Assembly (NCBI RefSeq): GCF_017745095.1
Contig: NZ_JAGHZZ010000004.1
Coordinates: forward strand, 310,001-374,000
Source: Sporocytophaga sp.
GTDB taxonomy: Bacteria > Bacteroidota > Bacteroidia > Cytophagales > Cytophagaceae
Direction: 5' to 3'
Length of the DNA: 64,000 nucleotides
Below are positions 1 to 64,000 of this stretch, in pieces. Within the stretch, counting starts at the first letter, position 1. Every line of letters begins with the position of its first letter. The position numbers and the translations under genes are program-made. The notes beneath the pieces are model-generated. The model searched no databases, was not told where the DNA came from, and was given only the letters and a program-made list of their open reading frames with translations.

Positions 1-87
1 CCTGCTAAAAATGTTGTTTCAGCTCTTCAAAGCGGTGGAAACAAACTTGCAGGAATCGTTAAGACTCTTTCTGAAAAACCAGAGTAA
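1..87 (+). CDS. rplJ: 50S ribosomal protein L10, C-terminal end (partial)
   Basis: The window opens in the last 28 codons of a reading frame ending at a TAA, with a C-terminus reading ...LAGIVKTLSEKPE. Its place directly upstream of rplL, and a tail rich in Ala, Gly and Lys, fit L10, the protein that anchors L7/L12 dimers on the 50S stalk. The assignment rests mainly on the conserved rplJ-rplL-rpoB-rpoC order, because too little of the protein is present for an independent call. Confidence 0.85.
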   Translation, partial: PAKNVVSALQSGGNKLAGIVKTLSEKPE

Positions 88-153
88 TATTTCAGAATAC
101 TTCATACAAAAATAAACATTAATCAAATTAGTAATTTTTAAATAAATAATAAA

Positions 154-531
154 ATGGCAGATTTAAAAGCATTCGCTGAGCAACTTGTAAATTTAACTGT
201 TAAAGAAGTTAACGAACTTGCGCAAATCCTGAAAGATGAATACGGTATCGAGCCTGCTGCTGCTGCTCCTGTAATGGTAGCTGGAGGTGGTGGAGCTGCT
301 GCTGAAGCACCTGCTGAAAAAACAGCTTTCGATGTAATCCTTAAAAACCCAGGAGCTGCTAAACTTGCAGTTGTAAAACTAGTTAAAGATCTTACTGGTC
401 TTGGATTGAAAGAAGCTAAAGATCTAGTTGATTCTACTCCGAAACCTGTTAAAGAAGGTCTACCTAAAGCAGAAGCTGAGTCTCTAAAGAAACAATTAGA
501 AGAGGCTGGAGCTGAAGTTGAAATTAAATAA
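154..531 (+). CDS. rplL: 50S ribosomal protein L7/L12
   Basis: L7/L12 is the dimeric stalk protein that recruits translation GTPases to the ribosome. The 125-residue protein has the family layout. An N-terminal helical dimerisation domain (about residues 1-32) is followed by a flexible Ala/Gly/Pro hinge (about 33-55). The C-terminal domain contains KTAFDVIL, then the conserved [12 protein letters not shown] segment that binds the factors. Length is normal. It lies 66 bp after rplJ in the same operon and is followed by a hairpin that may set its level relative to rpoB, since L7/L12 is needed in more copies than polymerase. Confidence 0.98.
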
Positions 532-567
532 GGTAAGATTACCTTTAACAGCCTTAAAAATAATTTC

Positions 568-599
568 AAGGCCTGGCAACATAGTCAGGTCTTTTCCTG
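568..599 (+). terminator. Attenuator-like hairpin between rplL and rpoB
   Basis: An 8-bp stem AAGGCCTG / CAGGTCTT (568-575 with 586-593, one G-T pair) closes a 10-nt loop and runs into TTTTCCTGTTTG. Partial terminators in the rplL-rpoB gap are known from other bacteria and lower rpoBC expression relative to the ribosomal proteins. The same role here is inference. Confidence 0.5.
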
Positions 600-681
600 T
601 TTGTGGGTATAAACCTTTCAGACACCCCTTGATTTAAGTAATAATATTTAAAAATTATTCACTAACCAAACTTATAAAGCA

Positions 682-3600
682 TTGGCTATCAATAATAAAG
701 GAGAAAGAATAAGTTTTGCTACAAGAAAATCTCTAATTGATTACCCTGATTTTCTAGATGTGCAATTACAATCCTTTGAGGATTTCTTTCAGATTGATAC
801 GCCCTCTGAAAGCCGTACACAAGAGGGTTTGTATAAAGTATTTGCGGAAAATTTCCCTATCAGCGACTCAAGGGAAAATTTTGTCCTCGAGTTTATTGAC
901 TATACAATAGACCCGCCAAAATATTCCGTTGATGAATGTATTGATAGAGGTCTTACATATTCAGTGCCTCTTAAGGCGAAATTAAGACTTTCCTGCAATG
1001 ACGAAGACAACGAAGATTTCCAAACTATAGAGCAAGAAGTATTCCTTGGGAATATTCCTTATATGACTCTTAAGGGATCTTTTATAGTAAACGGGGCAGA
1101 AAGGGTTATAGTTTCTCAGTTGCACAGATCTCCGGGAGTTTTTTTCGCTCAAAGTAAACATACAAACGGAACAAAACTTTATTCTGCCAGAATTATCCCT
1201 TTTAAAGGATCCTGGATCGAATTTGCTACAGACGTTAACAATGTAATGTATGCCTATATCGATAGAAAGAAAAAGTTTCCTGTTACTACTCTTTTACGTG
1301 CTATCGGATACGGTTCAGATAAAGATATCCTTGATCTATTCGGTTTATCAGAAGAAGTAGAAGCTAACAAAGCTTCTTTAAAGAAAGTTACAGGTAGAAA
1401 GTTGGCCGCAAGGGTACTTAGAAGCTGGACTGAAGACTTTGTTGATGAAGATACAGGTGAGGTAGTTTCTATTGATAGAAATGAGGTTCTTTTAGAGAGA
1501 GATTCTGTTATCTCTGAAGAAGATATTGATACTATCCTTGATTCTAATACAAAATCGATTATTCTTCATAGAGAAGATATAAATATAGCTGACTACACTA
1601 TTATTTATAACACTCTTCAAAAGGATAATTCAAACTCTGAAAAAGAAGCTGTAGAAACCATCTATAGACAACTTAGAAATACAGAGGCTCCAGATGAGCA
1701 AACTGCAAGAGATATCATTCATAACCTTTTCTTTAGTGATAAGAGATATGACCTTGGTGAAGTTGGTAGATATAGAATCAACAAAAAACTTGGTCTTGAG
1801 ATTGCTTCTGATATCAGAGTTTTAACTACTCAGGATATCATTAGCATTGTTAAGTATCTTATCGGTTTGATTAACTCAAAGGCAGTTGTTGATGATATTG
1901 ACCATTTGAGTAATAGAAGGGTTAGAACTGTAGGTGAACAGCTGTATAGCCAATTCGGAGTTGGTTTAGCTAGGATGGCTAGAACTATCAAAGAAAGAAT
2001 GAACGTTAGGGATAACGAGGATTTTAAACCTGTTGACCTTATCAATGCAAGAACTCTTTCTTCTGTAATCAATTCGTTCTTCGGTACAAATCAGTTATCT
2101 CAATTCATGGATCAAACCAATCCATTGGCTGAGATTACACATAAAAGAAGAATGTCAGCCCTTGGTCCTGGTGGTCTTTCAAGAGAAAGAGCCGGTTTCG
2201 AGGTTCGTGATGTTCACTATACCCACTACGGTCGTCTTTGTACAATTGAAACTCCAGAGGGACCAAATATTGGTCTTATTTCTTCTCTTTGTGTTCATGC
2301 AAAAGTAAATAACATGGGCTTCATCGAGACTCCTTACCTTAAAGTAGAAGAAGGTAAAGTAAGTTTGAAGGATCCTGTTTATTTAACGGCTGAAGAAGAA
2401 GATCGTCATAATATCGCTCAGGCAAATGCTAAGATAGATAACACAGGTAACTTCATGCTTGATAAGGTTAAAGCAAGATATGAAGGTGACTTCCCTGTTG
2501 TTGAGCCAGATAAATTATCATACATGGACGTTGCGCCAAATCAGATTGTTTCTGTTGCGGCTTCTTTGATTCCATTCCTAGAGCACGATGATGCTAACCG
2601 TGCATTGATGGGTTCAAACATGCAACGTCAGGCAGTACCTCTATTAAAGCCAGAAGCTCCTATCGTTGGAACTGGCCTTGAAGGTCGTGTTGCTGTCGAT
2701 TCAAGAGCTCTTGTAACTGCAGAAGGTGAAGGAGTTGTAGATTTTGTTGATGCTAAGAAAATAGTTATCAAGTATGATCTTAACGACGACGAAAAACTTG
2801 TAAGCTTTGATACCGAAAGTAAAACCTATGATCTTGTTAAGTTTAGAAGAACTAACCAGGATACATGTATTAACCTTAAGCCTATAGTATACAAAGGCCA
2901 AAGAGTTAAAAAAGGTCAGGTTCTTTGCGAAGGATATGCAACAAATAATGGAGAACTTGCTCTGGGTAGAAACCTAAAAGTAGCATTCATGCCTTGGCAA
3001 GGATACAACTTTGAGGATGCTATTGTTATTTCAGAGAAAGTAGTTCGTGATGATATCTTCACTTCAATACATATTGAAGAATTTGAACTTGAAGTTAGGG
3101 ATACAAAGAGAGGGGAAGAGGAACTTACTTCTGAGATTCCAAACGTAAGTGAAGAAGCTGTTAAAAACCTTGATGAAAACGGAATTGTTCGTATTGGAGC
3201 TGAAGTTAAAGAGGGTGATATTCTGATTGGAAAAATTACTCCTAAAGGGGAAACTGATCCAACTCCTGAAGAAAAACTTCTTAGAGCTATCTTCGGAGAT
3301 AAAGCTGGGGATGTTAAAGATGCTTCATTAAAAGCTTCTCCGTCTTTAAGAGGTGTAGTAATTGATACTAAACTATTCTCTCGTCCTAAGAAGGATAAAG
3401 ACATCAGAGCGAAGTCCAAGAAACAAGTTGATACATTAAAAGCAAAATATAGTAAAGACCTTTTAGCAATCAGAGCTATAATGATTGAGAAAATGGTTGA
3501 ATTGCTGGATGGTAAAACTAGTAATGGAGTTAAGCACAAGTTTGGTGATGAGATTATTTCCAAAGGTGTAAAATTCAACAGAAGAAATATTTCTGAAAAC

Positions 3601-4551
3601 GTATTCCCTGAGCGTAACAGCTATAGAGATGAAAGTACATATAATGTACAAGAAGAAGTAAATCTTTTAGGTGATTTGATTCTTGAAGGTTGGACTTCTG
3701 AGGAGAAGGTCAATTTGATGATCCATAGTCTTGTTAAAAACTACAACAGAAAAAGAAATGAACTTTCGGGAAGATTTAAACGTGAAAGATTCACTTTGGA
3801 GGTTGGAGATGAACTACCTGCAGGTATAGTTCAGTTAGCAAAAGTTTATGTAGCTAAAAAACGTAAACTGAAAGTGGGTGATAAAATGGCTGGTCGTCAC
3901 GGTAACAAAGGGGTTGTAGCTAAAATAGTTCGTGATGAAGATATGCCATTCCTTGCCGATGGAACTCCTGTAGATATAGTTCTAAATCCGCTTGGTGTAC
4001 CTTCTCGTATGAACCTTGGTCAGATTTATGAAACAGTTCTTGGATGGGCTGGACTAAAACTTGGCAAGACTTATGCTACTCCAATATTTGATGGTGCAAG
4101 TGAAGAAGAAGTAGCAAATGAATTATCCCTTGCGGGGTTGCCTTCATTCGGTAGAACTTTCCTACATGATGGTTTAACAGGTCAGAGATTTGACCAGCCA
4201 GTTACTGTAGGGGTTATCTACATGCTTAAACTTGGCCACTTAGTTGATGATAAGATGCATGCCCGTTCAATCGGTCCATACTCATTGATCACTCAGCAGC
4301 CACTTGGAGGTAAAGCTCAGTTCGGAGGTCAGAGATTCGGAGAAATGGAAGTTTGGGCACTTGAAGCATTCGGTGCAGCAAACGTTCTTCAGGAAATTCT
4401 GACTGTGAAATCTGATGACGTTATAGGAAGAGCAAAAGCTTATGAAGCCATAGTTAAAGGTGAAAATATGCCTAAGCCAAATATACCAGAATCCTTCAAC
4501 GTATTGGTTCACGAGTTAAGAGGCCTTGCGCTGGAAATCACTTTAGACTAA
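682..4551 (+). CDS. rpoB: DNA-directed RNA polymerase subunit beta
   Basis: Beta subunit of the core polymerase, forming one half of the active-site cleft. The 1289-residue product is full length for Bacteroidota. The N-terminus ([17 protein letters not shown]) is the standard protrusion start. The rifampicin pocket lies around residues 466-500 ([11 protein letters not shown] then [12 protein letters not shown]), keeping the His and Ser at the classic resistance positions, so the sequence looks rifampicin-sensitive. [12 protein letters not shown] near residue 1070 and the C-terminal [18 protein letters not shown] clamp region are present. Translation starts at TTG (682): no ATG lies upstream in frame, and the next residues ([15 protein letters not shown]) match how homologues begin. 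The gap to rplL is 150 bp. Confidence 0.98.
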
Positions 4552-4562
4552 TCATTAACCAA

Positions 4563-4600
4563 AGCTGCCGGATTTAAACCGGCAGCTATTCATATTTTTT
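4563..4600 (+). terminator. Strong hairpin between rpoB and rpoC
   Basis: A perfect 9-bp GC-rich stem AGCTGCCGG / CCGGCAGCT (4563-4571 with 4579-4587) with loop ATTTAAA is followed, 7 nt later, by a run of seven T. The T-run is not flush with the stem, so termination may be weak. It could instead be a processing site or a stabilising hairpin between two essential genes that must be co-expressed. Confidence 0.5.
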
Positions 4601-4631
4601 TAAGTTTGTTTCAGGATATAAAACCTAAAAG

Positions 4632-7600
4632 ATGGCTTTCAGAAAAAATAAAAAATTAAATCAGGACTTCTCAAAAGTCACCATTAGCCTTGCTTCACCT
4701 GAATCCATTTTGGAAAGCTCTCATGGAGAAGTAACGCAACCGGAGACGATCAATTACAGAACCTACAAACCTGAAATGGGTGGACTATTCTGCGAAAGAA
4801 TATTTGGTCCTGTGAAAGATTGGGAGTGTCATTGCGGTAAATACAAAAGAATTAGATATAAAGGTATTATCTGTGACAGATGTGGGGTTGAAGTAACTGA
4901 GAAAAAAGTTAGAAGGGAAAGAATGGGACACATTGAACTTGTTGTTCCAGTTGCTCATATCTGGTATTTTAGATCTTTACCAAATAAAATTGGTTACTTA
5001 TTAGGTTTACCTACTAAAAAACTTGATCAGATTATTTACTATGAAAGATATGTTGTAATTCAGTCAGGTGTAAAATCTGAAGATGGTATCAACTATCTTG
5101 ACTTCTTGACAGAAGATGAGTATTTGGATATCCTGGATAAACTTCCAAGAGAAAACCAAATGCTTGATGATGAGGATCCGAATAAGTTTATTGCAAAAAT
5201 GGGTGCTGATGCTCTGGAAATGCTTTTATCAAGAATTAAACTTGATGAGCTTTCTTATAGCTTAAGACATGCTGCCGCAAACGATACTTCTCAGCAAAGA
5301 AAAGCAGAAGCTTTAAAAAGACTTAAAGTCGTAGAGGCTTTCAGAGATGCAAGAACTCGTATTGAGAACAAACCTGAATGGATGGTTGTTAGAATGGTTC
5401 CTGTTATTCCTCCAGAACTTCGTCCTCTTGTACCTCTTGATGGTGGTCGTTTTGCAACTTCTGACTTAAATGACCTATACAGAAGAGTTATTATCAGAAA
5501 TAACCGTCTGAAAAGACTTATTGAAATAAAAGCACCTGAAGTTATTCTTAGAAATGAGAAGCGTATGCTTCAGGAGGCTGTTGATTCCCTATTCGACAAC
5601 TCTAGAAAAGTTAATGCTGTAAGAGCTGAAGGTAACAGAGCATTAAAGTCTTTAAGTGATATGCTTAAAGGTAAGCAAGGTCGTTTCCGTCAAAACTTAC
5701 TTGGTAAAAGGGTTGACTATTCTGGTCGTTCGGTTATCGTTGTTGGTCCTGAGTTGAAACTTCATGAGTGCGGTCTTCCTAAAGACATGGCTGCTGAATT
5801 GTTCAAGCCATTTATTATAAGAAAACTGATTGAAAGAGGAATTGTTAAGACTGTTAAGTCTGCTAAGAAAATTGTTGATAGAAAAGATCCTGTAGTATGG
5901 GATATCCTTGAAAATGTATTGAAAGGACACCCTGTATTACTAAACCGTGCTCCAACGCTTCACAGATTAGGTATCCAGGCTTTCCAGCCTAAACTTATAG
6001 AAGGTAAAGCGATTCAGTTGCATCCGCTTGTGTGTACTGCGTTCAACGCCGACTTTGACGGTGACCAGATGGCGGTTCACGTACCTCTAGGTCAGGAAGC
6101 TATCCTTGAAGCATCAGTATTAATGCTTGCTTCTCATAATATCCTTAACCCTGCAAACGGTGCTCCTATTACAGTACCATCACAGGACATGGTTCTTGGT
6201 CTGTACTATGTAACCAAAGGAAGAAAATCAACTCCTGAATATCCAGTGCTTGGAGAAGGCAAGGTGTTCTATGGACCGGAAGAGGTTGTGATTGCCTTGA
6301 ATGAGGGTAGACTTTCTCAGCATGCGCACATTAAAGTGCGTGTAAACGTGAGAAATGAAAATGGTGAACTAGATAAAAAGCTAATCGACACTGTTGCAGG
6401 TAGAGTTTTATTCAACTTGCTTGTTCCAGAAGAAGTAGGTTATATCAATGAACTTTTAACCAAGAAAAAACTTCAGCAGATTATCGGACACGTATTCAAA
6501 GTAGCCGGTAACTCAAGAACAGCACATTTCCTAGATGATATTAAACAACTAGGATTTATGTCAGCATTTAGAGGAGGACTTTCTATTGGTCTTTCTGACG
6601 TTAAAGTTCCGGATGCTAAGAATATTCTTGTTGTTCAGGCGAAAGAAGATGTGGATGCTGTTTGGAACAACTACCTGATGGGATTGATCACAGATAACGA
6701 AAGATATAATCAGGTAATTGATATTTGGACAAGGATTAACTCTCAGATCACTGAAACTCTAATGCAGCAGCTTGAGAGTGATCAGCAGGGATTCAACTCC
6801 ATCTATATGATGATGCACTCTGGAGCGAGAGGTTCTAGAGAACAGATTCGTCAGCTGGGTGGTATGAGGGGTCTTATGGCTAAACCTCAGAAAAACCTTC
6901 AGGGGTCTATCGGTGAGATCATTGAAAACCCAATTCTTTCTAACTTTAAAGAAGGTCTTGACGTTATCGAGTACTTTATTTCTACACACGGTGCTAGAAA
7001 AGGTCTTGCGGATACAGCTCTTAAAACTGCGGATGCGGGTTACCTGACAAGAAGACTTGTAGACGTTGCTCAAGACGTAGTTATCAATGAGCCAGACTGC
7101 GGTACTCTAAGAGGACTTACGGTTACAGCTCTAAAAGATAACGAAGAAGTTGTTGAGCCACTTTCTGAAAGAATTTTAGGTAGAGTAACTGTTCACGATA
7201 TCTTTGATCCTCTTACAAATGAATTGGTAATTGGAGCTGGAGAAGAAGTGGATGAAAATATTGCAAGAACAATCGACGAATCAGCTATTGAATCTGTAGA
7301 GATTCGTTCGGTATTAACCTGCGAATCAAGAAGAGGTGTATGTGCTAAATGCTACGGAAGAAACCTTGCTACTGGTAGAATGGTAGAAAGAGGAGAAGCT
7401 GTAGGGGTTATCGCTGCACAATCCATTGGTGAGCCAGGTACACAGCTTACACTTAGAACATTCCACGTCGGTGGTACTGCTTCTAACATTGCTGTTGATG
7501 CGTCTATCAAAGCTAAATTTGAAGGTATTATTGCATTTGACGAAGTTAAATCTATCGTTACTACAAATAACGAAGGTGATAGAGTTGATGTGGTGATGGG

Positions 7601-8951
7601 ACGTTCTGGTGAAATTAGAATTATGGATGATAAGAATGAAAAAGTTCTTATTACTAACCACGTTCCTTATGGAGCTTTCCTTAAAGTGAAAGAAGGAGAC
7701 AAAGTAACCAAAGGTCAGGATATTTGTAACTGGGATCCATATAACGCGGTAATTCTTTCTGAGTTTGACGGAAGGATTGAATTTGAAGCTATCGTAGAGG
7801 GTGTTACTTTCCGCGAAGAGTCAGATGAGCAAACAGGACACAGAGAGAAAGTTATCGTTGATACTAAGGATAAATCTAAAAACCCTGCGATACTTGTTCA
7901 CTCTAAAAAGGGTGAAACAAAAACATTTAACATTCCGGTGGGAGCACACCTTGCTGTTGAAAATGAGCAGGAAGTTAAGGCTGGTCAGATTCTTGCAAAG
8001 ATCCCGAGAGCTGTTGGTAAAACAAGAGATATCACTGGAGGTCTTCCAAGAGTAACAGAGTTATTCGAGGCAAGAAATCCTTCAAACCCGGCTGTTGTTT
8101 CTGAGATTGACGGTGTAGTAACATATGGTGGTATCAAGAGAGGTAACAGAGAAATCTTTATCGAATCTAAAGATGGTGTAAGAAAGAAATATCTAGTACC
8201 TCTTTCTAAGCATATCTTGGTTCAGGATAATGACTTTGTAAAAGCAGGTTATCCATTATCGGATGGTGCTATTACTCCTTCAGATATCCTTGCAATCAAA
8301 GGACCTACTGCTGTTCAGGAATATCTTGTAAATGAAATTCAAGAGGTTTACAGACTTCAAGGTGTAAAAATCAATGATAAGCATTGCGAAGTTATAGTAA
8401 GACAAATGATGCAGAAAGTGGAGATCATTGAAGCTGGGGACACTAACTTCCTTCAAAATCAGGTTGTCGATAAATTCTCATTCAGAGAAGAAAATGACAG
8501 TGTACTTGACAAGAAGGTTGTAGTAGATGCAGGTGATTCTGAAACTCTAAAACCTGGTATGATTGTTACTGCAAGAAGATTAAGAGATGAAAATTCAAGC
8601 CTTAAGAGGAAAGATATGAAACTTGTTACTGTAAGAGATGCAGAGGCAGCTGTTTCGAGACCAACTCTTCAAGGTATTACTCAGGCTTCTTTGGGAACAG
8701 AAAGCTTTATCTCAGCAGCGTCATTCCAAGAAACAACAAAAGTATTGAGCGAAGCTTCAATCAGAGGAAAAGTAGATTATCTACAAGGTCTGAAAGAAAA
8801 CGTTATTGTTGGTCACTTGATCCCTGCAGGTACAGGACAGAGAGAATATCAATCATACATTGTAGGATCTAAAGAAGAATACGATCAACTTGTAGCTTCT
8901 AAAGAGGCTTTTCATCAGGCTTCAAAGAAGGAAGAACTTCAGGAAAAATAG
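4632..8951 (+). CDS. rpoC: DNA-directed RNA polymerase subunit beta'
   Basis: Beta' subunit, carrying the catalytic magnesium site. The 1439-residue protein is full length. The N-terminal zinc ribbon is visible as [23 protein letters not shown]. The catalytic NADFDGDQM motif sits near residue 475. A second zinc-binding cluster appears in the C-terminal half as [19 protein letters not shown], followed by the trigger-loop/bridge region ([28 protein letters not shown]). Bacteroidota RpoC carries a long insertion after this point, which accounts for the length. It lies 80 bp after rpoB and ends at a terminator hairpin. Confidence 0.98.
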
Positions 8952-8971
8952 TATTTTAGTATAGAATAATA

Positions 8972-9020
8972 AAGACCTTAGGCATTCATAAATAATTGAA
9001 GTCTAAGGTCTTATTTTTTA
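8972..9020 (+). terminator. Terminator after rpoC
   Basis: A perfect 10-bp stem AAGACCTTAG / CTAAGGTCTT (8972-8981 with 9003-9012) is followed by TTATTTTTTA. It lies 20 bp after the rpoC stop and probably ends the rpl-rpo operon. Its position shows that the next gene must start at 9050, not at an in-frame TTG inside the hairpin loop. Confidence 0.75.
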
Positions 9021-9049
9021 TATCAGTTTTAGAATTTAATTTAAAAAAC

Positions 9050-9382
9050 ATGGCAGACGATAAAAAGAAAAATCAGCATACTGAGCAGAATCAGATTAAC
9101 ATAGAATTAACAGAGGAGATAGCAGAAGGAGTATATTCTAATCTGGCAATGATTGCTCATTCCAATAGTGAGTTTGTTATTGACTTCATTAGATTGATGC
9201 CTGGTGTCCCAAAGGCCAAGGTAAAAGCTAGGATTGTTATTACACCGGAGCATGCCAAAAGATTAGTTGTAGCATTGAAAGAAAATGTTAAAAAATATGA
9301 AGAGGCTTTCGGAGAAATTAATAACACAGAAGATTTCCCCCGATTTCCAATGAATTTTGGTGGCACAATGGGAGAAGCCTGA
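9050..9382 (+). CDS. DUF3467 family protein
   Basis: A 110-residue cytoplasmic protein starting MADDKKKNQHTEQNQINIELTEEIAEGVYSN. The core pattern EGVYSNLAMIAHSNSEFVIDFIRLMPGVPKAKVKARIVITPEHAKRLV is that of DUF3467, a small conserved family of unknown function common in Bacteroidota, often found next to rpoC in this phylum as far as I recall. There is no signal peptide or membrane segment. The start at 9050 is preferred over the in-frame TTG at 8996, which lies inside the rpoC terminator. No function can be assigned; the pairing with RNA polymerase genes is only suggestive. Confidence 0.85.
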   Translation: MADDKKKNQHTEQNQINIELTEEIAEGVYSNLAMIAHSNSEFVIDFIRLMPGVPKAKVKARIVITPEHAKRLVVALKENVKKYEEAFGEINNTEDFPRFPMNFGGTMGEA

Positions 9383-9501
9383 TTTCATTTTTTAGATAAT
9401 TAAAAATAATTAATTAAGATTGTTGTAAATATCTATAAATTAGCTAGATTCGCTTCTCTTTGTTGTGGTTGACATAGAGAATGGATCTTTCAAACAGCAG
9501 T

Positions 9502-9535
9502 AGCTCTCCGGAAAAATTCCGGAGAGCTTTTTTTA
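9502..9535 (+). terminator. Terminator downstream of the DUF3467 gene
   Basis: A perfect 10-bp stem AGCTCTCCGG / CCGGAGAGCT (9502-9511 with 9519-9528), loop AAAAATT, then a run of seven T. It lies about 120 bp after the DUF3467 stop, leaving a 3' leader with no open frame that could be a long UTR or a short RNA. Confidence 0.85.
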
Positions 9536-9597
9536 TAGGGTAAGCAATCGTGAACCAATATTTTTTCAGTCAGGTTTTTTTTATATATGAGATAGGG

Positions 9598-10248
9598 ATG
9601 AAAGGTACTAATGGAAATAAAAAAAAATCCTTCTGGCCATGGGTAATTGCTTTAGTTTTTATTCTGGTAGGAGCGTGGATATATATCAAAAAGACCTCAG
9701 TAGATGTCAATCAGTCATCAGGTGAGGCTGAAGAAATTGTTATTTATGAACCATTTCCTGTTGATAGTGATAAGGCCGATGTTAATTCTCTTCCCGGAAA
9801 TTTTAACAAGGAGCAAAGAGTTATCGATTTTCAGGAATTTGTTAATTCTAAAAAAGCAAAAAAATCAATTGGGAAAGATAATGTTGTGACGCTACAGGCA
9901 ATTGTAAAGATGTCTCAGGCATTAAATGCTGTAAGTACTGAAAATAAGCGTAATCCTGAGGTTGTAAGGAGATTAAAAGAATTTAATGGAAAGGTAAATG
10001 ATATGATAAAAAATCCTGCTTTGACAGACAATCCAGATGATTTGAAAAAAATATTTACCTCTACATCCAATGTTGTGACTGAAATCCAGAAGGAGAATTA
10101 TCCTTCACTTGATAAGGCTTCGAGAAATATAAGTAATATGGCCGGTTCTTTGTCACCGGATAAATCTGTGGAATCACAGAAAAATAAAGTTGAGGATTTT
10201 TTTGTTGAGGTAGCAGATATTATAGATGATATGGAACAACCATCATAA
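9598..10248 (+). CDS. Membrane-anchored protein of unknown function
   Basis: I do not recognise this family. From the ATG at 9598 it is 216 residues: a short charged cytoplasmic tail (MKGTNGNKKKSF), one membrane helix (about residues 13-31, WPWVIALVFILVGAWIYI), then an extracytoplasmic, Lys/Asp/Asn-rich, mostly helical domain. An in-frame GTG at 9550 would add MNQYFFSQVFFIYEIG, which reads like non-coding DNA and is rejected. The next gene follows after 12 bp behind a perfect ribosome-binding site, so the two are probably co-transcribed. Confidence 0.7.
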   Translation: MKGTNGNKKKSFWPWVIALVFILVGAWIYIKKTSVDVNQSSGEAEEIVIYEPFPVDSDKADVNSLPGNFNKEQRVIDFQEFVNSKKAKKSIGKDNVVTLQAIVKMSQALNAVSTENKRNPEVVRRLKEFNGKVNDMIKNPALTDNPDDLKKIFTSTSNVVTEIQKENYPSLDKASRNISNMAGSLSPDKSVESQKNKVEDFFVEVADIIDDMEQPS

Positions 10249-10258
10249 AGGAGGTGAA
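10249..10258 (+). promoter_or_regulatory. Consensus Shine-Dalgarno site
   Basis: AGGAGGTGA, matching the anti-Shine-Dalgarno end of 16S rRNA, lies 3-4 nt after the stop of the preceding gene and about 6 nt before the ATG at 10261. Most genes in this window have no such site, as expected for Bacteroidota, so this one is exceptional. Confidence 0.75.
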
Positions 10259-10260
10259 TA

Positions 10261-10764
10261 ATGGAAGACGAGTTGGAATGGAGAAGACATTTGGTGCGCT
10301 TTAGCAGTTTGAAGCATAGCAACCTGGTAGATGAAGAAGGCTTCCTCGGGTATGAAGTTGTTAATGAGAAAAATGAGAGTTTGGGAAAATTATCTGATAT
10401 CATTATTGACCCAATAGAAGGAAAGACCAAGTTCGTAGATATTCTTACTAATAGTGAATTAAGCCACGGGGGAGGGGAACGACATCTATTTATAGCTCTT
10501 GATCATTGTGAGTTCAATACTCCACTTAAAAAACTTTTGTTGAGAGGAATAGAAAAAGACCTTTTATTAAGATACCCGATTGTAAGAGGTGGTATAATAA
10601 CTTTGGATTATGAACACACGCTTAGGGAAGTTCTTAGCCCAGAAAGTGCCTTAGAACCTACTAAGAGAGGATATTATAAAGAAATAACAGATGAACCGGG
10701 CCTATTTGATCCTTCACTTCTTGCACCTAATCCCGATCATTATTTTAGTAGTCCTAATCCTTAG
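10261..10764 (+). CDS. PRC-barrel domain protein
   Basis: A 167-residue soluble protein. Residues about 28-62 (FLGYEVVNEKNESLGKLSDIIIDPIEGK and following) have the PRC-barrel pattern, a small beta-barrel found in RimM, photosynthetic reaction-centre H subunit and many stress or envelope-associated bacterial proteins. A second barrel-like stretch may occupy residues 80-125. There is no signal peptide. It shares a transcript with the membrane-anchored protein upstream, 12 bp away. Its molecular role is unknown; stand-alone PRC-barrel proteins usually bind partners rather than catalyse reactions. Confidence 0.75.
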   Translation: MEDELEWRRHLVRFSSLKHSNLVDEEGFLGYEVVNEKNESLGKLSDIIIDPIEGKTKFVDILTNSELSHGGGERHLFIALDHCEFNTPLKKLLLRGIEKDLLLRYPIVRGGIITLDYEHTLREVLSPESALEPTKRGYYKEITDEPGLFDPSLLAPNPDHYFSSPNP

Positions 10765-10777
10765 TAGGGAATAACCT

Positions 10778-10819
10778 AAAAAAGAAGAGGTTGATATTAT
10801 ATCAACCTCTTCTTTTTTT
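10778..10819. terminator. Bidirectional terminator between convergent genes
   Basis: An 18-bp stem (10778-10795 with 10801-10818), GAAGAGGTTGAT / ATCAACCTCTTC flanked by A-run and T-run, sits between the plus-strand PRC-barrel gene and the minus-strand FecR-like gene. The A/T arms let it act in both directions. Confidence 0.85.
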
Positions 10820-10820
10820 A

Positions 10821-11744
10821 TTATTTTTCTGCCAGTTTATGTCGGTCAAGAAACCTACCATATGCAATTTTGTATTCTTCAATATCAGGAGCAAGTTTTA
10901 AAGCTGTTTCATAACATTCAAGGGCATTCAATAACAAGTTCTGGTCTTCATAAAAAGTTGCCAGAATTATTTTATTTAAAGCTGTTTCTTCATTCAGATT
11001 AGCTTTCAATTCCTCTGATTCTTTCGTCACTTTCGCAGCTTTATCATCCGGAAGATATTTGAATGAATATCCTTCAAACTTAGCAAAATGGTCAGAGCCT
11101 TTTGTTTCTATCTGATATCCGTATACCTTATCTTTTTGAATATTTAATTTGCTGAAATCAAGGATTGCAAAGTTATTTTCAACCTCAATAGTGTACACAG
11201 GCTCATCAAATAGGTTTTTTACAGTAACTGCATAACTTTTGGCACCAGAAACAGGTTTCCATTTTAATAATATTGCTAATCCGATTACAAAAGATTCTTT
11301 TGGAGCAAGTACTTTAATTGCTGGTACATCTCTTTCTACTGATCCTGTAACATCCATATATTTATGTCTGTTAGAGGCCATATTCTCAGAGCCTCCGCCT
11401 GAGATTTCGCTTGTAACATAATCAACATATTTTTTTGTAATGGAGCTATTCTGAGCCGCAACTTCACTATTCAGTTTTGCTACTTCATATACACCAGCCT
11501 TTTTAATTTCAATGGTTTTTCCACTTTTATGAACCAGCCCGATGTATCCGTTTTCAGCAATTGAAAGTTTATCATCTTTTAACAGTTTTTTACCAGGTGT
11601 AATAGTCTTCCACTCATTTGATCCGGATGAGGCAAATTTGTTTGCCCCTTTACTGGCTAATACAGTAAACAGATTATCCTGGGAAAATACGGTTGTTGAA
11701 ATGAATAATAATAAGCAAATAATTTGTAAAGCTTTAGTTCTCAT
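10821..11744 (-). CDS. Secreted FecR-like protein with C-terminal helical repeats
   Basis: The 307-residue protein begins with a clear signal peptide (MRTKALQIICLLLFISTTVFSQ, cleavage near residue 21). Residues about 25-90 (TPGKKLLKDDKLSIAENGYIGLVHKSGKTIEIKKAGVYEV) show the FecR-like pattern of a hydrophobic beta domain. A fibronectin-like stretch follows around 140-230, and the last 60 residues look like a TPR pair (ALNKIILATFYEDQNLLLNALECYETALKLAPDI). Its start overlaps the CHASE2 gene by 11 bp, so the two are translationally coupled. FecR-type domains often accompany CHASE2 proteins; an extracytoplasmic sensing pair is the likely arrangement. Confidence 0.7.
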   Translation of the reverse strand: MRTKALQIICLLLFISTTVFSQDNLFTVLASKGANKFASSGSNEWKTITPGKKLLKDDKLSIAENGYIGLVHKSGKTIEIKKAGVYEVAKLNSEVAAQNSSITKKYVDYVTSEISGGGSENMASNRHKYMDVTGSVERDVPAIKVLAPKESFVIGLAILLKWKPVSGAKSYAVTVKNLFDEPVYTIEVENNFAILDFSKLNIQKDKVYGYQIETKGSDHFAKFEGYSFKYLPDDKAAKVTKESEELKANLNEETALNKIILATFYEDQNLLLNALECYETALKLAPDIEEYKIAYGRFLDRHKLAEK

Positions 11745-13035
11745 AAGCTTGTCCTTTTTTGAATATATGTAAATTTAGCAAATGTTTTTTGTATTTGTTT
11801 ATTACAGGCATTAAAACGCTGTAATATAATTCAGTCATGTTCCCGGTCAAGAATAATGCCACTGTAGCCAAGGTAAAATCGATCTTATAGTTAAATCGAT
11901 GAAATATCATAATTACCAGGAAGATCATTAATAAAGCCTCGAATAAAGTAAGAAACAGGCTTGCCCCATCAAACCAATGGCCTAGTTTTAAAAAGAGATA
12001 AGAATATAAAGCGATATTTAAAAAGATGATTATAAAATTAATCACAAGTGTGAGTATCCAGTTGAAATTATTGATATAATTGCCTTTTAAAATCATGGAT
12101 ATCTTATTCGCGTGAATTACTACTCCATACATATCAGGATTAGCTTTTCCTATATAATTAATATTTAGTGGAGTAAAAAAACGGTCTTCCCATGTGATTT
12201 TTTCAAAATTTGGTCCTAGAAATCCCATAAGTACAATTTTATCTTTCATAAAAGATAAATCTTCCATTTCAAAAAACTGATTTACATCCAGTGCAAAATA
12301 TTTTATAGATGCATTAGGATTAACATCGCCATGGATTTCAATGTTTCCTGCAAAGTTAATGACCTCAACAGTATCTTTCCTTTTTAATAAATTATTTACT
12401 GCTTCAGGATTGATGTACTGAGCTAACTTTGCCGCAAAATCAAGTTCTATAGTATCAACCTGTCTTTCAAAATACATTTTATTATCACTCCCATATTGTC
12501 TTACTTTCTTCCTGTAAACTTCATATTTACTGAACTCCCTTGAAGTTTTGAATTTATCATATCCCTCAGATATCATATTGGACATGCCTGTTTCTGCAAA
12601 TTGGCAGAACATGGGATGGCTGGTTTCAAGACTATCACAGATGTTTCCATCACATTTACTCACCTTACTTACCAGAACGAGATTTTTTACTTTTGAAAAT
12701 GCATTAGCAAGCAAAGAGTCTCCATCTTTATCTTTGGGTTTTCTGAAAAAAGCATCTATGCCAATAACTCTAGGATGGAAAGCATTGATTTTGTTAACCA
12801 TTTCTGCAATACCGGCCCTGTCAAGATCGCCAATATTCACTATTACAATATTGGTGTCCGCTTTTTCACTTTCTTTGAATTGAGAAAAATAAAGGTCAGT
12901 GATCTGAAAATCCCCAAGTGTTTTAGATACCGGATTTAATACATCAGAATTGATTTCTATTTGAGATAGAATCCACAGGACTATCATAGTAAAAATGGTG
13001 GCACCTATAGAGTCTCGTAAAATCTTCCTTTTCAT
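11734..13035 (-). CDS. CHASE2 domain membrane protein without an output domain
   Basis: A 433-residue integral membrane protein. It has an N-terminal membrane helix (about 11-29), then a large extracytoplasmic CHASE2 sensory domain (about 35-320; NIVIVNIGDLDRAGIAEMVNKINAFHPRVIGIDAFF and ...KDKIVLMGFLGPNFE... are typical), then three membrane helices (about 325-420). CHASE2 normally sits ahead of a kinase, cyclase or diguanylate cyclase. Here the protein ends about 20 residues after the last helix, so the effector is missing. It is the first gene of a two-gene minus-strand operon with the secreted FecR-like protein. Confidence 0.85.
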   Translation of the reverse strand: MKRKILRDSIGATIFTMIVLWILSQIEINSDVLNPVSKTLGDFQITDLYFSQFKESEKADTNIVIVNIGDLDRAGIAEMVNKINAFHPRVIGIDAFFRKPKDKDGDSLLANAFSKVKNLVLVSKVSKCDGNICDSLETSHPMFCQFAETGMSNMISEGYDKFKTSREFSKYEVYRKKVRQYGSDNKMYFERQVDTIELDFAAKLAQYINPEAVNNLLKRKDTVEVINFAGNIEIHGDVNPNASIKYFALDVNQFFEMEDLSFMKDKIVLMGFLGPNFEKITWEDRFFTPLNINYIGKANPDMYGVVIHANKISMILKGNYINNFNWILTLVINFIIIFLNIALYSYLFLKLGHWFDGASLFLTLFEALLMIFLVIMIFHRFNYKIDFTLATVALFLTGNMTELYYSVLMPVINKYKKHLLNLHIFKKGQAYEN

Positions 13036-13131
13036 AAAGTGAAGTGGGATTTCAATGGATACATTTAGTAAAAATAACTTTTTTCCTGATTTTAAATTGG
13101 AATATTTTTAGTCAGTATTTTATTTGCAGGC

Positions 13132-14121
13132 ATGTCTCAAAGAAAAAACCGACTAGATCTCAAGTCGTATTACGATGGAATTTTAAACGGGGATAGATTA
13201 ATTCTTTCAAAAGCTATTACTCTAATAGAAAGTTCTTTGCCAGAAGACCAGGATGTGGCAGATCTTCTTATTCGGAAAATATTACCTCATTCTGGAAATT
13301 CCCTGAGATTGGGAATAACTGGAGTGCCGGGAGCAGGAAAAAGTGCTTTTATAGAAAGCTTTGGTAGCATGCTTGTAAATACAGGCATGAAAATAGCTGT
13401 CCTTCCAATTGATCCTTCAAGTAGATATAGTAAAGGGAGCATTTTAGGTGATAAAACAAGAATGGAAAAACTTTCTTCTCATCCAAATGCTTTTATCAGA
13501 CCTTCTGCATCTGGCGGTATGCTTGGGGGAGTAGCGTCTCGAACCCAGGAAGCTATTCTGCTTTGCGAAGCAGCAGGATTTAATTTAATTTTTATTGAAA
13601 CTGTTGGTGTAGGCCAATCTGAGGTAAAGATCTCTGAATTGACTGACCTCGTCTTACTTCTATTGGTATCTGGTACTGGCGACGAATTACAGACATTGAA
13701 AAAAGGCATTATGGAAGTAGCAGATATCTTTATCGTTTCAAAAACGGATGGAGAAAATATGGAAAGAGCTTTAGAATATGCCAATGCAATAAAACAAAGC
13801 CTTAGTTATTTCTCTAAGGATTCCGTAAAAGTATTCAATTGTTCCTCAGAAACACAATATGGCCTTGCAGAGCTTTGGTCTTATATAAAGGATGCTGAAA
13901 ATATCAGCAGGAATAATGGAAGTCTGAATCAAAAAAGAAGACAACAAAATTATTTTTGGTTGGTTGGAATAATCGATCAGATGCTTCATAATGAGTTTTA
14001 TAAAAATGAGGAAGTTCAAAAAAACTTCCTAACAATGAAAGATTCCGTAATGATGGGAGAGGTTCCAGCTCAGGAAGCAGCTAAACAGTTATTTAATATT
14101 TTTAAGGGAAAAGGACTTTAA
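13132..14121 (+). CDS. meaB: MeaB-type GTPase, methylmalonyl-CoA mutase chaperone
   Basis: MeaB/ArgK is a SIMIBI-class GTPase that loads adenosylcobalamin into methylmalonyl-CoA mutase and protects the enzyme from inactivation. The 329 residues are the usual length. The P-loop GVPGAGKS lies at 64-71, the switch segment PIDPSSRYSKGSILGDKTRM follows at about 85-105, and FIETVGVGQSE at about 155-165 is the G3 region. SKTD serves as the base-recognition motif. The mutase genes are about 20 kb away on the opposite strand. meaB may be first in an operon with the next three genes (gaps of 55, 8 and 15 bp). Confidence 0.93.
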   Translation: MSQRKNRLDLKSYYDGILNGDRLILSKAITLIESSLPEDQDVADLLIRKILPHSGNSLRLGITGVPGAGKSAFIESFGSMLVNTGMKIAVLPIDPSSRYSKGSILGDKTRMEKLSSHPNAFIRPSASGGMLGGVASRTQEAILLCEAAGFNLIFIETVGVGQSEVKISELTDLVLLLLVSGTGDELQTLKKGIMEVADIFIVSKTDGENMERALEYANAIKQSLSYFSKDSVKVFNCSSETQYGLAELWSYIKDAENISRNNGSLNQKRRQQNYFWLVGIIDQMLHNEFYKNEEVQKNFLTMKDSVMMGEVPAQEAAKQLFNIFKGKGL

Positions 14122-14176
14122 AGCATATATTTTGATATTTTTACAACACCAGGATATTAATTTAAATTGAAAAAGG

Positions 14177-14893
14177 ATGGTTAAACAATCTTACAGCTAC
14201 ACAGATCAGGAACAAATAATCTGGACAACTCTTTACAGCAGAATTATTCAATTCTTGCCTGAGACTGCCGATGATATGGTTTTGCAAGGGATCAAAAGAA
14301 TAGGCTTTCCGGCTGATCATATTCCCGATTTCGAAGGTCTAAATAAAAAAATAAAAACTTTTTCGGATTGGGAAATTGTGCCTTTGGAAAATATGGTGGA
14401 TGACAAAGAGTTTATCGGTATGCTTGCTAGCAAAAAATATCCTTGCAGAACATGGATAAGAAATACTGAGCAAATGGAGCATGAAGAAGATGTCTATGAT
14501 ATTTTTCATGATGTTATTGGCCATACTCCCTTGTTAACCATACCGTCTTATTGCGAGTACCTTACTGGGCTTGGTAAACTTGCACTTGAATACCTTGAAA
14601 ATGATAATGCCATTGCACTACTTAAAAGAGTATACTGGCATTCTATTCAATTTGGAATAAAGGCAACAGATCAAAATCTTACAATTTATGGAGCTCACTT
14701 ACTGTCTTCTAGAAGCGAAACAGCATATTCTTTGAGTGCAGGAGTTCCGAAATACGATTTTAATGTTGCCAAAATGATGGAAACACCTTATATCAAAAAC
14801 AGATTTCAAGAGAGATATTTTGTAATTAATAATTATGAAGAGCTATTCAATAGTTTGGATCTGGTGAAAAAGGAATTGAAGAATAGAATATAA
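14177..14893 (+). CDS. phhA: Phenylalanine 4-monooxygenase homologue with altered iron ligand
   Basis: The fold is that of pterin-dependent aromatic amino-acid hydroxylases, which convert phenylalanine to tyrosine with Fe(II), O2 and tetrahydrobiopterin. Visible landmarks are the conserved Arg of the substrate site (CRTWIR, about 91), the two iron-binding histidines (H111 and H116 in DIFHDVIGH), and YGAHLLSS near 172-179. The third ligand, an almost invariant Glu in the WFTVEFG motif (E330 in human PAH, E184 in the Chromobacterium enzyme), is Gln158 here (WHSIQFG, codon CAA at 14648-14650). The usual TPEPD before the first His is also lost. At 238 residues it is a compact single-domain form. 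It may be active with a changed centre, or may have another role. Confidence 0.8.
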   Translation: MVKQSYSYTDQEQIIWTTLYSRIIQFLPETADDMVLQGIKRIGFPADHIPDFEGLNKKIKTFSDWEIVPLENMVDDKEFIGMLASKKYPCRTWIRNTEQMEHEEDVYDIFHDVIGHTPLLTIPSYCEYLTGLGKLALEYLENDNAIALLKRVYWHSIQFGIKATDQNLTIYGAHLLSSRSETAYSLSAGVPKYDFNVAKMMETPYIKNRFQERYFVINNYEELFNSLDLVKKELKNRI

Positions 14894-14901
14894 TTTATTG
14901 A

Positions 14902-15462
14902 ATGGATACCTCTTTGTTTAAGTCTGTACGTTTTTCACAGACTACAATTACTGAATTAATGATACCCTCCTATGCGAATTTCGGAGGCAAAATACATGGG
15001 GGAATTCTTCTTTCCCTCATGGATAAAGTTGCTTACGCATGTGCAGCAAAACATTCCGGGGCGTATTGTGTAACAGTTGCAGTAGACAATGTAGAATTTT
15101 TACAACCAGTGGAAGTAGGGGATTTGGTTTCACTGCATGCATCGGTTAATTATGTCGGTAATACTTCATTAATTATTGGCATAAAAGTGATTGCAGAAAA
15201 TGTCACAATTGGAAGTGTAAAGCATACTAATACTTCATATTTTACAATGGTTGCCAAAAACCTTGAAGGAAAGCTACAGGAAATTCCAGGCCTGGTTCTT
15301 GAAACAAGAGAAGAGGTCAGACGGTATCTTGAGGCGATTAAAAGAAAAGAACTAAAATTTCAGTATAAGGAACAGCTTAATAATGAAAAGTCAAATTTGG
15401 CTATTGAGGAAGAGTTGTATAAGTTGGAAAAGGAGAGATGTGTTCTGAAACTTAATATTTGA
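14902..15462 (+). CDS. Acyl-CoA thioesterase, hotdog fold
   Basis: A 186-residue protein with the hotdog helix motif ANFGGKIHGGILLSLMDKVAYACAA (about 27-51), the signature of the YciA/BACH-type acyl-CoA thioesterases that hydrolyse acyl-CoA to free acid and CoA. The strand ending DNVEFLQPVEVGDLV carries the usual substrate-tunnel residues. A charged C-terminal tail of about 50 residues (from EVRRYLEAIKRKELKF) extends past the domain and may form a helix. It begins 8 bp after the hydroxylase gene, so it is probably co-transcribed with it. Chain-length preference cannot be told from the sequence. Confidence 0.85.
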   Translation: MDTSLFKSVRFSQTTITELMIPSYANFGGKIHGGILLSLMDKVAYACAAKHSGAYCVTVAVDNVEFLQPVEVGDLVSLHASVNYVGNTSLIIGIKVIAENVTIGSVKHTNTSYFTMVAKNLEGKLQEIPGLVLETREEVRRYLEAIKRKELKFQYKEQLNNEKSNLAIEEELYKLEKERCVLKLNI

Positions 15463-15477
15463 CAAGAAACCAACTAC

Positions 15478-15687
15478 ATGGATACAGTAACAAAAGAACA
15501 GCCTAAGAAAAGTATTCTTATTCTTGTTTCTTTCTTTTTTGGATGGTTTGGAATAGACCGATTGATGTTGGGTTATAAATACTGGTGGCTGAAGCTTCTG
15601 ACTTTTGCAGGTTTTGGTCTCTGGTGGCTTGTTGATCTAGTTTTGATTATATTTTCTAAACTCAATCCAGTCAACAGGGATAAGTAG
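15478..15687 (+). CDS. TM2 domain membrane protein
   Basis: A 69-residue protein made of two membrane helices (about 12-25 and 40-58) joined by the TM2 signature FFFGWFGIDRLMLGYKYWWLKLLTFAGFGLWWLVDL, with its conserved Gly, Asp-Arg and Trp-Trp-x-x-Asp residues. TM2 proteins are widespread, small and of unknown function. It follows the thioesterase gene by 15 bp and ends the plus-strand group; the histidine kinase gene converges on it from the other side with no clear terminator in the 40-bp gap. Confidence 0.85.
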   Translation: MDTVTKEQPKKSILILVSFFFGWFGIDRLMLGYKYWWLKLLTFAGFGLWWLVDLVLIIFSKLNPVNRDK

Positions 15688-15727
15688 TAAGATCAGAAAT
15701 TTATGTTTTAATTCTTTAGCAGAATGA

Positions 15728-18037
15728 TTAATTAGCTTTATACGGGAAATATATTTTAAACTCAGTTCCTTTTCCTTTTTCACTGAATGCCTCAATTTTT
15801 CCACCTGCATTTTCTATTATTCTTTTAACTATATACAATCCAACACCTGACCCATCTACATGGTCATGCAGACGTTTGAACATGCCAAATATTTTTCCTT
15901 TGTCTTTTTCCTCAAAACCAAGTCCATTGTCTTTAATAGAGATCACTGCAAAATTTCCGTCTATCCATGATTTTATAAAAATCTCAGGTTTTCTCTCCGC
16001 CGATTGATATTTAATCGCATTACTGATGAGGTTAAATAAAATGCTTTTGAAGTTTTTTCTACTGAAAGAAATTCTTTTACACTGGCTGAAGTCTGCGTCT
16101 ATAATCGCTTCAGAGCCAACTATCATTTCTAAAAGAGTAAATTTTATATCTTCAAGGAAATCTTCAAATTCGACAATAGTTTCGTCCTCATTAAAGTTCT
16201 TCTGAATTTTTGAAATTTCTGTTAAGTCTTTAATGGTTTCTTTGAATCTTAAGATACTAACCTTCATCAATCCGATGATAAATTTAATATCATCGTTTTC
16301 CGCATCAATCTGAAGGTCAAGAGAGGCAATGAGGCCTTCTATATTTGAAATCGGCGCTTTGAGATCGTGGGATGCAGTATATACAAAGTTATCAAGATCG
16401 GTATTGATTTTTTCTAACGCTACATTTTTTTTGATAAGCTCTTCAGTTCTTTCTCTCACTCTTGCTTCCAGAAGATTATTATTATCAATAAGTTCTTCCT
16501 GAGCTTTTTTCAGATCATCATTTGCTTTCTGGATTTCTTCTTCAGCTTTTTTCCGATCAGTAATATCCTGGGCAATTCCATGAATACGCAGCACTTCCCG
16601 TTTCTCATTAAATACAGGTTTAGCTTTGATATATATGTATCTGTCCTGACCATTTTTCATCACCTTTTGCTCAAATGTAACAGGGATACCTGTTTTTAGG
16701 AGATTTTTGGCACGTTCATCAAAAATAGTCCAGTCATCTAATGCTACTTTATTTTTAACATCATTAAAGCTTATAGAAATTTGCATAGGATCAAACCCCA
16801 GCATCTTGTATAATTCGTCAGAGAATGAAATTTCATTAGTAATAAGATCCCATTCCCAGTTTCCAAGACAAGCAAGTTCTTGTGCTTCGAGTAAAAGGGA
16901 TTTACTTTTCCTTACTTTTTCCTGTGCTTTTTTCTGTTCAGTAATATCCTGAACAATCCCTAAAATAAGAACTGGCAAGCCATCCTCGTCTCTGCGAAAT
17001 ACAGTTTCTCTTTTATTCATCCATCTCCAGTCTCCATTTTTATTAAGAAAACGGCACTCCGATTCGAGTATTTGGTCTTTTGCTTGTTCTGAAAACATGT
17101 CCACCCAATTTTCGATATTGATTTGATTTTTTGAGTGAATCAATGCTTTAATTTGAATCGGAGACATCTCCCGGACTTCCTCGGGGGTATAACCTAATAC
17201 CTCGGTAATAGCTTTATTTACATAGACTATTTTTCTATATCTAGTATCAAAAACGTAAAGGACATTTGGAGTCGAATCTGCAATCTGATTAATAAGTTCT
17301 CTTGTTTCCTTTAATTTATCCTCAGCTTTCTGAAGCGTGACATCATCATTGTGTAGAATTCCACTTGCAATATGATTACCAGATAGATCTTTGATAGGAA
17401 ATATACCATTCAGGACTTTTACTTCATCTTTGTTATCTTTCTTCTTGATTTTTTTGTTTTTGGATGCAATGACATTTTCCACTAGTTCTTGCTGCATTCT
17501 TTCTGGGATAAGGAGAATTAATGAGTTCCCTATTACTTCCTGTTCTTGATATCCAAAAAGCCTTTCTGCCTGCTTATTCCAGTGAGTTATCTTTCCATCT
17601 TTATTTATCGATAAACAGGCATCATTTAGTTCTTCTGATTTAGTTTGTTGAGGCTTTCTTCTGAAAATTTCATTTTCAATAAGATAAAAGGCGTCCTGGA
17701 GGTAAATGAGCAACGTGGAGATGATTTCTGAATCAGAGGTATATTGGCAAATAAATTTAATAAGCAGTTTTTTGTATTTTAATATAAATTCCTCTGTCTC
17801 AGGTACAGAAAGTCCTGATTTGATCAGTAAATCAATAATATTTTTAATAAGTAGATCGTCTCCCTCACATTTAATAGCCTTGAATAAAAGTATCAATTGT
17901 GTAAGAAGTCTCTTTTGGTCAGAGGTTTTATTTAAAAAATAATCCTTTATCTCATTATTCCCCTTTTCCAAAAACTGGCTTTTGATAAAGTTCAAAAAAT
18001 AGCTGAATGTAATTGGTTGGACTAGTTCTTCTTTCAT
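15728..18037 (-). CDS. Soluble PAS-domain sensor histidine kinase (orphan)
   Basis: A 769-residue kinase with no membrane segment, so it senses a cytoplasmic signal. An N-terminal helical region (1-135) resembles nothing I can name. Three PAS domains follow (about 137-245, 246-370 and 385-495; each ends in a D-I-T or D-D-V linker). A coiled coil then leads into the dimerisation domain with the phospho-acceptor His (FVYTASHDLKAPISN, about 558-572). The ATPase domain has the N box NLISNAIKYQ, G1 DNGLGF and G2 GSGVGLYIVKR. No response regulator gene is adjacent. Its architecture resembles phytochrome-like or bacteriophytochrome-associated kinases without the chromophore domains. Confidence 0.92.
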   Translation of the reverse strand: MKEELVQPITFSYFLNFIKSQFLEKGNNEIKDYFLNKTSDQKRLLTQLILLFKAIKCEGDDLLIKNIIDLLIKSGLSVPETEEFILKYKKLLIKFICQYTSDSEIISTLLIYLQDAFYLIENEIFRRKPQQTKSEELNDACLSINKDGKITHWNKQAERLFGYQEQEVIGNSLILLIPERMQQELVENVIASKNKKIKKKDNKDEVKVLNGIFPIKDLSGNHIASGILHNDDVTLQKAEDKLKETRELINQIADSTPNVLYVFDTRYRKIVYVNKAITEVLGYTPEEVREMSPIQIKALIHSKNQINIENWVDMFSEQAKDQILESECRFLNKNGDWRWMNKRETVFRRDEDGLPVLILGIVQDITEQKKAQEKVRKSKSLLLEAQELACLGNWEWDLITNEISFSDELYKMLGFDPMQISISFNDVKNKVALDDWTIFDERAKNLLKTGIPVTFEQKVMKNGQDRYIYIKAKPVFNEKREVLRIHGIAQDITDRKKAEEEIQKANDDLKKAQEELIDNNNLLEARVRERTEELIKKNVALEKINTDLDNFVYTASHDLKAPISNIEGLIASLDLQIDAENDDIKFIIGLMKVSILRFKETIKDLTEISKIQKNFNEDETIVEFEDFLEDIKFTLLEMIVGSEAIIDADFSQCKRISFSRKNFKSILFNLISNAIKYQSAERKPEIFIKSWIDGNFAVISIKDNGLGFEEKDKGKIFGMFKRLHDHVDGSGVGLYIVKRIIENAGGKIEAFSEKGKGTEFKIYFPYKAN

Positions 18038-18170
18038 TTCAACTGTTAGCTAAGTCAAAATTTTATTTAATTCAGGGAAAACATTTATCTCCCTAAATTG
18101 TTATGAATGTGGACTATTTTAACCCATTTTGTGGAAAAGTTCTGGTGGCTGAGTAAAAAAACTATTTGAT

Positions 18171-18749
18171 TTAAAAACTTAACTCCACATCTTTTTCAGA
18201 TATTTTTTCCAACAAAGGTTTAAGGATCAATTTTGCATTTTCCTTAGTCTGATCCATAATTTTCATCTGTAGTGCGGTTTTTTGCAAATGAGTTTCAGCT
18301 TCTTTATAAGCTGCATCGATTAATTCTGATTCCTGAAAAAGTCCTTTCTCTATACTATAAACTTTGGAATCAGAATGATTAATTTTAAAATAACAAAGCT
18401 CTGGTTGCGGCAAACGAATCGAAACTTTGTTATCCGAAAATTTTATATCATTCGAATCGATTCGTGAAAGATCAATGCAACCTACTACTTCACCACTCGC
18501 GATAAGTACTGCTTTAGGATCAGGAAGATACCATGGATTTTGTACCTCGTGTTCCACAATATCCTTTAAATAGTATTTTACTACTTCCAGTTTTCCTAAA
18601 CTTATTATTCTTTCCTGAATGAGATGGTGGGAAGAAACAGTCTTTATCTCATCACTTTCCTCTTCATTTCTAAAATTAGTTTTATAAATGATAAAACCAA
18701 ATAAAAGGACTAAAAACCAGGGAAATATATAAATTAATATCTTTTTCAT
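18171..18749 (-). CDS. DUF4230 family membrane-anchored protein
   Basis: A 192-residue protein with an N-terminal membrane helix (about residues 4-24, ILIYIFPWFLVLLFGFIIY) and an extracytoplasmic domain matching the DUF4230 pattern: an early ISLGKLEVVKYYLKDIVEHE strand region, a central ASGEVVGCIDLSRID segment, and a C-terminal helix (AAYKEAETHLQKTALQMKIMDQTKENAKLILKPLLEK). The family is common in Bacteroidota and other phyla and has no known function. It lies between the histidine kinase and the antiporter on the same strand, 34 bp from the latter. Confidence 0.8.
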   Translation of the reverse strand: MKKILIYIFPWFLVLLFGFIIYKTNFRNEEESDEIKTVSSHHLIQERIISLGKLEVVKYYLKDIVEHEVQNPWYLPDPKAVLIASGEVVGCIDLSRIDSNDIKFSDNKVSIRLPQPELCYFKINHSDSKVYSIEKGLFQESELIDAAYKEAETHLQKTALQMKIMDQTKENAKLILKPLLEKISEKDVELSF

Positions 18750-18782
18750 ACAAGTAAATTCCAGCTTTACTAAAGATATAAT

Positions 18783-20819
18783 TTATTCTACTCTTTTTCC
18801 TGAAAATTTTACAATTAATATGATTAGAGTTGTACCAAGGCCCAGATTAAAGAACCAGTGAAAATTTATAAGGCTGAAAAAAAAGACCAATATACTTATT
18901 AGAGCAATTGTTGCTGCATAAGGTAATTGTGTCTTAATATGTTGAATATGATTGCAGTCTGATGCTATAGAACTCATAATTGTAGAGTCTGAAACAGGAG
19001 AACAATGAATGCCAAATACAGATCCACTTAAAATTGTTGCAATTACATTATAGGTAACGCTTTCTGTATCAGATACTGAAAGTCCGGAAGATGCCGAAAT
19101 CATCCAACTCACGGGTACGAGCAATGGGTATAAGATTGCCATGGCTCCCCAGACTGATCCTGTAGAAAAAGCAAAAGTTGCGGCTAGTAGAAAACTAACA
19201 ATTGGAAGTAGACTAGGCTTAATATTTCCTGTTATCACTGAGGAAAGGTATTCTGTTGCATGAAGATCTTCTGTGATTTCTGCAAGTGACCATGAAAAAA
19301 TCAGAATTATTATTGCTGATAGCATAACCCGAAAACCATGAATCATGATTTCTGTAGTCCTTTTTAAAGATATATTTTTATGTAATAAAGTTAATAGAAA
19401 AGCAGTCAGGAGACTTGAAAATGAGGACCAAAGTAATGCAATATAAAAGTCGCCATTGCCAAATAATTCCCCGAGTTTTTGAAAAAAGCTGATATTCTTG
19501 TTATCAAAGTCATACAAATATTTCCAAACAGTTGATAAATTTTGACTGGTTATAGGGATACCTTTGCCCAGCATTTTTTGATATATGTTTTCCGTCCCTG
19601 TAACAATTAATCCCGCAATAGCTGTGATGAAAAGTACTATTAACGGAAATGCTGCATTGATCCATTTGCCTCCGTTTTGGGATTCGGGATGTAAAATTTC
19701 CACAATATCTCTTTCTATATTTTTTTCAATGGATTTATCATTTTGTTCATTCTTAATGCCTGCGCTGCGTGCACTTACCTCTGCATCGGCCATTTTGTTG
19801 AAATCTTTTTTAGATACTATTAAGGCAAAAGTTAGTATCAGCATAAAGATTGGATAATAGGCGTATTGTAAAGATTTAAAAAAAATGGAAAATGCAGAAT
19901 TGCCCAACCTAAGGTATGATGCTGCATCGTGGACATAAACCATTTCAGCTCCAGTCCATGTTGTGAAGAAGGCTAAAGAGGCTGCAGAGGCAGCCGTTGT
20001 GCTTACAATAAAAGCTAGCTTTTCTCTTGAGACTTTGTATTTGTCTGTAATTGGCCTCATTGTATTTCCTACAATGAGAATGTTGACGTAGTTGTCAAAA
20101 AAAATGGATAGGCTCAGAAAAAGAGTGGTTAGTTGTGCACTTCTTGAGGAGTGTGCAATAGCAGAAATTTTGTTAACTAATCCCGTTAATCCCCCATTTT
20201 TGGCAATGAGAGCAATCATTCCCCCCACCATAAATGCGAAGGAAATAAGCGAAAGATGTTTACCGTCTCTCAAAACTTCCAGTATGTAAGAGTCTATTAC
20301 TCTTAAAAAAGCTGGAATCACATTTGAAAATTCAAATCCCATTAATAGTAGCACCCCAACAAAAACACTCAGAAATAATGATGTAATGACTTCATGGAAA
20401 ATCAGTGATAAGGCTATTGCCAGTAATGGAGGAATAATACTCAGCCAATCAGGTAGGTGCCTAATTTTAATACTATAAAGAGTCGTCTGATTCTGAGGTT
20501 TAAAGGTAATTTCACTCGATTTAAATAAGGTGGTGGTGTATAAAGCTTTACCTTCAATAAATTCCAGTACTTTGAGTTCTTTATCAATATAAAAGCCGAT
20601 CTTTCCATTAAAGGTGGAGTCAGGAGTACCCTTATTATTTAGTCTGACTATTTGAATTTCAGCAAATTCATCTCCAATTATATAATTTGGAGCGGAAAAC
20701 TTAAAATCCGTTTTTGCGTACAATTCGGATGTTATAGGAGAGAGGACAAAAAAAGAGATTATAAGAAGAAATAATCCTCTCACAATTATCAGGTTTTTAT
20801 TAAAATAATAGTCCCGCAA
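18783..20819 (-). CDS. NhaC-type Na+/H+ antiporter with an N-terminal extracytoplasmic domain
   Basis: A 678-residue protein. Residues about 125-678 form a polytopic antiporter of the NhaC family (FFDNYVNILIVGNTMRPITDK, SLAFFTTWTGAEMVYVHDAASYL, FSTGSVWGAMAILYPLLVPVSW, FGIHCSPVSDSTIMSS), which exchanges sodium for protons across the inner membrane. Ahead of it are a signal-like helix and about 95 residues of beta-rich sequence (KTDFKFSAPNYIIGDEFAEIQIVRLNNKGTPDS...) predicted outside the membrane. A basic/acidic loop (about 325-370) interrupts the helices. Translation apparently starts at TTG (20819); a GTG at 20783 would give a cleaner signal peptide and is a good alternative. Confidence 0.88.
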   Translation of the reverse strand: MRDYYFNKNLIIVRGLFLLIISFFVLSPITSELYAKTDFKFSAPNYIIGDEFAEIQIVRLNNKGTPDSTFNGKIGFYIDKELKVLEFIEGKALYTTTLFKSSEITFKPQNQTTLYSIKIRHLPDWLSIIPPLLAIALSLIFHEVITSLFLSVFVGVLLLMGFEFSNVIPAFLRVIDSYILEVLRDGKHLSLISFAFMVGGMIALIAKNGGLTGLVNKISAIAHSSRSAQLTTLFLSLSIFFDNYVNILIVGNTMRPITDKYKVSREKLAFIVSTTAASAASLAFFTTWTGAEMVYVHDAASYLRLGNSAFSIFFKSLQYAYYPIFMLILTFALIVSKKDFNKMADAEVSARSAGIKNEQNDKSIEKNIERDIVEILHPESQNGGKWINAAFPLIVLFITAIAGLIVTGTENIYQKMLGKGIPITSQNLSTVWKYLYDFDNKNISFFQKLGELFGNGDFYIALLWSSFSSLLTAFLLTLLHKNISLKRTTEIMIHGFRVMLSAIIILIFSWSLAEITEDLHATEYLSSVITGNIKPSLLPIVSFLLAATFAFSTGSVWGAMAILYPLLVPVSWMISASSGLSVSDTESVTYNVIATILSGSVFGIHCSPVSDSTIMSSIASDCNHIQHIKTQLPYAATIALISILVFFFSLINFHWFFNLGLGTTLIILIVKFSGKRVE

Positions 20820-20856
20820 TGTATCCTATTTTTTTAATAAACCGTTTTAGAACACA

Positions 20857-21531
20857 ATGGTTAGCAATAATATGTCTTTTTTGTCAGAGGAAATAATGAA
20901 TGATAGAAATATCAATTATTACAATAGGTTGGGAGTCAATACTCTTAAAGAACTAGCAGTAAAAGGTGGATTTGCGGATTACCCGGATCTTTGGATGGTA
21001 AACTCAAGTCTTAAAAATGCCAATGCTATTCTGGAAATTGGTGCAGGATATGGAAGATGTATTGATTTTCTGATGAAAAATAAATTTCAGGGACAAATTA
21101 TTGCTCTTGAAAAAAGTCCAGTTTTATTTGACTACTTGACTGAAACATACAAAAATGTAGAAGTTGTATTTGGCGACATTAAAACTTATTCCATGGATGG
21201 AAAGGTTGATGTGGCATTATGGATGTGGTCCGGTATTATAGACTTTTCATTGGATGAACAAAAGAATTGTATACGCAAAGTAGAAGGTTTTCTCAATAAA
21301 GGTGGAAAGCTGGTAATAGATGTGCCTAAGATTGGTTTTCAGACTTTTGCTCAGCATTTGGATAAACAAAGACTTCATATTTCAAATGAATATGGTACTC
21401 TGGATTGTTACATCCCGTCGTTTTCTGAAATTGAAAAAATAGGAAAGGAAGCTGGTTTCAGTGTAGCTGAAGAAATTCACTACAAGACTACAACATTAAA
21501 AGAACGGACGATCTATATTCTTACTAAATAA
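20857..21531 (+). CDS. Class I SAM-dependent methyltransferase
   Basis: A 224-residue cytoplasmic protein with a Rossmann-type methyltransferase core. Motif I is ILEIGAGYGRCIDFL (about 59-73), the acidic residue at the end of strand 2 is in ALEKSP (about 83-88), and motif II/III fits VVFGDIKTYSMDGKVDVALWMWSGI (about 103-127). Substrate cannot be predicted. Start codons at 20857, 20872 and 20896 are all possible; the first is kept because nothing excludes it. It is divergent from the antiporter gene with only 37 bp between starts and ends at a strong terminator shared with mdh. Confidence 0.8.
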   Translation: MVSNNMSFLSEEIMNDRNINYYNRLGVNTLKELAVKGGFADYPDLWMVNSSLKNANAILEIGAGYGRCIDFLMKNKFQGQIIALEKSPVLFDYLTETYKNVEVVFGDIKTYSMDGKVDVALWMWSGIIDFSLDEQKNCIRKVEGFLNKGGKLVIDVPKIGFQTFAQHLDKQRLHISNEYGTLDCYIPSFSEIEKIGKEAGFSVAEEIHYKTTTLKERTIYILTK

Positions 21532-21560
21532 AAAAAACCCGGTTAAAGCCGGGTTTTTTT
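21531..21560. terminator. Bidirectional terminator between methyltransferase gene and mdh
   Basis: A 12-bp stem AAAAAAACCCGG / CCGGGTTTTTTT (21531-21542 with 21549-21560) with loop TTAAAG directly follows the methyltransferase stop and lies 14 bp from the mdh stop. It should work on both strands. Confidence 0.9.
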
Positions 21561-21574
21561 ATTTATAAATGCAA

Positions 21575-22513
21575 TTAAGCTTTAGCAGGCATGTTGTCTA
21601 ACACGTTCATAACTTCTTTCACGTGTTTTCTTGAAGTTTGAAGTAACTCCATTTCTTCGCTGTTTAATTTAAGCTCGATTACTCTCTCGATACCGTTTTT
21701 ACCTAAAACAGCAGGAACGCCAAGGTAGCAGTCATTAATGCCGTATTCACCTTCAAGTTTGATACATACAGGAAGAATTCTCTTCTGATCTTTCACAATG
21801 GCCTCAACCATTTGTGCTGCAGCAGAACCTGGTGCATACCAAGCTGAAGTTCCCATCAGTTTTACAAGCTCTCCACCACCATTTTTAGTTCTTTCTATGA
21901 TTGCATCAAGTTTGTCTTTAGCAACAAGTTCTGTAACTGGGATACCACCTACAGTAGTATATCTTGGAAGTGGAACCATAGTATCTCCGTGTCCACCAAG
22001 AAGCATTCCTTGGATTTCTTTCGGAGAGCATTTGATTTCGTCAGCAAGGAAAGCTCTGTATCTTGCAGTATCAAGGATACCAGCCATACCAATAACTTTG
22101 TTTCTTGGAAGTTTAGATGCAAGGTGAGCGCAATAAGTCATTACATCCAGAGGATTGGATACAACTATGATTATTGCATTCGGAGAGTATTTTACAACGT
22201 TTTCTGTAACAGATTGAACGATGCCAGCATTGGTAGAGATAAGATCATCCCTTGTCATACCTGGTTTTCTTGGAAGACCAGAAGTAATTACTACCACTTC
22301 CGAACCAGCAGTTCTGGAGTAGTCGTTAGTTACACCAACTGTTTTCGAATCGTAAACATTGATCGGTGCTTTCTGCCAAATATCAAGTGCTTTACCTTCT
22401 GCGAAGCCTTCTTTGATATCTAGAAGAACGATTTCATTTGCTATCTCACGATATGCTAAAACATCGGCACAGGTTGCTCCCACGTTACCTGCTCCTACTA
22501 CTGTTACTTTCAT
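21575..22513 (-). CDS. mdh: Malate dehydrogenase
   Basis: NAD-dependent oxidation of malate to oxaloacetate in the citric acid cycle. The 312 residues carry the dinucleotide motif GAGNVG (7-12), the malate-specific arginines in GLPRKPGMTRDD (R82 and R88), the conserved VSNPLDVMT (118-126), and the catalytic His175 in GGHGDTMVP. It belongs to the lactate-dehydrogenase-like group of MDHs typical of Bacteroidota and Chlorobi. It is a single-gene unit, ending at the shared terminator downstream. Confidence 0.97.
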   Translation of the reverse strand: MKVTVVGAGNVGATCADVLAYREIANEIVLLDIKEGFAEGKALDIWQKAPINVYDSKTVGVTNDYSRTAGSEVVVITSGLPRKPGMTRDDLISTNAGIVQSVTENVVKYSPNAIIIVVSNPLDVMTYCAHLASKLPRNKVIGMAGILDTARYRAFLADEIKCSPKEIQGMLLGGHGDTMVPLPRYTTVGGIPVTELVAKDKLDAIIERTKNGGGELVKLMGTSAWYAPGSAAAQMVEAIVKDQKRILPVCIKLEGEYGINDCYLGVPAVLGKNGIERVIELKLNSEEMELLQTSRKHVKEVMNVLDNMPAKA

Positions 22514-22608
22514 AGTAAAATATGATTTTTTAGTTAATGATTATAAACTAGGCGTGTAAATTTATCCAAAGTATGTCAATATTAAAATGTTTTTTACCAA
22601 AAATGACC

Positions 22609-23937
22609 TTAGGATAGAGGATTGACTGTGATTTTTAGAGCATCTTTTGAATCTGCTCTGATTTTGAACCTTTCGTCAATCCGCATACCAATGATCCAGA
22701 CAATTTTATCATCACTGGTAATCACTAAAGTATTATCCTTTTGAAGTAAAGGTGTTTTTCTGTCAATCAAAAAATCACTTACTTTTTTGAAGTTTTTCAT
22801 TCCCAAAGGAATAAATCGATCTCCAGGTAACCAATTTCTAACTACAAGCGGGAATTCAAGAGCAGCCCAATCAAGATGAGCTGTATACCTATCTGAATGG
22901 ACATCAAACTCATTTGTATTAATTTTGTTCAGCGAAAATGAAAAATTCCTGAAAGTAAAACTATTAAGCTGTTCGCTTATCTTAAATTCCTCAGCAGGGT
23001 CCGATTCTCTAAGATGCTTAAGCAGTAAAGACTGTCTGTCAACATTCAAAACAAAAGTTTTAGAATAGTATAGACTTCCGGTAGTCTTGGTATTTAAAAG
23101 ATTTACGGAATCCTTATAGGTAAAACCAAATTCGCTGAGCAGTTCGCTTAAAACTATGGCTGGTTCTGGTTCTGAGAGAACAATATTCAGGTCAATTCTG
23201 ATGTCGGGTCCTTTGAAAGAAAAAGATCTTGATTTAATTTCATTAACCTTGGATTTGAAAAAATGTGCAACAGCACGAATTTTTTCAGTACTTTCAAAAG
23301 CAGTCTGTTCCAGGCTAGGATTGATCTCTTTCAGAACCGGAATAACTTTATGTCTGATAAGATTTCTGTAATACTTTGTAGAAGCATTTGAAATATCTTC
23401 TCTCCATTCAAGATTATTTTCCAGAACAAAAGCATCTATTTCTTCTCTTTGACAAAAGAGGAGCGGCCTGATTATTTCTCCGTTGCGGGGTTGTATTCCC
23501 TGCAATCCTGCATACCCTGTGCCTCTTGTAAGGTTAAGTAATATTGTTTCGAATACATCATTCAAATGATGAGCAGTGGCAATAGAATCGAAGCCTTTTT
23601 CAGAAGCAAGTTTTCTGAACCAGGCATATCTCAAATCTCTTGCAGCCATTTGAATGCTAATTCTGTTATCTTTGGCGAATGTTTCCGTTTCAAATCGTTG
23701 GGAAAAAAACGGAACCTTATAGTGAGTTGCAAGTTTTCTGACAAACTCTTCATCCAGATCAGAGTCAATTCCTCTTAGCTGGAAGTTGCAGTGCGCTATT
23801 CCAAAGTTTATTCCGGCCAAATGTAAAAGTTCACACATGGTCACACTGTCTTTACCTCCGCTAACAGCAGCCAAAACATTTGCTGATTCGGAGATGAGCT
23901 GATGTCTGGAGATAAATTGGCGGAATCTTTGTAACAT
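22609..23937 (-). CDS. tilS: tRNA(Ile)-lysidine synthetase
   Basis: TilS converts C34 of the CAU-anticodon tRNA-Ile to lysidine using ATP and lysine, changing both its amino-acid identity and codon reading; it is essential in most bacteria. The N-type ATP pyrophosphatase motif SGGKDS lies at residues 26-31 of the 442-residue product, followed by AHCNFQLRGIDSDLDEEFV and the HHLNDVFETILLNLTRGTG segment. The C-terminal substrate-binding domain carries LPGDRFIPLGM and KKVSDFLIDRKTP. The ATG at 23937 is chosen over an upstream one (23985) whose added residues are not family-like and would overlap the divergent gene's leader. Confidence 0.93.
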   Translation of the reverse strand: MLQRFRQFISRHQLISESANVLAAVSGGKDSVTMCELLHLAGINFGIAHCNFQLRGIDSDLDEEFVRKLATHYKVPFFSQRFETETFAKDNRISIQMAARDLRYAWFRKLASEKGFDSIATAHHLNDVFETILLNLTRGTGYAGLQGIQPRNGEIIRPLLFCQREEIDAFVLENNLEWREDISNASTKYYRNLIRHKVIPVLKEINPSLEQTAFESTEKIRAVAHFFKSKVNEIKSRSFSFKGPDIRIDLNIVLSEPEPAIVLSELLSEFGFTYKDSVNLLNTKTTGSLYYSKTFVLNVDRQSLLLKHLRESDPAEEFKISEQLNSFTFRNFSFSLNKINTNEFDVHSDRYTAHLDWAALEFPLVVRNWLPGDRFIPLGMKNFKKVSDFLIDRKTPLLQKDNTLVITSDDKIVWIIGMRIDERFKIRADSKDALKITVNPLS

Positions 23938-23985
23938 ATTAGAAAAATTGCTTTTTTGATTAATTTTGGTGAGATAAATATACAA

Positions 23986-25497
23986 ATGAGATATTGCTTA
24001 TATCTGATTTTTCTGCTGCTTTTTATTCCCGATCTAGTAAATGCGCAGGGAAAAATAGACCTTGTCCAGGCAAGAGAACTGGAAGGTATTACAGTTAATG
24101 GTGTTAACATCAGGAGATTAAAAGGGGATGTAATTTTTAAACAACAGGGCACATACCTTTACTGTGACTCTGCTTATCAGAATCCCAAAAATAATTCTAT
24201 TGAGGCTTTTGGAAATGTCCGCATGAATCAGGGTGATACGGTCAACCTTACCTGCCGCAATCTTCTTTATGAAGGAAATACCAAAAAGACTATTGCCAAA
24301 AGGAATGTAGTTCTGAAAGATAAAACAATGACACTTTTTACTGATATTCTTCATTATGACGTTTCTGCGAGAAGAGCTTTTTATCCTAATGGAGGTACCA
24401 TCAAAGATGAGAAAAGTACATTAACGAGTAGGGAAGGCTATTACAATTTAGGAGAGAAAGTATTTAATTTCCGGAGGGATGTAAGGGTTGTGAACCCATC
24501 ACAAAATTTTGTACTTACTACTGATAGTTTGGATTATAATTCTTATACCAATATTGCCTATTTCAAAGGCCCTACTAAGATCATTTCTCCTGATGGTGTG
24601 GTGGTTACAACAGAAGGTGAATATAACATTATGAGCAAAGTGACTGCAACAAAAGAAAGATCCAATGTGCAGTCCGGTAATTTTGACATAGAGGCAGACA
24701 ACCTGGATTATGATGAAAGGCAAGGTAATGGAATTGCGAGAGGTAATGTAATTTTAAGAAGCCCGAAAGATAGTGTACAAATACTTGGAGAAAGGGCCAA
24801 TTACTGGAGTAGAAGGGGAACCTCTAAGGTGTTTGGAAATCCGGTCATGAAAAATTATTCAGGAGGTGATACCCTGTTTCTTTCAGCAGATACATTAATT
24901 TCTCTTGATTATCCTGAGAAAAAGATTAAGAAACTCATTGCCTATAAGCATACCAAAATTTTCCGTCATGATCTTCAAGGAAAATGTGATTCGTTAGTAT
25001 ATGATTTTGCAGATTCTACGATTTATTTTTTTGGAGATCCTGTATTGTGGAGTGAAAAAAATCAGATTGTAGCAGACTCTATCAATATTCTTTTAGTCAA
25101 TAATAAAGTTTCAAAGATGAATATGAAGGTTAATGCATTTATGGCTTCCATTGATAGTCTTGAAAATTATAATCAGGTAAAAGGTAAGAAAATGGTGGCT
25201 CACTTTACTGAAAACAAAATTCAAAAAGTTGATGTCAATGGAAATGGAGAAAGTTTGTATTTCGCTCTGGAAGGAGACACTGTTTTAATAGGAATGAATA
25301 AAGTAGTTTGTAGTGATCTAATCGTCAGATTTAAAGAAGCTAAGGTAAATACCATATCATTTATTAAAAGTCCAGACGCCAAATTTATTCCACCTCACGA
25401 AATATTAGAACCTGATACCAGGTTAAAAGGCTTTGTTTGGAGAGGTAAAGAAAGACCTTCTAAAAAAGATGTTTTAGGAGTACGATATGTCAATTAG
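23986..25497 (+). CDS. LptA/OstA-like periplasmic protein
   Basis: From the ATG at 23986 the protein is 503 residues: a signal peptide (MRYCLYLIFLLLFIPDLVNAQ), then repeated beta-strand units of the OstA/LptA jelly-roll type (for example GDVIFKQQGTYLYCDSAYQNPKNNSIEAFGNVRM, then later YDERQGNGIARGNVILRSPKDSV). This fold carries lipopolysaccharide across the periplasm in LptA and the N-terminus of LptD. The Bacteroidota protein is much longer than E. coli LptA (185 residues), as other members in this phylum are. Only 48 bp separate it from tilS; a TAATTTTG at 23961-23968 could be its -7 element. It is followed by bamD, another outer-membrane assembly gene. Confidence 0.82.
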   Translation: MRYCLYLIFLLLFIPDLVNAQGKIDLVQARELEGITVNGVNIRRLKGDVIFKQQGTYLYCDSAYQNPKNNSIEAFGNVRMNQGDTVNLTCRNLLYEGNTKKTIAKRNVVLKDKTMTLFTDILHYDVSARRAFYPNGGTIKDEKSTLTSREGYYNLGEKVFNFRRDVRVVNPSQNFVLTTDSLDYNSYTNIAYFKGPTKIISPDGVVVTTEGEYNIMSKVTATKERSNVQSGNFDIEADNLDYDERQGNGIARGNVILRSPKDSVQILGERANYWSRRGTSKVFGNPVMKNYSGGDTLFLSADTLISLDYPEKKIKKLIAYKHTKIFRHDLQGKCDSLVYDFADSTIYFFGDPVLWSEKNQIVADSINILLVNNKVSKMNMKVNAFMASIDSLENYNQVKGKKMVAHFTENKIQKVDVNGNGESLYFALEGDTVLIGMNKVVCSDLIVRFKEAKVNTISFIKSPDAKFIPPHEILEPDTRLKGFVWRGKERPSKKDVLGVRYVN

Positions 25498-25623
25498 TAA
25501 GATAGATTCGTTATATTCAGAAATTTAGAATTCTAATAATTTTCGGCGTTCAATTGGCTGGAAAATTAATTTGGATTGAAATAATTAGAAGAAAAAGCAT
25601 ATTTTGTTTACTTTTACGGTCTT

Positions 25624-26427
25624 ATGAAGTTAGGTTTTGCTAAAAGTCTTTTGTTGGGATTGTTGATTTTACTGTCTTCATGCAGTGAGTTTCAGCGAGT
25701 TCAAAAAAGTTCAGACGTCAACAAAAAGCTGGAGGCTGCGCTGAAATATTATGAGAAAAAGGATAATTACAAAGCCAATGTCCTTTTAGAAGAAATCATG
25801 CCTTTGTTAAAAGGCCGACCTGAAGCTGAAAAAGCACAATTTGTATTTGCCAATACTTATTTTAATGATAAGCAGTATATCATGAGCAGCTATTACTTTA
25901 AGGATTTGTATGAAACTTATCCAAGAAGTGAATATGCGGAAGAAAGTATGTATATGCATGTAAAGTCTCTTTACATGGACAGTCCTTCCTACAAACTTGA
26001 TCAGGGAAATACCGATGAGGCAATGCAGACAATTCAGATGTTTGGCGTGAAATATCCTCAAAGCAGTCATATGGAAGAGGTGAACAGTATGACTGATGAA
26101 CTAAATGCGAAAACAGAGTACAAGGCATTTGAAAACGCAAAACTCTATTATAAGATTGGCATTTATAAATCAGCTGTTGTAAGTCTTGGAACTTTTCTAG
26201 ATAGGTATCCTTCTGGTAAATTTGCAGAAGAAGCTACGTTTATACAGTTTCAGGCACAATATAATTTAGCTAAGCACAGTGTATTGAGATTGCAAAGAGA
26301 AAGATATAATACAGCGCTTGAATTTTATTATGGGTTTATCGATAGATTCCCTGAAAGCAAATTCAAAAAAGAGGCTGAAGAGTTATATGATAGGATTACA
26401 GAACGTTTAAAGAATTTTCAAAGCTAA
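25624..26427 (+). CDS. bamD: Outer membrane assembly lipoprotein BamD
   Basis: BamD is the essential lipoprotein partner of BamA in inserting beta-barrel proteins into the outer membrane. The 267-residue product has a lipoprotein signal ending LLILLSSC (lipobox Cys near residue 20) and five TPR-like helical pairs, such as KANVLLEEIMPLLKGRPEAEKAQFVFANTYFNDKQYIMSSYYFKDLYETYPRSEYAEESMYM. Length is typical. Its stop codon overlaps the start of the next gene by one base (TAATG), so bamD and the omega-like gene are translationally coupled. Confidence 0.93.
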   Translation: MKLGFAKSLLLGLLILLSSCSEFQRVQKSSDVNKKLEAALKYYEKKDNYKANVLLEEIMPLLKGRPEAEKAQFVFANTYFNDKQYIMSSYYFKDLYETYPRSEYAEESMYMHVKSLYMDSPSYKLDQGNTDEAMQTIQMFGVKYPQSSHMEEVNSMTDELNAKTEYKAFENAKLYYKIGIYKSAVVSLGTFLDRYPSGKFAEEATFIQFQAQYNLAKHSVLRLQRERYNTALEFYYGFIDRFPESKFKKEAEELYDRITERLKNFQS

Positions 26428-26756
26428 TGAACAATAAAGCAAAAGTTACTACTATTCCATCGTCAATAGTGACGAGAGATCTTGAAAAGTTATCTGCACC
26501 TACGGGAAATATTTATGAATCACTAGTGGTTGTGGCAAAGAGATCAAGACAAATTTCTTCAAAAGTAAAAGAAGAATTGAATAACAAATTGGCTGATTTT
26601 GCTTCTACAGTTGATAATCTTGAAGAAATCTTTGAAAACAGAGAGCAGATAGAGATTTCCAAGTTCTACGAAAGAATGCCAAAACCAACTAATATGGCTA
26701 TCGAAGAGTTTTTCGAAGGAAAAATTCATTTCAGAAAGCCTAACGAAGAGAAATAA
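26427..26756 (+). CDS. rpoZ: RNA polymerase omega subunit (Rpb6-like)
   Basis: The Bacteroidota form of the omega subunit, which binds beta' and helps core assembly. The 109-residue protein shows the Rpb6/omega pattern SIVTRDLEKLSAPTGNIYESLVVVAKRSRQISSKVKEELN (about 13-52), where the helix with AKRSRQI corresponds to the conserved ARRARQL of E. coli omega. The C-terminal half (about 60-109) is a lineage-specific extension. It starts one base inside the bamD stop codon and is followed by coaBC, a gene order conserved in this phylum. Confidence 0.85.
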   Translation: MNNKAKVTTIPSSIVTRDLEKLSAPTGNIYESLVVVAKRSRQISSKVKEELNNKLADFASTVDNLEEIFENREQIEISKFYERMPKPTNMAIEEFFEGKIHFRKPNEEK

Positions 26757-26765
26757 TTTATGTGA

Positions 26766-27980
26766 ATGATGCTTCGCGGAAAAAAAGTTATACTTGGTGT
26801 TTGCGGGAGCATTGCGGCATATAAAGCAGCTTTATTAACAAGACAATTGATAAAAGAAGGAGCAGAGGTTCAGGTAATACTGACACCCTCTGCTTCTTCT
26901 TTTATTGGGCCACTTACATTTTCAACACTTACCGGAAAGCCTGTCTATAATTCTTTAATCAGGAATGATGCGGGAGAGTGGAATAATCATGTAGATCTTG
27001 CCTTGTGGGCAGATCTAATTCTTATAGCACCGGCCACCGCAAATACAATTTCCAAGTTGGCTAATGGTGTATGCGATAACCTCCTAACAGCAGTTTATCT
27101 TAGTGCAAAGTGTCCTGTAATGTTCGCTCCGGCAATGGATCTGGATATGTACCGGCATCCGGCTACCAAGGCTAATATTGAAAAGCTTAAATCCTATAGC
27201 AATATTATTATTGATGCCGAATTCGGATTTTTAGCAAGTGGCCTTGAAGGAGAAGGGCGTTTAGCCGAGCCTGAACATATTACAGATTTTGTAAAAAGAT
27301 ATTTTCAGAAAAATACCCAGCTAGCAGGGAGGAAAATAGTGGTTACAGCAGGACCAACCTATGAACCACTCGATCCAGTAAGGTTTATTAGCAATCATTC
27401 AACCGGAAAAATGGGTTATGAAATTGCTCATCAGCTTGATCAATTGGGAGCTTCTGTCACTTTGATATCAGGTCCTACAGCACTAAAATCTCCTTCTGAT
27501 TCTGTTAAATTAATGAAAGTGCAAAAGGCCGAGGAAATGTATAATGCGGTGATGACAAATGTTCCGGATGCAGATGCTATAATACTTTCAGCAGCTGTGG
27601 CAGATTATACTCCGAAAGAAGTTGCATTACAGAAGATCAAAAAGAAAGATGGAGAACTGAGCATAGACCTGATAAAAACCAAAGATATTGCGGCAGCAGT
27701 TGGGGCTAACAAAAAAACAGGCCAGGTATTGGTTGGATTTGCTTTAGAAACTGAAAATGAAATTCAGAATGCTTCAGTGAAGCTTGCAAATAAAAACCTT
27801 GATTTTATCGTACTTAATTCTCTTAGAGATGACGGAGCAGGTTTTGGATTCGATACCAATAAGGTAACATTTATTGATAAATACAATATGGTGCAGACTT
27901 TTGAGTTAAAAAGTAAGAAAGAAGTTGCTTCTGATATCATCAGTGAGTTGCTGAAGCATCTGGATCTTAAAAAGAAATAA
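26766..27980 (+). CDS. coaBC: Bifunctional phosphopantothenoylcysteine synthetase/decarboxylase
   Basis: CoaBC carries out two steps of coenzyme A synthesis: ligation of cysteine to 4'-phosphopantothenate (CoaB, C-terminal) and flavin-dependent decarboxylation (CoaC, N-terminal). In the 404 residues the CoaC half has GVCGSIAAYKA (about 11-21), the active-site His in NHVDLALWAD (about 76), and PATANTISKLANGVCDNLL (about 91-109). The CoaB half begins near 188 with VVTAGPTYEPLDPVRFISNHSTGKMG. Start at 26766 or the adjacent ATG at 26769 makes no functional difference. It follows the omega gene by 9 bp. Confidence 0.95.
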   Translation: MMLRGKKVILGVCGSIAAYKAALLTRQLIKEGAEVQVILTPSASSFIGPLTFSTLTGKPVYNSLIRNDAGEWNNHVDLALWADLILIAPATANTISKLANGVCDNLLTAVYLSAKCPVMFAPAMDLDMYRHPATKANIEKLKSYSNIIIDAEFGFLASGLEGEGRLAEPEHITDFVKRYFQKNTQLAGRKIVVTAGPTYEPLDPVRFISNHSTGKMGYEIAHQLDQLGASVTLISGPTALKSPSDSVKLMKVQKAEEMYNAVMTNVPDADAIILSAAVADYTPKEVALQKIKKKDGELSIDLIKTKDIAAAVGANKKTGQVLVGFALETENEIQNASVKLANKNLDFIVLNSLRDDGAGFGFDTNKVTFIDKYNMVQTFELKSKKEVASDIISELLKHLDLKKK

Positions 27981-28051
27981 TAGTCGACATTTCATAATAG
28001 AAAATTCAGTAACATATATAGTTTTTTGCTGTAATTCCCCACTTTAGAAAT

Positions 28052-28954
28052 ATGAAAAAGTACTTAATAGCTCTGATTTTTATACTTACAAATTTGATTT
28101 CTTTTGCTCAGCAGGGTGAGTTGAATTGTACCATTACTATTGATGCTGAAAGTATTGAAAATAGTGAGAAAAAGGATGTTATGACTCAGTTGAAGGCAGC
28201 CATGTTGGAGTTCATGAATAACAAAAGGTGGACAACTGATGAATATAAACCGGAAGAGAGGATTAACTGCAACATTATTATCACACTTACAGGAGTTTCC
28301 GGTCAGAGTCTGTACGAGGCTACGGCCATGATTACTTCTACAAGACCTTTATATAACACCAATAAGGAAACTATGATTCTCAAATTCCTGGACAGGAAGT
28401 TTAATTTTGAGTATGTAGAAGGAAGTGCGATTTATTATACTGAAAATTCTTTTAATGGTAATCTTACAGCAATGCTTTCTTATTATGCCTACATGATCCT
28501 GGCTATGGATTATGATACCTTTGGGCAAATGGGGGGGACAAAATATTATGAGAAAGCCAGAGATATTGCAAACATAGCTCAATCTTCCCAGGCAGTGGGA
28601 TGGGATCAGTTGGAGACAAACGGCAGATTTTCATTAATTCAAAACCTTACCAATACTCAGTTTGCTCCATTTAGAGAAGGTCTATACATTTATCATCGCC
28701 AGGCAATGGATAAATTTTTGATAAATGCAGACCAAAGCAGAAAAGATATCATCACTGTCTTTGATAAAATAAAAACTGTGTATAACATCAATCCAACTTC
28801 AGTAGTAATTAAGAATTTTTTTAATGCTAAAGTGGAGGAAATAATAAATATTTATTCTCAGGCCACTCCTGAAATGCGTCAGCAGGTTGTAAATACTCTG
28901 CGACAGATGGATCCCCTGAATGCGGATAAATATAATAGGCTTCTTAAGCTCTGA
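28052..28954 (+). CDS. DUF4835 family secreted protein
   Basis: The 300-residue protein starts with a signal peptide (MKKYLIALIFILTNLISFAQ) and has the DUF4835 pattern: an early ELNCTITIDAESIENSEK strand pair, then LKAAMLEFMNNKRWTTDEYKPEERINCNI, and a central NLTAMLSYYAYMILAMDYDTFGQMGG. The family is restricted to Bacteroidota and normally sits between coaBC and recN, as here; its function is not established. There is no lipobox, so it is probably periplasmic or outer-membrane associated. Confidence 0.85.
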   Translation: MKKYLIALIFILTNLISFAQQGELNCTITIDAESIENSEKKDVMTQLKAAMLEFMNNKRWTTDEYKPEERINCNIIITLTGVSGQSLYEATAMITSTRPLYNTNKETMILKFLDRKFNFEYVEGSAIYYTENSFNGNLTAMLSYYAYMILAMDYDTFGQMGGTKYYEKARDIANIAQSSQAVGWDQLETNGRFSLIQNLTNTQFAPFREGLYIYHRQAMDKFLINADQSRKDIITVFDKIKTVYNINPTSVVIKNFFNAKVEEIINIYSQATPEMRQQVVNTLRQMDPLNADKYNRLLKL

Positions 28955-29005
28955 TCATTCTTCACTCTATCTATTTTTATTAAATTAGCATATAATTTAA
29001 TAAAA

Positions 29006-29233
29006 ATGGGAAAAAGGCTTATCCGCATACCTGCTAAGGACATTCCTTCCAAAATATCCACTGTGGTTTCGAAAGAAATCAATATCATCATGCACGACCA
29101 GACAACTCTTTTTGGATGTCTTGTTTCGGCAGATGATCAAAAGCTTTTGCTCAAAGACTCCAGATTGGATCTACACCCCATTGATTTTAAGAACATTCGT
29201 GAAATAATTTACGATTATACAGCCTCTTTTTAA
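29006..29233 (+). CDS. Small protein with a candidate Sm/Hfq-like fold
   Basis: A 75-residue protein between DUF4835 and recN, ending 2 bp before recN, so it is part of that operon. Residues about 24-50 (INIIMHDQTTLFGCLVSADDQKLLLKDS) fit the Sm1 pattern: hydrophobic strand, G at the turn, h-x-x-x-D, then a hydrophobic strand. Residues 59-69 (IDFKNIREIIY) fit the Sm2 pattern (hydrophobic-x-x-I-x-x-I). A basic N-terminus (MGKRLIRIPAKD) precedes it. Hfq and other LSm proteins are rings that bind RNA. This is a pattern match by eye only; the Hfq signature KH is not present. Confidence 0.5.
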   Translation: MGKRLIRIPAKDIPSKISTVVSKEINIIMHDQTTLFGCLVSADDQKLLLKDSRLDLHPIDFKNIREIIYDYTASF

Positions 29234-29235
29234 TT

Positions 29236-30894
29236 ATGCTTAAAAATCTTTTAATCAGGAACTATGTCCTGATCAGCGAGCTGGAACTGCAACCGTCATC
29301 GGAGTTAAATATTGTAACAGGCGAAACAGGAGCAGGAAAGTCTATCATGCTGGGTGCTCTTGGTTTGTTGCTTGGTAACAGGGCCGATGTAAAAGTACTT
29401 TTCAATGAAGAAGAAAAATGTATCATTGAAGGTGCTTTTGATATTTCAGGATATGAAATTGAGGATCTTTTCAAAGAGGAGGATCTTGATTATGAAACGC
29501 TGTGTCTGGTAAGACGAGAAATAGCTCCCAGCGGCAAATCCAGAGCTTTCGTAAACGATACTCCGGTAAATCTTGATTTTCTTAAAAAACTGGGGCAAAG
29601 ACTAATGGATGTACATAGTCAGCACGAAACGCTCATGCTAGGCGCATCTTCATTCCAGATTGGAATTGTTGACGCCTTTGCAGGAAATAAAAATTTGCTG
29701 ACAGAGTATAAAAAGCTTTATAAAGAATTTAAAGATAAAGAAGCAGAACTTGTTGATGTTACAATACAAGCAGAAGAATCATCAAAGCAACAGGACTTTA
29801 ATACTTTTCTTTTGAGTGAATTGGAGGAAGCTAATTTACAAAGCGGGGAGCAGGAAAAGTTAGAAGAGGATCTTAAGCTGCTTGAAAATTCAGAAGAAAT
29901 TAAAAGTAAACTTAATCAGATGGTCAGTATCCTTTCTGAATCTGATCAGGCAAGTATTGCGGTTTTGCAGACAGTCAATAAATTGTTTGATGGTATTGTA
30001 AAGTATTCTCCATCCTATGAAAAACTTCGCGAACGTTTTCAAAGCATTGTAATAGAGTTAAAAGATATCAATGGAGAGCTTGAAGAAGCTGAACAACAGA
30101 TAGATTATTCACCTGAAAAAATTGAAGAGAAAAGAGAACGTCTCAGCTTAATTTACAAGCTTGAAAAGAAACATCATGTAAATACAATTGAAGATCTTAT
30201 AGCAATTCAGGAAGACCTTGAAAATAAAGCCGGTGCTAATTCAGATCTTTTTGAGAAGATCGAAATATTAAAAGTTGCATTAGTAAAACTGGAAAAAAGT
30301 TTGCGGGAAAAAGCAGTTAAACTAAGCAATCAGAGAACTAAAGTGATACCAGGCATTAAGAAGGAACTAGAATTATTACTTAAAGAGGTGGGAATGCCAA
30401 ATGCTACTATGCATATTCATTCAGACACCACCGAGCTAGGTCCATTAGGGATTGATAAAATCAATTTCCTGTTTAGTGCCAATAAAGGTATCGCACCGGA
30501 AGAACTTAAAAATGCAGCTTCGGGAGGAGAGTTCTCAAGACTGATGCTGTGTATCAAGTACATGTTAGCTGATAAGTCTTCATTGCCAACTATTGTATTT
30601 GACGAGATCGATACCGGTATTTCCGGAGAGGTAGCGTTTAAGGTTGGTAAGATGATGAAGCAAATGTCTAAAAACCACCAGGTGATTGCAATCACCCATT
30701 TGCCTCAGATTGCGGCGCAAGGATCTGCACATTACTTTGTATATAAAGATCATTCAAGTAAAAGATCAGTGAGTAAAATAAGAGAATTAACGAAAGAAGA
30801 TCGTGTTAAGGAAATTGCACAGATGATAGGAGGAGAGAAACCATCAGAAACTGCAATGAAGAATGCGAAAGAACTGTTGGAAATCAACGAGTAA
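29236..30894 (+). CDS. recN: DNA repair protein RecN
   Basis: RecN is an SMC-like ATPase that acts at DNA double-strand breaks. The 552-residue protein has the Walker A motif GETGAGKS (29-36) at the N-terminus, a Q-loop region (VHSQHETLML), a central coiled coil (about 160-370), and the C-terminal ABC signature ASGGEFSRLMLC followed by Walker B TIVFDEIDTGISGE. It starts 2 bp after the Sm-like gene. Confidence 0.97.
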   Translation: MLKNLLIRNYVLISELELQPSSELNIVTGETGAGKSIMLGALGLLLGNRADVKVLFNEEEKCIIEGAFDISGYEIEDLFKEEDLDYETLCLVRREIAPSGKSRAFVNDTPVNLDFLKKLGQRLMDVHSQHETLMLGASSFQIGIVDAFAGNKNLLTEYKKLYKEFKDKEAELVDVTIQAEESSKQQDFNTFLLSELEEANLQSGEQEKLEEDLKLLENSEEIKSKLNQMVSILSESDQASIAVLQTVNKLFDGIVKYSPSYEKLRERFQSIVIELKDINGELEEAEQQIDYSPEKIEEKRERLSLIYKLEKKHHVNTIEDLIAIQEDLENKAGANSDLFEKIEILKVALVKLEKSLREKAVKLSNQRTKVIPGIKKELELLLKEVGMPNATMHIHSDTTELGPLGIDKINFLFSANKGIAPEELKNAASGGEFSRLMLCIKYMLADKSSLPTIVFDEIDTGISGEVAFKVGKMMKQMSKNHQVIAITHLPQIAAQGSAHYFVYKDHSSKRSVSKIRELTKEDRVKEIAQMIGGEKPSETAMKNAKELLEINE

Positions 30895-30927
30895 GAAAAA
30901 TAATATAAGATATTTTATCCAAGATTT

Positions 30928-30958
30928 TTTGAATGAATCGAGGAGAATAATAATTTTA
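30928..30958 (+). promoter_or_regulatory. Probable promoter of fabI
   Basis: TTTG (30928-30931), exactly 19 nt, then TAATTTTA (30951-30958) fits the Bacteroidota sigma-ABfr consensus TTTG-N19-TAnnTTTG with one mismatch in the -7 box. It lies about 30 bp before the fabI start and after the recN stop. Confidence 0.5.
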
Positions 30959-30988
30959 CGAGTTGAGTTTTAATAAAACAAAGAAAAA

Positions 30989-31804
30989 ATGGCTTACAAT
31001 CTCTTAAAAGGTAAAAGGGGAATCATATTCGGAGCACTCGATAGTAATTCCATTGCATGGAAAGTTGCTGAAAAAGCACATGAGGAAGGGGCTTCATTCA
31101 CTTTAACCAATGCCCCCATTGCAATGAGAATGGGAGAGATCAATAAACTGGCTGAAACATGTGGTGCTGTGGTAATTCCAGCAGATGCTACTTCTCTGGA
31201 AGATCTTGAAAACCTTTTCACTAAATCGCTTGAAGCTTTAGGCGGTAAGGTAGATTTCATACTTCACTCCATCGGAATGAGTCCTAACGTTCGTAAAGGC
31301 AAGGATTATGGCGATCTTAACTATGAATGGTTTCTTAAAACTATAGATATATCAGCTCTTTCTTTTCATAAAATCATGCAGATTGCAGAGAAAAAAGATG
31401 CATTGAATGAAGGTGCTTCAATTGTAGCACTTAGCTATATTGCTGCACAGAAGGCAGTTCCTGGATATAATGATATGGCCGAAGCAAAAGCTGCATTAGA
31501 GTCAATTGCAAGAAGTTATGGTTTAAGACTAGGACCTAAGAAAATCAGAGTAAATACAGTTTCTCAGTCTCCTACTATGACAACTGCAGGTAAAGGAATT
31601 TCTGGTTTTGACGTATTTGTAGACTTTGCAGAAAAATTATCTCCTCTTGGTAATGCATCTGCTGAAGAGTGTGCAGATTATGTAATCACGCTGTTCTCAG
31701 ATCTTACAAAGAAAGTTACTATGCAGAATTTATTTCATGATGGAGGATTTTCATGTACTGCTATTAGTGATGAATTCATTCAGTCATTTTACAGCAAAAA
31801 ATAA
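30989..31804 (+). CDS. fabI: Enoyl-[acyl-carrier-protein] reductase (NADH)
   Basis: FabI reduces enoyl-ACP in the last step of each fatty-acid elongation round and is the triclosan target. The 271-residue product has the non-canonical nucleotide-binding start GIIFGALDSNSIAWKVA (11-27), the HSIGMSP segment (93-99), and the catalytic Tyr-x6-Lys pair at Y160 and K167 (YNDMAEAKAALE). The serine SQSPTMTTAGKGI loop corresponds to the substrate loop. It stands alone after recN with its own promoter candidate. Confidence 0.95.
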   Translation: MAYNLLKGKRGIIFGALDSNSIAWKVAEKAHEEGASFTLTNAPIAMRMGEINKLAETCGAVVIPADATSLEDLENLFTKSLEALGGKVDFILHSIGMSPNVRKGKDYGDLNYEWFLKTIDISALSFHKIMQIAEKKDALNEGASIVALSYIAAQKAVPGYNDMAEAKAALESIARSYGLRLGPKKIRVNTVSQSPTMTTAGKGISGFDVFVDFAEKLSPLGNASAEECADYVITLFSDLTKKVTMQNLFHDGGFSCTAISDEFIQSFYSKK

Positions 31805-31826
31805 TTTTTTAGAAGATACTTATATC

Positions 31827-31862
31827 AAACAGGCGGGCTGAAAAGTCTGCCTGTTTTCTTTT
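31827..31862 (+). terminator. Terminator after fabI
   Basis: Stem AAACAGGC / GCCTGTTT (31827-31834 with 31849-31856), with extra G-T and G-C pairs inside, is followed by TTCTTTT. It begins 23 bp after the fabI stop. Confidence 0.75.
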
Positions 31863-31972
31863 ATATAATGATGTATTTTAAAGTCAACTTTGGATTGTAG
31901 TTTTTCCTGAAAAGATTGATTTCATTTATGAAGTAAGCAACCAAAGTAACATAGACAGCATTTAAATTTTTT

Positions 31973-31980
31973 TATATTTG
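31973..31980 (+). promoter_or_regulatory. Possible -7 promoter element for the CBM9-like gene
   Basis: TATATTTG matches TAnnTTTG and lies about 45 bp before the next start, but no TTTG is present 19 nt upstream, so the promoter is only half supported. Confidence 0.3.
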
Positions 31981-32025
31981 TATAGAGTGACAGACTAAAA
32001 AATTTCTTAAAACAAACTTATTTTC

Positions 32026-32811
32026 ATGCAAAAACTACAATTATTTTGTTTGGTTCAAGTGCTGGTTATTTTTCTATCCTGCACAAAACCAGCTACAAAT
32101 CCTTATTCAGGAGAGACTTATTGCCCTGTAACTTTAGATAGTAATGGCGATGGTAATTACACTGCTCATAAAGCTTCTGAAAATATAGTCATAGATGGGA
32201 AAGGCAATGAGAAAAGCTGGGAAAAAGCTACATGGGCACCTATTAAGTATAAATGGCTGGGAGCAGATTACACTCCTCAAGATTTTTCAGGCCGATATAA
32301 AATACTATGGAAAGAAGACAGAATCTATTATCTGGTTGAGATAACTGACAATATTCTTAGCGATCAAAGACCTGATCCATTCAACGATTGGTGGGAAGAT
32401 GATTGTCTGGAGTTATTTATTGATGAAGACAAATCAGGAGGGAATCATCAGTTTAATCACAATGCTTTTGCATATCACATTACACTAGACTATGATGCAG
32501 TGGACATAGGTCCTGATCAGAAGCCTCATCTATATAATAAAGATGTAGAAACCAAGAGGACTAAGAATGGAAACGTTTATACGTGGGAAGTTGGAATGAA
32601 AGTATTTAAAGATACTTACAAAGATGGAGAAGATAACGTACCAGTAAAACTTACTGAAGGAAAGAAATTAGGATTTGCGGTTTCTTATAATGACAATGAT
32701 GCAACAGGTGGTAGAGAGAATTTTGTTGGGTCAATGGAAATACCAGGAGAAGATAAAAATAGAGGTTGGATCGATGCTGGCTTATTTGGAACTCTGGAAC
32801 TTGTGAAATAA
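32026..32811 (+). CDS. Lipoprotein with CBM9-like carbohydrate-binding domain
   Basis: The 261-residue protein has a lipoprotein signal with a lipobox (VLVIFLSC, Cys at about residue 19), so it is anchored in the envelope. The rest fits the carbohydrate-binding module family 9 / DOMON-like sandwich: IVIDGKGNEKSWEKATWAPIKY (about 50-71), ILWKEDRIYYLVEITDN, DCLELFIDEDKSGG, and a C-terminal NRGWIDAGLFGTLELV. Such modules bind sugars or haem; family and context suggest sugar binding, and the window does not show which polymer. It is a stand-alone gene ended by a perfect hairpin. Confidence 0.75.
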   Translation: MQKLQLFCLVQVLVIFLSCTKPATNPYSGETYCPVTLDSNGDGNYTAHKASENIVIDGKGNEKSWEKATWAPIKYKWLGADYTPQDFSGRYKILWKEDRIYYLVEITDNILSDQRPDPFNDWWEDDCLELFIDEDKSGGNHQFNHNAFAYHITLDYDAVDIGPDQKPHLYNKDVETKRTKNGNVYTWEVGMKVFKDTYKDGEDNVPVKLTEGKKLGFAVSYNDNDATGGRENFVGSMEIPGEDKNRGWIDAGLFGTLELVK

Positions 32812-32829
32812 GTATTAGTCTTTAAAGGT

Positions 32830-32862
32830 ATATTTTCCCTGAATCATATTCAGGGAAAATAT
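32830..32862. terminator. Bidirectional terminator between the CBM9-like gene and mutB
   Basis: A perfect 15-bp stem (32830-32844 with 32848-32862; ATATTTTCCCTGAAT and its complement) with a 3-nt loop lies between two convergent genes, 18 bp after one stop and 12 bp from the other. Confidence 0.85.
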
Positions 32863-32874
32863 TGTAATATTTAA

Positions 32875-35010
32875 TCATACTGCATTTTCAATCAATTTTT
32901 TAAGTATATCCTGCGCTGCAATAGCAATAACAGTCCCTGGTCCAAAGATTCCTGATACTCCATTTGCATAAAGAAAATCGTAATCTTTAGGTGGAATAAT
33001 TCCTCCTGCTACAACCATTATATCATCTCTTCCTATTTTTTTCAGTGCTTCAATTAATTCAGGAATAAGTGTTTTATGACCACCTGCAAGACTAGATACA
33101 CCTATTATATGCACATCACTTTCAGCTCCCATTCTTGCCAGTTCTTCAGGAGTCTGAAACAAAGGGGCAAGGTCAACATCAAAACCGAGGTCAGCGAAGG
33201 CTGTGGCTATTACTTTTGCTCCACGGTCGTGTCCATCTTGTCCAAGTTTTCCAATAATAATCCTAGGTCTTCTTCCATCCATTGCAGCAAATTGATCAGA
33301 CAGTGCACGTGCCTTATCCATATTTCCTATGTCAGAAGATTCTCTTCCATAAATTCCTGAAGTAGTTCTAGTCATAGCTTTATGTCTCCCAAAAACTTTT
33401 TCCATTGCCATTGATATTTCTCCCAAAGTGGCTCTTCTCCTGGCCGCTTCTATGGCTAGCTCCAGAAGGTTACCTTTTCCTGTCTGAGCACAGTTGGTAA
33501 TAGAATCCAAAGCAAGGATTACATCTTTTTCATGTCGTTGAGCCTTTATTCTTTCTAGTCGTTGAATTTGTTTCTCTCTTACCTGAGAGTTGTCGACTTC
33601 AAGAAGATCAAGCTTTCCTTCTTCTTCAACGCCATACTTATTAACTCCCACTATTGTATCCTGACCAGAATCAATACGTGCCTGCTTTCTAGCAGCAGCC
33701 TGATCTATTCTGCTTTGTGGAATTCCGGCTTCTATTGATTTTGCCATTCCACCATGAGCTTCAATTTCTCCAATCAGTTTTTCTGCTTTAACTATGAGCT
33801 CATTCGTAAGATATTCCAAATAGTATGAGCCTCCGAATGGATCTATATACTTGCAAAGATCCGTATGCTTTTGAAGATGTAGTTGAGTATCGCGTGCTAT
33901 TTTAGCTGAAAAATCAGTTGGCAAGGCCAGTGCTTCATCAAGTGCATTAGTGTGCAAAGACTGAGTATGGCCAAGCACAGCAGCCATTGCTTCAATACAG
34001 GTTCTTGTTATATTGTTAAAAGGATCTTGTCTCGTCAAGCTCCAACCAGAGGTTTGACAATGTGTTCTTAATGCAAGAGACTTTTCATTTTTCGGATTAA
34101 ACTCTTTCAGCATTTTAGCCCAGAGAAACCTACCGGCACGCATCTTGGCGATCTCCATGAAGAAGTTCATTCCGATTCCCCAAAAGAAAGAAAGCCTGGG
34201 AGCAAAGTCATCAATGTCGATACCCGCTTTCAAACCGGTACGAACATATTCCAATCCATCTGCCAATGTATAAGCAAGCTCAATATCGGCAGTAGCTCCA
34301 GCTTCTTGCATATGGTAACCGCTTATGCTAATGGAATTAAACTTAGGCATATGGCGGGAAGTATATTCAAATATGTCTCCTATGATTTTCATTGAAGGAA
34401 GGGGAGGATATATGTAAGTGTTCCTTACCATGAACTCCTTTAATATATCATTTTGAATAGTGCCACTAAGCTTTGCCGGAGACACGCCTTGCTCTTCTGC
34501 AGCAACAATATAGAATGCCAGAATAGGAATAACTGCTCCATTCATTGTCATAGAAACGGACATCTGATCCAAAGGAATTCCTTCGAAAAGTATTTTGATG
34601 TCTTCTACAGAATCAACAGCTACTCCAGCCTTACCCACATCCCCTGTAACTCTTGGATGATCGGAGTCATATCCTCTATGCGTCGGAAGATCGAAGGCAA
34701 CTGATAATCCTTTTTGTCCTCCTGCTAGATTCCTTCTATAAAAAGCGTTTGATTCTTCAGCAGTGGAAAAACCTGCATATTGGCGGATAGTCCATGGTTT
34801 ACCAAGATACATGCTAGCATAAGGTCCTCTTAAGAATGGCGGGCTTCCGGCAGGAAAGTCATCATAGATAAAGCTTTCGCTATCTTTTTGGGTGAACAAA
34901 CTTTTTACTGGAATCTGTTCGGACGTTAGCCAAGTGCTTTTCTCCTGTTTTCCGGTAAAAGATGGGTCAGGGAGTTGATGATATTGTATTTTTGAAAAAT
35001 CTGGCTTCAT
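32875..35010 (-). CDS. mutB: Methylmalonyl-CoA mutase, large (B12-binding) subunit
   Basis: This subunit interconverts methylmalonyl-CoA and succinyl-CoA with adenosylcobalamin, in propionate and branched-chain metabolism. The 711 residues include the TIM-barrel catalytic domain (about 30-560; [53 protein letters not shown]) and a C-terminal cobalamin domain whose base-off motif [11 protein letters not shown] lies near residue 600, followed by the usual GVSSLAGGH. It lies 3 bp after mutA on the same strand. Confidence 0.97.
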
Positions 35011-35013
35011 AAT

Positions 35014-36141
35014 TTACTTGACTATATTCCTACGTTTGGCCTCTGAATAACCGTTTGCTTCTTCAATAGCTTTAAATTTTTCCCATGCTGCTTCGCTAAT
35101 TTTTGAAGTAATAGTTTCTATTAAATAAGAACCAGCTAAAGGATCTTTTACTTTATCCATGAAAGATTCTTCTCTTAATATATGTGCAATATTTAAACGT
35201 ACTCTTTGATAAAACTCTTCTGCAATTGAGTCTAGTGATGTTGTTCTGCTGTTTATTTTAATAAAGTCAGAATTACCCAAAATAGCTGCTGTAAACTGAA
35301 TTGTATTGATGATCATTTCATCATTTTCATTTTTAACAGTGGATTTTGAAGGAATGAGTTCAGAATGAAAAGTTGTGTTGACTGAATTTCCCGGGAGCAG
35401 AAGTTCCTTTAACTTATCCCAAAGTGATCGGAAAGCTCTCAGTTTGGCAATTTCTACAATAAAGTTTTCGCCAATTGAAGTATGAAAATGAATTTTTGAT
35501 AACACCAATTCTTTAGAAATTCCTTTTTCAGTAAGAAGATCGAAATATTCAATAGCTTTGGCCAGTGAATAAGCTAATTCAGTCCCGGGGTCCTCATTTG
35601 ATTCGGAAATTCCTAAAATTGAACCGATTGATCCTTTTTTAGAGAGAATTATTGACAAATTATTGATGATATCATCCTTTTCTCTTAAATAAATGTCGGA
35701 ATTGAGATTTAAAAAACTACCAGGTGCGATATTTTCCAAAATATCAATTTTATCGGCCTCAAAAATTTCAATGGTGTATGAAAAGTCATTTAATAAATCT
35801 TTCACAGAAGTCAAACTAAAATTTCGACTATTTCTGATTAAAATTTCTATATGATCTGCATTGAATTTTTTTGATTTTTCAATTTCTTTTTTTAGTGAAT
35901 CTATGTCCAAAAAAATGATTTTATAGACAGCTTTCCATTTGCCAAAATTTTTGTCAAAATATGACACGTTTATACGGCTTAAATCTGCTTTGGTATAAAA
36001 TGGTTCTATATTTATTTTTTGGCCTACGTTCCACGCCAAAGAATCAAGTTTTTGAAGCTTTAATTCTTCTTTTATTTTATTGATCCACAGTTCTTTATCT
36101 GTGTTTTCGAAGGGGGTATTTGGAGTTGGTGAATGTTCCAC
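35014..36141 (-). CDS. mutA: Methylmalonyl-CoA mutase, small subunit (short form)
   Basis: The non-catalytic partner of MutB; it lacks cobalamin binding. At 375 residues it is much shorter than the classic 600-residue small subunit and has no B12-binding domain at the C-terminus. It keeps the barrel-like part: ELAYSLAKAIEYFDLLTEKG, FHTSIGENFIVEIAKLRAFRSLW, and a C-terminal MDKVKDPLAGSYLIETITSKI that parallels MutB. Translation starts at GTG (36141) with no ATG nearby. MutB follows after 3 bp. MeaB, the helper GTPase, is at 13.1 kb. Confidence 0.88.
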   Translation of the reverse strand: MEHSPTPNTPFENTDKELWINKIKEELKLQKLDSLAWNVGQKINIEPFYTKADLSRINVSYFDKNFGKWKAVYKIIFLDIDSLKKEIEKSKKFNADHIEILIRNSRNFSLTSVKDLLNDFSYTIEIFEADKIDILENIAPGSFLNLNSDIYLREKDDIINNLSIILSKKGSIGSILGISESNEDPGTELAYSLAKAIEYFDLLTEKGISKELVLSKIHFHTSIGENFIVEIAKLRAFRSLWDKLKELLLPGNSVNTTFHSELIPSKSTVKNENDEMIINTIQFTAAILGNSDFIKINSRTTSLDSIAEEFYQRVRLNIAHILREESFMDKVKDPLAGSYLIETITSKISEAAWEKFKAIEEANGYSEAKRRNIVK

Positions 36142-36431
36142 GGAAACTTTTTTTTAAAGCTATTAAAAAAATCAACTAAGGGAGAAAAAGATTACAAAAT
36201 CATTAGTTTTTTGTTCCTAAATTTACATGTAGTAACATTTTGTTTGTTGCATATTTAGAAGAATTTATTGTTTTATTTTAAGAATATTCAAGGGCTTATT
36301 TCGTAATTTACAAGCCCTGAAGGATATGAAAAAGTCAAGTCCCCATTTCATTTTTTTGTTAATTATTTTTTTTACAAATTTGTCTCCCCTCCAAAATCAA
36401 GGAGGACGATTTTTTCAAAAACCCTTTAATT
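36142..36431. other. Intergenic region upstream of dnaA
   Basis: 290 bp of AT-rich DNA between divergent mutA and dnaA. It holds a hairpin AGGGCTT / AAGCCCT (36291-36297 with 36312-36318) without a T-run, and a small CCTCC / GGAGG hairpin (36388-36392 with 36401-36405) just ahead of the dnaA start. I see no TTATCCACA-type DnaA boxes here, so this does not look like oriC. Confidence 0.5.
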
Positions 36432-37859
36432 ATGCTAATTGTAAAAGACTGTAAAGCAGTGTGGAACAACTGTCTCCGTATCATTAAGGAGAGTGTAGGC
36501 GAGCAAAGTTTCAAAACTTGGTTCGAACCTATAGTCCCAGTAATGTTACAGAATGACGTTTTGACGATTCAGGTTCCTAGCCAGTTTTTTTATGAATGGC
36601 TTGAAGAGCATTATGTTCAGGTTTTAAGGAGAGCGATAGACACTGAATTGGGCGCTGACGGAAGGTTGGAATATTCTCTGATGATGGAAAAAGAATCAGA
36701 GCAGTCCAAAACTTTTGTGAACCAAGTTCAGGGAAAACCGAATGGTAATGCAAAATTTGTAAATTATAACTCTCCTCAGACTGTTAAAAGTCCGTTTGAT
36801 TTAAAAGGGCTGGATAAGTTTTCTTTCAGCTCACAATTAAATGTAAACTATACTTTTGACACGTTCATTGAGGGAGATTGTAACAGACTTGCGCGTTCGG
36901 CCGGTTATGCTGTCGCTAACAAACCGGGAGTAACATCTTTCAACCCATTGATGATTTATGGAGGTGTAGGTTTAGGTAAAACCCACCTTGTTCAGGCAAT
37001 AGGAAACAGAATTAAACAAAACAGTCCTGACAAGTTTGTTCTTTATGTGTCATCGGAAAAATTTACAAATCAATTCCTTGATGCAATTAAAAACAACAAT
37101 ACCCAGGAGTTTGCAAATTTCTATCTTCAGGTAGATGTTCTTGTTATAGACGATGTACAATTCCTGTCTGGTAAAGAAAAAACTCAGGAGATATTCTTCC
37201 ATATCTTTAACCACCTGCACCAATCAGGTAAACAAATCATAATGACGAGCGACTGCCCGCCAAAAGATTTGAAAGGATTACAGGAAAGATTATTATCCAG
37301 ATTCAAATGGGGTTTGACTGCAGATTTGCAGCAACCAGATTTTGAAACAAGAATTGCAATTATTCGCAAAAAAATGCAGTCAGAAGGTGTAGAAATCTCT
37401 GACAGTGTTGTTGAGTACCTTGCTTATAGCATAGATACCAACGTAAGAGAGTTAGAAGGTGTATTAATCTCTTTGATTGCACAATCTTCATTAACTCAGA
37501 AAGAAATTGATCTTGAACTTGCTAAGCAGACATTGCAGAGCATTGTTCAAAACATAGAATCGGAAGTGGGTATAGATTATATCCAGAAGTTTGTTGCCGA
37601 ATTCTTCAACGTAACTGTTGATTCTCTTAAAGCAAAAACAAGAAAGAGAGAGATCGTGATAGCAAGACAGGTTGCTATGTATTTTGCAAAAGAATACACT
37701 AACCTTTCATTGAAGTCTATCGGTTTCCATTTTGGAAACAGAGATCACAGTACCGTAATACATGCTTTAACTTCAGTAAACGACTTAATGGACACTGACA
37801 GAAAGTTCAATGCAACAATGCAGGAGTTGATTAAAAAACTGAAGCTGAAAGCTGCTTAA
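36432..37859 (+). CDS. dnaA: Chromosomal replication initiator protein DnaA
   Basis: DnaA opens oriC and recruits helicase. The 475-residue protein has the four usual domains. Domain I (about 1-80; VWNNCLRIIKESVGEQSFKTWFEPIVP) is followed by a linker. The AAA+ domain has Walker A GGVGLGKTH (near residue 180) and Walker B VLVIDDVQFL. The C-terminal DNA-binding domain carries the signature HFGNRDHSTVIHA. It is a single-gene unit followed by a perfect terminator; dnaN does not follow, as is common in Bacteroidota. Confidence 0.98.
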   Translation: MLIVKDCKAVWNNCLRIIKESVGEQSFKTWFEPIVPVMLQNDVLTIQVPSQFFYEWLEEHYVQVLRRAIDTELGADGRLEYSLMMEKESEQSKTFVNQVQGKPNGNAKFVNYNSPQTVKSPFDLKGLDKFSFSSQLNVNYTFDTFIEGDCNRLARSAGYAVANKPGVTSFNPLMIYGGVGLGKTHLVQAIGNRIKQNSPDKFVLYVSSEKFTNQFLDAIKNNNTQEFANFYLQVDVLVIDDVQFLSGKEKTQEIFFHIFNHLHQSGKQIIMTSDCPPKDLKGLQERLLSRFKWGLTADLQQPDFETRIAIIRKKMQSEGVEISDSVVEYLAYSIDTNVRELEGVLISLIAQSSLTQKEIDLELAKQTLQSIVQNIESEVGIDYIQKFVAEFFNVTVDSLKAKTRKREIVIARQVAMYFAKEYTNLSLKSIGFHFGNRDHSTVIHALTSVNDLMDTDRKFNATMQELIKKLKLKAA

Positions 37860-37894
37860 TCTGAATTTTTAGGGTTACTTTTTAATATACTGAG

Positions 37895-37925
37895 ATGCCT
37901 GGTGGAAACATCAGGCATTTTTTTT
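37895..37925 (+). terminator. Terminator after dnaA
   Basis: A 10-bp stem ATGCCTGGTG / CATCAGGCAT (37895-37904 with 37909-37918) closed by a GAAA tetraloop and followed by a run of T, 35 bp after the dnaA stop. Confidence 0.9.
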
Positions 37926-37946
37926 CCAGTTTGTAGAATCAGGACG

Positions 37947-38183
37947 TTAACTTGATTTTTTTATAGATACTCCTCTTTTGGAACCAACTACTGCATCATA
38001 ATACTCTACCCCATCTTGCATTTCATTGGGCACATTAATACGAGTCCTCTCATTTTCCTTATCATGATCAATGTTGCTGAATTGATTAACCTCTACTTTG
38101 CTTGATTTGATGAGCCGCACATACTTCATTTTTGCTTTCGCATATATGACTACATCAGAAGTAAATTGCTTGTCCTTTTTCAT
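37947..38183 (-). CDS. Small unknown protein
   Basis: A 78-residue protein, basic at both ends, with no signal peptide or membrane helix. I do not recognise it. The middle holds two beta-strand-like stretches, VVIYAKAKMKYVRLIK and RTRINVPNEMQDGVEYYDAVVG. It follows the 131-residue unknown gene on the same strand, 50 bp downstream, so both may be one transcript; the dnaA terminator lies just beyond its end. Coding status is supported by the regular amino-acid composition and its position. Confidence 0.55.
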   Translation of the reverse strand: MKKDKQFTSDVVIYAKAKMKYVRLIKSSKVEVNQFSNIDHDKENERTRINVPNEMQDGVEYYDAVVGSKRGVSIKKSS

Positions 38184-38233
38184 GCCTTTAATATTCTATA
38201 ACTACTCAATAGTTACAACAAAATTTTCAATGA

Positions 38234-38629
38234 TCAGTGTTCTTCATCTTTCACACTATCAGAATTAGGGGTATTGCAATTTTTTAAATCAGGATTTTTA
38301 TCAAGTGATTCTAATGCCTTGATAAAGATAGTTTCGATCTTTTTCAGTTTTGCTGTAAAAAGAGCTTCTGCTTCAAGTGAATCTACATCTAGTTTGATCT
38401 TATCTATATGAATGTCTGTTCCGATTTCTATATTGGAGAAATTAGAAAGCTGTGCTTTAACGGAGATAGAAAAATTTAAATTTTCTGCATCCATGTTGAC
38501 TTTACCAGCTTTTAAGGAAGGAACTTCCAGAATCATATCTGAATCATTATCAGTTTCCCTCTGAACATTCGGTTGCTCTTCGTTTTCAGAGGAGTCTTCT
38601 GCTTTTTTAATTAGTTTTTCCTTTGACAT
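38234..38629 (-). CDS. Unknown acidic protein with a 'VEA-LL-DKNP' type domain
   Basis: A 131-residue soluble, acidic protein. The first 30 residues are disordered and rich in Glu, Asp and Ser. Residues 32-115 alternate hydrophobic residues in a beta-like pattern, LEVPSLKAGKVNMDAENL then VKAQLSNFSNIEIGTDIHIDKIKLDVDSLEAEALFTAKLKKIETIFIKALESLDKNPDL. I recall a widespread, uncharacterised family with the same pattern (L-x-V-x-V-D-x-x-L-x-x-V-x-L-D-x-x-V-E-A-x-A-L-L...D-x-N-P), especially in Actinobacteria, but cannot verify the match. It has no assigned function. Confidence 0.55.
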   Translation of the reverse strand: MSKEKLIKKAEDSSENEEQPNVQRETDNDSDMILEVPSLKAGKVNMDAENLNFSISVKAQLSNFSNIEIGTDIHIDKIKLDVDSLEAEALFTAKLKKIETIFIKALESLDKNPDLKNCNTPNSDSVKDEEH

Positions 38630-39200
38630 TGAATTCTACTTTTTAGCAGCCTCCTTTAGTTCTTTATATAAATCGGAGATTACTCTAACCTTGTTTACAC
38701 CATAAATTTTGACAATAAAATAAGTTCAGTCTTAGTTTCTCATCTAAACCCTTATAACTTTAGTTCTTCATTTCTTCTTTTAACTCTGATTTATTAAAGC
38801 TTCTAATAGAAAACAAATTATAAATTTCCATGTTCAAAAGTGACCAATTTTCTTTTAATAGCCTTAGATCTCAGATCAGTAAATGGTTCCCAAAGCTCTA
38901 ATGAAATCTCTTTAAGCTTGCTATAATATTTAAGGGGATGTTCAATTTGTTGAATTTAGTTGGTTTCTCACATATTAAGAAAGTTCGTTACTCAGTTCTT
39001 GAGAAGTTTTAAATAAATGAACTTTAAGAATGTATGATATTTGTGTAATTCTTTTTAACACTAAAAAATTTGCTTGCCGATCAACGTTGTATTTGTAGGG
39101 ATTAGGAATTGATCACTTTTGAGTGCAATAGATTCATTGCTTTTTATTGAAGTACCAGGAACAAACAGAATGCAAAAAGTTCTTTAATCATAAAGCTGTT
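38630..39200. other. Non-coding stretch with possible gene remnants
   Basis: About 570 bp with no intact gene. On the minus strand, a 45-codon open stretch (38955 down to 38821) reads IQQIEHPLKYYSKLKEISLEL... and ends in a stop, and a 28-codon stretch (about 38736 down to 38640) reads ...YGVNKVRVISDLYKELKEAAKK before a stop. Both look protein-like but are bounded by stops and lack good starts, so they may be the decayed remains of one or two genes. No repeats or hairpins stand out. Confidence 0.35.
38821..38955 (-). pseudogene. Possible gene fragment
   Basis: An open stretch with protein-like composition (KYYSKLKEISLELWEPFTD, then LRSKAIKRKLVTFEHG), closed by stops at both ends and without a start codon. 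I do not recognise the family. It may be the C-terminal end of a decayed gene; the amphipathic helix pattern is the only support. Confidence 0.25.
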
Positions 39201-40052
39201 TTATTTAATAACGGCGGATTCGCAAATATATGTTGGAATGATGCCGGTGCTTCTGATATATTGTTCTGCCATGTCTGGCTGCGTTATACCGGTGAGCATT
39301 AATGCAGTATCGAACCCAAATTTATTTCCACCCATTATATCAGTATGAAGTGTATCACCAACCATCAGGATATCATTTTTATCTACAATGCAGTTAGCGC
39401 AAGCATGTTCAAATGCGAAATTGAAAAGCTGTGAGTCAGGTTTGCCAAATCTGATAAATTTCTTCCCGACAACATTTTCAATTAATTCCGCTACCCCACC
39501 AATAGCAATGGCAACCTGTGATTGCGATACTGGATAAGTAGTATCAGTGTTGGCTACTATTACAGGTATATTTCTGTTTCTAAGGAGGTTTATAGTTTTG
39601 TTTAAATCCTTGTTCCAGTCAAATCCTTCATCATCAAGTAATACAAGAGCATTAACTTCTGAAATATTATCAAGCTCAAGCTGACTGATTGGTAAGGTTT
39701 TAAGTCCTGATCTTTCTATGTAGTGCGCTGAGTTTTCCGTCCCAAGATAGGCCACAGTACCATGGTTGACTTTCAGATCAAGATATTCTTTAGCCAACAT
39801 GCCCGATGAAATTATTCTATCTGGGGTAATAGCAAAGAGGCCAAGCTTATGATAGGATTCAGCAAGCTGTGCAGGACTTCTGGAAGCATCATTGGTAAGA
39901 ATAAAATACTCTTTATTGTTCTCCTGGAGATAATTAAATGTATGTTCTATTCCAGGTATCAAACCCTTGTAATTTTTTAAAACTCCAAATGCATCAAAAA
40001 ATATGACCTTGTATTTTGAAACGATGGATTTGAAATCTTGTAACTGCACCAT
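39201..40052 (-). CDS. HAD-superfamily hydrolase, class IIA
   Basis: A 283-residue NagD-like HAD phosphatase. Motif I is VIFFDAFGVLKNYKGLIPG (about 16-34): the nucleophile Asp is present, but the second Asp of the DxD pair is Phe, as in the TIGR01459-type subgroup where it is Trp. Motif II is ILTNDASRS (about 51-59), and motif III/IV is ILMVGDTLHTDIMGGNKFGFDTALMLTG (about 228-255), with the class IIA cap in between. The substrate is unknown. It is the last gene of a minus-strand group with an APH-like kinase and a glutamine-synthetase-like gene (gaps 62 and 64 bp). Confidence 0.85.
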   Translation of the reverse strand: MVQLQDFKSIVSKYKVIFFDAFGVLKNYKGLIPGIEHTFNYLQENNKEYFILTNDASRSPAQLAESYHKLGLFAITPDRIISSGMLAKEYLDLKVNHGTVAYLGTENSAHYIERSGLKTLPISQLELDNISEVNALVLLDDEGFDWNKDLNKTINLLRNRNIPVIVANTDTTYPVSQSQVAIAIGGVAELIENVVGKKFIRFGKPDSQLFNFAFEHACANCIVDKNDILMVGDTLHTDIMGGNKFGFDTALMLTGITQPDMAEQYIRSTGIIPTYICESAVIK

Positions 40053-40114
40053 TAAGAGTAATAAGTTTTAAGTAATAAGTATAAAGCGTAAAGATTAGTC
40101 TTGTTATATATAGT

Positions 40115-41158
40115 TTACAATTGAAGCTCTTTTAATATTTTATCTGCATTGAATTCTTCATCTATGGAAGGGAAGTATGTTTCATAAGCTTCTCTTTGAA
40201 GTTTGGTCGCGTATATTTCATGAAAGAAATATCTGCCATGTTTTATTACATAATTCAGAATAAAGAATCTGTAGGCTTCTTTCAGGAACAGGATTTCATT
40301 TCGAGTAAGTGGAAATACTTTATGATACTCTTTCAAGAAAAGGATAAATCTGTCTTCCATCAACGGTCCTATCACATAACTGAATACTGTTCTGTCTCCA
40401 ATATCTGAAACGACTCTGCTGAAAAAATAGAAGTCTAATACTCTTGAACTCATTCTGAACCAGTCGTAGTCCCAGCGGGAAAATAGTTCAAGTTTATCTG
40501 TAACGGAAAAGTTACCGATGTTCCAGTCTACAAATACAGGAATGCTTTCAAAAGATTGATAATTTAATAATTCTATATTCTTAAGAAACGTTTCACATTG
40601 GCTCCTAAGATAGTCTACATGCATTCTGTGTTCATATTGACCATCTTCAGTATCAAGTATGTCAAGCAGATGTTCAATATCTGATAAAAGGGTTTTGGAT
40701 GATTTGGGTAGAACGTTTTTTACCTTAGCACAAGCTTTATGAAATTTAGCTATTTCTCTTCCGAGCTTGACTATATGTTCCTCTTCCAGCCGTCTGGGAA
40801 GTTTTTCCATAACACGTATGGGATTATAAAATACTACCCATGCATCTGTAAGTCCTTCCTGATATCGGTAAGTATATACTTTGTTGTTTTTTACCAATGA
40901 CTTTGCCAGTACATTTTCAAAAGGATAGAGCAGATTGTTGGCCAGTGCGTGAATCAGTCTGTGATCTTCTTTGAAATGCTCGTATTTCCCAAAATAAGAT
41001 AGTTTTGCTATGATGATATCTTCATCGTCAAAGGTTACTCTGAATACATGATTGGTAGAAACCTTTGCGCTGATATCTTCAATTTTTGCAATGGTCTTGG
41101 ATGCATCAAAGTTTCTCCAGGCTTCTTTTATAATTTGAGAGTAATCTATGATTTTCAT
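40115..41158 (-). CDS. APH/choline-kinase-like phosphotransferase
   Basis: A 347-residue protein with the protein-kinase-like fold of aminoglycoside/choline phosphotransferases. The N-lobe is RVTFDDEDIIIAKLSYFG with the ATP-binding Lys near 53. The catalytic loop is IPVFVDWNIGNFSV (about 207-220; Asp and Asn in the D-x-N-x-x-N arrangement, but HGD of typical APH is VDW here). The metal-binding DYD is RWDYDWFRM (about 229-237). Its substrate is unknown. It sits between a HAD phosphatase and a glutamine-synthetase-like enzyme, so the three may act on one small molecule. Confidence 0.7.
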   Translation of the reverse strand: MKIIDYSQIIKEAWRNFDASKTIAKIEDISAKVSTNHVFRVTFDDEDIIIAKLSYFGKYEHFKEDHRLIHALANNLLYPFENVLAKSLVKNNKVYTYRYQEGLTDAWVVFYNPIRVMEKLPRRLEEEHIVKLGREIAKFHKACAKVKNVLPKSSKTLLSDIEHLLDILDTEDGQYEHRMHVDYLRSQCETFLKNIELLNYQSFESIPVFVDWNIGNFSVTDKLELFSRWDYDWFRMSSRVLDFYFFSRVVSDIGDRTVFSYVIGPLMEDRFILFLKEYHKVFPLTRNEILFLKEAYRFFILNYVIKHGRYFFHEIYATKLQREAYETYFPSIDEEFNADKILKELQL

Positions 41159-41222
41159 GTTCAGTTATTAACCCCTTTGGCTTGAAAGGTAATATTAAAG
41201 TAATGTTGTTTCACAGATTTGA

Positions 41223-42572
41223 TTAAATGATTTCAAAGTATCTTTTTAATTCCCAATCTGTAACATGTTTAGAGAATTGTCTCCATTCCCACTCACGGGT
41301 GCTAACATAGTGCTCTACAAATTCGCCCCCAAATAATTCTGCTGCAACCGGGCTGTTTTTCATAGCCTGACTGGCTTCTATAAGGTTAGAGGGTAATTTA
41401 CCGTTCTCCATATTTTTATATCCATTGCCCTTAGTTGGCAAAAGTTCAAGCTTTAGTTGATGTTTTATTCCATATAATCCGGAAGCAAGGGCTGCAGCCA
41501 TTGCCAGATAAGGATTACTATCAGATCCTGGGACTCTGGTTTCAAGTCTTGTAAGGTCTTTTGAACTGTTTAATACACGAAGGGCCGTAGTTCTATTATC
41601 AATTCCCCAAGTGACAGTAGTAGGTGCCCAGGCGCCTTCAACCAATCTTTTATAGCTGTTAATGGTTGGAGCATACATTGGCAGAATATATGGAAGGCAG
41701 TAAAGCTGACCAGCCAGATAATGTTTAAACAGATCGCTCATTTTATTTTCTTTAACAGGGTCAAAGAAAAGATTGTCTGATCTATCAAGGCTCCATAAAC
41801 TTTGATGAATATGTCCACTGCATCCTGGTAGTTCTTCATTCCATTTTGCCATGAAAGTAGCCATGATACCATTTTTGTAAGCAATTTCTTTTACACCTGT
41901 TTTGAATAATGAAGCCTTGTCTGCTGCTTTTAATATACTGTCGTGAAGCAGGGCTGCCTCATAAACTCCAGGGCCGGTTTCAGTATGAAGGCCTTCAAGA
42001 GGTACATCAAATTTCAATAATAAATCAAAGAGATTGTGATAGTAGGTAGTTTCGTAAGAGGGTCTTAAAACAGAGTACCCGAACATGCCAGGAGTGAGAG
42101 GATTCAGTTTCGTGAATTCTTTGTCTTTCAATGTTTGTGGTGTTTCCCTAAAATTGAACCATTCGAATTCCTGTGCAAATTCAGCATGAAAGCCCATTTC
42201 AAGGCATTGTTTCTCTATTAATTTTAGTAAACTTCTCGGACAAGCTGCTACAGGCTTGCAACCAAAATCTGCAATAAAGAATGGAAGATCATTTTCCCAA
42301 GGAATTTTTCTAAAAGTGGAAAGGTCTATAGCGCAAGGAGCATCGGGATATCCTGAATGCCATCCTGTTATCTTAACGTTATCATAACAAGCATCTCCAC
42401 TGTCCCAGCCAAACACGACATCGCAGAAGCCTATGTTTTCTTTCAGACTTTTCAGAAATTTGTCACGATGGATAATTTTCCCGCGAAGCACTCCATCTAT
42501 ATCAGTGAAGGCAAATTTTATTTTCTGAATAGAATTTTTTTCTATGAAATCAATGATTTGACTATGATCCAT
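41223..42572 (-). CDS. Glutamine synthetase-like ligase (GS-I superfamily)
   Basis: A 449-residue member of the GS superfamily. The N-terminal beta-grasp part is FAFTDIDGVLRGKIIHRDKF (about 20-39). The catalytic domain shows AEFAQEFEWF (metal-binding Glu), TETGPGVYEAALLHD, GCSGHIHQSLW with the ammonia-site His, the NRTTALRV arginines and the C-terminal LETRVPGSDSNPYLAMAA. These are more like the PuuA / FluG-type gamma-glutamyl amide ligases than housekeeping GlnA, so the acceptor may be an amine rather than ammonia. A ribosome-binding site (AAGGAG) lies 8 nt before the start. It heads the group that includes the APH-like kinase and HAD hydrolase. Confidence 0.85.
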   Translation of the reverse strand: MDHSQIIDFIEKNSIQKIKFAFTDIDGVLRGKIIHRDKFLKSLKENIGFCDVVFGWDSGDACYDNVKITGWHSGYPDAPCAIDLSTFRKIPWENDLPFFIADFGCKPVAACPRSLLKLIEKQCLEMGFHAEFAQEFEWFNFRETPQTLKDKEFTKLNPLTPGMFGYSVLRPSYETTYYHNLFDLLLKFDVPLEGLHTETGPGVYEAALLHDSILKAADKASLFKTGVKEIAYKNGIMATFMAKWNEELPGCSGHIHQSLWSLDRSDNLFFDPVKENKMSDLFKHYLAGQLYCLPYILPMYAPTINSYKRLVEGAWAPTTVTWGIDNRTTALRVLNSSKDLTRLETRVPGSDSNPYLAMAAALASGLYGIKHQLKLELLPTKGNGYKNMENGKLPSNLIEASQAMKNSPVAAELFGGEFVEHYVSTREWEWRQFSKHVTDWELKRYFEII

Positions 42573-42695
42573 TTTTACTCCTTAAAAGGATTATGAAATT
42601 GAAGTTTTAAAGTTAACTGCAGGGGATCGAATAAGACGATAAAATGCTCCGTATTTATTATACAGAGATTATAAAAATCTACAGATTAATGACCC

Positions 42696-42733
42696 TTCTA
42701 CATGTTTTTCAATTTGGTGAAAAACATGTAGAA
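42696..42733. repeat. Perfect 15-bp inverted repeat (hairpin)
   Basis: TTCTACATGTTTTTC (42696-42710) and its exact complement (42719-42733) flank the 8-nt loop AATTTGGT. It lies 45 bp beyond the DUF2750 stop and about 120 bp from the GS-like start. There is no flanking T-run on either strand, so it may be a weak terminator for the DUF2750 gene, a regulatory hairpin, or an operator. Confidence 0.7.
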
Positions 42734-42777
42734 TGTCAACAATCATTAAAAGTGACTTATTAATTCAGGATAACAAA

Positions 42778-43233
42778 TTATTCTCCTTCAGTTTCTTCCC
42801 AGGCTTTTTTCAATTCTTCAGCGAATATTTCCTGAGATGCAAATCCTTGTAGTTGGATTTTTTTACCTTTTGCTTTTAAAGCATCCAGAATCTCAAGAGC
42901 TAGATCAAGTGGCTCAAGTTCTGTTCCGGTAAGGTCTGTATCCCAGTTGGTACCTGCAAGTAGACCGTCTTCCTGCATTCCTATGCACCAGTTTTCAAGG
43001 AAATCAGCCAAAGAAATTGAGGCGGGAGTATATTCAGCCCAGTCTTCACCTGCGCAGGCTGCAGCAGATGCCTCTTCTGACCAGAATGCAATAACATCTG
43101 CATCTTCGTATTCCATAGAAGAAGAGGTCGCAAATCCGTCCTCTGTTTCAAGTCCCCATACCAGTTCTGTTTCAACAACCTGTTGAATAAATTTTTTGTG
43201 ATTTTGGTCAATTGTAGCCTGATCCTGTGCCAT
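42778..43233 (-). CDS. DUF2750 family protein
   Basis: A 151-residue, strongly acidic cytoplasmic protein. The pattern FIQQVVETELVWGLETEDGFA (about 15-35), ADVIAFWSEEASAAACAGEDWAEYTPASISLADFLENWCIGMQEDGLLAGTNWD (about 45-98) is that of DUF2750, a small family of unknown function. The tail (LKAKGKKIQLQGFASQEIFAEELKKAW) is an extra part not in the shortest family members. It is monocistronic as far as spacing shows. Confidence 0.8.
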   Translation of the reverse strand: MAQDQATIDQNHKKFIQQVVETELVWGLETEDGFATSSSMEYEDADVIAFWSEEASAAACAGEDWAEYTPASISLADFLENWCIGMQEDGLLAGTNWDTDLTGTELEPLDLALEILDALKAKGKKIQLQGFASQEIFAEELKKAWEETEGE

Positions 43234-43724
43234 TGTGTTAATTGTTTAAACCGACAATTTTAGTAATTTATTCGATTTTCAGCAAAAAGAATAAAGTATC
43301 AAATTACTCATAATTAACCTGAAAATTTAATTTTGTTTACTGATTTTCAGATTGGTTATAATAAGATATTTACTTTGTAGGGAGATTATAATTTTTTCTG
43401 TTTTAAATTAAAAATTGTCCACATTAATGTTGAAACTTCTTATTTTTCAAGAAAAGGTCATTGAAGTATCGATAAGGGAAGACTGAATAGTCAGAATTTA
43501 CAGAGTTTAGGTTTTAATGATTTAAAATTAAAAATATGGGAGTTGTCTTTATTATGTCTGATTCAGTTTCTTGGAAATGTCTTTATCAGATATCTTGTCA
43601 AAGCTGGCAACTTTAGAAGTGTTTATTTATTATGTTTGTTGCTATTGCTGCTGTTAGTTTCAATACTTCCAATAATCAAATTAGCTAAGATATTGGAGTG
43701 ATCAGTGTCAAAATAAGAACCAGA
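43234..43724. other. Intergenic stretch with an open frame that lacks a start
   Basis: About 490 bp of AT-rich DNA. On the plus strand, an 78-codon frame (43465-43701) encodes a hydrophobic C-terminus but has no ATG, and it opens right after a stop. No other gene, hairpin or repeat is seen. Confidence 0.4.
43465..43701 (+). pseudogene. Possible remnant of a small membrane protein gene
   Basis: The frame reads ...NDLKLKIWELSLLCLIQFLG, then LVKAGNFRSVYLLCLLLLLLLVSILPIIKLAKILE before a TGA. It has two hydrophobic helices with a short basic loop, which looks like the end of a real membrane protein. There is no ATG or GTG in frame; a TTG at about 43542 is the only conventional possibility and would cut the first helix. 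The likeliest reading is a 5'-truncated gene. Not recognised. Confidence 0.3.
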
Positions 43725-44666
43725 CTAATTAGTTTTGTTGAGGAAAGAAGCAATATCTCTTGTCCATTCAGTTTTATATTTCAAAAGATAGTTCACATGT
43801 CCGGCTAAGGGATAAGTTTTTAGTTCCTTTGAGCAATCCAAATTAGAATATATAGCATCGATTTCTTCTCTGCTAACCCTTTTATCTTGCCCACCATAAA
43901 GTAAAAGCGTCTTGCATTTGATTTTTCTTGCATATTCAACAGGGTTATGATCAAATGCCCAAAATCCATTCGTTAATCCTCCCCAGAATACAACAAGCCC
44001 AGCCATTGGAAAGATAGGGGCTCCGACAGCTTTAAATCTTGCACAGGTTGCTTCATACATGGTTGCAAAGGGACATTCAATGATAATTCCTTTAGGTTCC
44101 AAAGGATAATCTGCCAGAGCTTTCATGATTGCAGCAGCACCCATCGATGTTCCGAAAAGGAAAATATTCTTTTCGCCTTTTTCTTTTATATAATCGTATG
44201 CTGTTTTTACATTTTCAGCTTCTTTGTATCCGATTGTGGTTTGCAGTCCTTCAGAGCCTCCAGAGCCTATAAAATCAACCATAAAAACATTATAACCAAG
44301 ATCAATAAAAACATCTGCCTTATCCATTAAAGATGACTTCTTTCCTCCATAGCCATGGAAAAGAATGACAGTACCTTTGGAAGACTGATTCTTTATGCTC
44401 CAACATTCTATTTTCTTATTGCTTTGAAGTACTATAGTTTGAAATTTTTGATGAGGTTTTATTTCATTCAAAGGTTTGGGCATCTTTACTCCCAGTATCA
44501 TTATCTTAAGTTTTTCTGCAGAGGTTAGTTCCTCGGGTTTCTTGGGTTTGGCAAGATTTTCTGAAGAGAAGTGTGTGAATTTATAGCTATGAAAGATTGC
44601 GACAAAATTGGTGAAAATGAAAAATACAATGAATGCAATAAGGAATATTCTGGCTATTTTTTTCAT
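43725..44666 (-). CDS. Membrane-anchored alpha/beta hydrolase
   Basis: From the ATG at 44666, a 313-residue protein with an N-terminal membrane helix (about 5-26, IFLIAFIVFFIFTNFVAIFHS) followed by a serine-hydrolase domain in the periplasm or membrane face. The oxyanion region is ILFHGYGGKKSS. The nucleophile elbow is FLFGTSMGAAA (GxSxG, Ser near 171), the acid is Asp in LLLYGGQDKRV, and the base is His in PLAGHVNYL. It resembles the YqkD/BaaT-type 'S9-like' bacterial hydrolases; substrate unknown. The upstream in-frame TTG at 44690 is rejected. Confidence 0.85.
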   Translation of the reverse strand: MKKIARIFLIAFIVFFIFTNFVAIFHSYKFTHFSSENLAKPKKPEELTSAEKLKIMILGVKMPKPLNEIKPHQKFQTIVLQSNKKIECWSIKNQSSKGTVILFHGYGGKKSSLMDKADVFIDLGYNVFMVDFIGSGGSEGLQTTIGYKEAENVKTAYDYIKEKGEKNIFLFGTSMGAAAIMKALADYPLEPKGIIIECPFATMYEATCARFKAVGAPIFPMAGLVVFWGGLTNGFWAFDHNPVEYARKIKCKTLLLYGGQDKRVSREEIDAIYSNLDCSKELKTYPLAGHVNYLLKYKTEWTRDIASFLNKTN

Positions 44667-44725
44667 CGGTTTGAAATTGTCTGTCAACAAATTTTTTTGA
44701 GAATCTTGAAGTCAAATTATGAATA

Positions 44726-45379
44726 TTAATGAATTGTACCTTTTAACAATTCATCATTATAACCTGATATAATTTTTTCTAAATCCTTAATAAAATCACC
44801 ATACTTAGCTTCTGCTAAAAGCTTCAAATAAGTATCATTTCCAGCAAATACTTTTTTAAGATCATCTCTGAATGTATAACGTGATAATTTATAAACATTA
44901 CTGTTTTTTACAATATAGCAACGCTTCTCAATAAAGGTGATACTTGCAGGTGATCCAAAAGGGAGTAGGATTGGACCTGTAGATTTAAGAGATATATTAT
45001 CATATAGTTTTACAGGCCCATTTACCAATTTTAACATCAAATAAGAAAAACTTCCATAGGAAATTCTATCATAGGTCACAGTATCAATCGATAAATGTTT
45101 TATATTATCTGATTTTATTTTAAGAGCTTTTTTATCATTTATACTCCATTTGTATTTTATCTTTCCTTCATAATAGTGCCCTTGATTGAAGATAAAGCAA
45201 TTGATTGTTTCATCAGATAATGTTACAATTTTGCCCTGTATATATGGTTCTTTCAATTTAACAATTATAGTGTCGTGCTTCTTTCTGGGCTCACCATATA
45301 AATCGTCCTGAGCCTGGCTTGAAAAATGCATTATAGAAGATAGAAATAGAATGATTAACTGAGTAAAAATAAATCGCAT
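44726..45379 (-). CDS. Secreted protein, member 3 of a tandem paralog family
   Basis: A 217-residue protein with a signal peptide (MRFIFTQLIILFLSSIMHFSSQAQ). The rest aligns by eye with the two paralogs upstream: GKIVTLSDETINCFIFNQGHYYEGKIKYKW, then KALKIKSDNIKHLSIDTVTYDRISYGSFSYLMLKLVNGPVKLYDN, then IVKNSNVYKLSRYTFRDDLKKVF near the end. It is the most diverged of the three. No conserved domain is recognised. It is in an operon-like minus-strand group, separated from the GldL-like gene by 75 bp. Confidence 0.75.
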   Translation of the reverse strand: MRFIFTQLIILFLSSIMHFSSQAQDDLYGEPRKKHDTIIVKLKEPYIQGKIVTLSDETINCFIFNQGHYYEGKIKYKWSINDKKALKIKSDNIKHLSIDTVTYDRISYGSFSYLMLKLVNGPVKLYDNISLKSTGPILLPFGSPASITFIEKRCYIVKNSNVYKLSRYTFRDDLKKVFAGNDTYLKLLAEAKYGDFIKDLEKIISGYNDELLKGTIH

Positions 45380-45454
45380 GATATAGTATTAAGTTGATAT
45401 TGTTTATCAATGGTATAATGAAATTTTCTAAATAGTAGTGATCCTATGCGAGAA

Positions 45455-45967
45455 TCAATTATTCAAAGATAAATCCCCTGACTTAAGGCTTATAATAATG
45501 TAATAAAGAATAAAGCTCAAAAAAACAAAGGTTGATATATATTGCAGTTCGTAAGCATTTTTCCAATGAAAGAAACGAAACCATCTTGCTGAACATACTA
45601 ATATTAGGATCAGTAATTTCCCCCAATCTAAAGCTTGTTTGGGATGTTTTGAACTAAAATGAACCGTGTATAAAACAACAAAAGATATTATTGCAAGTCC
45701 GAAAAGCTGTGCTACACCTGGCCAGTGCATTATTTTAAACATACTCCCTATAAGTACCATCGCTATTGATAAACCTGTAAATCTGGATAAACGGGAATTT
45801 TGGAAAGTCCCGTTTTTATATAGCAGATAAAGTCCGGCATATTCTGTAACAATCTCTGCTAGGCTTCCCCAGCTGTTCATTTCTTCGTTTTCAAAAATTA
45901 TATTGAAAGCAATTACTATAAAGCCTAAGGCAATTGTAGCGATGAGGATTTTATTATTTACCTTCAT
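45455..45967 (-). CDS. GldL-like 'HWPG' integral membrane protein
   Basis: A 170-residue protein with four or five membrane helices (about 7-24, 42-52, 66-86, 89-105, 117-130, 143-162). The segment VLIGSMFKIMHWPGVAQLFGLA (about 75-95) has the K-x-x-H-W-P-G motif of GldL, the proton-channel part of the gliding/type IX secretion motor, and of other Bacteroidota membrane proteins. There is no GldL-type C-terminal coiled coil, so it is a shorter relative. It overlaps the start of the upstream paralog gene's end by 14 bp, so it is tightly coupled to it. Confidence 0.65.
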   Translation of the reverse strand: MKVNNKILIATIALGFIVIAFNIIFENEEMNSWGSLAEIVTEYAGLYLLYKNGTFQNSRLSRFTGLSIAMVLIGSMFKIMHWPGVAQLFGLAIISFVVLYTVHFSSKHPKQALDWGKLLILILVCSARWFRFFHWKNAYELQYISTFVFLSFILYYIIISLKSGDLSLNN

Positions 45968-46601
45968 TTGTACTGGGTTTTGCTGAGGTGTTATATCTTT
46001 GAACTAATTGCTCAATATTTTTTAAAATTTGTTGGTCTGTCAAATTTTCAATTTCTTTATTCAATTCCGCGTTATCGAAGAAAATTCTCTTTGCCTGATA
46101 TTTATTGATACGATCTATTTCATAGAACATATTTCCTCTAACAAGGAAGCGTTTGTATGATTTGTCTTTTGTATAAATAGGCATAGGCGTTCCATTGTAA
46201 CCAGTTGCAGTGGTATAAATCATATTTTCAACTTGCGCTTTATAGATTTTCACTTCACCATCAATTAACCTAACCATCAAGTAGGATTTTGTGCCATATG
46301 GAAACCGGTCTAAAGGAGGATAGCCTTCAATCTCTAGATGCATAACATCCTTTGATTTTATTTTTAATGCCTTTGAAGCATCTGACGTTATTTTATATTT
46401 AATATTTCCTTTATTGTAGGAGTCATTATCTCTATCTAGTATAAAGCAAGGAATAGTATCCTTAATTGTAATAATCTTGCCAGATTTATAAATATAGCTA
46501 ATCGGAGGAAGCTCATCATCTATATGATTTGGAGTTTGAGCATAAAGCTTAAAGGCACCAATTAAAAGTGCCATCAAAATGAAGTTAATTTTAGAACACA
46601 T
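45954..46601 (-). CDS. Secreted protein, member 2 of a tandem paralog family
   Basis: From the ATG at 46601, a 215-residue protein with a signal peptide (MCSKINFILMALLIGAFKLYAQ). Its middle matches member 1 closely: SGKIITIKDTIPCFILDRDN, then KGNIKYKI, then LKIKSKDVMHLEIEGYPPLDRFPYGTKSYLMVRLIDGEVKIYKA, then a final EQLVQRYNTS. The upstream in-frame start is a TTG and adds a non-signal stretch, so it is rejected. Function unknown; the conserved GxIKYK, KIKSKD and YGxxSYLM cores suggest a common beta-rich fold. Confidence 0.75.
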   Translation of the reverse strand: MCSKINFILMALLIGAFKLYAQTPNHIDDELPPISYIYKSGKIITIKDTIPCFILDRDNDSYNKGNIKYKITSDASKALKIKSKDVMHLEIEGYPPLDRFPYGTKSYLMVRLIDGEVKIYKAQVENMIYTTATGYNGTPMPIYTKDKSYKRFLVRGNMFYEIDRINKYQAKRIFFDNAELNKEIENLTDQQILKNIEQLVQRYNTSAKPSTNEGK

Positions 46602-46658
46602 GGAATCTTTGAAAAATTTGAATGAATCAGCTAGCAATGCAACAATCGCAGAGGTTTG

Positions 46659-47297
46659 TTATTGATTTTCATCAGCCTTCTTTTTAATAGAAGTGTTATA
46701 GTTTATAATCAATTGTTTTATATTTTTTAAAAATTGCTGATAATCCATCTTTTCAAATTGCTTTAGGAATTCATTGTTGTCAGGAAATATTTTCTTTATA
46801 TCAGCACTTGACATTCTTCTCGAAACTTTGATTATCAATGATTCTCTCACAAGAAAATATCTGTCAAGATTAGGATTATAAGTGGTGTTCATTCCTCCAT
46901 TGGTGTAAGTGCCGTAATCATCAAAACCATCTATAGCCGTTTCATAAAGTTTTACATCTCCGTCAACAAGTTTAACCATTAGGTAGGATAATGGTCCATA
47001 TGGAAGCCTGTCAAAAGGGTCATTGCCTTCTAATTCAAGATGTATGATGTCTTTAGATTTTATCTTTAAAGAGCCTGAGTCATCCACTTTCAGCTTATAT
47101 TTAATGTTTCCATTAAAATAGTAACTGTTGTCCTTGTCTATAACAAAACAGTCAATTGTATCCCTAGCTGTGACAATCCTTCCAGGCTTATATTCTGAAT
47201 TTAATGCAGTAGTATCTGAATTACCAGAAGTTTGTGCACTCAATTGAAACGGAATCCAGAGAAAAGCTAAACCCCAAAATACTTTTAATTTCATCAT
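46659..47297 (-). CDS. Secreted protein, member 1 of a tandem paralog family
   Basis: From the ATG at 47297 (or 47294), about 212 residues with a signal peptide (MMKLKVFWGLAFLWIPFQLSAQ). The core, GRIVTARDTIDCFVIDKDN, then NGNIKYKLKVDDSGSLKIKSKDIIHLELEGNDPFDRLPYGPLSYLMVKLVDGDVKLYET, is shared with the next two genes. An in-frame ATG at 47411 would add 38 residues, but the promoter boxes at 47393-47363 lie inside that stretch, so it is rejected. It is the first gene of the cluster, divergent from mraZ. Confidence 0.78.
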   Translation of the reverse strand: MMKLKVFWGLAFLWIPFQLSAQTSGNSDTTALNSEYKPGRIVTARDTIDCFVIDKDNSYYFNGNIKYKLKVDDSGSLKIKSKDIIHLELEGNDPFDRLPYGPLSYLMVKLVDGDVKLYETAIDGFDDYGTYTNGGMNTTYNPNLDRYFLVRESLIIKVSRRMSSADIKKIFPDNNEFLKQFEKMDYQQFLKNIKQLIINYNTSIKKKADENQ

Positions 47298-47362
47298 TTC
47301 TATTTTTTGTGAACTAAGATTCAGGTTTTGGACTGCTCTTTTTTCCACTTCTTCCAAAAATA

Positions 47363-47393
47363 CAAAATTACGCCGACTATAAACTGATTCAAA
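47363..47393 (-). promoter_or_regulatory. Promoter of the secreted-paralog cluster
   Basis: On the minus strand, TTTG (47393-47390), exactly 19 nt, then TAATTTTG (47370-47363): a complete match to the Bacteroidota consensus TTTG-N19-TAnnTTTG. Transcription would begin near 47356, which supports the gene start at 47297. Confidence 0.7.
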
Positions 47394-47425
47394 AGTGGAA
47401 GAATCTCCCATTTTCTCCCACTTTT
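47392..47425 (-). promoter_or_regulatory. Candidate MraZ-type boxes near the paralog-cluster promoter
   Basis: On the minus strand, AAAGTGGGA is followed by TGGGA at exactly 10 bp (TGGGA at 47420-47416 and 47410-47406), the TGGGN-N5 spacing known for E. coli MraZ. A plus-strand AAAGTGG (47392-47398) overlaps the promoter's -33 box. Binding is inferred. Confidence 0.45.
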
Positions 47426-47589
47426 TTGATTTTTCCTCTCTTTTAAATGATTTTCTAATTATTGTATTGTATTTCAGTTTGTTATGTTCTTTTTAGGTCG
47501 ATATTGTTGGCTTTGTTTCGAAAAAGGTTTCAAAAAAAGTGGTCAATTTTTGTGCAAAAGTGTAACAAAATGGTGGATTATGGGGTAAT

Positions 47590-47598
47590 TTATCCACA
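47590..47598 (+). promoter_or_regulatory. Consensus DnaA box upstream of mraZ
   Basis: TTATCCACA, identical to the strongest DnaA box, directly precedes the AAGTGG repeats and lies about 35 bp upstream of the mraZ -33 element. A single match could be chance in AT-rich DNA, but its position is notable. Confidence 0.4.
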
Positions 47599-47624
47599 AA
47601 GTGGTTTGAAGTGGTAGGAAGTGG
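47599..47624 (+). promoter_or_regulatory. Three AAGTGG repeats at 10-bp period (probable MraZ operator)
   Basis: AAGTGG occurs at 47599, 47609 and 47619 with 4-nt spacers, and the third ends directly at the -33 element. MraZ proteins bind short GTGG/TGGG-type direct repeats with a 10-bp period in their own promoter, so auto-regulation is likely. Further boxes lie upstream (47536, 47557, 47571, 47581). Confidence 0.6.
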
Positions 47625-47654
47625 TTGATTTTGGAATTTTCTTTTCTATATTTG
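47625..47654 (+). promoter_or_regulatory. Promoter of the dcw cluster (mraZ)
   Basis: TTG (47625-47627), exactly 19 nt, then TATATTTG (47647-47654) matches the Bacteroidota consensus with spacing as expected. The mraZ start follows 33 bp later. Confidence 0.7.
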
Positions 47655-47687
47655 TATAGGGTGATTCTAGACTAATCCCGATAATAA

Positions 47688-48155
47688 ATGTCCTATTTCT
47701 CGAGTGAGTATGACTGTAAGATGGACGCCAAAGGACGCCTTGTCCTTCCGGCACGCATAAAGGCCAATCTACCAGAGGCTTCAGAGAATAGTATTGTCAT
47801 TACCCGAGGATTTGAACCTTGTCTTGTTGTCTACCCGATGAATGAATGGAAAAAAGTATTCTCAAAAGTATCGGGACTCAATGAGTTCAATGAAGAGTAC
47901 AGAAATTTCCAGAGAAATTTTTTTAGAGGAAACTCGGAAGTGGAGCTGGATAACAACGGGAGGTTCCTGATTCCTAAGCCCTTGCTGAGACATGCCCAGA
48001 TAGACAAAGACGTGATAGTCGTTGGATTGGGAAATAGGATTGAACTATGGAATCCTGATTTATATGAGAAATTCCTGATCAAAGATCAACAGGAGTTTGC
48101 GAAGCTAGCAGAAAAATACCTGGGCAATGAGCCAGACCAGGCTGACAAAAAATAA
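47688..48155 (+). CDS. mraZ: Transcriptional regulator MraZ
   Basis: MraZ is a ring-forming, AbrB-like DNA-binding protein that regulates its own operon. The 155-residue protein has two AbrB-like halves: SEYDCKMDAKGRLVLPARIKANLPE with the conserved DxKGR (about 11-15) and, in the second half, SEVELDNNGRFLIPKPLLRHAQI with DxxGR (about 84-88). Length is normal. It begins the dcw cluster and lies 9 bp before rsmH. Confidence 0.95.
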   Translation: MSYFSSEYDCKMDAKGRLVLPARIKANLPEASENSIVITRGFEPCLVVYPMNEWKKVFSKVSGLNEFNEEYRNFQRNFFRGNSEVELDNNGRFLIPKPLLRHAQIDKDVIVVGLGNRIELWNPDLYEKFLIKDQQEFAKLAEKYLGNEPDQADKK

Positions 48156-48164
48156 AGAATAAGA

Positions 48165-49067
48165 ATGGCATACCACGTTCCGGTTTTACTGAAAGAGTGT
48201 GTAGATGGATTGAATATAAAACCTGATGGTATTTATGTAGATCTGACATTTGGAGGCGGAGGGCATTCAAAAGAAATATTGAAGCATTTGACGACGGGGC
48301 ACTTATATGCCTTTGATCAGGATCCTGATGCCAGGAAAAATGCTGATGAAATAACAAGTAGTTCTTTCACATTTATAGACGCAAACTTCAGATATCTGAA
48401 AAGATATTTAAAGCTGCATGGAGTCACTAAAGTTGATGGGATTCTGGGGGATCTGGGAATCTCTTCTCATCAGATAGATGAGGGTACAAGAGGATTTTCC
48501 ACTCGTTTTGATGCTGAACTTGACATGAGAATGGATCAGCAATCTCCTGTAACAGCAAAGGATATTCTGAGAACATATACCGAAGATCAGTTACACAAGA
48601 TATTCGGAATGTATGGTGAAGTAAAGAACGCAAAGACTCTTGCCAATGCCATTATTCAGGCAAGAAACAGAGGAAAGATTGAAACGACCGGGGAACTGAT
48701 TTCTATATTAAAGCCAATAGCACCTCGAGGAGCGGATTTTAAATATTCAGCTCAGGTTTTCCAGGCATTGAGGATAGAAGTCAATGAAGAGTTGAAAGTG
48801 TTGGAAGAAATGCTTACTCAATCCGGAGAAGTACTGAGTAAGGGCGGAAGACTTGTAATCATGTCTTATCATTCTCTGGAAGACAGACTTGTAAAGAATT
48901 ATATAGCTAAAGGTAAATTCTATGGAGATGTGGAAAAAGACATCTACGGAAATTTTGAGAGACCTTTAGAGCCAGTAAATAAAAAACCTTTGGAAGCTGG
49001 AGAAGAAGAAATTAAGGCTAATCCAAGGGCAAGAAGTGCTAAGTTAAGAATTGCTGAAAAAATATAA
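48165..49067 (+). CDS. rsmH: 16S rRNA (cytosine(1402)-N4)-methyltransferase RsmH
   Basis: RsmH methylates N4 of C1402 in 16S rRNA. The 300-residue protein has the SAM-binding start VDLTFGGGGHSKEIL (about 25-39), the AFDQDPDA segment, VDGILGDLGISSHQID, FSTRFDAELDMRMD (about 110-123), and KGGRLVIMSYHSLEDRLVKNY near the end, all hallmarks of the family. It lies 9 bp after mraZ and 1 bp before the ftsL-like gene. Confidence 0.97.
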   Translation: MAYHVPVLLKECVDGLNIKPDGIYVDLTFGGGGHSKEILKHLTTGHLYAFDQDPDARKNADEITSSSFTFIDANFRYLKRYLKLHGVTKVDGILGDLGISSHQIDEGTRGFSTRFDAELDMRMDQQSPVTAKDILRTYTEDQLHKIFGMYGEVKNAKTLANAIIQARNRGKIETTGELISILKPIAPRGADFKYSAQVFQALRIEVNEELKVLEEMLTQSGEVLSKGGRLVIMSYHSLEDRLVKNYIAKGKFYGDVEKDIYGNFERPLEPVNKKPLEAGEEEIKANPRARSAKLRIAEKI

Positions 49068-49068
49068 T

Positions 49069-49446
49069 ATGGCTGAGAATACAGTTAAAGCTAAACAGCA
49101 GCAAAGGGAAGAAAAGAAAAATCTGTTTTCTATGATGGGCAATGCCATCAAGATTGATAAGATTTTTGAAGAGGGATTACCGGTAAAATATCTGCCATAC
49201 GTGCTTTATATAACAGGTATAATCATTTTCTATATTGGTAATACGCACTATTCTGACAAGACAGTAAGACGAATGGGAAAGCTAAAAGCAGAAGTAGATG
49301 ATCTTAGAGCAGATTATACCACACTGAAGGCAGATTTAATGTATTACAGCAAGCAGTCAGAAGTTGCTAAAAAAGTAAGTCAGCTAGGATTAGAAGAAAG
49401 TTCAGTACCACCATATAAAATTATTTTAAAAGACGGTGAATATTAA
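49069..49446 (+). CDS. ftsL: FtsL-like cell division protein
   Basis: FtsL is a small bitopic protein that forms a divisome complex with FtsQ and FtsB. From the ATG at 49069, 125 residues: a charged cytoplasmic tail (about 1-42), one membrane helix (about 43-62; YLPYVLYITGIIIFYIGN), and a periplasmic coiled coil (MGKLKAEVDDLRADYTTLKADLMYYSKQSEVAKKVSQLGL). This is the Bacteroidota form with the usual position after rsmH. An ATG at 49051 would overlap rsmH and is less likely. The end overlaps ftsI by 11 bp. Confidence 0.85.
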   Translation: MAENTVKAKQQQREEKKNLFSMMGNAIKIDKIFEEGLPVKYLPYVLYITGIIIFYIGNTHYSDKTVRRMGKLKAEVDDLRADYTTLKADLMYYSKQSEVAKKVSQLGLEESSVPPYKIILKDGEY

Positions 49447-51538
49447 AAGATCCATAGTATTGAGAGTAAGAGTGGCATTTCTTGTCATTCTGTTGTTCTC
49501 TTTCGCTATCATCGGAAAAATTTTATATATCCAGTTTGTTGACGGGGATAAGTGGAGAAAGCTTGCCGTTGAAAATCTAGTTCAATTCAGAAAAGTAAAG
49601 GCTACCAGAGGTAATATCTATTCAGATAACGGAAGCTTGCTGGCTACATCATTGCCTTTTTATAAAGTAGCTATAGATCCAAGGATTGCAGATGATAAAG
49701 TCTTTAAGGACGGAATAGATTCTCTTTCAAGATTTCTATCTGCTTTTTTTAAGGACAAGTCTAGTCTGGAATACAAAAGAAAAATTCAGGATGCCAGAGC
49801 GAAGCGTAAGCAATATCTGGTTATCAACAGGAAGATGATCAACTTTCAAGCGAAAAAAGAAATGGCTACTTGGCCTATTTTCAGAGAAGGAAGATCAAAA
49901 GGAGGGGTGATATTTGAAAAGGTGGATAAAAGATTCAGGCCCTTTTCTTACCTGGCGATGAGAACTGTTGGGTTTATCAATGAAGATAACAAGGGAGCTG
50001 GTCTTGAATATTCATTCCATAGGGATTTAGGAGGAACAGATGGAGAAGCTCTGTTTATGAAAATTGCCGGGGGAGAGTGGAAGCCAATGCATGATGAATC
50101 TGAAGTTAGACCTAAACAAGGGATAGACATTCAGACGACAATCAATATCAACATGCAGGATGTTGCCGAGTCTTCCTTATTAAGACACCTTACTGCGCAT
50201 GATGCTGATTACGGTTGTGTGGTATTGATGGAAGTGGCAACCGGTGAAATCAAAGCTATCGCTAATCTGGGTAAACAAGCACCTGGAGTTTATGCTGAGA
50301 ATTATAATTATGCTGTTGGAAACCAAGGGTTAACTGATCCGGGGTCAACCTTCAAATTAGCTTCTGTAATAGCATTATTCGAAGACTCCAATATTGAGCT
50401 GGAAGACAGCGTCGAAACAGGAACAGGTACTTACGAGTTCTATGATAGGTTGATGACCGATTCAAAACCTGAAGGCTATGGAACAATAACCTTTCAGGAA
50501 GCTTTCGAAAAATCTTCAAACATAGGGATAAGCAGAAAGGTGAACGAACATTTTGGTCTTAATCCTCAAAAGTACATTGATTATATCCATTCATTAGGAT
50601 TAGCAGATCCAATAGGATTTCAAATGCACGGAGAAGCTAAACCTTTTATTAAAAAACCAACGGACAGAACCTGGAGTGGTATTTCTCTTCCTTGGATGTC
50701 AATTGGATATGAACTAAAAATATCTCCACTGCAAACTCTTATGTTGTACAATGCAGTAGCAAACAATGGTAAGATGATAAAGCCGATAATTGTCAAAGAA
50801 ACAAAATTGGCAGATAAGACTTTGCAGGCCTATGAGACTGAAGTTGTAAGGGAAAAGATATGTTCTGATAATACATTGGCTAAAGTAAAAAAAATGCTTG
50901 AGGGAGTGGTTGAAAGAGGAACAGCAAATAATATTAATAATACAATCTATAAGATTGCTGGAAAAACGGGGACTGCTCAGAAAATTAAAAACGGTCAATA
51001 TATAAGGGATTACTATTGCTCATTCGCTGGATATTTCCCTGCAGATAAACCTAAATACAGTTGCATTGTTGTTATCGATAGTCCTAAGGGATATAAAAAA
51101 TACGGAAGCGACGTTGCCGCCCCTGTTTTTAAGGAAGTAGCAGATAAAATTTATGCAACAGATCTTGATTTGCACCAGCCGATTGCAAGGACTAAAGTAA
51201 GTCCGGAGATTGGAGTTTTCCCTGTTATCAAGGGGGGCTATCATGAGGATCTGAATTACTTGTGCAATGAGTTAGGAATATCCAACCATTCTTTCAAAGA
51301 AGCTGATGAATGGGTGATGGCCAAAGCTGTAAACAATGCTGTAATGTGGCAGCAAAAAGAATTGGTGCAGGGAGCTGTGCCGGACGGTACGGGTTTAACA
51401 CTGAGAGATGCCTATTATGTTTTTGAAAATGCCGGCCTGAGGGTAAGACATGTAGGACACGGAAGAGTGTCAAGGCAGTCAATGCCTCCGGGTGCAAGAA
51501 TTGTTAAAGGTAGTACCATTTATATCGAACTTGAATAA
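49436..51538 (+). CDS. ftsI: Peptidoglycan transpeptidase FtsI (PBP3) with C-terminal PASTA domain
   Basis: The division-specific transpeptidase, anchored by an N-terminal membrane helix (about 9-29) and active in the periplasm. The 700-residue protein has the catalytic motifs STFK (Ser304 to Lys307), SSN (360-362) and KTGT (510-513). A PASTA-like module occupies the last 65 residues (VPDGTGLTLRDAYYVFENAGLRVRHVGHG), thought to bind lipid II or muropeptides. Translation starts at GTG, overlapping the ftsL-like gene by 11 bp, and the stop overlaps the murE start by one base. Confidence 0.95.
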   Translation: MNIKRSIVLRVRVAFLVILLFSFAIIGKILYIQFVDGDKWRKLAVENLVQFRKVKATRGNIYSDNGSLLATSLPFYKVAIDPRIADDKVFKDGIDSLSRFLSAFFKDKSSLEYKRKIQDARAKRKQYLVINRKMINFQAKKEMATWPIFREGRSKGGVIFEKVDKRFRPFSYLAMRTVGFINEDNKGAGLEYSFHRDLGGTDGEALFMKIAGGEWKPMHDESEVRPKQGIDIQTTININMQDVAESSLLRHLTAHDADYGCVVLMEVATGEIKAIANLGKQAPGVYAENYNYAVGNQGLTDPGSTFKLASVIALFEDSNIELEDSVETGTGTYEFYDRLMTDSKPEGYGTITFQEAFEKSSNIGISRKVNEHFGLNPQKYIDYIHSLGLADPIGFQMHGEAKPFIKKPTDRTWSGISLPWMSIGYELKISPLQTLMLYNAVANNGKMIKPIIVKETKLADKTLQAYETEVVREKICSDNTLAKVKKMLEGVVERGTANNINNTIYKIAGKTGTAQKIKNGQYIRDYYCSFAGYFPADKPKYSCIVVIDSPKGYKKYGSDVAAPVFKEVADKIYATDLDLHQPIARTKVSPEIGVFPVIKGGYHEDLNYLCNELGISNHSFKEADEWVMAKAVNNAVMWQQKELVQGAVPDGTGLTLRDAYYVFENAGLRVRHVGHGRVSRQSMPPGARIVKGSTIYIELE

Positions 51539-53001
51539 TGGCTATTCTAAAAGACATACTCTATAAAGTCTCACTTGTCTCTATCTCCGGAATTACGGAT
51601 ACCGAGATTGGTAATATTACTATGGATTCCCGTGCAGTAAAAGAGAAAACTCTTTTTGTTGCTGTAAAAGGTACTCAGGCAGATGGTCATCAGTTCATTG
51701 AGATAGCAATTGATAAAGGTGCAAGTGCCATCATTTGCGAAGCAATGCCAGCTCAATTGCAGGAGGGAATTACTTATATAGAAGTAAAGAATAGCAGTGA
51801 AGCGCTGGGTATTATCTCATCAAATTTCTTTGGAAATCCATCTTCAAAATTGAGCCTTGTTGGAGTTACAGGTACAAATGGTAAGACAACTACTGTAACA
51901 CTTCTGCATAAATTATTCAGGAGCCTTGGATACAATGCTGGTCTTCTTTCTACAGTTGAAAATAAAATCAACGAGGAGGTTATACCTAGTACACATACTA
52001 CTCCAGATGCAGTGACACTAAATCAATTGCTGCATAATATGGTGGAAGCCGGATGTACGCATTGTTTTATGGAAGTAAGTTCACATTCTGTTGTTCAGCA
52101 CCGTATTGCAGGACTTACGTTTGCAGGTGGAGCTTTTACTAATATTACTCATGATCACCTTGATTATCACAAAACATTCGAAGAGTATATAAAAGCTAAA
52201 AAAATGTTTTTTGATAACCTTCCTTCTACAGCATTTGCCTTGGTTAATGCAGATGACAAAAGAGGAATGGTGATGATCCAGAATACAAAAGCTAAAAAGC
52301 AAACCTATGGTCTTAAGACTATGGCAGATTTCAAAGGAAAGCTTATTTCCAATACCTTCCATGGAATCGAACTGGAGATAGATCGCAAAGATGTCTGGTT
52401 TAAACTGATCGGTAGTTTCAATGCGTATAACCTCCTCGGAATATACGGTATTGCTGTATTATTGGGCGAAGATAGTGAAGAAGTATTGAAGGAACTTTCA
52501 AGTCTTGAATCTGCTAAGGGACGTTTTGAACAGATAGTATCTAAGGAGAAAATAACAGCTATAGTAGATTATGCACATACACCTGATGCTTTAAAGAATG
52601 TATTGGAAACAATTCAGGATTTGAGACAAGGAAATGAGCAAATCATAACAGTGGTTGGTTGCGGAGGAAACAGAGATGCAGCAAAAAGACCTGTAATGGC
52701 TGATATTGCGTGTAAACTAAGTGATAAAGTTATACTTACTTCTGATAATCCGCGAAATGAAGACCCGATGGACATCATTGCTCAAATGCAAAAGGGAGTA
52801 AGTTTGATGGATCAGAAAAAAACGATGGTGATCCCTGATAGGAAAGAAGCTATTAAAACAGCCCTTATGCTTGCAGGAGGAAATGATATCCTTTTGGTTG
52901 CAGGGAAAGGACATGAGAATTACCAGGAAATAAAAGGAGTAAAGCATCCTTTTGATGATAAAGAAACAGTAAAGGAATTATTTCAACTACTAGGAAAATA
53001 A
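51538..53001 (+). CDS. murE: UDP-MurNAc-tripeptide synthetase MurE
   Basis: MurE adds the third amino acid to the UDP-MurNAc stem peptide in the cytoplasm. The 487-residue protein has the ATP motif TGTNGKTTT (111-119), the THDHLDYHKTFEEY segment, the DNPR motif (403-406), which is diagnostic for meso-diaminopimelate rather than lysine, and GKGHENYQ near the end. Its start codon overlaps the ftsI stop, so the two are coupled. Confidence 0.97.
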   Translation: MAILKDILYKVSLVSISGITDTEIGNITMDSRAVKEKTLFVAVKGTQADGHQFIEIAIDKGASAIICEAMPAQLQEGITYIEVKNSSEALGIISSNFFGNPSSKLSLVGVTGTNGKTTTVTLLHKLFRSLGYNAGLLSTVENKINEEVIPSTHTTPDAVTLNQLLHNMVEAGCTHCFMEVSSHSVVQHRIAGLTFAGGAFTNITHDHLDYHKTFEEYIKAKKMFFDNLPSTAFALVNADDKRGMVMIQNTKAKKQTYGLKTMADFKGKLISNTFHGIELEIDRKDVWFKLIGSFNAYNLLGIYGIAVLLGEDSEEVLKELSSLESAKGRFEQIVSKEKITAIVDYAHTPDALKNVLETIQDLRQGNEQIITVVGCGGNRDAAKRPVMADIACKLSDKVILTSDNPRNEDPMDIIAQMQKGVSLMDQKKTMVIPDRKEAIKTALMLAGGNDILLVAGKGHENYQEIKGVKHPFDDKETVKELFQLLGK

Positions 53002-53004
53002 ATT

Positions 53005-53397
53005 ATGAGAACGATTGGGGCTAAAAAACAGGATCAACTGGTTGAAAAAACGTTTAAGCTTTCTCTTAGCATTATCGAGCTATATATAGAGCTTATCAGA
53101 AATAATGAATTTGAGATATCTGAGAAACTGCTTAGAAGCACAACCAATATCAGAGGTAATGTAGAGGGATCCTTGGCAGCTCTTGACAATCAGGATTACA
53201 TGGCAAAAATCGCTGTGGCAACTAAGGAGGCTGTAGAAGCGAGATACTGGCTGAAACTTATTCAGATGAAACACACAATCACATGGTCCGGAGATCTTTG
53301 TGTAGATCAATTGAATGAGATCATTAGCATTCTTGCATATATGACTCAGAAAGGTACTAAGAGTAATTTAAAACTGGACATTCATAACCTTAACTAA
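53005..53397 (+). CDS. Four-helix bundle protein (23S rRNA IVP-like) inside the dcw cluster
   Basis: A 130-residue all-helical protein of the S23/'four helix bundle' family, first seen in 23S rRNA intervening sequences. The pattern [75 protein letters not shown] (about 11-85) is typical: helices with conserved R-S-x-x-S-I-x-x-N and K-E-x-x-E-x-x-Y/W-W-L. The usual Ser in that core is replaced by Thr in RSTTNIRGN. It lies 3 bp after murE and 2 bp before mraY, so it is expressed with cell-wall genes. Function unknown. Confidence 0.8.
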
Positions 53398-53399
53398 AA

Positions 53400-54611
53400 A
53401 TGTTCTATTATCTTTTTAATTATTTAGAAAGGGAATTCGACTTCTTCGGAGCCGGAGTTTTCAGATACATCTCGTTTAGGGCTGGAATGGCAATGATTTG
53501 CTCATTATTCATCGCCATGTTTTTTGGTCCCAAGATGATCAATTTTCTGAGAAGGCAACAGATAGGAGAGACGATCAGAGATCTAGGCCTTCATGGCCAA
53601 ATGGAGAAAAAAGGAACTCCAACAATGGGAGGTGTTATTATCATAGCTGCCATCATGATTCCTGCGCTTCTCTTTGCAAAAGTTGATAACGTTTATGTGA
53701 TTTTACTCCTGATTTCAACTGTATGGATGGGACTTATTGGATTTCTGGATGACTATATAAAGGTATTCAAAAAGAATAAGGAGGGGCTTCAGGGTAAATT
53801 CAAAATCATCGGACAGATAGGATTGGGGCTTATTGTAGGATTAACGCTTTATTTCAATAACCATGTAGTTGTCAGAACATATCTGAACCCTGCAATTAGG
53901 AATTCAGACGGATTGATCTCATCAAACTTTGTGGATGAAAAATCAATGATTACCACAATTCCTTTCCTGAAAAACAATGAGCTAGATTATTCACAGTTAT
54001 TCGGGATTTTCGGAGATCAGTTTATCTGGGTATTTTATGTTGCACTTGTAATCTTTATTATCACTGCTGTATCCAACGGAGCAAATATCACAGACGGTAT
54101 AGATGGTCTTGCCGCAGGATCTTCAGCGATCATCGGTGTAGCTCTTGCAATTTTTGCATATGTATCTGGTAATGCAATTTTCGCTGATTACTTAAATATC
54201 ATGTACATTCCTAATAGTGGTGAAATGGTAATTTTCGTCGCCGCTTTTGTAGGAGCTTGTATAGGTTTTCTATGGGTTAACTCTTATCCCGCTCAAGTAT
54301 TCATGGGGGATACAGGAAGCTTAACTCTTGGAGGTATTATCGGAGTACTGGCAATTGCAATCAGAAAGGAACTATTAATACCCGTACTTTGCGGAATTTT
54401 CCTTGTGGAAAATTTATCTGTTCTAATACAGGTAAGTTACTTCAAGTATACTAAGAAGAAATACGGAGAAGGTAGAAGGATATTTTTGATGTCTCCGCTT
54501 CATCACCATTATCAAAAGAAAGGGATGCATGAAGCGAAGATCGTTACAAGGTTCTGGATTGTTGGTATCTTATTGGCAATATTAACATTAGCTACATTAA
54601 AGCTTAGATAG
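53400..54611 (+). CDS. mraY: Phospho-N-acetylmuramoyl-pentapeptide transferase MraY
   Basis: MraY transfers phospho-MurNAc-pentapeptide to undecaprenyl phosphate to make lipid I in the inner membrane. The 403-residue polytopic protein has the family motifs [16 protein letters not shown], the GFLDDYIKV acidic motif, [29 protein letters not shown] and the C-terminal [11 protein letters not shown]. It has the slightly longer periplasmic loop (about 165-205) seen in Bacteroidota. Confidence 0.97.
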
Positions 54612-54618
54612 TTTTTCA

Positions 54619-55977
54619 ATGACAAAAAATCTCGTCATACTAGGAGCCGGTGAAAGCGGTACAGGAGCAGCACTTTTGGGGAAGGCCAAAGGGTTTACTG
54701 TTTTTGTATCGGACAAAGGATTGATGACGGATAAATATAAATCTATTCTGGCTGTAGAAGGAATTGAGTTTGAAGAAGGGAAACATGATGAAGCTAGAAT
54801 TCTGAATGCTGATTTGATTATAAAAAGTCCTGGTATTCCTGAAAAGAATGATCTGATCAAAGCAATAAGGAAAAAGGGTATTAAAGTCATTTCTGAAATT
54901 GAATTTGCATCTTATTATACAAATGCCAAATTCATTGCTATTACTGGTAGCAACGGAAAAACGACTACTACACTTTTGACTTATCACCTGCTCAAAAGAC
55001 TTGGGGTAAATACTGGTCTGGCTGGCAATATCGGAGATAGTCTTGCAAAACAAGTAATAGAAGATAAGTTCGAGTACTATGTCCTTGAGCTAAGTAGTTT
55101 TCAGCTGGATGACATGTTTGACTTTAAAGCACATGTTTCAATTCTTCTGAATATTACTCCTGATCATCTGGATAGATATGAGTATAAGTTTGAAAACTAT
55201 GTAAACTCCAAGTTCAGGATTTTACAGAATCAAACAAGCTCAGATTATTTTATTACGTTCACTGATGATCCTGTAGTTTCAGAGCAATTAAAGACAAGAC
55301 AATTAAATCCTCAGTTGCTTTCTCTATCTCTTTCTGAAAAGGAAAGCGAAGGAGCATGTCAGTCAGGGGGGGAGCTTAAGTTCTCTTTTAATAAGAATAA
55401 TTTCAGCTTGCCAGTGAATAAACTTCCATTAAAAGGTAAGCATAATATGGTCAATACGATGGCTGCTGTGCTTGCTGCAAAGGCTATAGGTCTTGATGAG
55501 GATAAGTTTGTTGAGGCAATGTCTGATTTCAAAAATGCTTCTCATCGTCTGGAAGATGCAGGTGAGATCAATGGGGTGAAGTTTGTAAATGATTCCAAAG
55601 CGACAAACGTTGATTCGGTGTTTTATGCTTTGGATAGTTTCACAGAGCCACTTATCTGGATAGCAGGTGGTTTGGATAAAGGTAATGAATACGGACAAAT
55701 TGAGCAGTTGGTAAAAGATAAAGTGAAAGCTTTGGTTTGTATGGGAAAAGACAACTCAAAATTAGTTGAGTTTTTTTCAGGAAAAGTACAGAAGCTCGAA
55801 GATACGGATAATGTAAAGGATGCTGTTCAAAGGGCATTTGCATTGGCGAGTAAAGGAGATGTTGTTTTACTTTCTCCAGCCTGCGCGAGTTTTGATCTGT
55901 TTAAAAACTATGAAGATAGAGGGGAAAAGTTTAAGACGCAGGTGCTTGAGTTAAAAAAAGAATTAATAAAGAATTAA
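54619..55977 (+). CDS. murD: UDP-N-acetylmuramoylalanine-D-glutamate ligase MurD
   Basis: MurD adds D-glutamate to UDP-MurNAc-L-alanine. The 452-residue protein has the N-terminal nucleotide-sugar domain (VILGAGESGTGAALL), ATP motif TGSNGKTTTT (about 112-121), the NITPDHLDRYEYKFENY segment, the ligase SKATNVDSV signature, and GGLDKGNEYGQI in the C-terminal domain. It lies 7 bp after mraY. Confidence 0.97.
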   Translation: MTKNLVILGAGESGTGAALLGKAKGFTVFVSDKGLMTDKYKSILAVEGIEFEEGKHDEARILNADLIIKSPGIPEKNDLIKAIRKKGIKVISEIEFASYYTNAKFIAITGSNGKTTTTLLTYHLLKRLGVNTGLAGNIGDSLAKQVIEDKFEYYVLELSSFQLDDMFDFKAHVSILLNITPDHLDRYEYKFENYVNSKFRILQNQTSSDYFITFTDDPVVSEQLKTRQLNPQLLSLSLSEKESEGACQSGGELKFSFNKNNFSLPVNKLPLKGKHNMVNTMAAVLAAKAIGLDEDKFVEAMSDFKNASHRLEDAGEINGVKFVNDSKATNVDSVFYALDSFTEPLIWIAGGLDKGNEYGQIEQLVKDKVKALVCMGKDNSKLVEFFSGKVQKLEDTDNVKDAVQRAFALASKGDVVLLSPACASFDLFKNYEDRGEKFKTQVLELKKELIKN

Positions 55978-55983
55978 TTGAAT

Positions 55984-57135
55984 ATGGTAAAAGCCTGGTT
56001 ACAAAAGAACTTAAAAGGAGATCCTGTGATCTGGGGGATAATTTTGTGTTTTTCATTAATAAGTATACTTGTAGTGTACAGTGCTATTGGTAGTCTTGCT
56101 TATAAAATGATGAAAGGAGACACAGAGCATTATCTACTTAAGCATTCTTTCTTAGTGTTTATGAGTCTTGCTTGTATGTGGGGGGCTCACAAAATTAACT
56201 ATAAATATTATTCAAAGCTAAGTAAGTTGGGGCTTTGGTTGAGCATTCCTTTACTAGTATTTGCATATTTTAAAGGTGGTGATATCAATGGAGCGAGTAG
56301 GTGGTTTATTATCCCTGTTATCAATCAATCGTTCCAGCCTTCTGACTTTGCTAAACTTGCATTAATTGCCAATCTGGCAAGTATGCTTGCAAAAAGGCAG
56401 GCAAACATAGAAGACTTTAAGGAATCATTTATCCCCATTGTATTGTGGAGTGGATTAATTTGTGGATTGATTGCTTTGTCAAATTTATCAACTGCTGTTC
56501 TTTTATTTAGTACTTGCATGCTACTGATGTTTATTGGTAGAGTTCCATTTAAATTTTTGGCTATGCTAGTATTGGTAGGATGTTTATTTGGTGTCACAGC
56601 GCTTAGGATTGGGCAAAGATGGGAGACGGCAAAGGCTAGACTTGAATATTTCTTTCTCTCTGATGAAATTCCATTTCAGGCGGAACAATCATATAAGGCA
56701 ATTTCAACAGGTCTTATTTTTGGGAAGGGGCCGGGGCAAAGTGTACAATCTGACTTTCTTCCTCATAGTTATTCTGACTTTATCTATTCTATAATAATAG
56801 AGGAGTATGGATTTATAGGAGCATTTATAGTACTGTTTTTGTATTTAGCATTATTGTATAGAGCAATGCTAACTGTTTCAAACAGTGAAAGAGCTTACGG
56901 TGGCTTACTTTCAGCAGGTCTTGCGTTTAGTCTGGTTATACAGGCTATGATCAATATGGGTGTTGCAGTTGGCTTAGGACCTATTACTGGTCAGCCATTA
57001 CCGTTATTAAGTATGGGGGGAACTTCATTATTATTTACAGGAATTTCGTTGGGAATTATATTAAGTGTAAGCAGAGGAGATATTTCAGAAACTAACTTTG
57101 AATCAAAAAATGCCCTCAAAAAACAAACCGTATAG
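55984..57135 (+). CDS. ftsW: Lipid II polymerase FtsW
   Basis: FtsW is the SEDS-family glycosyltransferase that works with FtsI to build septal peptidoglycan. The 383-residue product (ATG at 55984) has about ten membrane helices and the family motifs: NGASRWFIIPVINQSFQPSDFAKLA (about 101-125), YKAISTGLIFGKGPGQSVQSDFLPHSYSDFIYSIIIEEYG, and the C-terminal PLPLLSMGGTSLLFTGISLGIILSVSR. It lies 6 bp after murD and overlaps murG by 26 bp. Confidence 0.95.
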   Translation: MVKAWLQKNLKGDPVIWGIILCFSLISILVVYSAIGSLAYKMMKGDTEHYLLKHSFLVFMSLACMWGAHKINYKYYSKLSKLGLWLSIPLLVFAYFKGGDINGASRWFIIPVINQSFQPSDFAKLALIANLASMLAKRQANIEDFKESFIPIVLWSGLICGLIALSNLSTAVLLFSTCMLLMFIGRVPFKFLAMLVLVGCLFGVTALRIGQRWETAKARLEYFFLSDEIPFQAEQSYKAISTGLIFGKGPGQSVQSDFLPHSYSDFIYSIIIEEYGFIGAFIVLFLYLALLYRAMLTVSNSERAYGGLLSAGLAFSLVIQAMINMGVAVGLGPITGQPLPLLSMGGTSLLFTGISLGIILSVSRGDISETNFESKNALKKQTV

Positions 57136-58231
57136 AGTAATCATTAGCGGTGGTGGCACTGGTGGCCATATCTATCCTGCTATAGCTATTGCGAATGCGC
57201 TGAAAGCAATCGACAGCTCTACTGAAATTCTATTCGTGGGAGCAAAAGACAGGATGGAGATGGAGAAAGTTCCTGCTGCCGGTTACAAGATAGAAGGTTT
57301 GTGGATAAGCGGAATTCAGAGAAGATTAACAGTAGATAATTTATTGTTTCCTGTAAAGATCATTTCAAGTATTTGGAATGCAGGAAAAATCATAAGTGAA
57401 TTTAAACCTGATATTGCAATAGGAGTGGGTGGCTATGCAAGCTGGCCTTTGTTATTTGCTGCTAACTGGAAAAAAATCCCTACAATGATCCAGGAGCAGA
57501 ATTCTTATGCAGGTGTTACCAATAAATTGTTGGCAAAAAATGCAAGCAAAATTTGTGTAGCATATGAAAGAATGGAAAGGTACTTTCCTGGTGACAAGCT
57601 TGAGCTTACAGGTAATCCGGTAAGAAAAGATATTCTTGATTTTGAAAGTAAAAAGCAGGAAGCCTTTTCATATTTCAATCTTCAGGAGGGGAAACCTGTA
57701 ATATTAGTAATAGGTGGAAGTCTTGGAGCCAGAACCTTGAACAACAGTATACTTGCCAAGATTGATGAGTTAAAAGCAAGTGGAGTTCAGGTCATCTGGC
57801 AAACAGGAAAATTCTACTTTCAGAAAATGAAAGAAGAAGCTGGGCAGAAAAATAATCCGGATGTGAAAGTGCTTGAGTTTATCAGCAGAATGGATCTGGC
57901 TTATGCAGCTGCAGATGTCGTGGTCTCAAGAGCAGGAGCACTCTCTATTTCTGAACTTTGCCTTGTTGGTAAACCATCAGTGCTAGTTCCTTCTCCAAAT
58001 GTTGCAGAGGATCATCAGACCAAAAATGCAATGGCTTTGGTAGAAAAGAATGCAGCTATTATGGTGAAAGACGTTGAGGCTTCTGAAAAAATGGTGCCCG
58101 CTGCATTGGATTTATTGAAAGATCTTAATAAACAAAAAGAGCTCTCTCAGAATATCAAAACGCTTGGCAAGCCTGATGCTGCTGTCAATATAGCAAAAGA
58201 GGTAATCAGGATAATAGAAGCTAAAAGCTAA
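57110..58231 (+). CDS. murG: Lipid II synthase MurG
   Basis: MurG transfers GlcNAc from UDP-GlcNAc to lipid I, giving lipid II, on the inner face of the membrane. From the ATG at 57110 the protein is 373 residues, with the GGGTGGHIYPAIAI motif (about 13-26), the GVGGYASWPLL segment, ILVIGGSLGARTLN, and the C-terminal SRAGALSISELCLVGKPSVLVPSPNVAEDHQTKNA that binds the UDP-sugar. The start lies 26 bp inside ftsW. Confidence 0.97.
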   Translation: MPSKNKPYRVIISGGGTGGHIYPAIAIANALKAIDSSTEILFVGAKDRMEMEKVPAAGYKIEGLWISGIQRRLTVDNLLFPVKIISSIWNAGKIISEFKPDIAIGVGGYASWPLLFAANWKKIPTMIQEQNSYAGVTNKLLAKNASKICVAYERMERYFPGDKLELTGNPVRKDILDFESKKQEAFSYFNLQEGKPVILVIGGSLGARTLNNSILAKIDELKASGVQVIWQTGKFYFQKMKEEAGQKNNPDVKVLEFISRMDLAYAAADVVVSRAGALSISELCLVGKPSVLVPSPNVAEDHQTKNAMALVEKNAAIMVKDVEASEKMVPAALDLLKDLNKQKELSQNIKTLGKPDAAVNIAKEVIRIIEAKS

Positions 58232-58349
58232 AAGCGTAAAGCTTAAAGTATAAAATTATGGGAAGGATTTAGGATGAAGTCCTTCAAGTTATAAGTATTA
58301 GGAATCTTTTGATTCTTAAAAAGAGTAAAGCAGATATTTTTATAATAGT
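58232..58349. other. murG-murC gap with short repeats and hairpins
   Basis: 118 bp that break the otherwise packed cluster. It begins with low-complexity AAGCGTAAAG (58232-58241) and AAGTATAAA (58246-58254). Next is a hairpin GAAGGA / TCCTTC (58262-58267 with 58280-58285), then GAATC / GATTC (58303-58315). A TATTTTTA at 58335-58342 might be a weak internal promoter -7 box for murC. Confidence 0.4.
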
Positions 58350-59732
58350 TTGAAATTGGAAAAGTTTAACAACGTCTATTTTATTGGTATAGGCGGTATT
58401 GGTATGAGTGCATTGGCAAGATGGTTTCGCGGAAGTGGATATCATGTAGCCGGTTATGATCGTACCAGAACAGCTCTTACCGAACAGCTTGAAGCTGAAG
58501 GAATGCTCATTCATTATGAGGATGACGTTAAACTTATTCCTATTGACTTCATAGATGATGCACTGATTGTATATACACCTGCTATTCCTTCTGACCATAA
58601 AGAGCTTAATTATTTCAAAGCTCAGGGAAGACAGTTGTGGAAGAGGTCTGAGATTCTTGGAAGGATAACTGAAAAGGTATTTACTGTTGCAATTGCCGGA
58701 ACGCATGGCAAGACAACAACGTCTTCAATGGTTGCCCATATACTAAAATATGCAGGTAAAAATGTATTTGCATTTGTAGGTGGAATCACTCAGAATTATA
58801 AATCTAATCTTTTGGTTGGAGACAAGGATGCGGGGGAGCAGATAATGGTAGTGGAAGCTGATGAGTATGACAGATCTTTTTTACGATTAAGTCCTGCTAT
58901 CGCAGTCATTACCGCAATGGATCCGGATCATCTTGATATTTATAAAGATGAAGCTGATTTTGTTGATACCTTTAATCAGTTTGCCGGACAGGTTAAAAAC
59001 AATGGCGTTGTTTTTGCCCAAGGTAATTGTCCTGTAAGAAAACTTGATAACAACAGAACTTTAAATTCTTACGGGAAGTCCGATTCTGATTTCTCGCCAT
59101 TCAATAAAAGAATTGAAAAAGGCTATTATATCTATGATCTGAAAACACCTGCAGGAGCTATAACCAATATTGCTTTGGGTGTTCCTGGAGATCATAATGT
59201 TCAAAATTCCATTGCGGCATTTGCGGTTGGACTTCAATTGGGTATCCCTGCTGAAACAATTAAAAGTGCTTTAAAGGAGTTTAAAGGTGTAAAGCGCCGT
59301 TTCGATTATATATACAGATCTGAAAAGATAACGTACATAGATGACTATGCACACCATCCAACAGAAATCAAAGCATTTCTGAGTGCAGTGAAGGAAGTTT
59401 ATAAAGATAAAAAGGTAACTGCAATTTTTCAGCCGCATCTTTTTTCAAGGACGAGAGATTTTATGGATGGGTTTGCTGAAAGTTTATCAATACCAGATGC
59501 GTTAATTCTTCTTGAAATATATCCTGCAAGAGAATTACCGATACCCGGAATAACATCTTCAGTTTTACTTGACAAAGTAAATCTGACAGAGAAAAAAGTT
59601 GTTTCAAAGTCGGATCTGATGAAAACACTTGAGTCAACAGATACTGATATACTTGTTACAATCGGAGCAGGAGATATAGATCAGTTTATAGAACCAATAA
59701 AAGAATTACTTGAAAAAGAAGCCGGTCGTTAA
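58350..59732 (+). CDS. murC: UDP-N-acetylmuramate-L-alanine ligase MurC
   Basis: MurC adds L-alanine to UDP-MurNAc, the first stem-peptide step. The 460-residue protein has GIGGIGMSALARWFRGSG (about 13-30), the ATP motif GTHGKTTTSS (117-126), the ADEYDRSF segment, DHNVQNSIAAFAVG, and YIDDYAHHPTEIKAFL in the C-terminal part. It starts at TTG (58350) with no ATG nearby in frame, following a 118-bp gap with hairpins. It overlaps ftsQ by 23 bp. Confidence 0.95.
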   Translation: MKLEKFNNVYFIGIGGIGMSALARWFRGSGYHVAGYDRTRTALTEQLEAEGMLIHYEDDVKLIPIDFIDDALIVYTPAIPSDHKELNYFKAQGRQLWKRSEILGRITEKVFTVAIAGTHGKTTTSSMVAHILKYAGKNVFAFVGGITQNYKSNLLVGDKDAGEQIMVVEADEYDRSFLRLSPAIAVITAMDPDHLDIYKDEADFVDTFNQFAGQVKNNGVVFAQGNCPVRKLDNNRTLNSYGKSDSDFSPFNKRIEKGYYIYDLKTPAGAITNIALGVPGDHNVQNSIAAFAVGLQLGIPAETIKSALKEFKGVKRRFDYIYRSEKITYIDDYAHHPTEIKAFLSAVKEVYKDKKVTAIFQPHLFSRTRDFMDGFAESLSIPDALILLEIYPARELPIPGITSSVLLDKVNLTEKKVVSKSDLMKTLESTDTDILVTIGAGDIDQFIEPIKELLEKEAGR

Positions 59733-60489
59733 TCGTTTCAGGGTAAAGAGGAAAGTGTATTACATCCTCGGGTCCATAGTGCTTTTCGCTCTTATAAGCT
59801 TTGTTGAAAAAAAGCAGGCGGATAAAGAGATAAAGGCTGTCAATGTTCATATCGATTATGAATATGACAATTATTTTGTGACAGAAGAAAAAGTATTAGA
59901 CCTAATATCAAAGAACGGAACAGATCGTATAATTGGTGCTTCGTATAATGATATTGATCTTAAAACGCTTGAATTGAGAATAAAAAGTCATAAATTTGTA
60001 GAAGAAGCTCAAGTGTATAAAGATCACAAAGGCAATATAATAGTTGAAGTGAGCCAGTGTAGGCCAGTAGCAAGGGTTGTGCAGTCAGATGGACCGCATG
60101 CATATATTGGAAGTACAGGCAATACACTTTCAACTTCAGATGAGTTTACTGCAAGAGTGTTACTGATAGATGGATCAGGTTCTGCTAAACTTACCAAGAA
60201 AGAATTTTTCGAATCTGAAGAAGGCAAGCCATATCTCGATCTGATAAATTTTCTGGATCAGGATAAATTCTGGAAAGCGCAGATCGCTCAGTTGACAGTG
60301 GAGAAAAATGGAGACATTTCAATGTATACTCAGGTTGGAGATCAACTCATATTGTTTGGTAAACCCGACGAGGTAGAGAGTAAATTCAAGAGGCTGAAGA
60401 TTTTTTACAAAGAGATTCTTCCGACCAAAGGATGGAATTCCTACAACAAAGTGAATCTTAAATTCAAGGATCAAATTATTTGTGAATAA
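59710..60489 (+). CDS. ftsQ: Cell division protein FtsQ
   Basis: FtsQ is a bitopic divisome protein with a periplasmic POTRA domain. The 259-residue protein begins KPVVNRFRVKRKVYYILGSIVLFALISFV with a basic tail and one membrane helix (about 16-34). The POTRA domain follows (about 44-110; VHIDYEYDNYFVTEEKVLDLISKNGTDRIIGASYNDIDLKTLELRIKSHKFVEEAQVYKDHKGNIIVEVSQCRPVARV), then a beta-rich C-terminal part. Translation starts at TTG inside murC. It is 21 bp upstream of ftsA. Confidence 0.88.
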   Translation: MKKKPVVNRFRVKRKVYYILGSIVLFALISFVEKKQADKEIKAVNVHIDYEYDNYFVTEEKVLDLISKNGTDRIIGASYNDIDLKTLELRIKSHKFVEEAQVYKDHKGNIIVEVSQCRPVARVVQSDGPHAYIGSTGNTLSTSDEFTARVLLIDGSGSAKLTKKEFFESEEGKPYLDLINFLDQDKFWKAQIAQLTVEKNGDISMYTQVGDQLILFGKPDEVESKFKRLKIFYKEILPTKGWNSYNKVNLKFKDQIICE

Positions 60490-60510
60490 TATTATTACTT
60501 TTTACATCCT

Positions 60511-61821
60511 ATGCAAAAAGATAAAATAGTAGTCGGTCTGGATATTGGAACAACCAAAATCTGTGTAATAGTAGGCCGCAAGAATGAATACGGAAAACTG
60601 GAGATTCTCGGAATGGGAAAAGCAGTTTCCGAAGGTGTGATACGTGGGATGGTAACTAATATTAATACCACAGTAAACGCTATATCCAAAGCTATTAAGG
60701 AAGCTGAAGAAGCATCAGGTATAGATATAAAAGTGGTCAATGTCGGGATCGCAGGGCAACATATTAAAAGTTCCATGCACCATGGCAGCATTACACGTCA
60801 AACTACTGATGATGAAATCACCGTAGAAGATATAAACCGAATTACTAATGACATGTACAAAACTGTCATGCCATTCGGTTGTGAGATCATTCACGTGATG
60901 CCTCAGGATTATGTTGTTGATTACGAAGAAGGAATTAAAGATCCTGTTGGTATGACTGGCATTAGACTGGAAGCTGATTTTCATGTAATCACTGCTCAGA
61001 CAAATGCTATCAGTAATATCAATAAATGCGTATTAAGATCTGGTCTGGAAATTGATAACTTGATTCTTGAGCCTTTGGCTTCAAGTCTTGCGGTTTTAAG
61101 TGATGAAGAAAAGGAGGCCGGTGTAGTGCTTGTTGATATTGGAGGTGGAACAACGGACATCGCGATTTTCCATGACAGTATAATTCGACATACAGCAGTA
61201 ATTCCTTTTGGAGGAAATATTATCACTTCTGACATCAAGTCGGGTTGCAATGTAATGCAGAATCAGGCAGAGCTTTTGAAGATTAAGTTTGGAAGAGCAA
61301 TGGCAGAGGAAGCTAACGGTAATGAAATCGTTTCAATACCTGGATTAAGAAACAGACCTCCAAGAGAGATTTCTATAAAAAATCTTTCTCACATCATTCA
61401 GGCAAGAATGGAAGAGATCATTGAGTTGGTTCATTCTGAAATAATCTGTTCAGGGTATGAAGGTAAGCTTGCAGGTGGTATTGTCATCACAGGTGGTGGT
61501 TCTCAGTTGCAGAATGTAAAGCAACTATTTGAATACATGACAGGTATGGATGCAAGAATCGGTTATCCTAACGAGCATCTTGGAAAGAGCAAAGTCGAAG
61601 CAGTAAAGAGTCCGATGTATGCAACTTCTGTAGGCCTTGTGTTAGCCGGCTTCCGTGCTATCGATGACAGAGAGAACAGATACATGGAAATGGATTCAAC
61701 CGGAAAGCAGGTGAATCAACAAAAGAAAAAAGAGGATAACAGTACTCAATTTTTAAAGAGAATCATTGACAGAACAAAAGGTCTTCTGATCGATGATCTT
61801 GATGATAAAGGTGATTATTAA
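60511..61821 (+). CDS. ftsA: Cell division protein FtsA
   Basis: FtsA is an actin-like ATPase that tethers FtsZ to the membrane. The 436-residue protein has phosphate motif 1 VGLDIGTTKICVIVG (about 8-22), phosphate motif 2 VVLVDIGGGTTDIAIFHD (about 205-222), and adenosine motif GGIVITGGGSQLQNVKQL. The C-terminus LKRIIDRTKGLLIDDLDDKGDY contains an amphipathic helix for membrane binding. The next gene, ftsZ, is 96 bp downstream. Confidence 0.95.
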   Translation: MQKDKIVVGLDIGTTKICVIVGRKNEYGKLEILGMGKAVSEGVIRGMVTNINTTVNAISKAIKEAEEASGIDIKVVNVGIAGQHIKSSMHHGSITRQTTDDEITVEDINRITNDMYKTVMPFGCEIIHVMPQDYVVDYEEGIKDPVGMTGIRLEADFHVITAQTNAISNINKCVLRSGLEIDNLILEPLASSLAVLSDEEKEAGVVLVDIGGGTTDIAIFHDSIIRHTAVIPFGGNIITSDIKSGCNVMQNQAELLKIKFGRAMAEEANGNEIVSIPGLRNRPPREISIKNLSHIIQARMEEIIELVHSEIICSGYEGKLAGGIVITGGGSQLQNVKQLFEYMTGMDARIGYPNEHLGKSKVEAVKSPMYATSVGLVLAGFRAIDDRENRYMEMDSTGKQVNQQKKKEDNSTQFLKRIIDRTKGLLIDDLDDKGDY

Positions 61822-61836
61822 TCAAAAGAAAATTAT

Positions 61837-61844
61837 TAATTTTG
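61837..61844 (+). promoter_or_regulatory. Possible internal promoter element for ftsZ
   Basis: TAATTTTG matches TAnnTTTG, and TTA sits where TTG is expected 19 nt upstream (61815-61817), within the end of ftsA. Extra promoters ahead of ftsZ are common in bacteria; this one is only partly matched. Confidence 0.35.
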
Positions 61845-61917
61845 TAATAATACCGGACTGTTTAAGTTTAAGTAAGTAAAATTCAAAGTAATCAATATAA
61901 CTCTTAATAGAAGCATT

Positions 61918-63495
61918 ATGTCACAGCTTTCTTATAAGTTCGATTTACCCAATCATCATAAATCCATCATCAAGGTTATTGGTGTTGGTGGTGGGGGAAG
62001 TAATGCTGTCAACCACATGTATGGAATGGGCATCAAAGACGTTGAATTTGTTGTCTGCAATACTGATGTTCAGGCATTAAAGGCGAGCCCTGTACCTACT
62101 AAGATTCAGATAGGGGTCAATCTGACAGACGGACTGGGAGCTGGGGCAAATCCAGAGAAAGGTAAGAATGCTGCTATTGAAAGTAAAGAAGAGATCCGTG
62201 ACTTTTTAAGCAATAATACAAAAATGCTTTTCATCACTGCCGGAATGGGTGGTGGTACTGGCACAGGAGCAGCTCCTGTTATTGCAAAACTTGCAAAAGA
62301 AATGGATATACTAACTGTTGCTATCGTAACTGTTCCATTTTCTTTTGAAGGTAAAAAGAAAAGACTTCAGGCTGATCATGGTATTGCTGAATTAAAGCAG
62401 TATTGCGATACAGTACTTATTATTCTTAATGATAAGTTAAGAGAAATATATGGTAACCTGGCAATCAGAGATGCATTTGCACAGGCTGATAATGTCCTTA
62501 CCAATGCTGCAAAAAGCATAGCAGAGATCATCACTGTAACCAGTGAAGTGAACGTAGATTTTGAAGACGTTAAAACTGTTATGTCTAATTCTGGCGCTGC
62601 AGTAATGGGATCAGCTGTTACAGGTGGTGAAAACAGAGCAAGACGTGCTGCTGAGGAATCATTGTCTTCACCATTGCTTAATAACACAGACATTCACGGT
62701 GCTAAAAAGATCCTTCTTTCTATTATGTCCGGTGATCAGGCTCAACTTACCATGGATGAGCTTACTGAAATCACAGACTACATTGAAGAAAGAGCGGGTG
62801 ATGATGCTGAAGTTATTTTTGGAGAAGGTATCGATGCAGCTCTTGGAGATCAGATTCGTGTTACTGTTATTGCTACTGGCTTCCAGGAAAAGGAGTTTGT
62901 GCCGGTAAAAAAAACAGTTATCGATCTTGAATCAGAGCGTCAGATAAATGTTGCAAAGCGTGAAGTTTTGCCAACGCAGCAGTTTACAACTCCTCCTGTT
63001 AACAGAATGGATCCACAGCCTCCGGCTAATCAAAACAATGGCAGAAGGAATCCAGGAGAAACATTGTCTTTTGAGTTTGATAATCAAAAATCTCAATCTC
63101 CTGAAACTAAAAGTTATGATTTTCAAGATGAAAGAAGAAATGCTGATCCATACTTCGAAGGACCTAAGAAAACAGAAGATGCTCCAAAGTATCATTCATT
63201 TGATATGAAGAAGCCTCAGTCTAATGAGGATTCATTTTATGAGGAAGAGAAAAAGAAGCAATTGATGCAGCAGGCTAATGAGAGAATAAAGAAGTTGAAA
63301 GGGCTTAGCAGCATGAATACATCCATGAACCCTGATGAGTTCAAAGAAAAGCTGGATGTACCTGCTTATATGAGAAAGAATGTAAATCTTCAGGATTATC
63401 CTCATTCTTCTGAAAGAAATATATCAAGGTTCAATTTGAATGATGATAATGAAATTCTAGGAAACAATAAGTTTCTTCATGACAATGTAGATTAA
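61918..63495 (+). CDS. ftsZ: Cell division protein FtsZ
   Basis: FtsZ is the tubulin-like GTPase that forms the division ring. The 525-residue protein has the phosphate loop GVGGGGSNAVNHM (about 22-34), the tubulin signature GGGTGTGAAP (111-120), the NVDFEDVKTVM T7-loop region, and a C-terminal linker of about 150 residues rich in Gln, Asn, Glu and Pro. A membrane-tether-like segment LDVPAYMRKNV (about 479-489) resembles the conserved C-terminal peptide but is followed by 36 more residues (to ...FLHDNVD). The linker and tail make it longer than E. coli FtsZ (383). It ends the cluster at a terminator. Confidence 0.97.
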   Translation: MSQLSYKFDLPNHHKSIIKVIGVGGGGSNAVNHMYGMGIKDVEFVVCNTDVQALKASPVPTKIQIGVNLTDGLGAGANPEKGKNAAIESKEEIRDFLSNNTKMLFITAGMGGGTGTGAAPVIAKLAKEMDILTVAIVTVPFSFEGKKKRLQADHGIAELKQYCDTVLIILNDKLREIYGNLAIRDAFAQADNVLTNAAKSIAEIITVTSEVNVDFEDVKTVMSNSGAAVMGSAVTGGENRARRAAEESLSSPLLNNTDIHGAKKILLSIMSGDQAQLTMDELTEITDYIEERAGDDAEVIFGEGIDAALGDQIRVTVIATGFQEKEFVPVKKTVIDLESERQINVAKREVLPTQQFTTPPVNRMDPQPPANQNNGRRNPGETLSFEFDNQKSQSPETKSYDFQDERRNADPYFEGPKKTEDAPKYHSFDMKKPQSNEDSFYEEEKKKQLMQQANERIKKLKGLSSMNTSMNPDEFKEKLDVPAYMRKNVNLQDYPHSSERNISRFNLNDDNEILGNNKFLHDNVD

Positions 63496-63541
63496 TTGTC
63501 AGGACAGGTTTTATTTTTTTGTCAAAAAGTAACCCTAAACC

Positions 63542-63575
63542 AAAAGCTTTGTCGCAAGACAAGGCTTTTTTATTT
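63542..63575 (+). terminator. Terminator after ftsZ
   Basis: A 12-bp stem AAAAGCTTTGTC / GACAAGGCTTTT (63542-63553 with 63558-63569, one G-T pair) with a GCAA tetraloop and a T-run. It ends the dcw cluster 47 bp after the ftsZ stop. Confidence 0.85.
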
Positions 63576-64000
63576 AATGACAGATGTATGTCAAGAAGAG
63601 AAAGCCTTTCATAATGGGATAAAGGCATGAGAATATTTTTGAAGAGGAAATTCACCAACGAAGGGAAAAGTATACAATGTAGTTTATTTCTTAGGTGAAT
63701 TAAAATCCTTCTCCTTTAGACATAGCCGTCACCTTAACAGAATCTTTCCTTTGTCATTCTGAGCTCTGCGAAGAATCTGGGCTTTCAAAATGAATAAAAT
63801 TAAGCTATCCGGCAGAATAATAGTTAAATAACAAATTTTTTGAGACAAACAGATCCTTCGCAGAGCTCAGGATGACCAAACAGCCTATTGTTAGGTTGAG
63901 GTCTTTATTTGAAATTAATTTAGCACTAGATGTATAGAGGTTAAATTTTAAACTTATAGATTTCAGGTATTGATGAGGTTGCTTGAATATTAACATCCAG
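63576..64000. other. Non-coding end of the window
   Basis: About 425 bp without a supported gene. It contains a 27-bp inverted repeat (listed separately), a short GCCTTT / AAAGGC hairpin (63604-63609 with 63621-63626), and an 8-bp AATTCACC / GGTGAATT pair (63649-63656 with 63694-63701). Confidence 0.6.
63753..63876. repeat. Long inverted repeat, REP-like
   Basis: Two 27-bp arms, at 63753-63779 and 63850-63876, are inverted copies with 25 of 27 bases identical. Each arm has the core GAGCTCTGCGAAG or its complement CTTCGCAGAGCTC. The arms are 70 bp apart. Similar 'GTCATTCTGAGC...GAAGAATCT' sequences are known as scattered repeats in many bacterial genomes; the exact family is recalled, not checked. 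Confidence 0.75.

Follow-up and report, generated by a model that had tools for sequence, protein, structure and literature searches.

An unnamed family of stand-alone small beta-barrels with a predicted Sm fold, one member of which is encoded between porD and recN in Sporocytophaga

The DNA analysed here (the window) is a stretch of 64,000 nucleotides from Sporocytophaga sp. (contig NZ_JAGHZZ010000004.1, positions 310,001 to 374,000). It contains a gene run, all on the forward strand, composed of the genes for a BamD/YfiO-type lipoprotein, an rpoZ-like protein, coaBC, porD/DUF4835, a protein of 75 residues and recN (Table 1). The open reading frame (ORF) of 75 residues, proposed in a reading of the sequence only, was found exactly at the positions indicated there, with its start and stop codons on the forward strand. 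Its location between DUF4835 and recN was also confirmed, since porD ends 51 nt before the ORF and recN starts 2 nt after its stop codon. DUF4835 corresponds in NCBIfam to the type IX secretion protein PorD (NF052317), and in this run a gene for secretion therefore stands together with rpoZ, coaBC and recN.

Table 1. Genes of the run and elements of the 75-residue protein, in window coordinates
Feature	Position	Strand	Basis
BamD/YfiO-type outer-membrane lipoprotein, same gene run	25624..26427	+	PF13525 1.9e-15
rpoZ-like, RNA polymerase Rpb6/omega family, same gene run	26427..26756	+	PF01192 1.4e-14
coaBC (DFP and flavoprotein domains), same gene run	26766..27980	+	
porD/DUF4835, upstream neighbour	28052..28954	+	PF16119 2e-91; T9SS_PorD NF052317 1.1e-93
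CDS of the 75-aa protein (predicted Sm superfamily)	29006..29233	+	ATG at 29006, TAA 29231-29233, stop included
Extra N-terminal strand (beta0), residues 4-9 (RLIRIP), outside the five-strand Sm core	29015..29032	+	DSSP, AF2 model
alpha1, residues 10-20	29033..29065	+	DSSP, AF2 model
beta1, residues 24-29	29075..29092	+	DSSP, AF2 model
beta2, residues 34-42, with conserved Gly37	29105..29131	+	DSSP, AF2 model; alignment
beta3, residues 46-50	29141..29155	+	DSSP, AF2 model
beta3-beta4 loop (L4), residues 51-57 (DSRLDLH), conserved D-x-R-x-x-x-H	29156..29176	+	alignment
beta4, residues 56-60	29171..29185	+	DSSP, AF2 model
beta5, residues 64-71, with conserved E66 and D70	29195..29218	+	DSSP, AF2 model; alignment
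recN, downstream neighbour	29236..30894	+	TIGR00634 1.9e-136

The dN/dS values of 0.05-0.12 obtained in four genomes of the window's genus indicate a protein-coding gene on which purifying selection is strong. Its homologues are 72-84 aa long in an alignment of 94 sequences, most of them start with M-G-K-R or M-S-K-R, and the closest named match, from a Sporocytophaga MAG, shows 96% protein identity. The ORF is short and has no curated-family match over cut-off, as would be expected of a spurious, non-coding frame between two genes, but this explanation is refuted by the dN/dS values, by the conservation of length and sequence across many families and by the confident predicted fold, and its probability is practically nil. 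One reverse frame over 29006-29233 was read and contains a stop, and no support was found for a 70-aa ORF on the opposite strand (28879-29091) that partly overlaps the gene. Promoter-like sites numbered 26 vs 18.6 (sd 5.0) in shuffles, and terminator-like sites 4 vs 3.0; neither count was given weight. A phage origin was discarded, as the single sequence had no match in the phage collection and the model of the protein had none at E<=0.001 in the viral structure library.

The search with the single sequence revealed a family match in 11 of 39 relatives, and a profile made from those relatives gave matches in 81 of the 291 genomes searched in the order. The profile used thereafter (A8, 94 sequences) matched 128 of 390 Cytophagales genomes. 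Of these, 112 were counted as true (E 1.6e-7 or better), after removal of 15 genomes with a best match of E>1e-6 and of genome G023, where the match corresponded to a 393-aa frame; the family was thus not found in 278 of the 390 genomes at the sensitivity of this profile. In a sample of the phylum, matches were obtained in 102 of 395 genomes, 100 of which were counted once two weak ones (G061 and G325) had been dropped. The sample of the class (n=295) yielded 34 matches, 23 of which (E 1.3e-5 to 1e-3) were dropped. The 11 strong matches, two in Cytophagales and nine outside the order, indicate that the family is patchy in the class. Six of the dropped weak matches were inspected (four from the class sample and two from Cytophagales), one of them, in G041, being a second match in an already counted genome; all six were read as RimP by eye, and Pfam identified RimP in the three that were scanned. 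Thirteen carriers lie outside the class. Nine of them (families f37, f35, f48 and f69) encode the FMO antenna protein (PF02327), which we take as a marker of green sulfur bacteria, and they are for that reason assigned to this group; PF02327 was absent from the other four (families f40 and f32).

The profile also gave weak matches to larger frames. Several Cytophagales genomes (G061, G112, G145, G226, G256, G166, G087, G238 and G946) contain frames of about 960-1005 aa that match profile positions 24-65 with E values of 7e-5 to 1e-3, perhaps because the large protein includes a further small barrel. Contigs C5 and C17 of G023 contain two frames (367 and 393 aa) in which the profile gave three weak matches, perhaps repeated small barrels.

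The genomic context was compared in 80 Cytophagales genomes (the 81 profile-positive ones less G023), with flanks mostly of about 1.5 kb per side. In 70 of them porD and/or recN lies within 0.9 kb of the family gene: porD before and recN after in 49, recN only in 18 and porD only in 3, with maximal gaps of 0.7 kb for porD and 0.9 kb for recN. Nine of the ten genomes with neither gene belong to a single genus-level group (g40; loci L072, L075, L080, L083, L086, L089, L093, L095 and L096), and their proteins start with MRKTNKR or MRKGTKR. The three g40 loci examined also contain, near the family gene, a long ORF that starts with the motif IRNxVxVPKYxLP. Elsewhere in the class, porD was present upstream in L214 and L220 and recN downstream in L215-L217, and neither was present in the stretch fetched for L218, L219 and L221. 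In the members at the last three loci (family f75), several residues are inserted into the L4 loop. A different context was found outside the class, where greA and tpiA share one strand within the fetched stretch at 39 of the 46 loci examined, greA alone is present at two, and neither is present at five, from families f40 and f32; in green sulfur bacteria the family gene is located between greA and tpiA.

In genomes without a family match, the porD locus was obtained in 24 of the 26 searched. In nine of these loci porD and recN are adjacent (17-298 nt) with no family member between them, so overlooked copies were discarded as an explanation there; the gap of 298 nt contains a 61-aa frame that matches the family profile at chance level (E 8.0). 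The remaining 15 loci are uninformative, because recN was outside the fetched stretch. The varying gene context, together with the porD-recN pairs devoid of a family member, indicates that the neighbourhood is a housekeeping place and not a fixed partner. The sequence-only reading had suggested a widely conserved locus, and this description suits the position of the gene, beside porD and/or recN in 70 of 80 Cytophagales carriers, but has to be restricted as regards the occurrence of the family, in 112 of 390 Cytophagales genomes and in nine genomes outside the order among 295 of the class. As a side observation, the family gene also adjoins recN in contig CALPQG020000140.1 (L041), titled as a Bifidobacterium breve MAG; the protein is identical to that of genome G104 of the Cytophagales set (L073), and the title looks wrong.

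Structure prediction with AF2 gave models with a mean pLDDT of 84.9 for the Sporocytophaga protein and of 89.5 for the member from Pontibacter roseus. Both models show the same order of elements, namely an N-terminal strand (residues 3-9 in P. roseus), then alpha1, and then five strands, the last two of which (beta4 and beta5) are separated by a helical turn. The models are not independent, as the same 19 sequences, ordered differently, were used for both. Structure searches with the Sporocytophaga model retrieved Hfq (Z 9.6, rmsd 1.8, 60 residues aligned, covering residues 11-72) and the C-terminal domain of RimP (5gl6_A; Z 9.4, rmsd 2.8, 72 residues aligned). The RimP match spans residues 1-75 and includes the extra N-terminal strand; the two Z values are tied, and structure scores do not separate the two candidates. 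For the P. roseus model, Hfq was at the top (Z 8.9), a designed small barrel reached 8.4, and RimP was absent from the 50 entries listed. The best Foldseek match of both models was Synechocystis Hfq 3hfo (E 2.8e-3 and 2.9e-3), and no match to the PDB was obtained at E<=0.001 for either of them. These results support a predicted Sm-superfamily fold for the 75-aa protein, that is, the five-stranded Sm barrel put forward from the sequence plus an additional strand. The Sm-fold claim holds at the level of the models; an Hfq-like ring does not follow from such a fold.

No match to the PDB was obtained by phmmer with the single sequence, and no Pfam or NCBIfam cut-off was reached by the 75-aa protein or by members among the matches listed. 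The LSM model (PF01423, cut-off 23.4 bits) scored 12.2 bits with the 75-aa protein and at best 16.0 bits with seven other members scanned singly, and its best E value among 72 members was 0.00032. LSM was also the Pfam model most often touched by these 72 members at E<=0.1 (20 members), followed by SM-ATX (7), DUF6897 (7), RimP C-domain (5), DUF4828 (5), LSM14 (3) and Hfq (1). When the family profile was run against PDB sequences, the top match was the SmAP 1m5q, over residues 15-45 (E 2.1e-6 with profile A5 and 7.6e-6 with A8). The 28 matches of A8 at E<=1 comprised 21 Sm/LSm/EDC3 chains, two Hfq-like chains from Methanococcus jannaschii, two designed barrels, one RimP and two others; RimP, at 0.25, was far behind the best Sm-type chain. 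The family thus shares with Sm/LSm/SmAP proteins its best match to a solved chain and its most-touched Pfam model, and differs from them in a score below the LSM cut-off, in the absence of the R-G Sm2 signature and in the extra N-terminal strand.

The resemblance to Hfq (PF17209) resides in the predicted alpha1 helix and five bent strands over residues 11-72 and in a similar one-domain size, whereas the KH/YKHAI motif and the glutamine of the alpha1 site are missing and the N-terminal strand is added. The Hfq models PF17209 and PRK00395 did not match the 75-aa protein; one of the 72 members touches PF17209 below its cut-off (E 0.012, 15.7 bits vs 27), and this member scores 13.0 bits with PRK00395 (cut-off 95). 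Since the cut-off is not reached and the KH motif is absent, membership in Hfq was rejected. On the other hand, the barrel-only protein resembles the SH3/Sm-like C-terminal domain of RimP (PF17384, DUF150_C-type barrel, cut-off 26.3 bits), touched at E<=0.1 by 5 of 72 members (best E 0.0012), in a structure match that includes the extra strand and in profile-profile probabilities of 95 and 94. These compare with 35 and 65 for the family vs Hfq and 6 for Hfq vs RimP, a comparison that favours RimP because the Hfq alignment (13 sequences, Neff 2.9) is shallower than the RimP alignment (16 sequences from the same order, Neff 4.0). An Hfq match was present in 89 plasmid records, 12 of which were retrieved; for RimP, 23 loci were considered, L148 had no ORF, and 16 of the remaining 22 were aligned. 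The 75-aa protein differs from RimP in having no RimP_N domain. A replacement of RimP was rejected, as the host has a RimP-type ORF of 171 aa elsewhere in its genome (G000 contig C5) and RimP occurs together with a family member in 17 of 29 relatives; two of these 17 RimP matches are below the cut-off of their family.

Two further families matched over the barrel among the matches listed, DUF6897 (PF21838; best single-member match 1.9e-5) and the MM0924 family (NF041655; 9.7e-6). Their scores, among the matches listed, were 13.4-15.3 bits vs a cut-off of 23.9 and 13.2-22.8 bits vs 45, respectively, and neither title names a function. Altogether, we read these proteins as a branch of their own within the Sm superfamily and not as divergent Hfq: they form an unnamed family of small Sm-superfamily beta-barrels that stand alone as single-domain proteins. 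The initial designation as Sm/Hfq-like is retained in its first half, sustained by the AF2 models, the structure search and the profile matches to the PDB, but not as Hfq membership, given the lack of KH and the profile-profile probability of 35-65.

The most conserved polar positions in the 94 sequences are K3, R4, R7, D51, R53, H57, E66 and D70. The basic N-terminus noted from the sequence is a family trait (K3 in 87/94, R4 in 84/94 and R7 in 76/94), and conservation is also high in the L4 loop (D51 in 84/94, R53 in 63/94, H57 in 78/94) and in beta5 (E66 in 74/94, D70 in 79/94). The last residue is aromatic in 69/94. Loops L3 (43-45) and L5 (60-63), which bind U-rich RNA in Hfq and Sm rings, are unconserved. 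By offset, the Y-K-H-A-I site of Hfq corresponds to residues 60-64, of which 60-63 vary and contain no conserved K-H, in agreement with the reported absence of the KH signature, and residue 64 keeps I/V/L; in the 13 real Hfq sequences aligned, K56 and H57 do not vary. The site equivalent to Hfq Q8, mapped by structure-match offset only, is residue 13, occupied by I/L/V in 83/94. Regarding the two Sm motifs read by eye, the Sm1 pattern of hydrophobic strands with a glycine in beta2 is present (Gly37 in 86/94) and beta4-beta5 do lie at IDFKNIREII, but the R-G-N/D signature of Sm2 before beta5 is lacking, positions 60-63 being variable. An Hfq-like mechanism is therefore not supported by these data, since the RNA-contact positions are unconserved, the RimP C-domain is about as close as Hfq or closer, and the additional strand may occupy the edge that forms the ring.

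The possible placement of the additional strand was addressed by mean-field covariation (94 rows, effective number 81). The pairs R7-E66 and D51-H57 ranked first, with R4-D70 among the top ones, and beta0-beta5 had the highest summed strand-pair covariation with or without the 18 green sulfur rows. The sums for the two directions of pairing were too close to tell them apart, at 3.6 for antiparallel vs 3.4 for parallel in all rows, and 3.1 vs 3.2 without the green sulfur rows. The charged pairs R7-E66 and R4-D70, which lead the beta0-beta5 signal, are both compatible with antiparallel pairing, with register sums of 73 and 74. Positions 7 and 66 are R/E in 74/94 sequences and I/R or I/K in 17/94, and R4 and D70 are lost jointly in five rows of one group. 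As each pair reflects about one evolutionary event, with one-sided exceptions, this covariation is only a hint that beta0 may lie on the outer edge of beta5, the ring-building edge in Hfq. In Hfq and Sm rings, beta5 pairs with beta4 of the next subunit (beta4-beta5'). If beta0 does lie on beta5, the canonical ring would fail to form, or the strand would have to move away.

The reading that we prefer, to which we attribute about an even chance of being right, is that the 75-aa protein is a small Sm barrel that binds RNA or a ribonucleoprotein and resembles the RimP barrel rather than the Hfq ring; as its N-terminal strand probably runs along beta5, it would be monomeric or form an oligomer of a non-canonical kind. 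The protein would be co-produced with its housekeeping neighbours and would bind RNA or an RNA-protein machine such as the ribosome or the transcribing polymerase, through a putative surface made up of the N-terminal strand, with its conserved basic residues K3, R4 and R7, and of the L4 loop (D51-x-R53-x-x-x-H57). The RNA pocket of Hfq and Sm pores would not be used, its mode of action would be closer to that of the RimP barrel than to the Hfq ring, and its function may be a housekeeping role in translation or transcription. This reading is supported by the conservation of the N-terminal strand and L4 while L3 and L5 are unconserved, and by the neighbours of the gene, among them rpoZ in the window and, in green sulfur bacteria, greA; it is weakened by the fact that some Sm-fold proteins bind proteins only.

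A functional Hfq/LSm protein, that is, a homo-oligomeric ring whose RNA-contact residues have diverged and which acts as RNA chaperone in these bacteria devoid of Hfq, is doubtful, though it deserves consideration. It agrees with Hfq as the top structural match, with the one-domain size, with a SmAP as the best sequence match, with the conserved hydrophobic positions of beta5 and with the distribution of Hfq itself: none of 296 genomes of the phylum had Hfq over the cut-off and the host genome had no match, which bears out the premise that Bacteroidota lack a recognisable Hfq (two weak matches, below cut-off and with internal stops, were not counted). Such a ring is nevertheless hard to reconcile with the missing KH, the unconserved L3 and L5 and the I/L/V residues at the Q8 site, with a weak profile match to Hfq and with an extra strand that may cap beta5. 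In addition, a general chaperone would not be expected to be missing, at the sensitivity used, from as many as 278 of 390 Cytophagales genomes.

As a third possibility, a protein-binding small barrel (an SH3-like adaptor with no RNA role, for instance for RecN, the type IX secretion system or RNA polymerase) appears unlikely to us. The frequent vicinity of porD and recN in Cytophagales (70 of the 80 genomes) would suit such an adaptor, and divergent small barrels are capable of protein binding: the Hfq of cyanobacteria, with the structure 3hfo as the best Foldseek match, acts on a pilus protein. The adaptor is at odds, however, with the greA/tpiA context of green sulfur bacteria, with the one Cytophagales genus that carries the gene away from porD and recN, and with the porD-recN pairs that have no family member.

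The preferred reading of an RNA- or ribonucleoprotein-binding barrel bears on a recognised gap. A study on Bacteroides (2020) reports no obvious Hfq or ProQ homologue and invokes an "alternative, elusive RNA chaperone" (PMC7366714), and the RNA-binding proteins described in Bacteroides and Porphyromonas are RbpB and an RRM protein (PMC11697453, PMC12119571). No description of the family was present among the open-licence papers listed. Considering that Hfq is over cut-off in none of the 296 genomes of the phylum, that the host has a RimP-type ORF and that no such description was listed, we regard these proteins as an Sm-superfamily family yet to be characterised, distinguished by the additional strand and by a conserved surface of its own. 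With nine carriers outside Cytophagales among 295 genomes of the class, the family leaves the question of the gut Bacteroides unanswered. Even if its members did not bind RNA, they would represent a conserved family not covered by Pfam or NCBIfam models in these scans. An Sm-fold protein conserved in part of the phylum is a direct and testable candidate for small-RNA handling without Hfq. A wider proposal, rather improbable at present, is that Hfq and RimP are joined by one more lineage of Sm-type RNA-binding proteins in bacteria. It would serve part of the Cytophagales and the green sulfur bacteria in general RNA binding, with a surface of its own for RNA, composed of the basic N-terminal strand and the L4 loop, and with an assembly unlike that of Hfq. 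If true, it would be an unrecognised post-transcriptional factor in an Hfq-less part of the bacterial tree.
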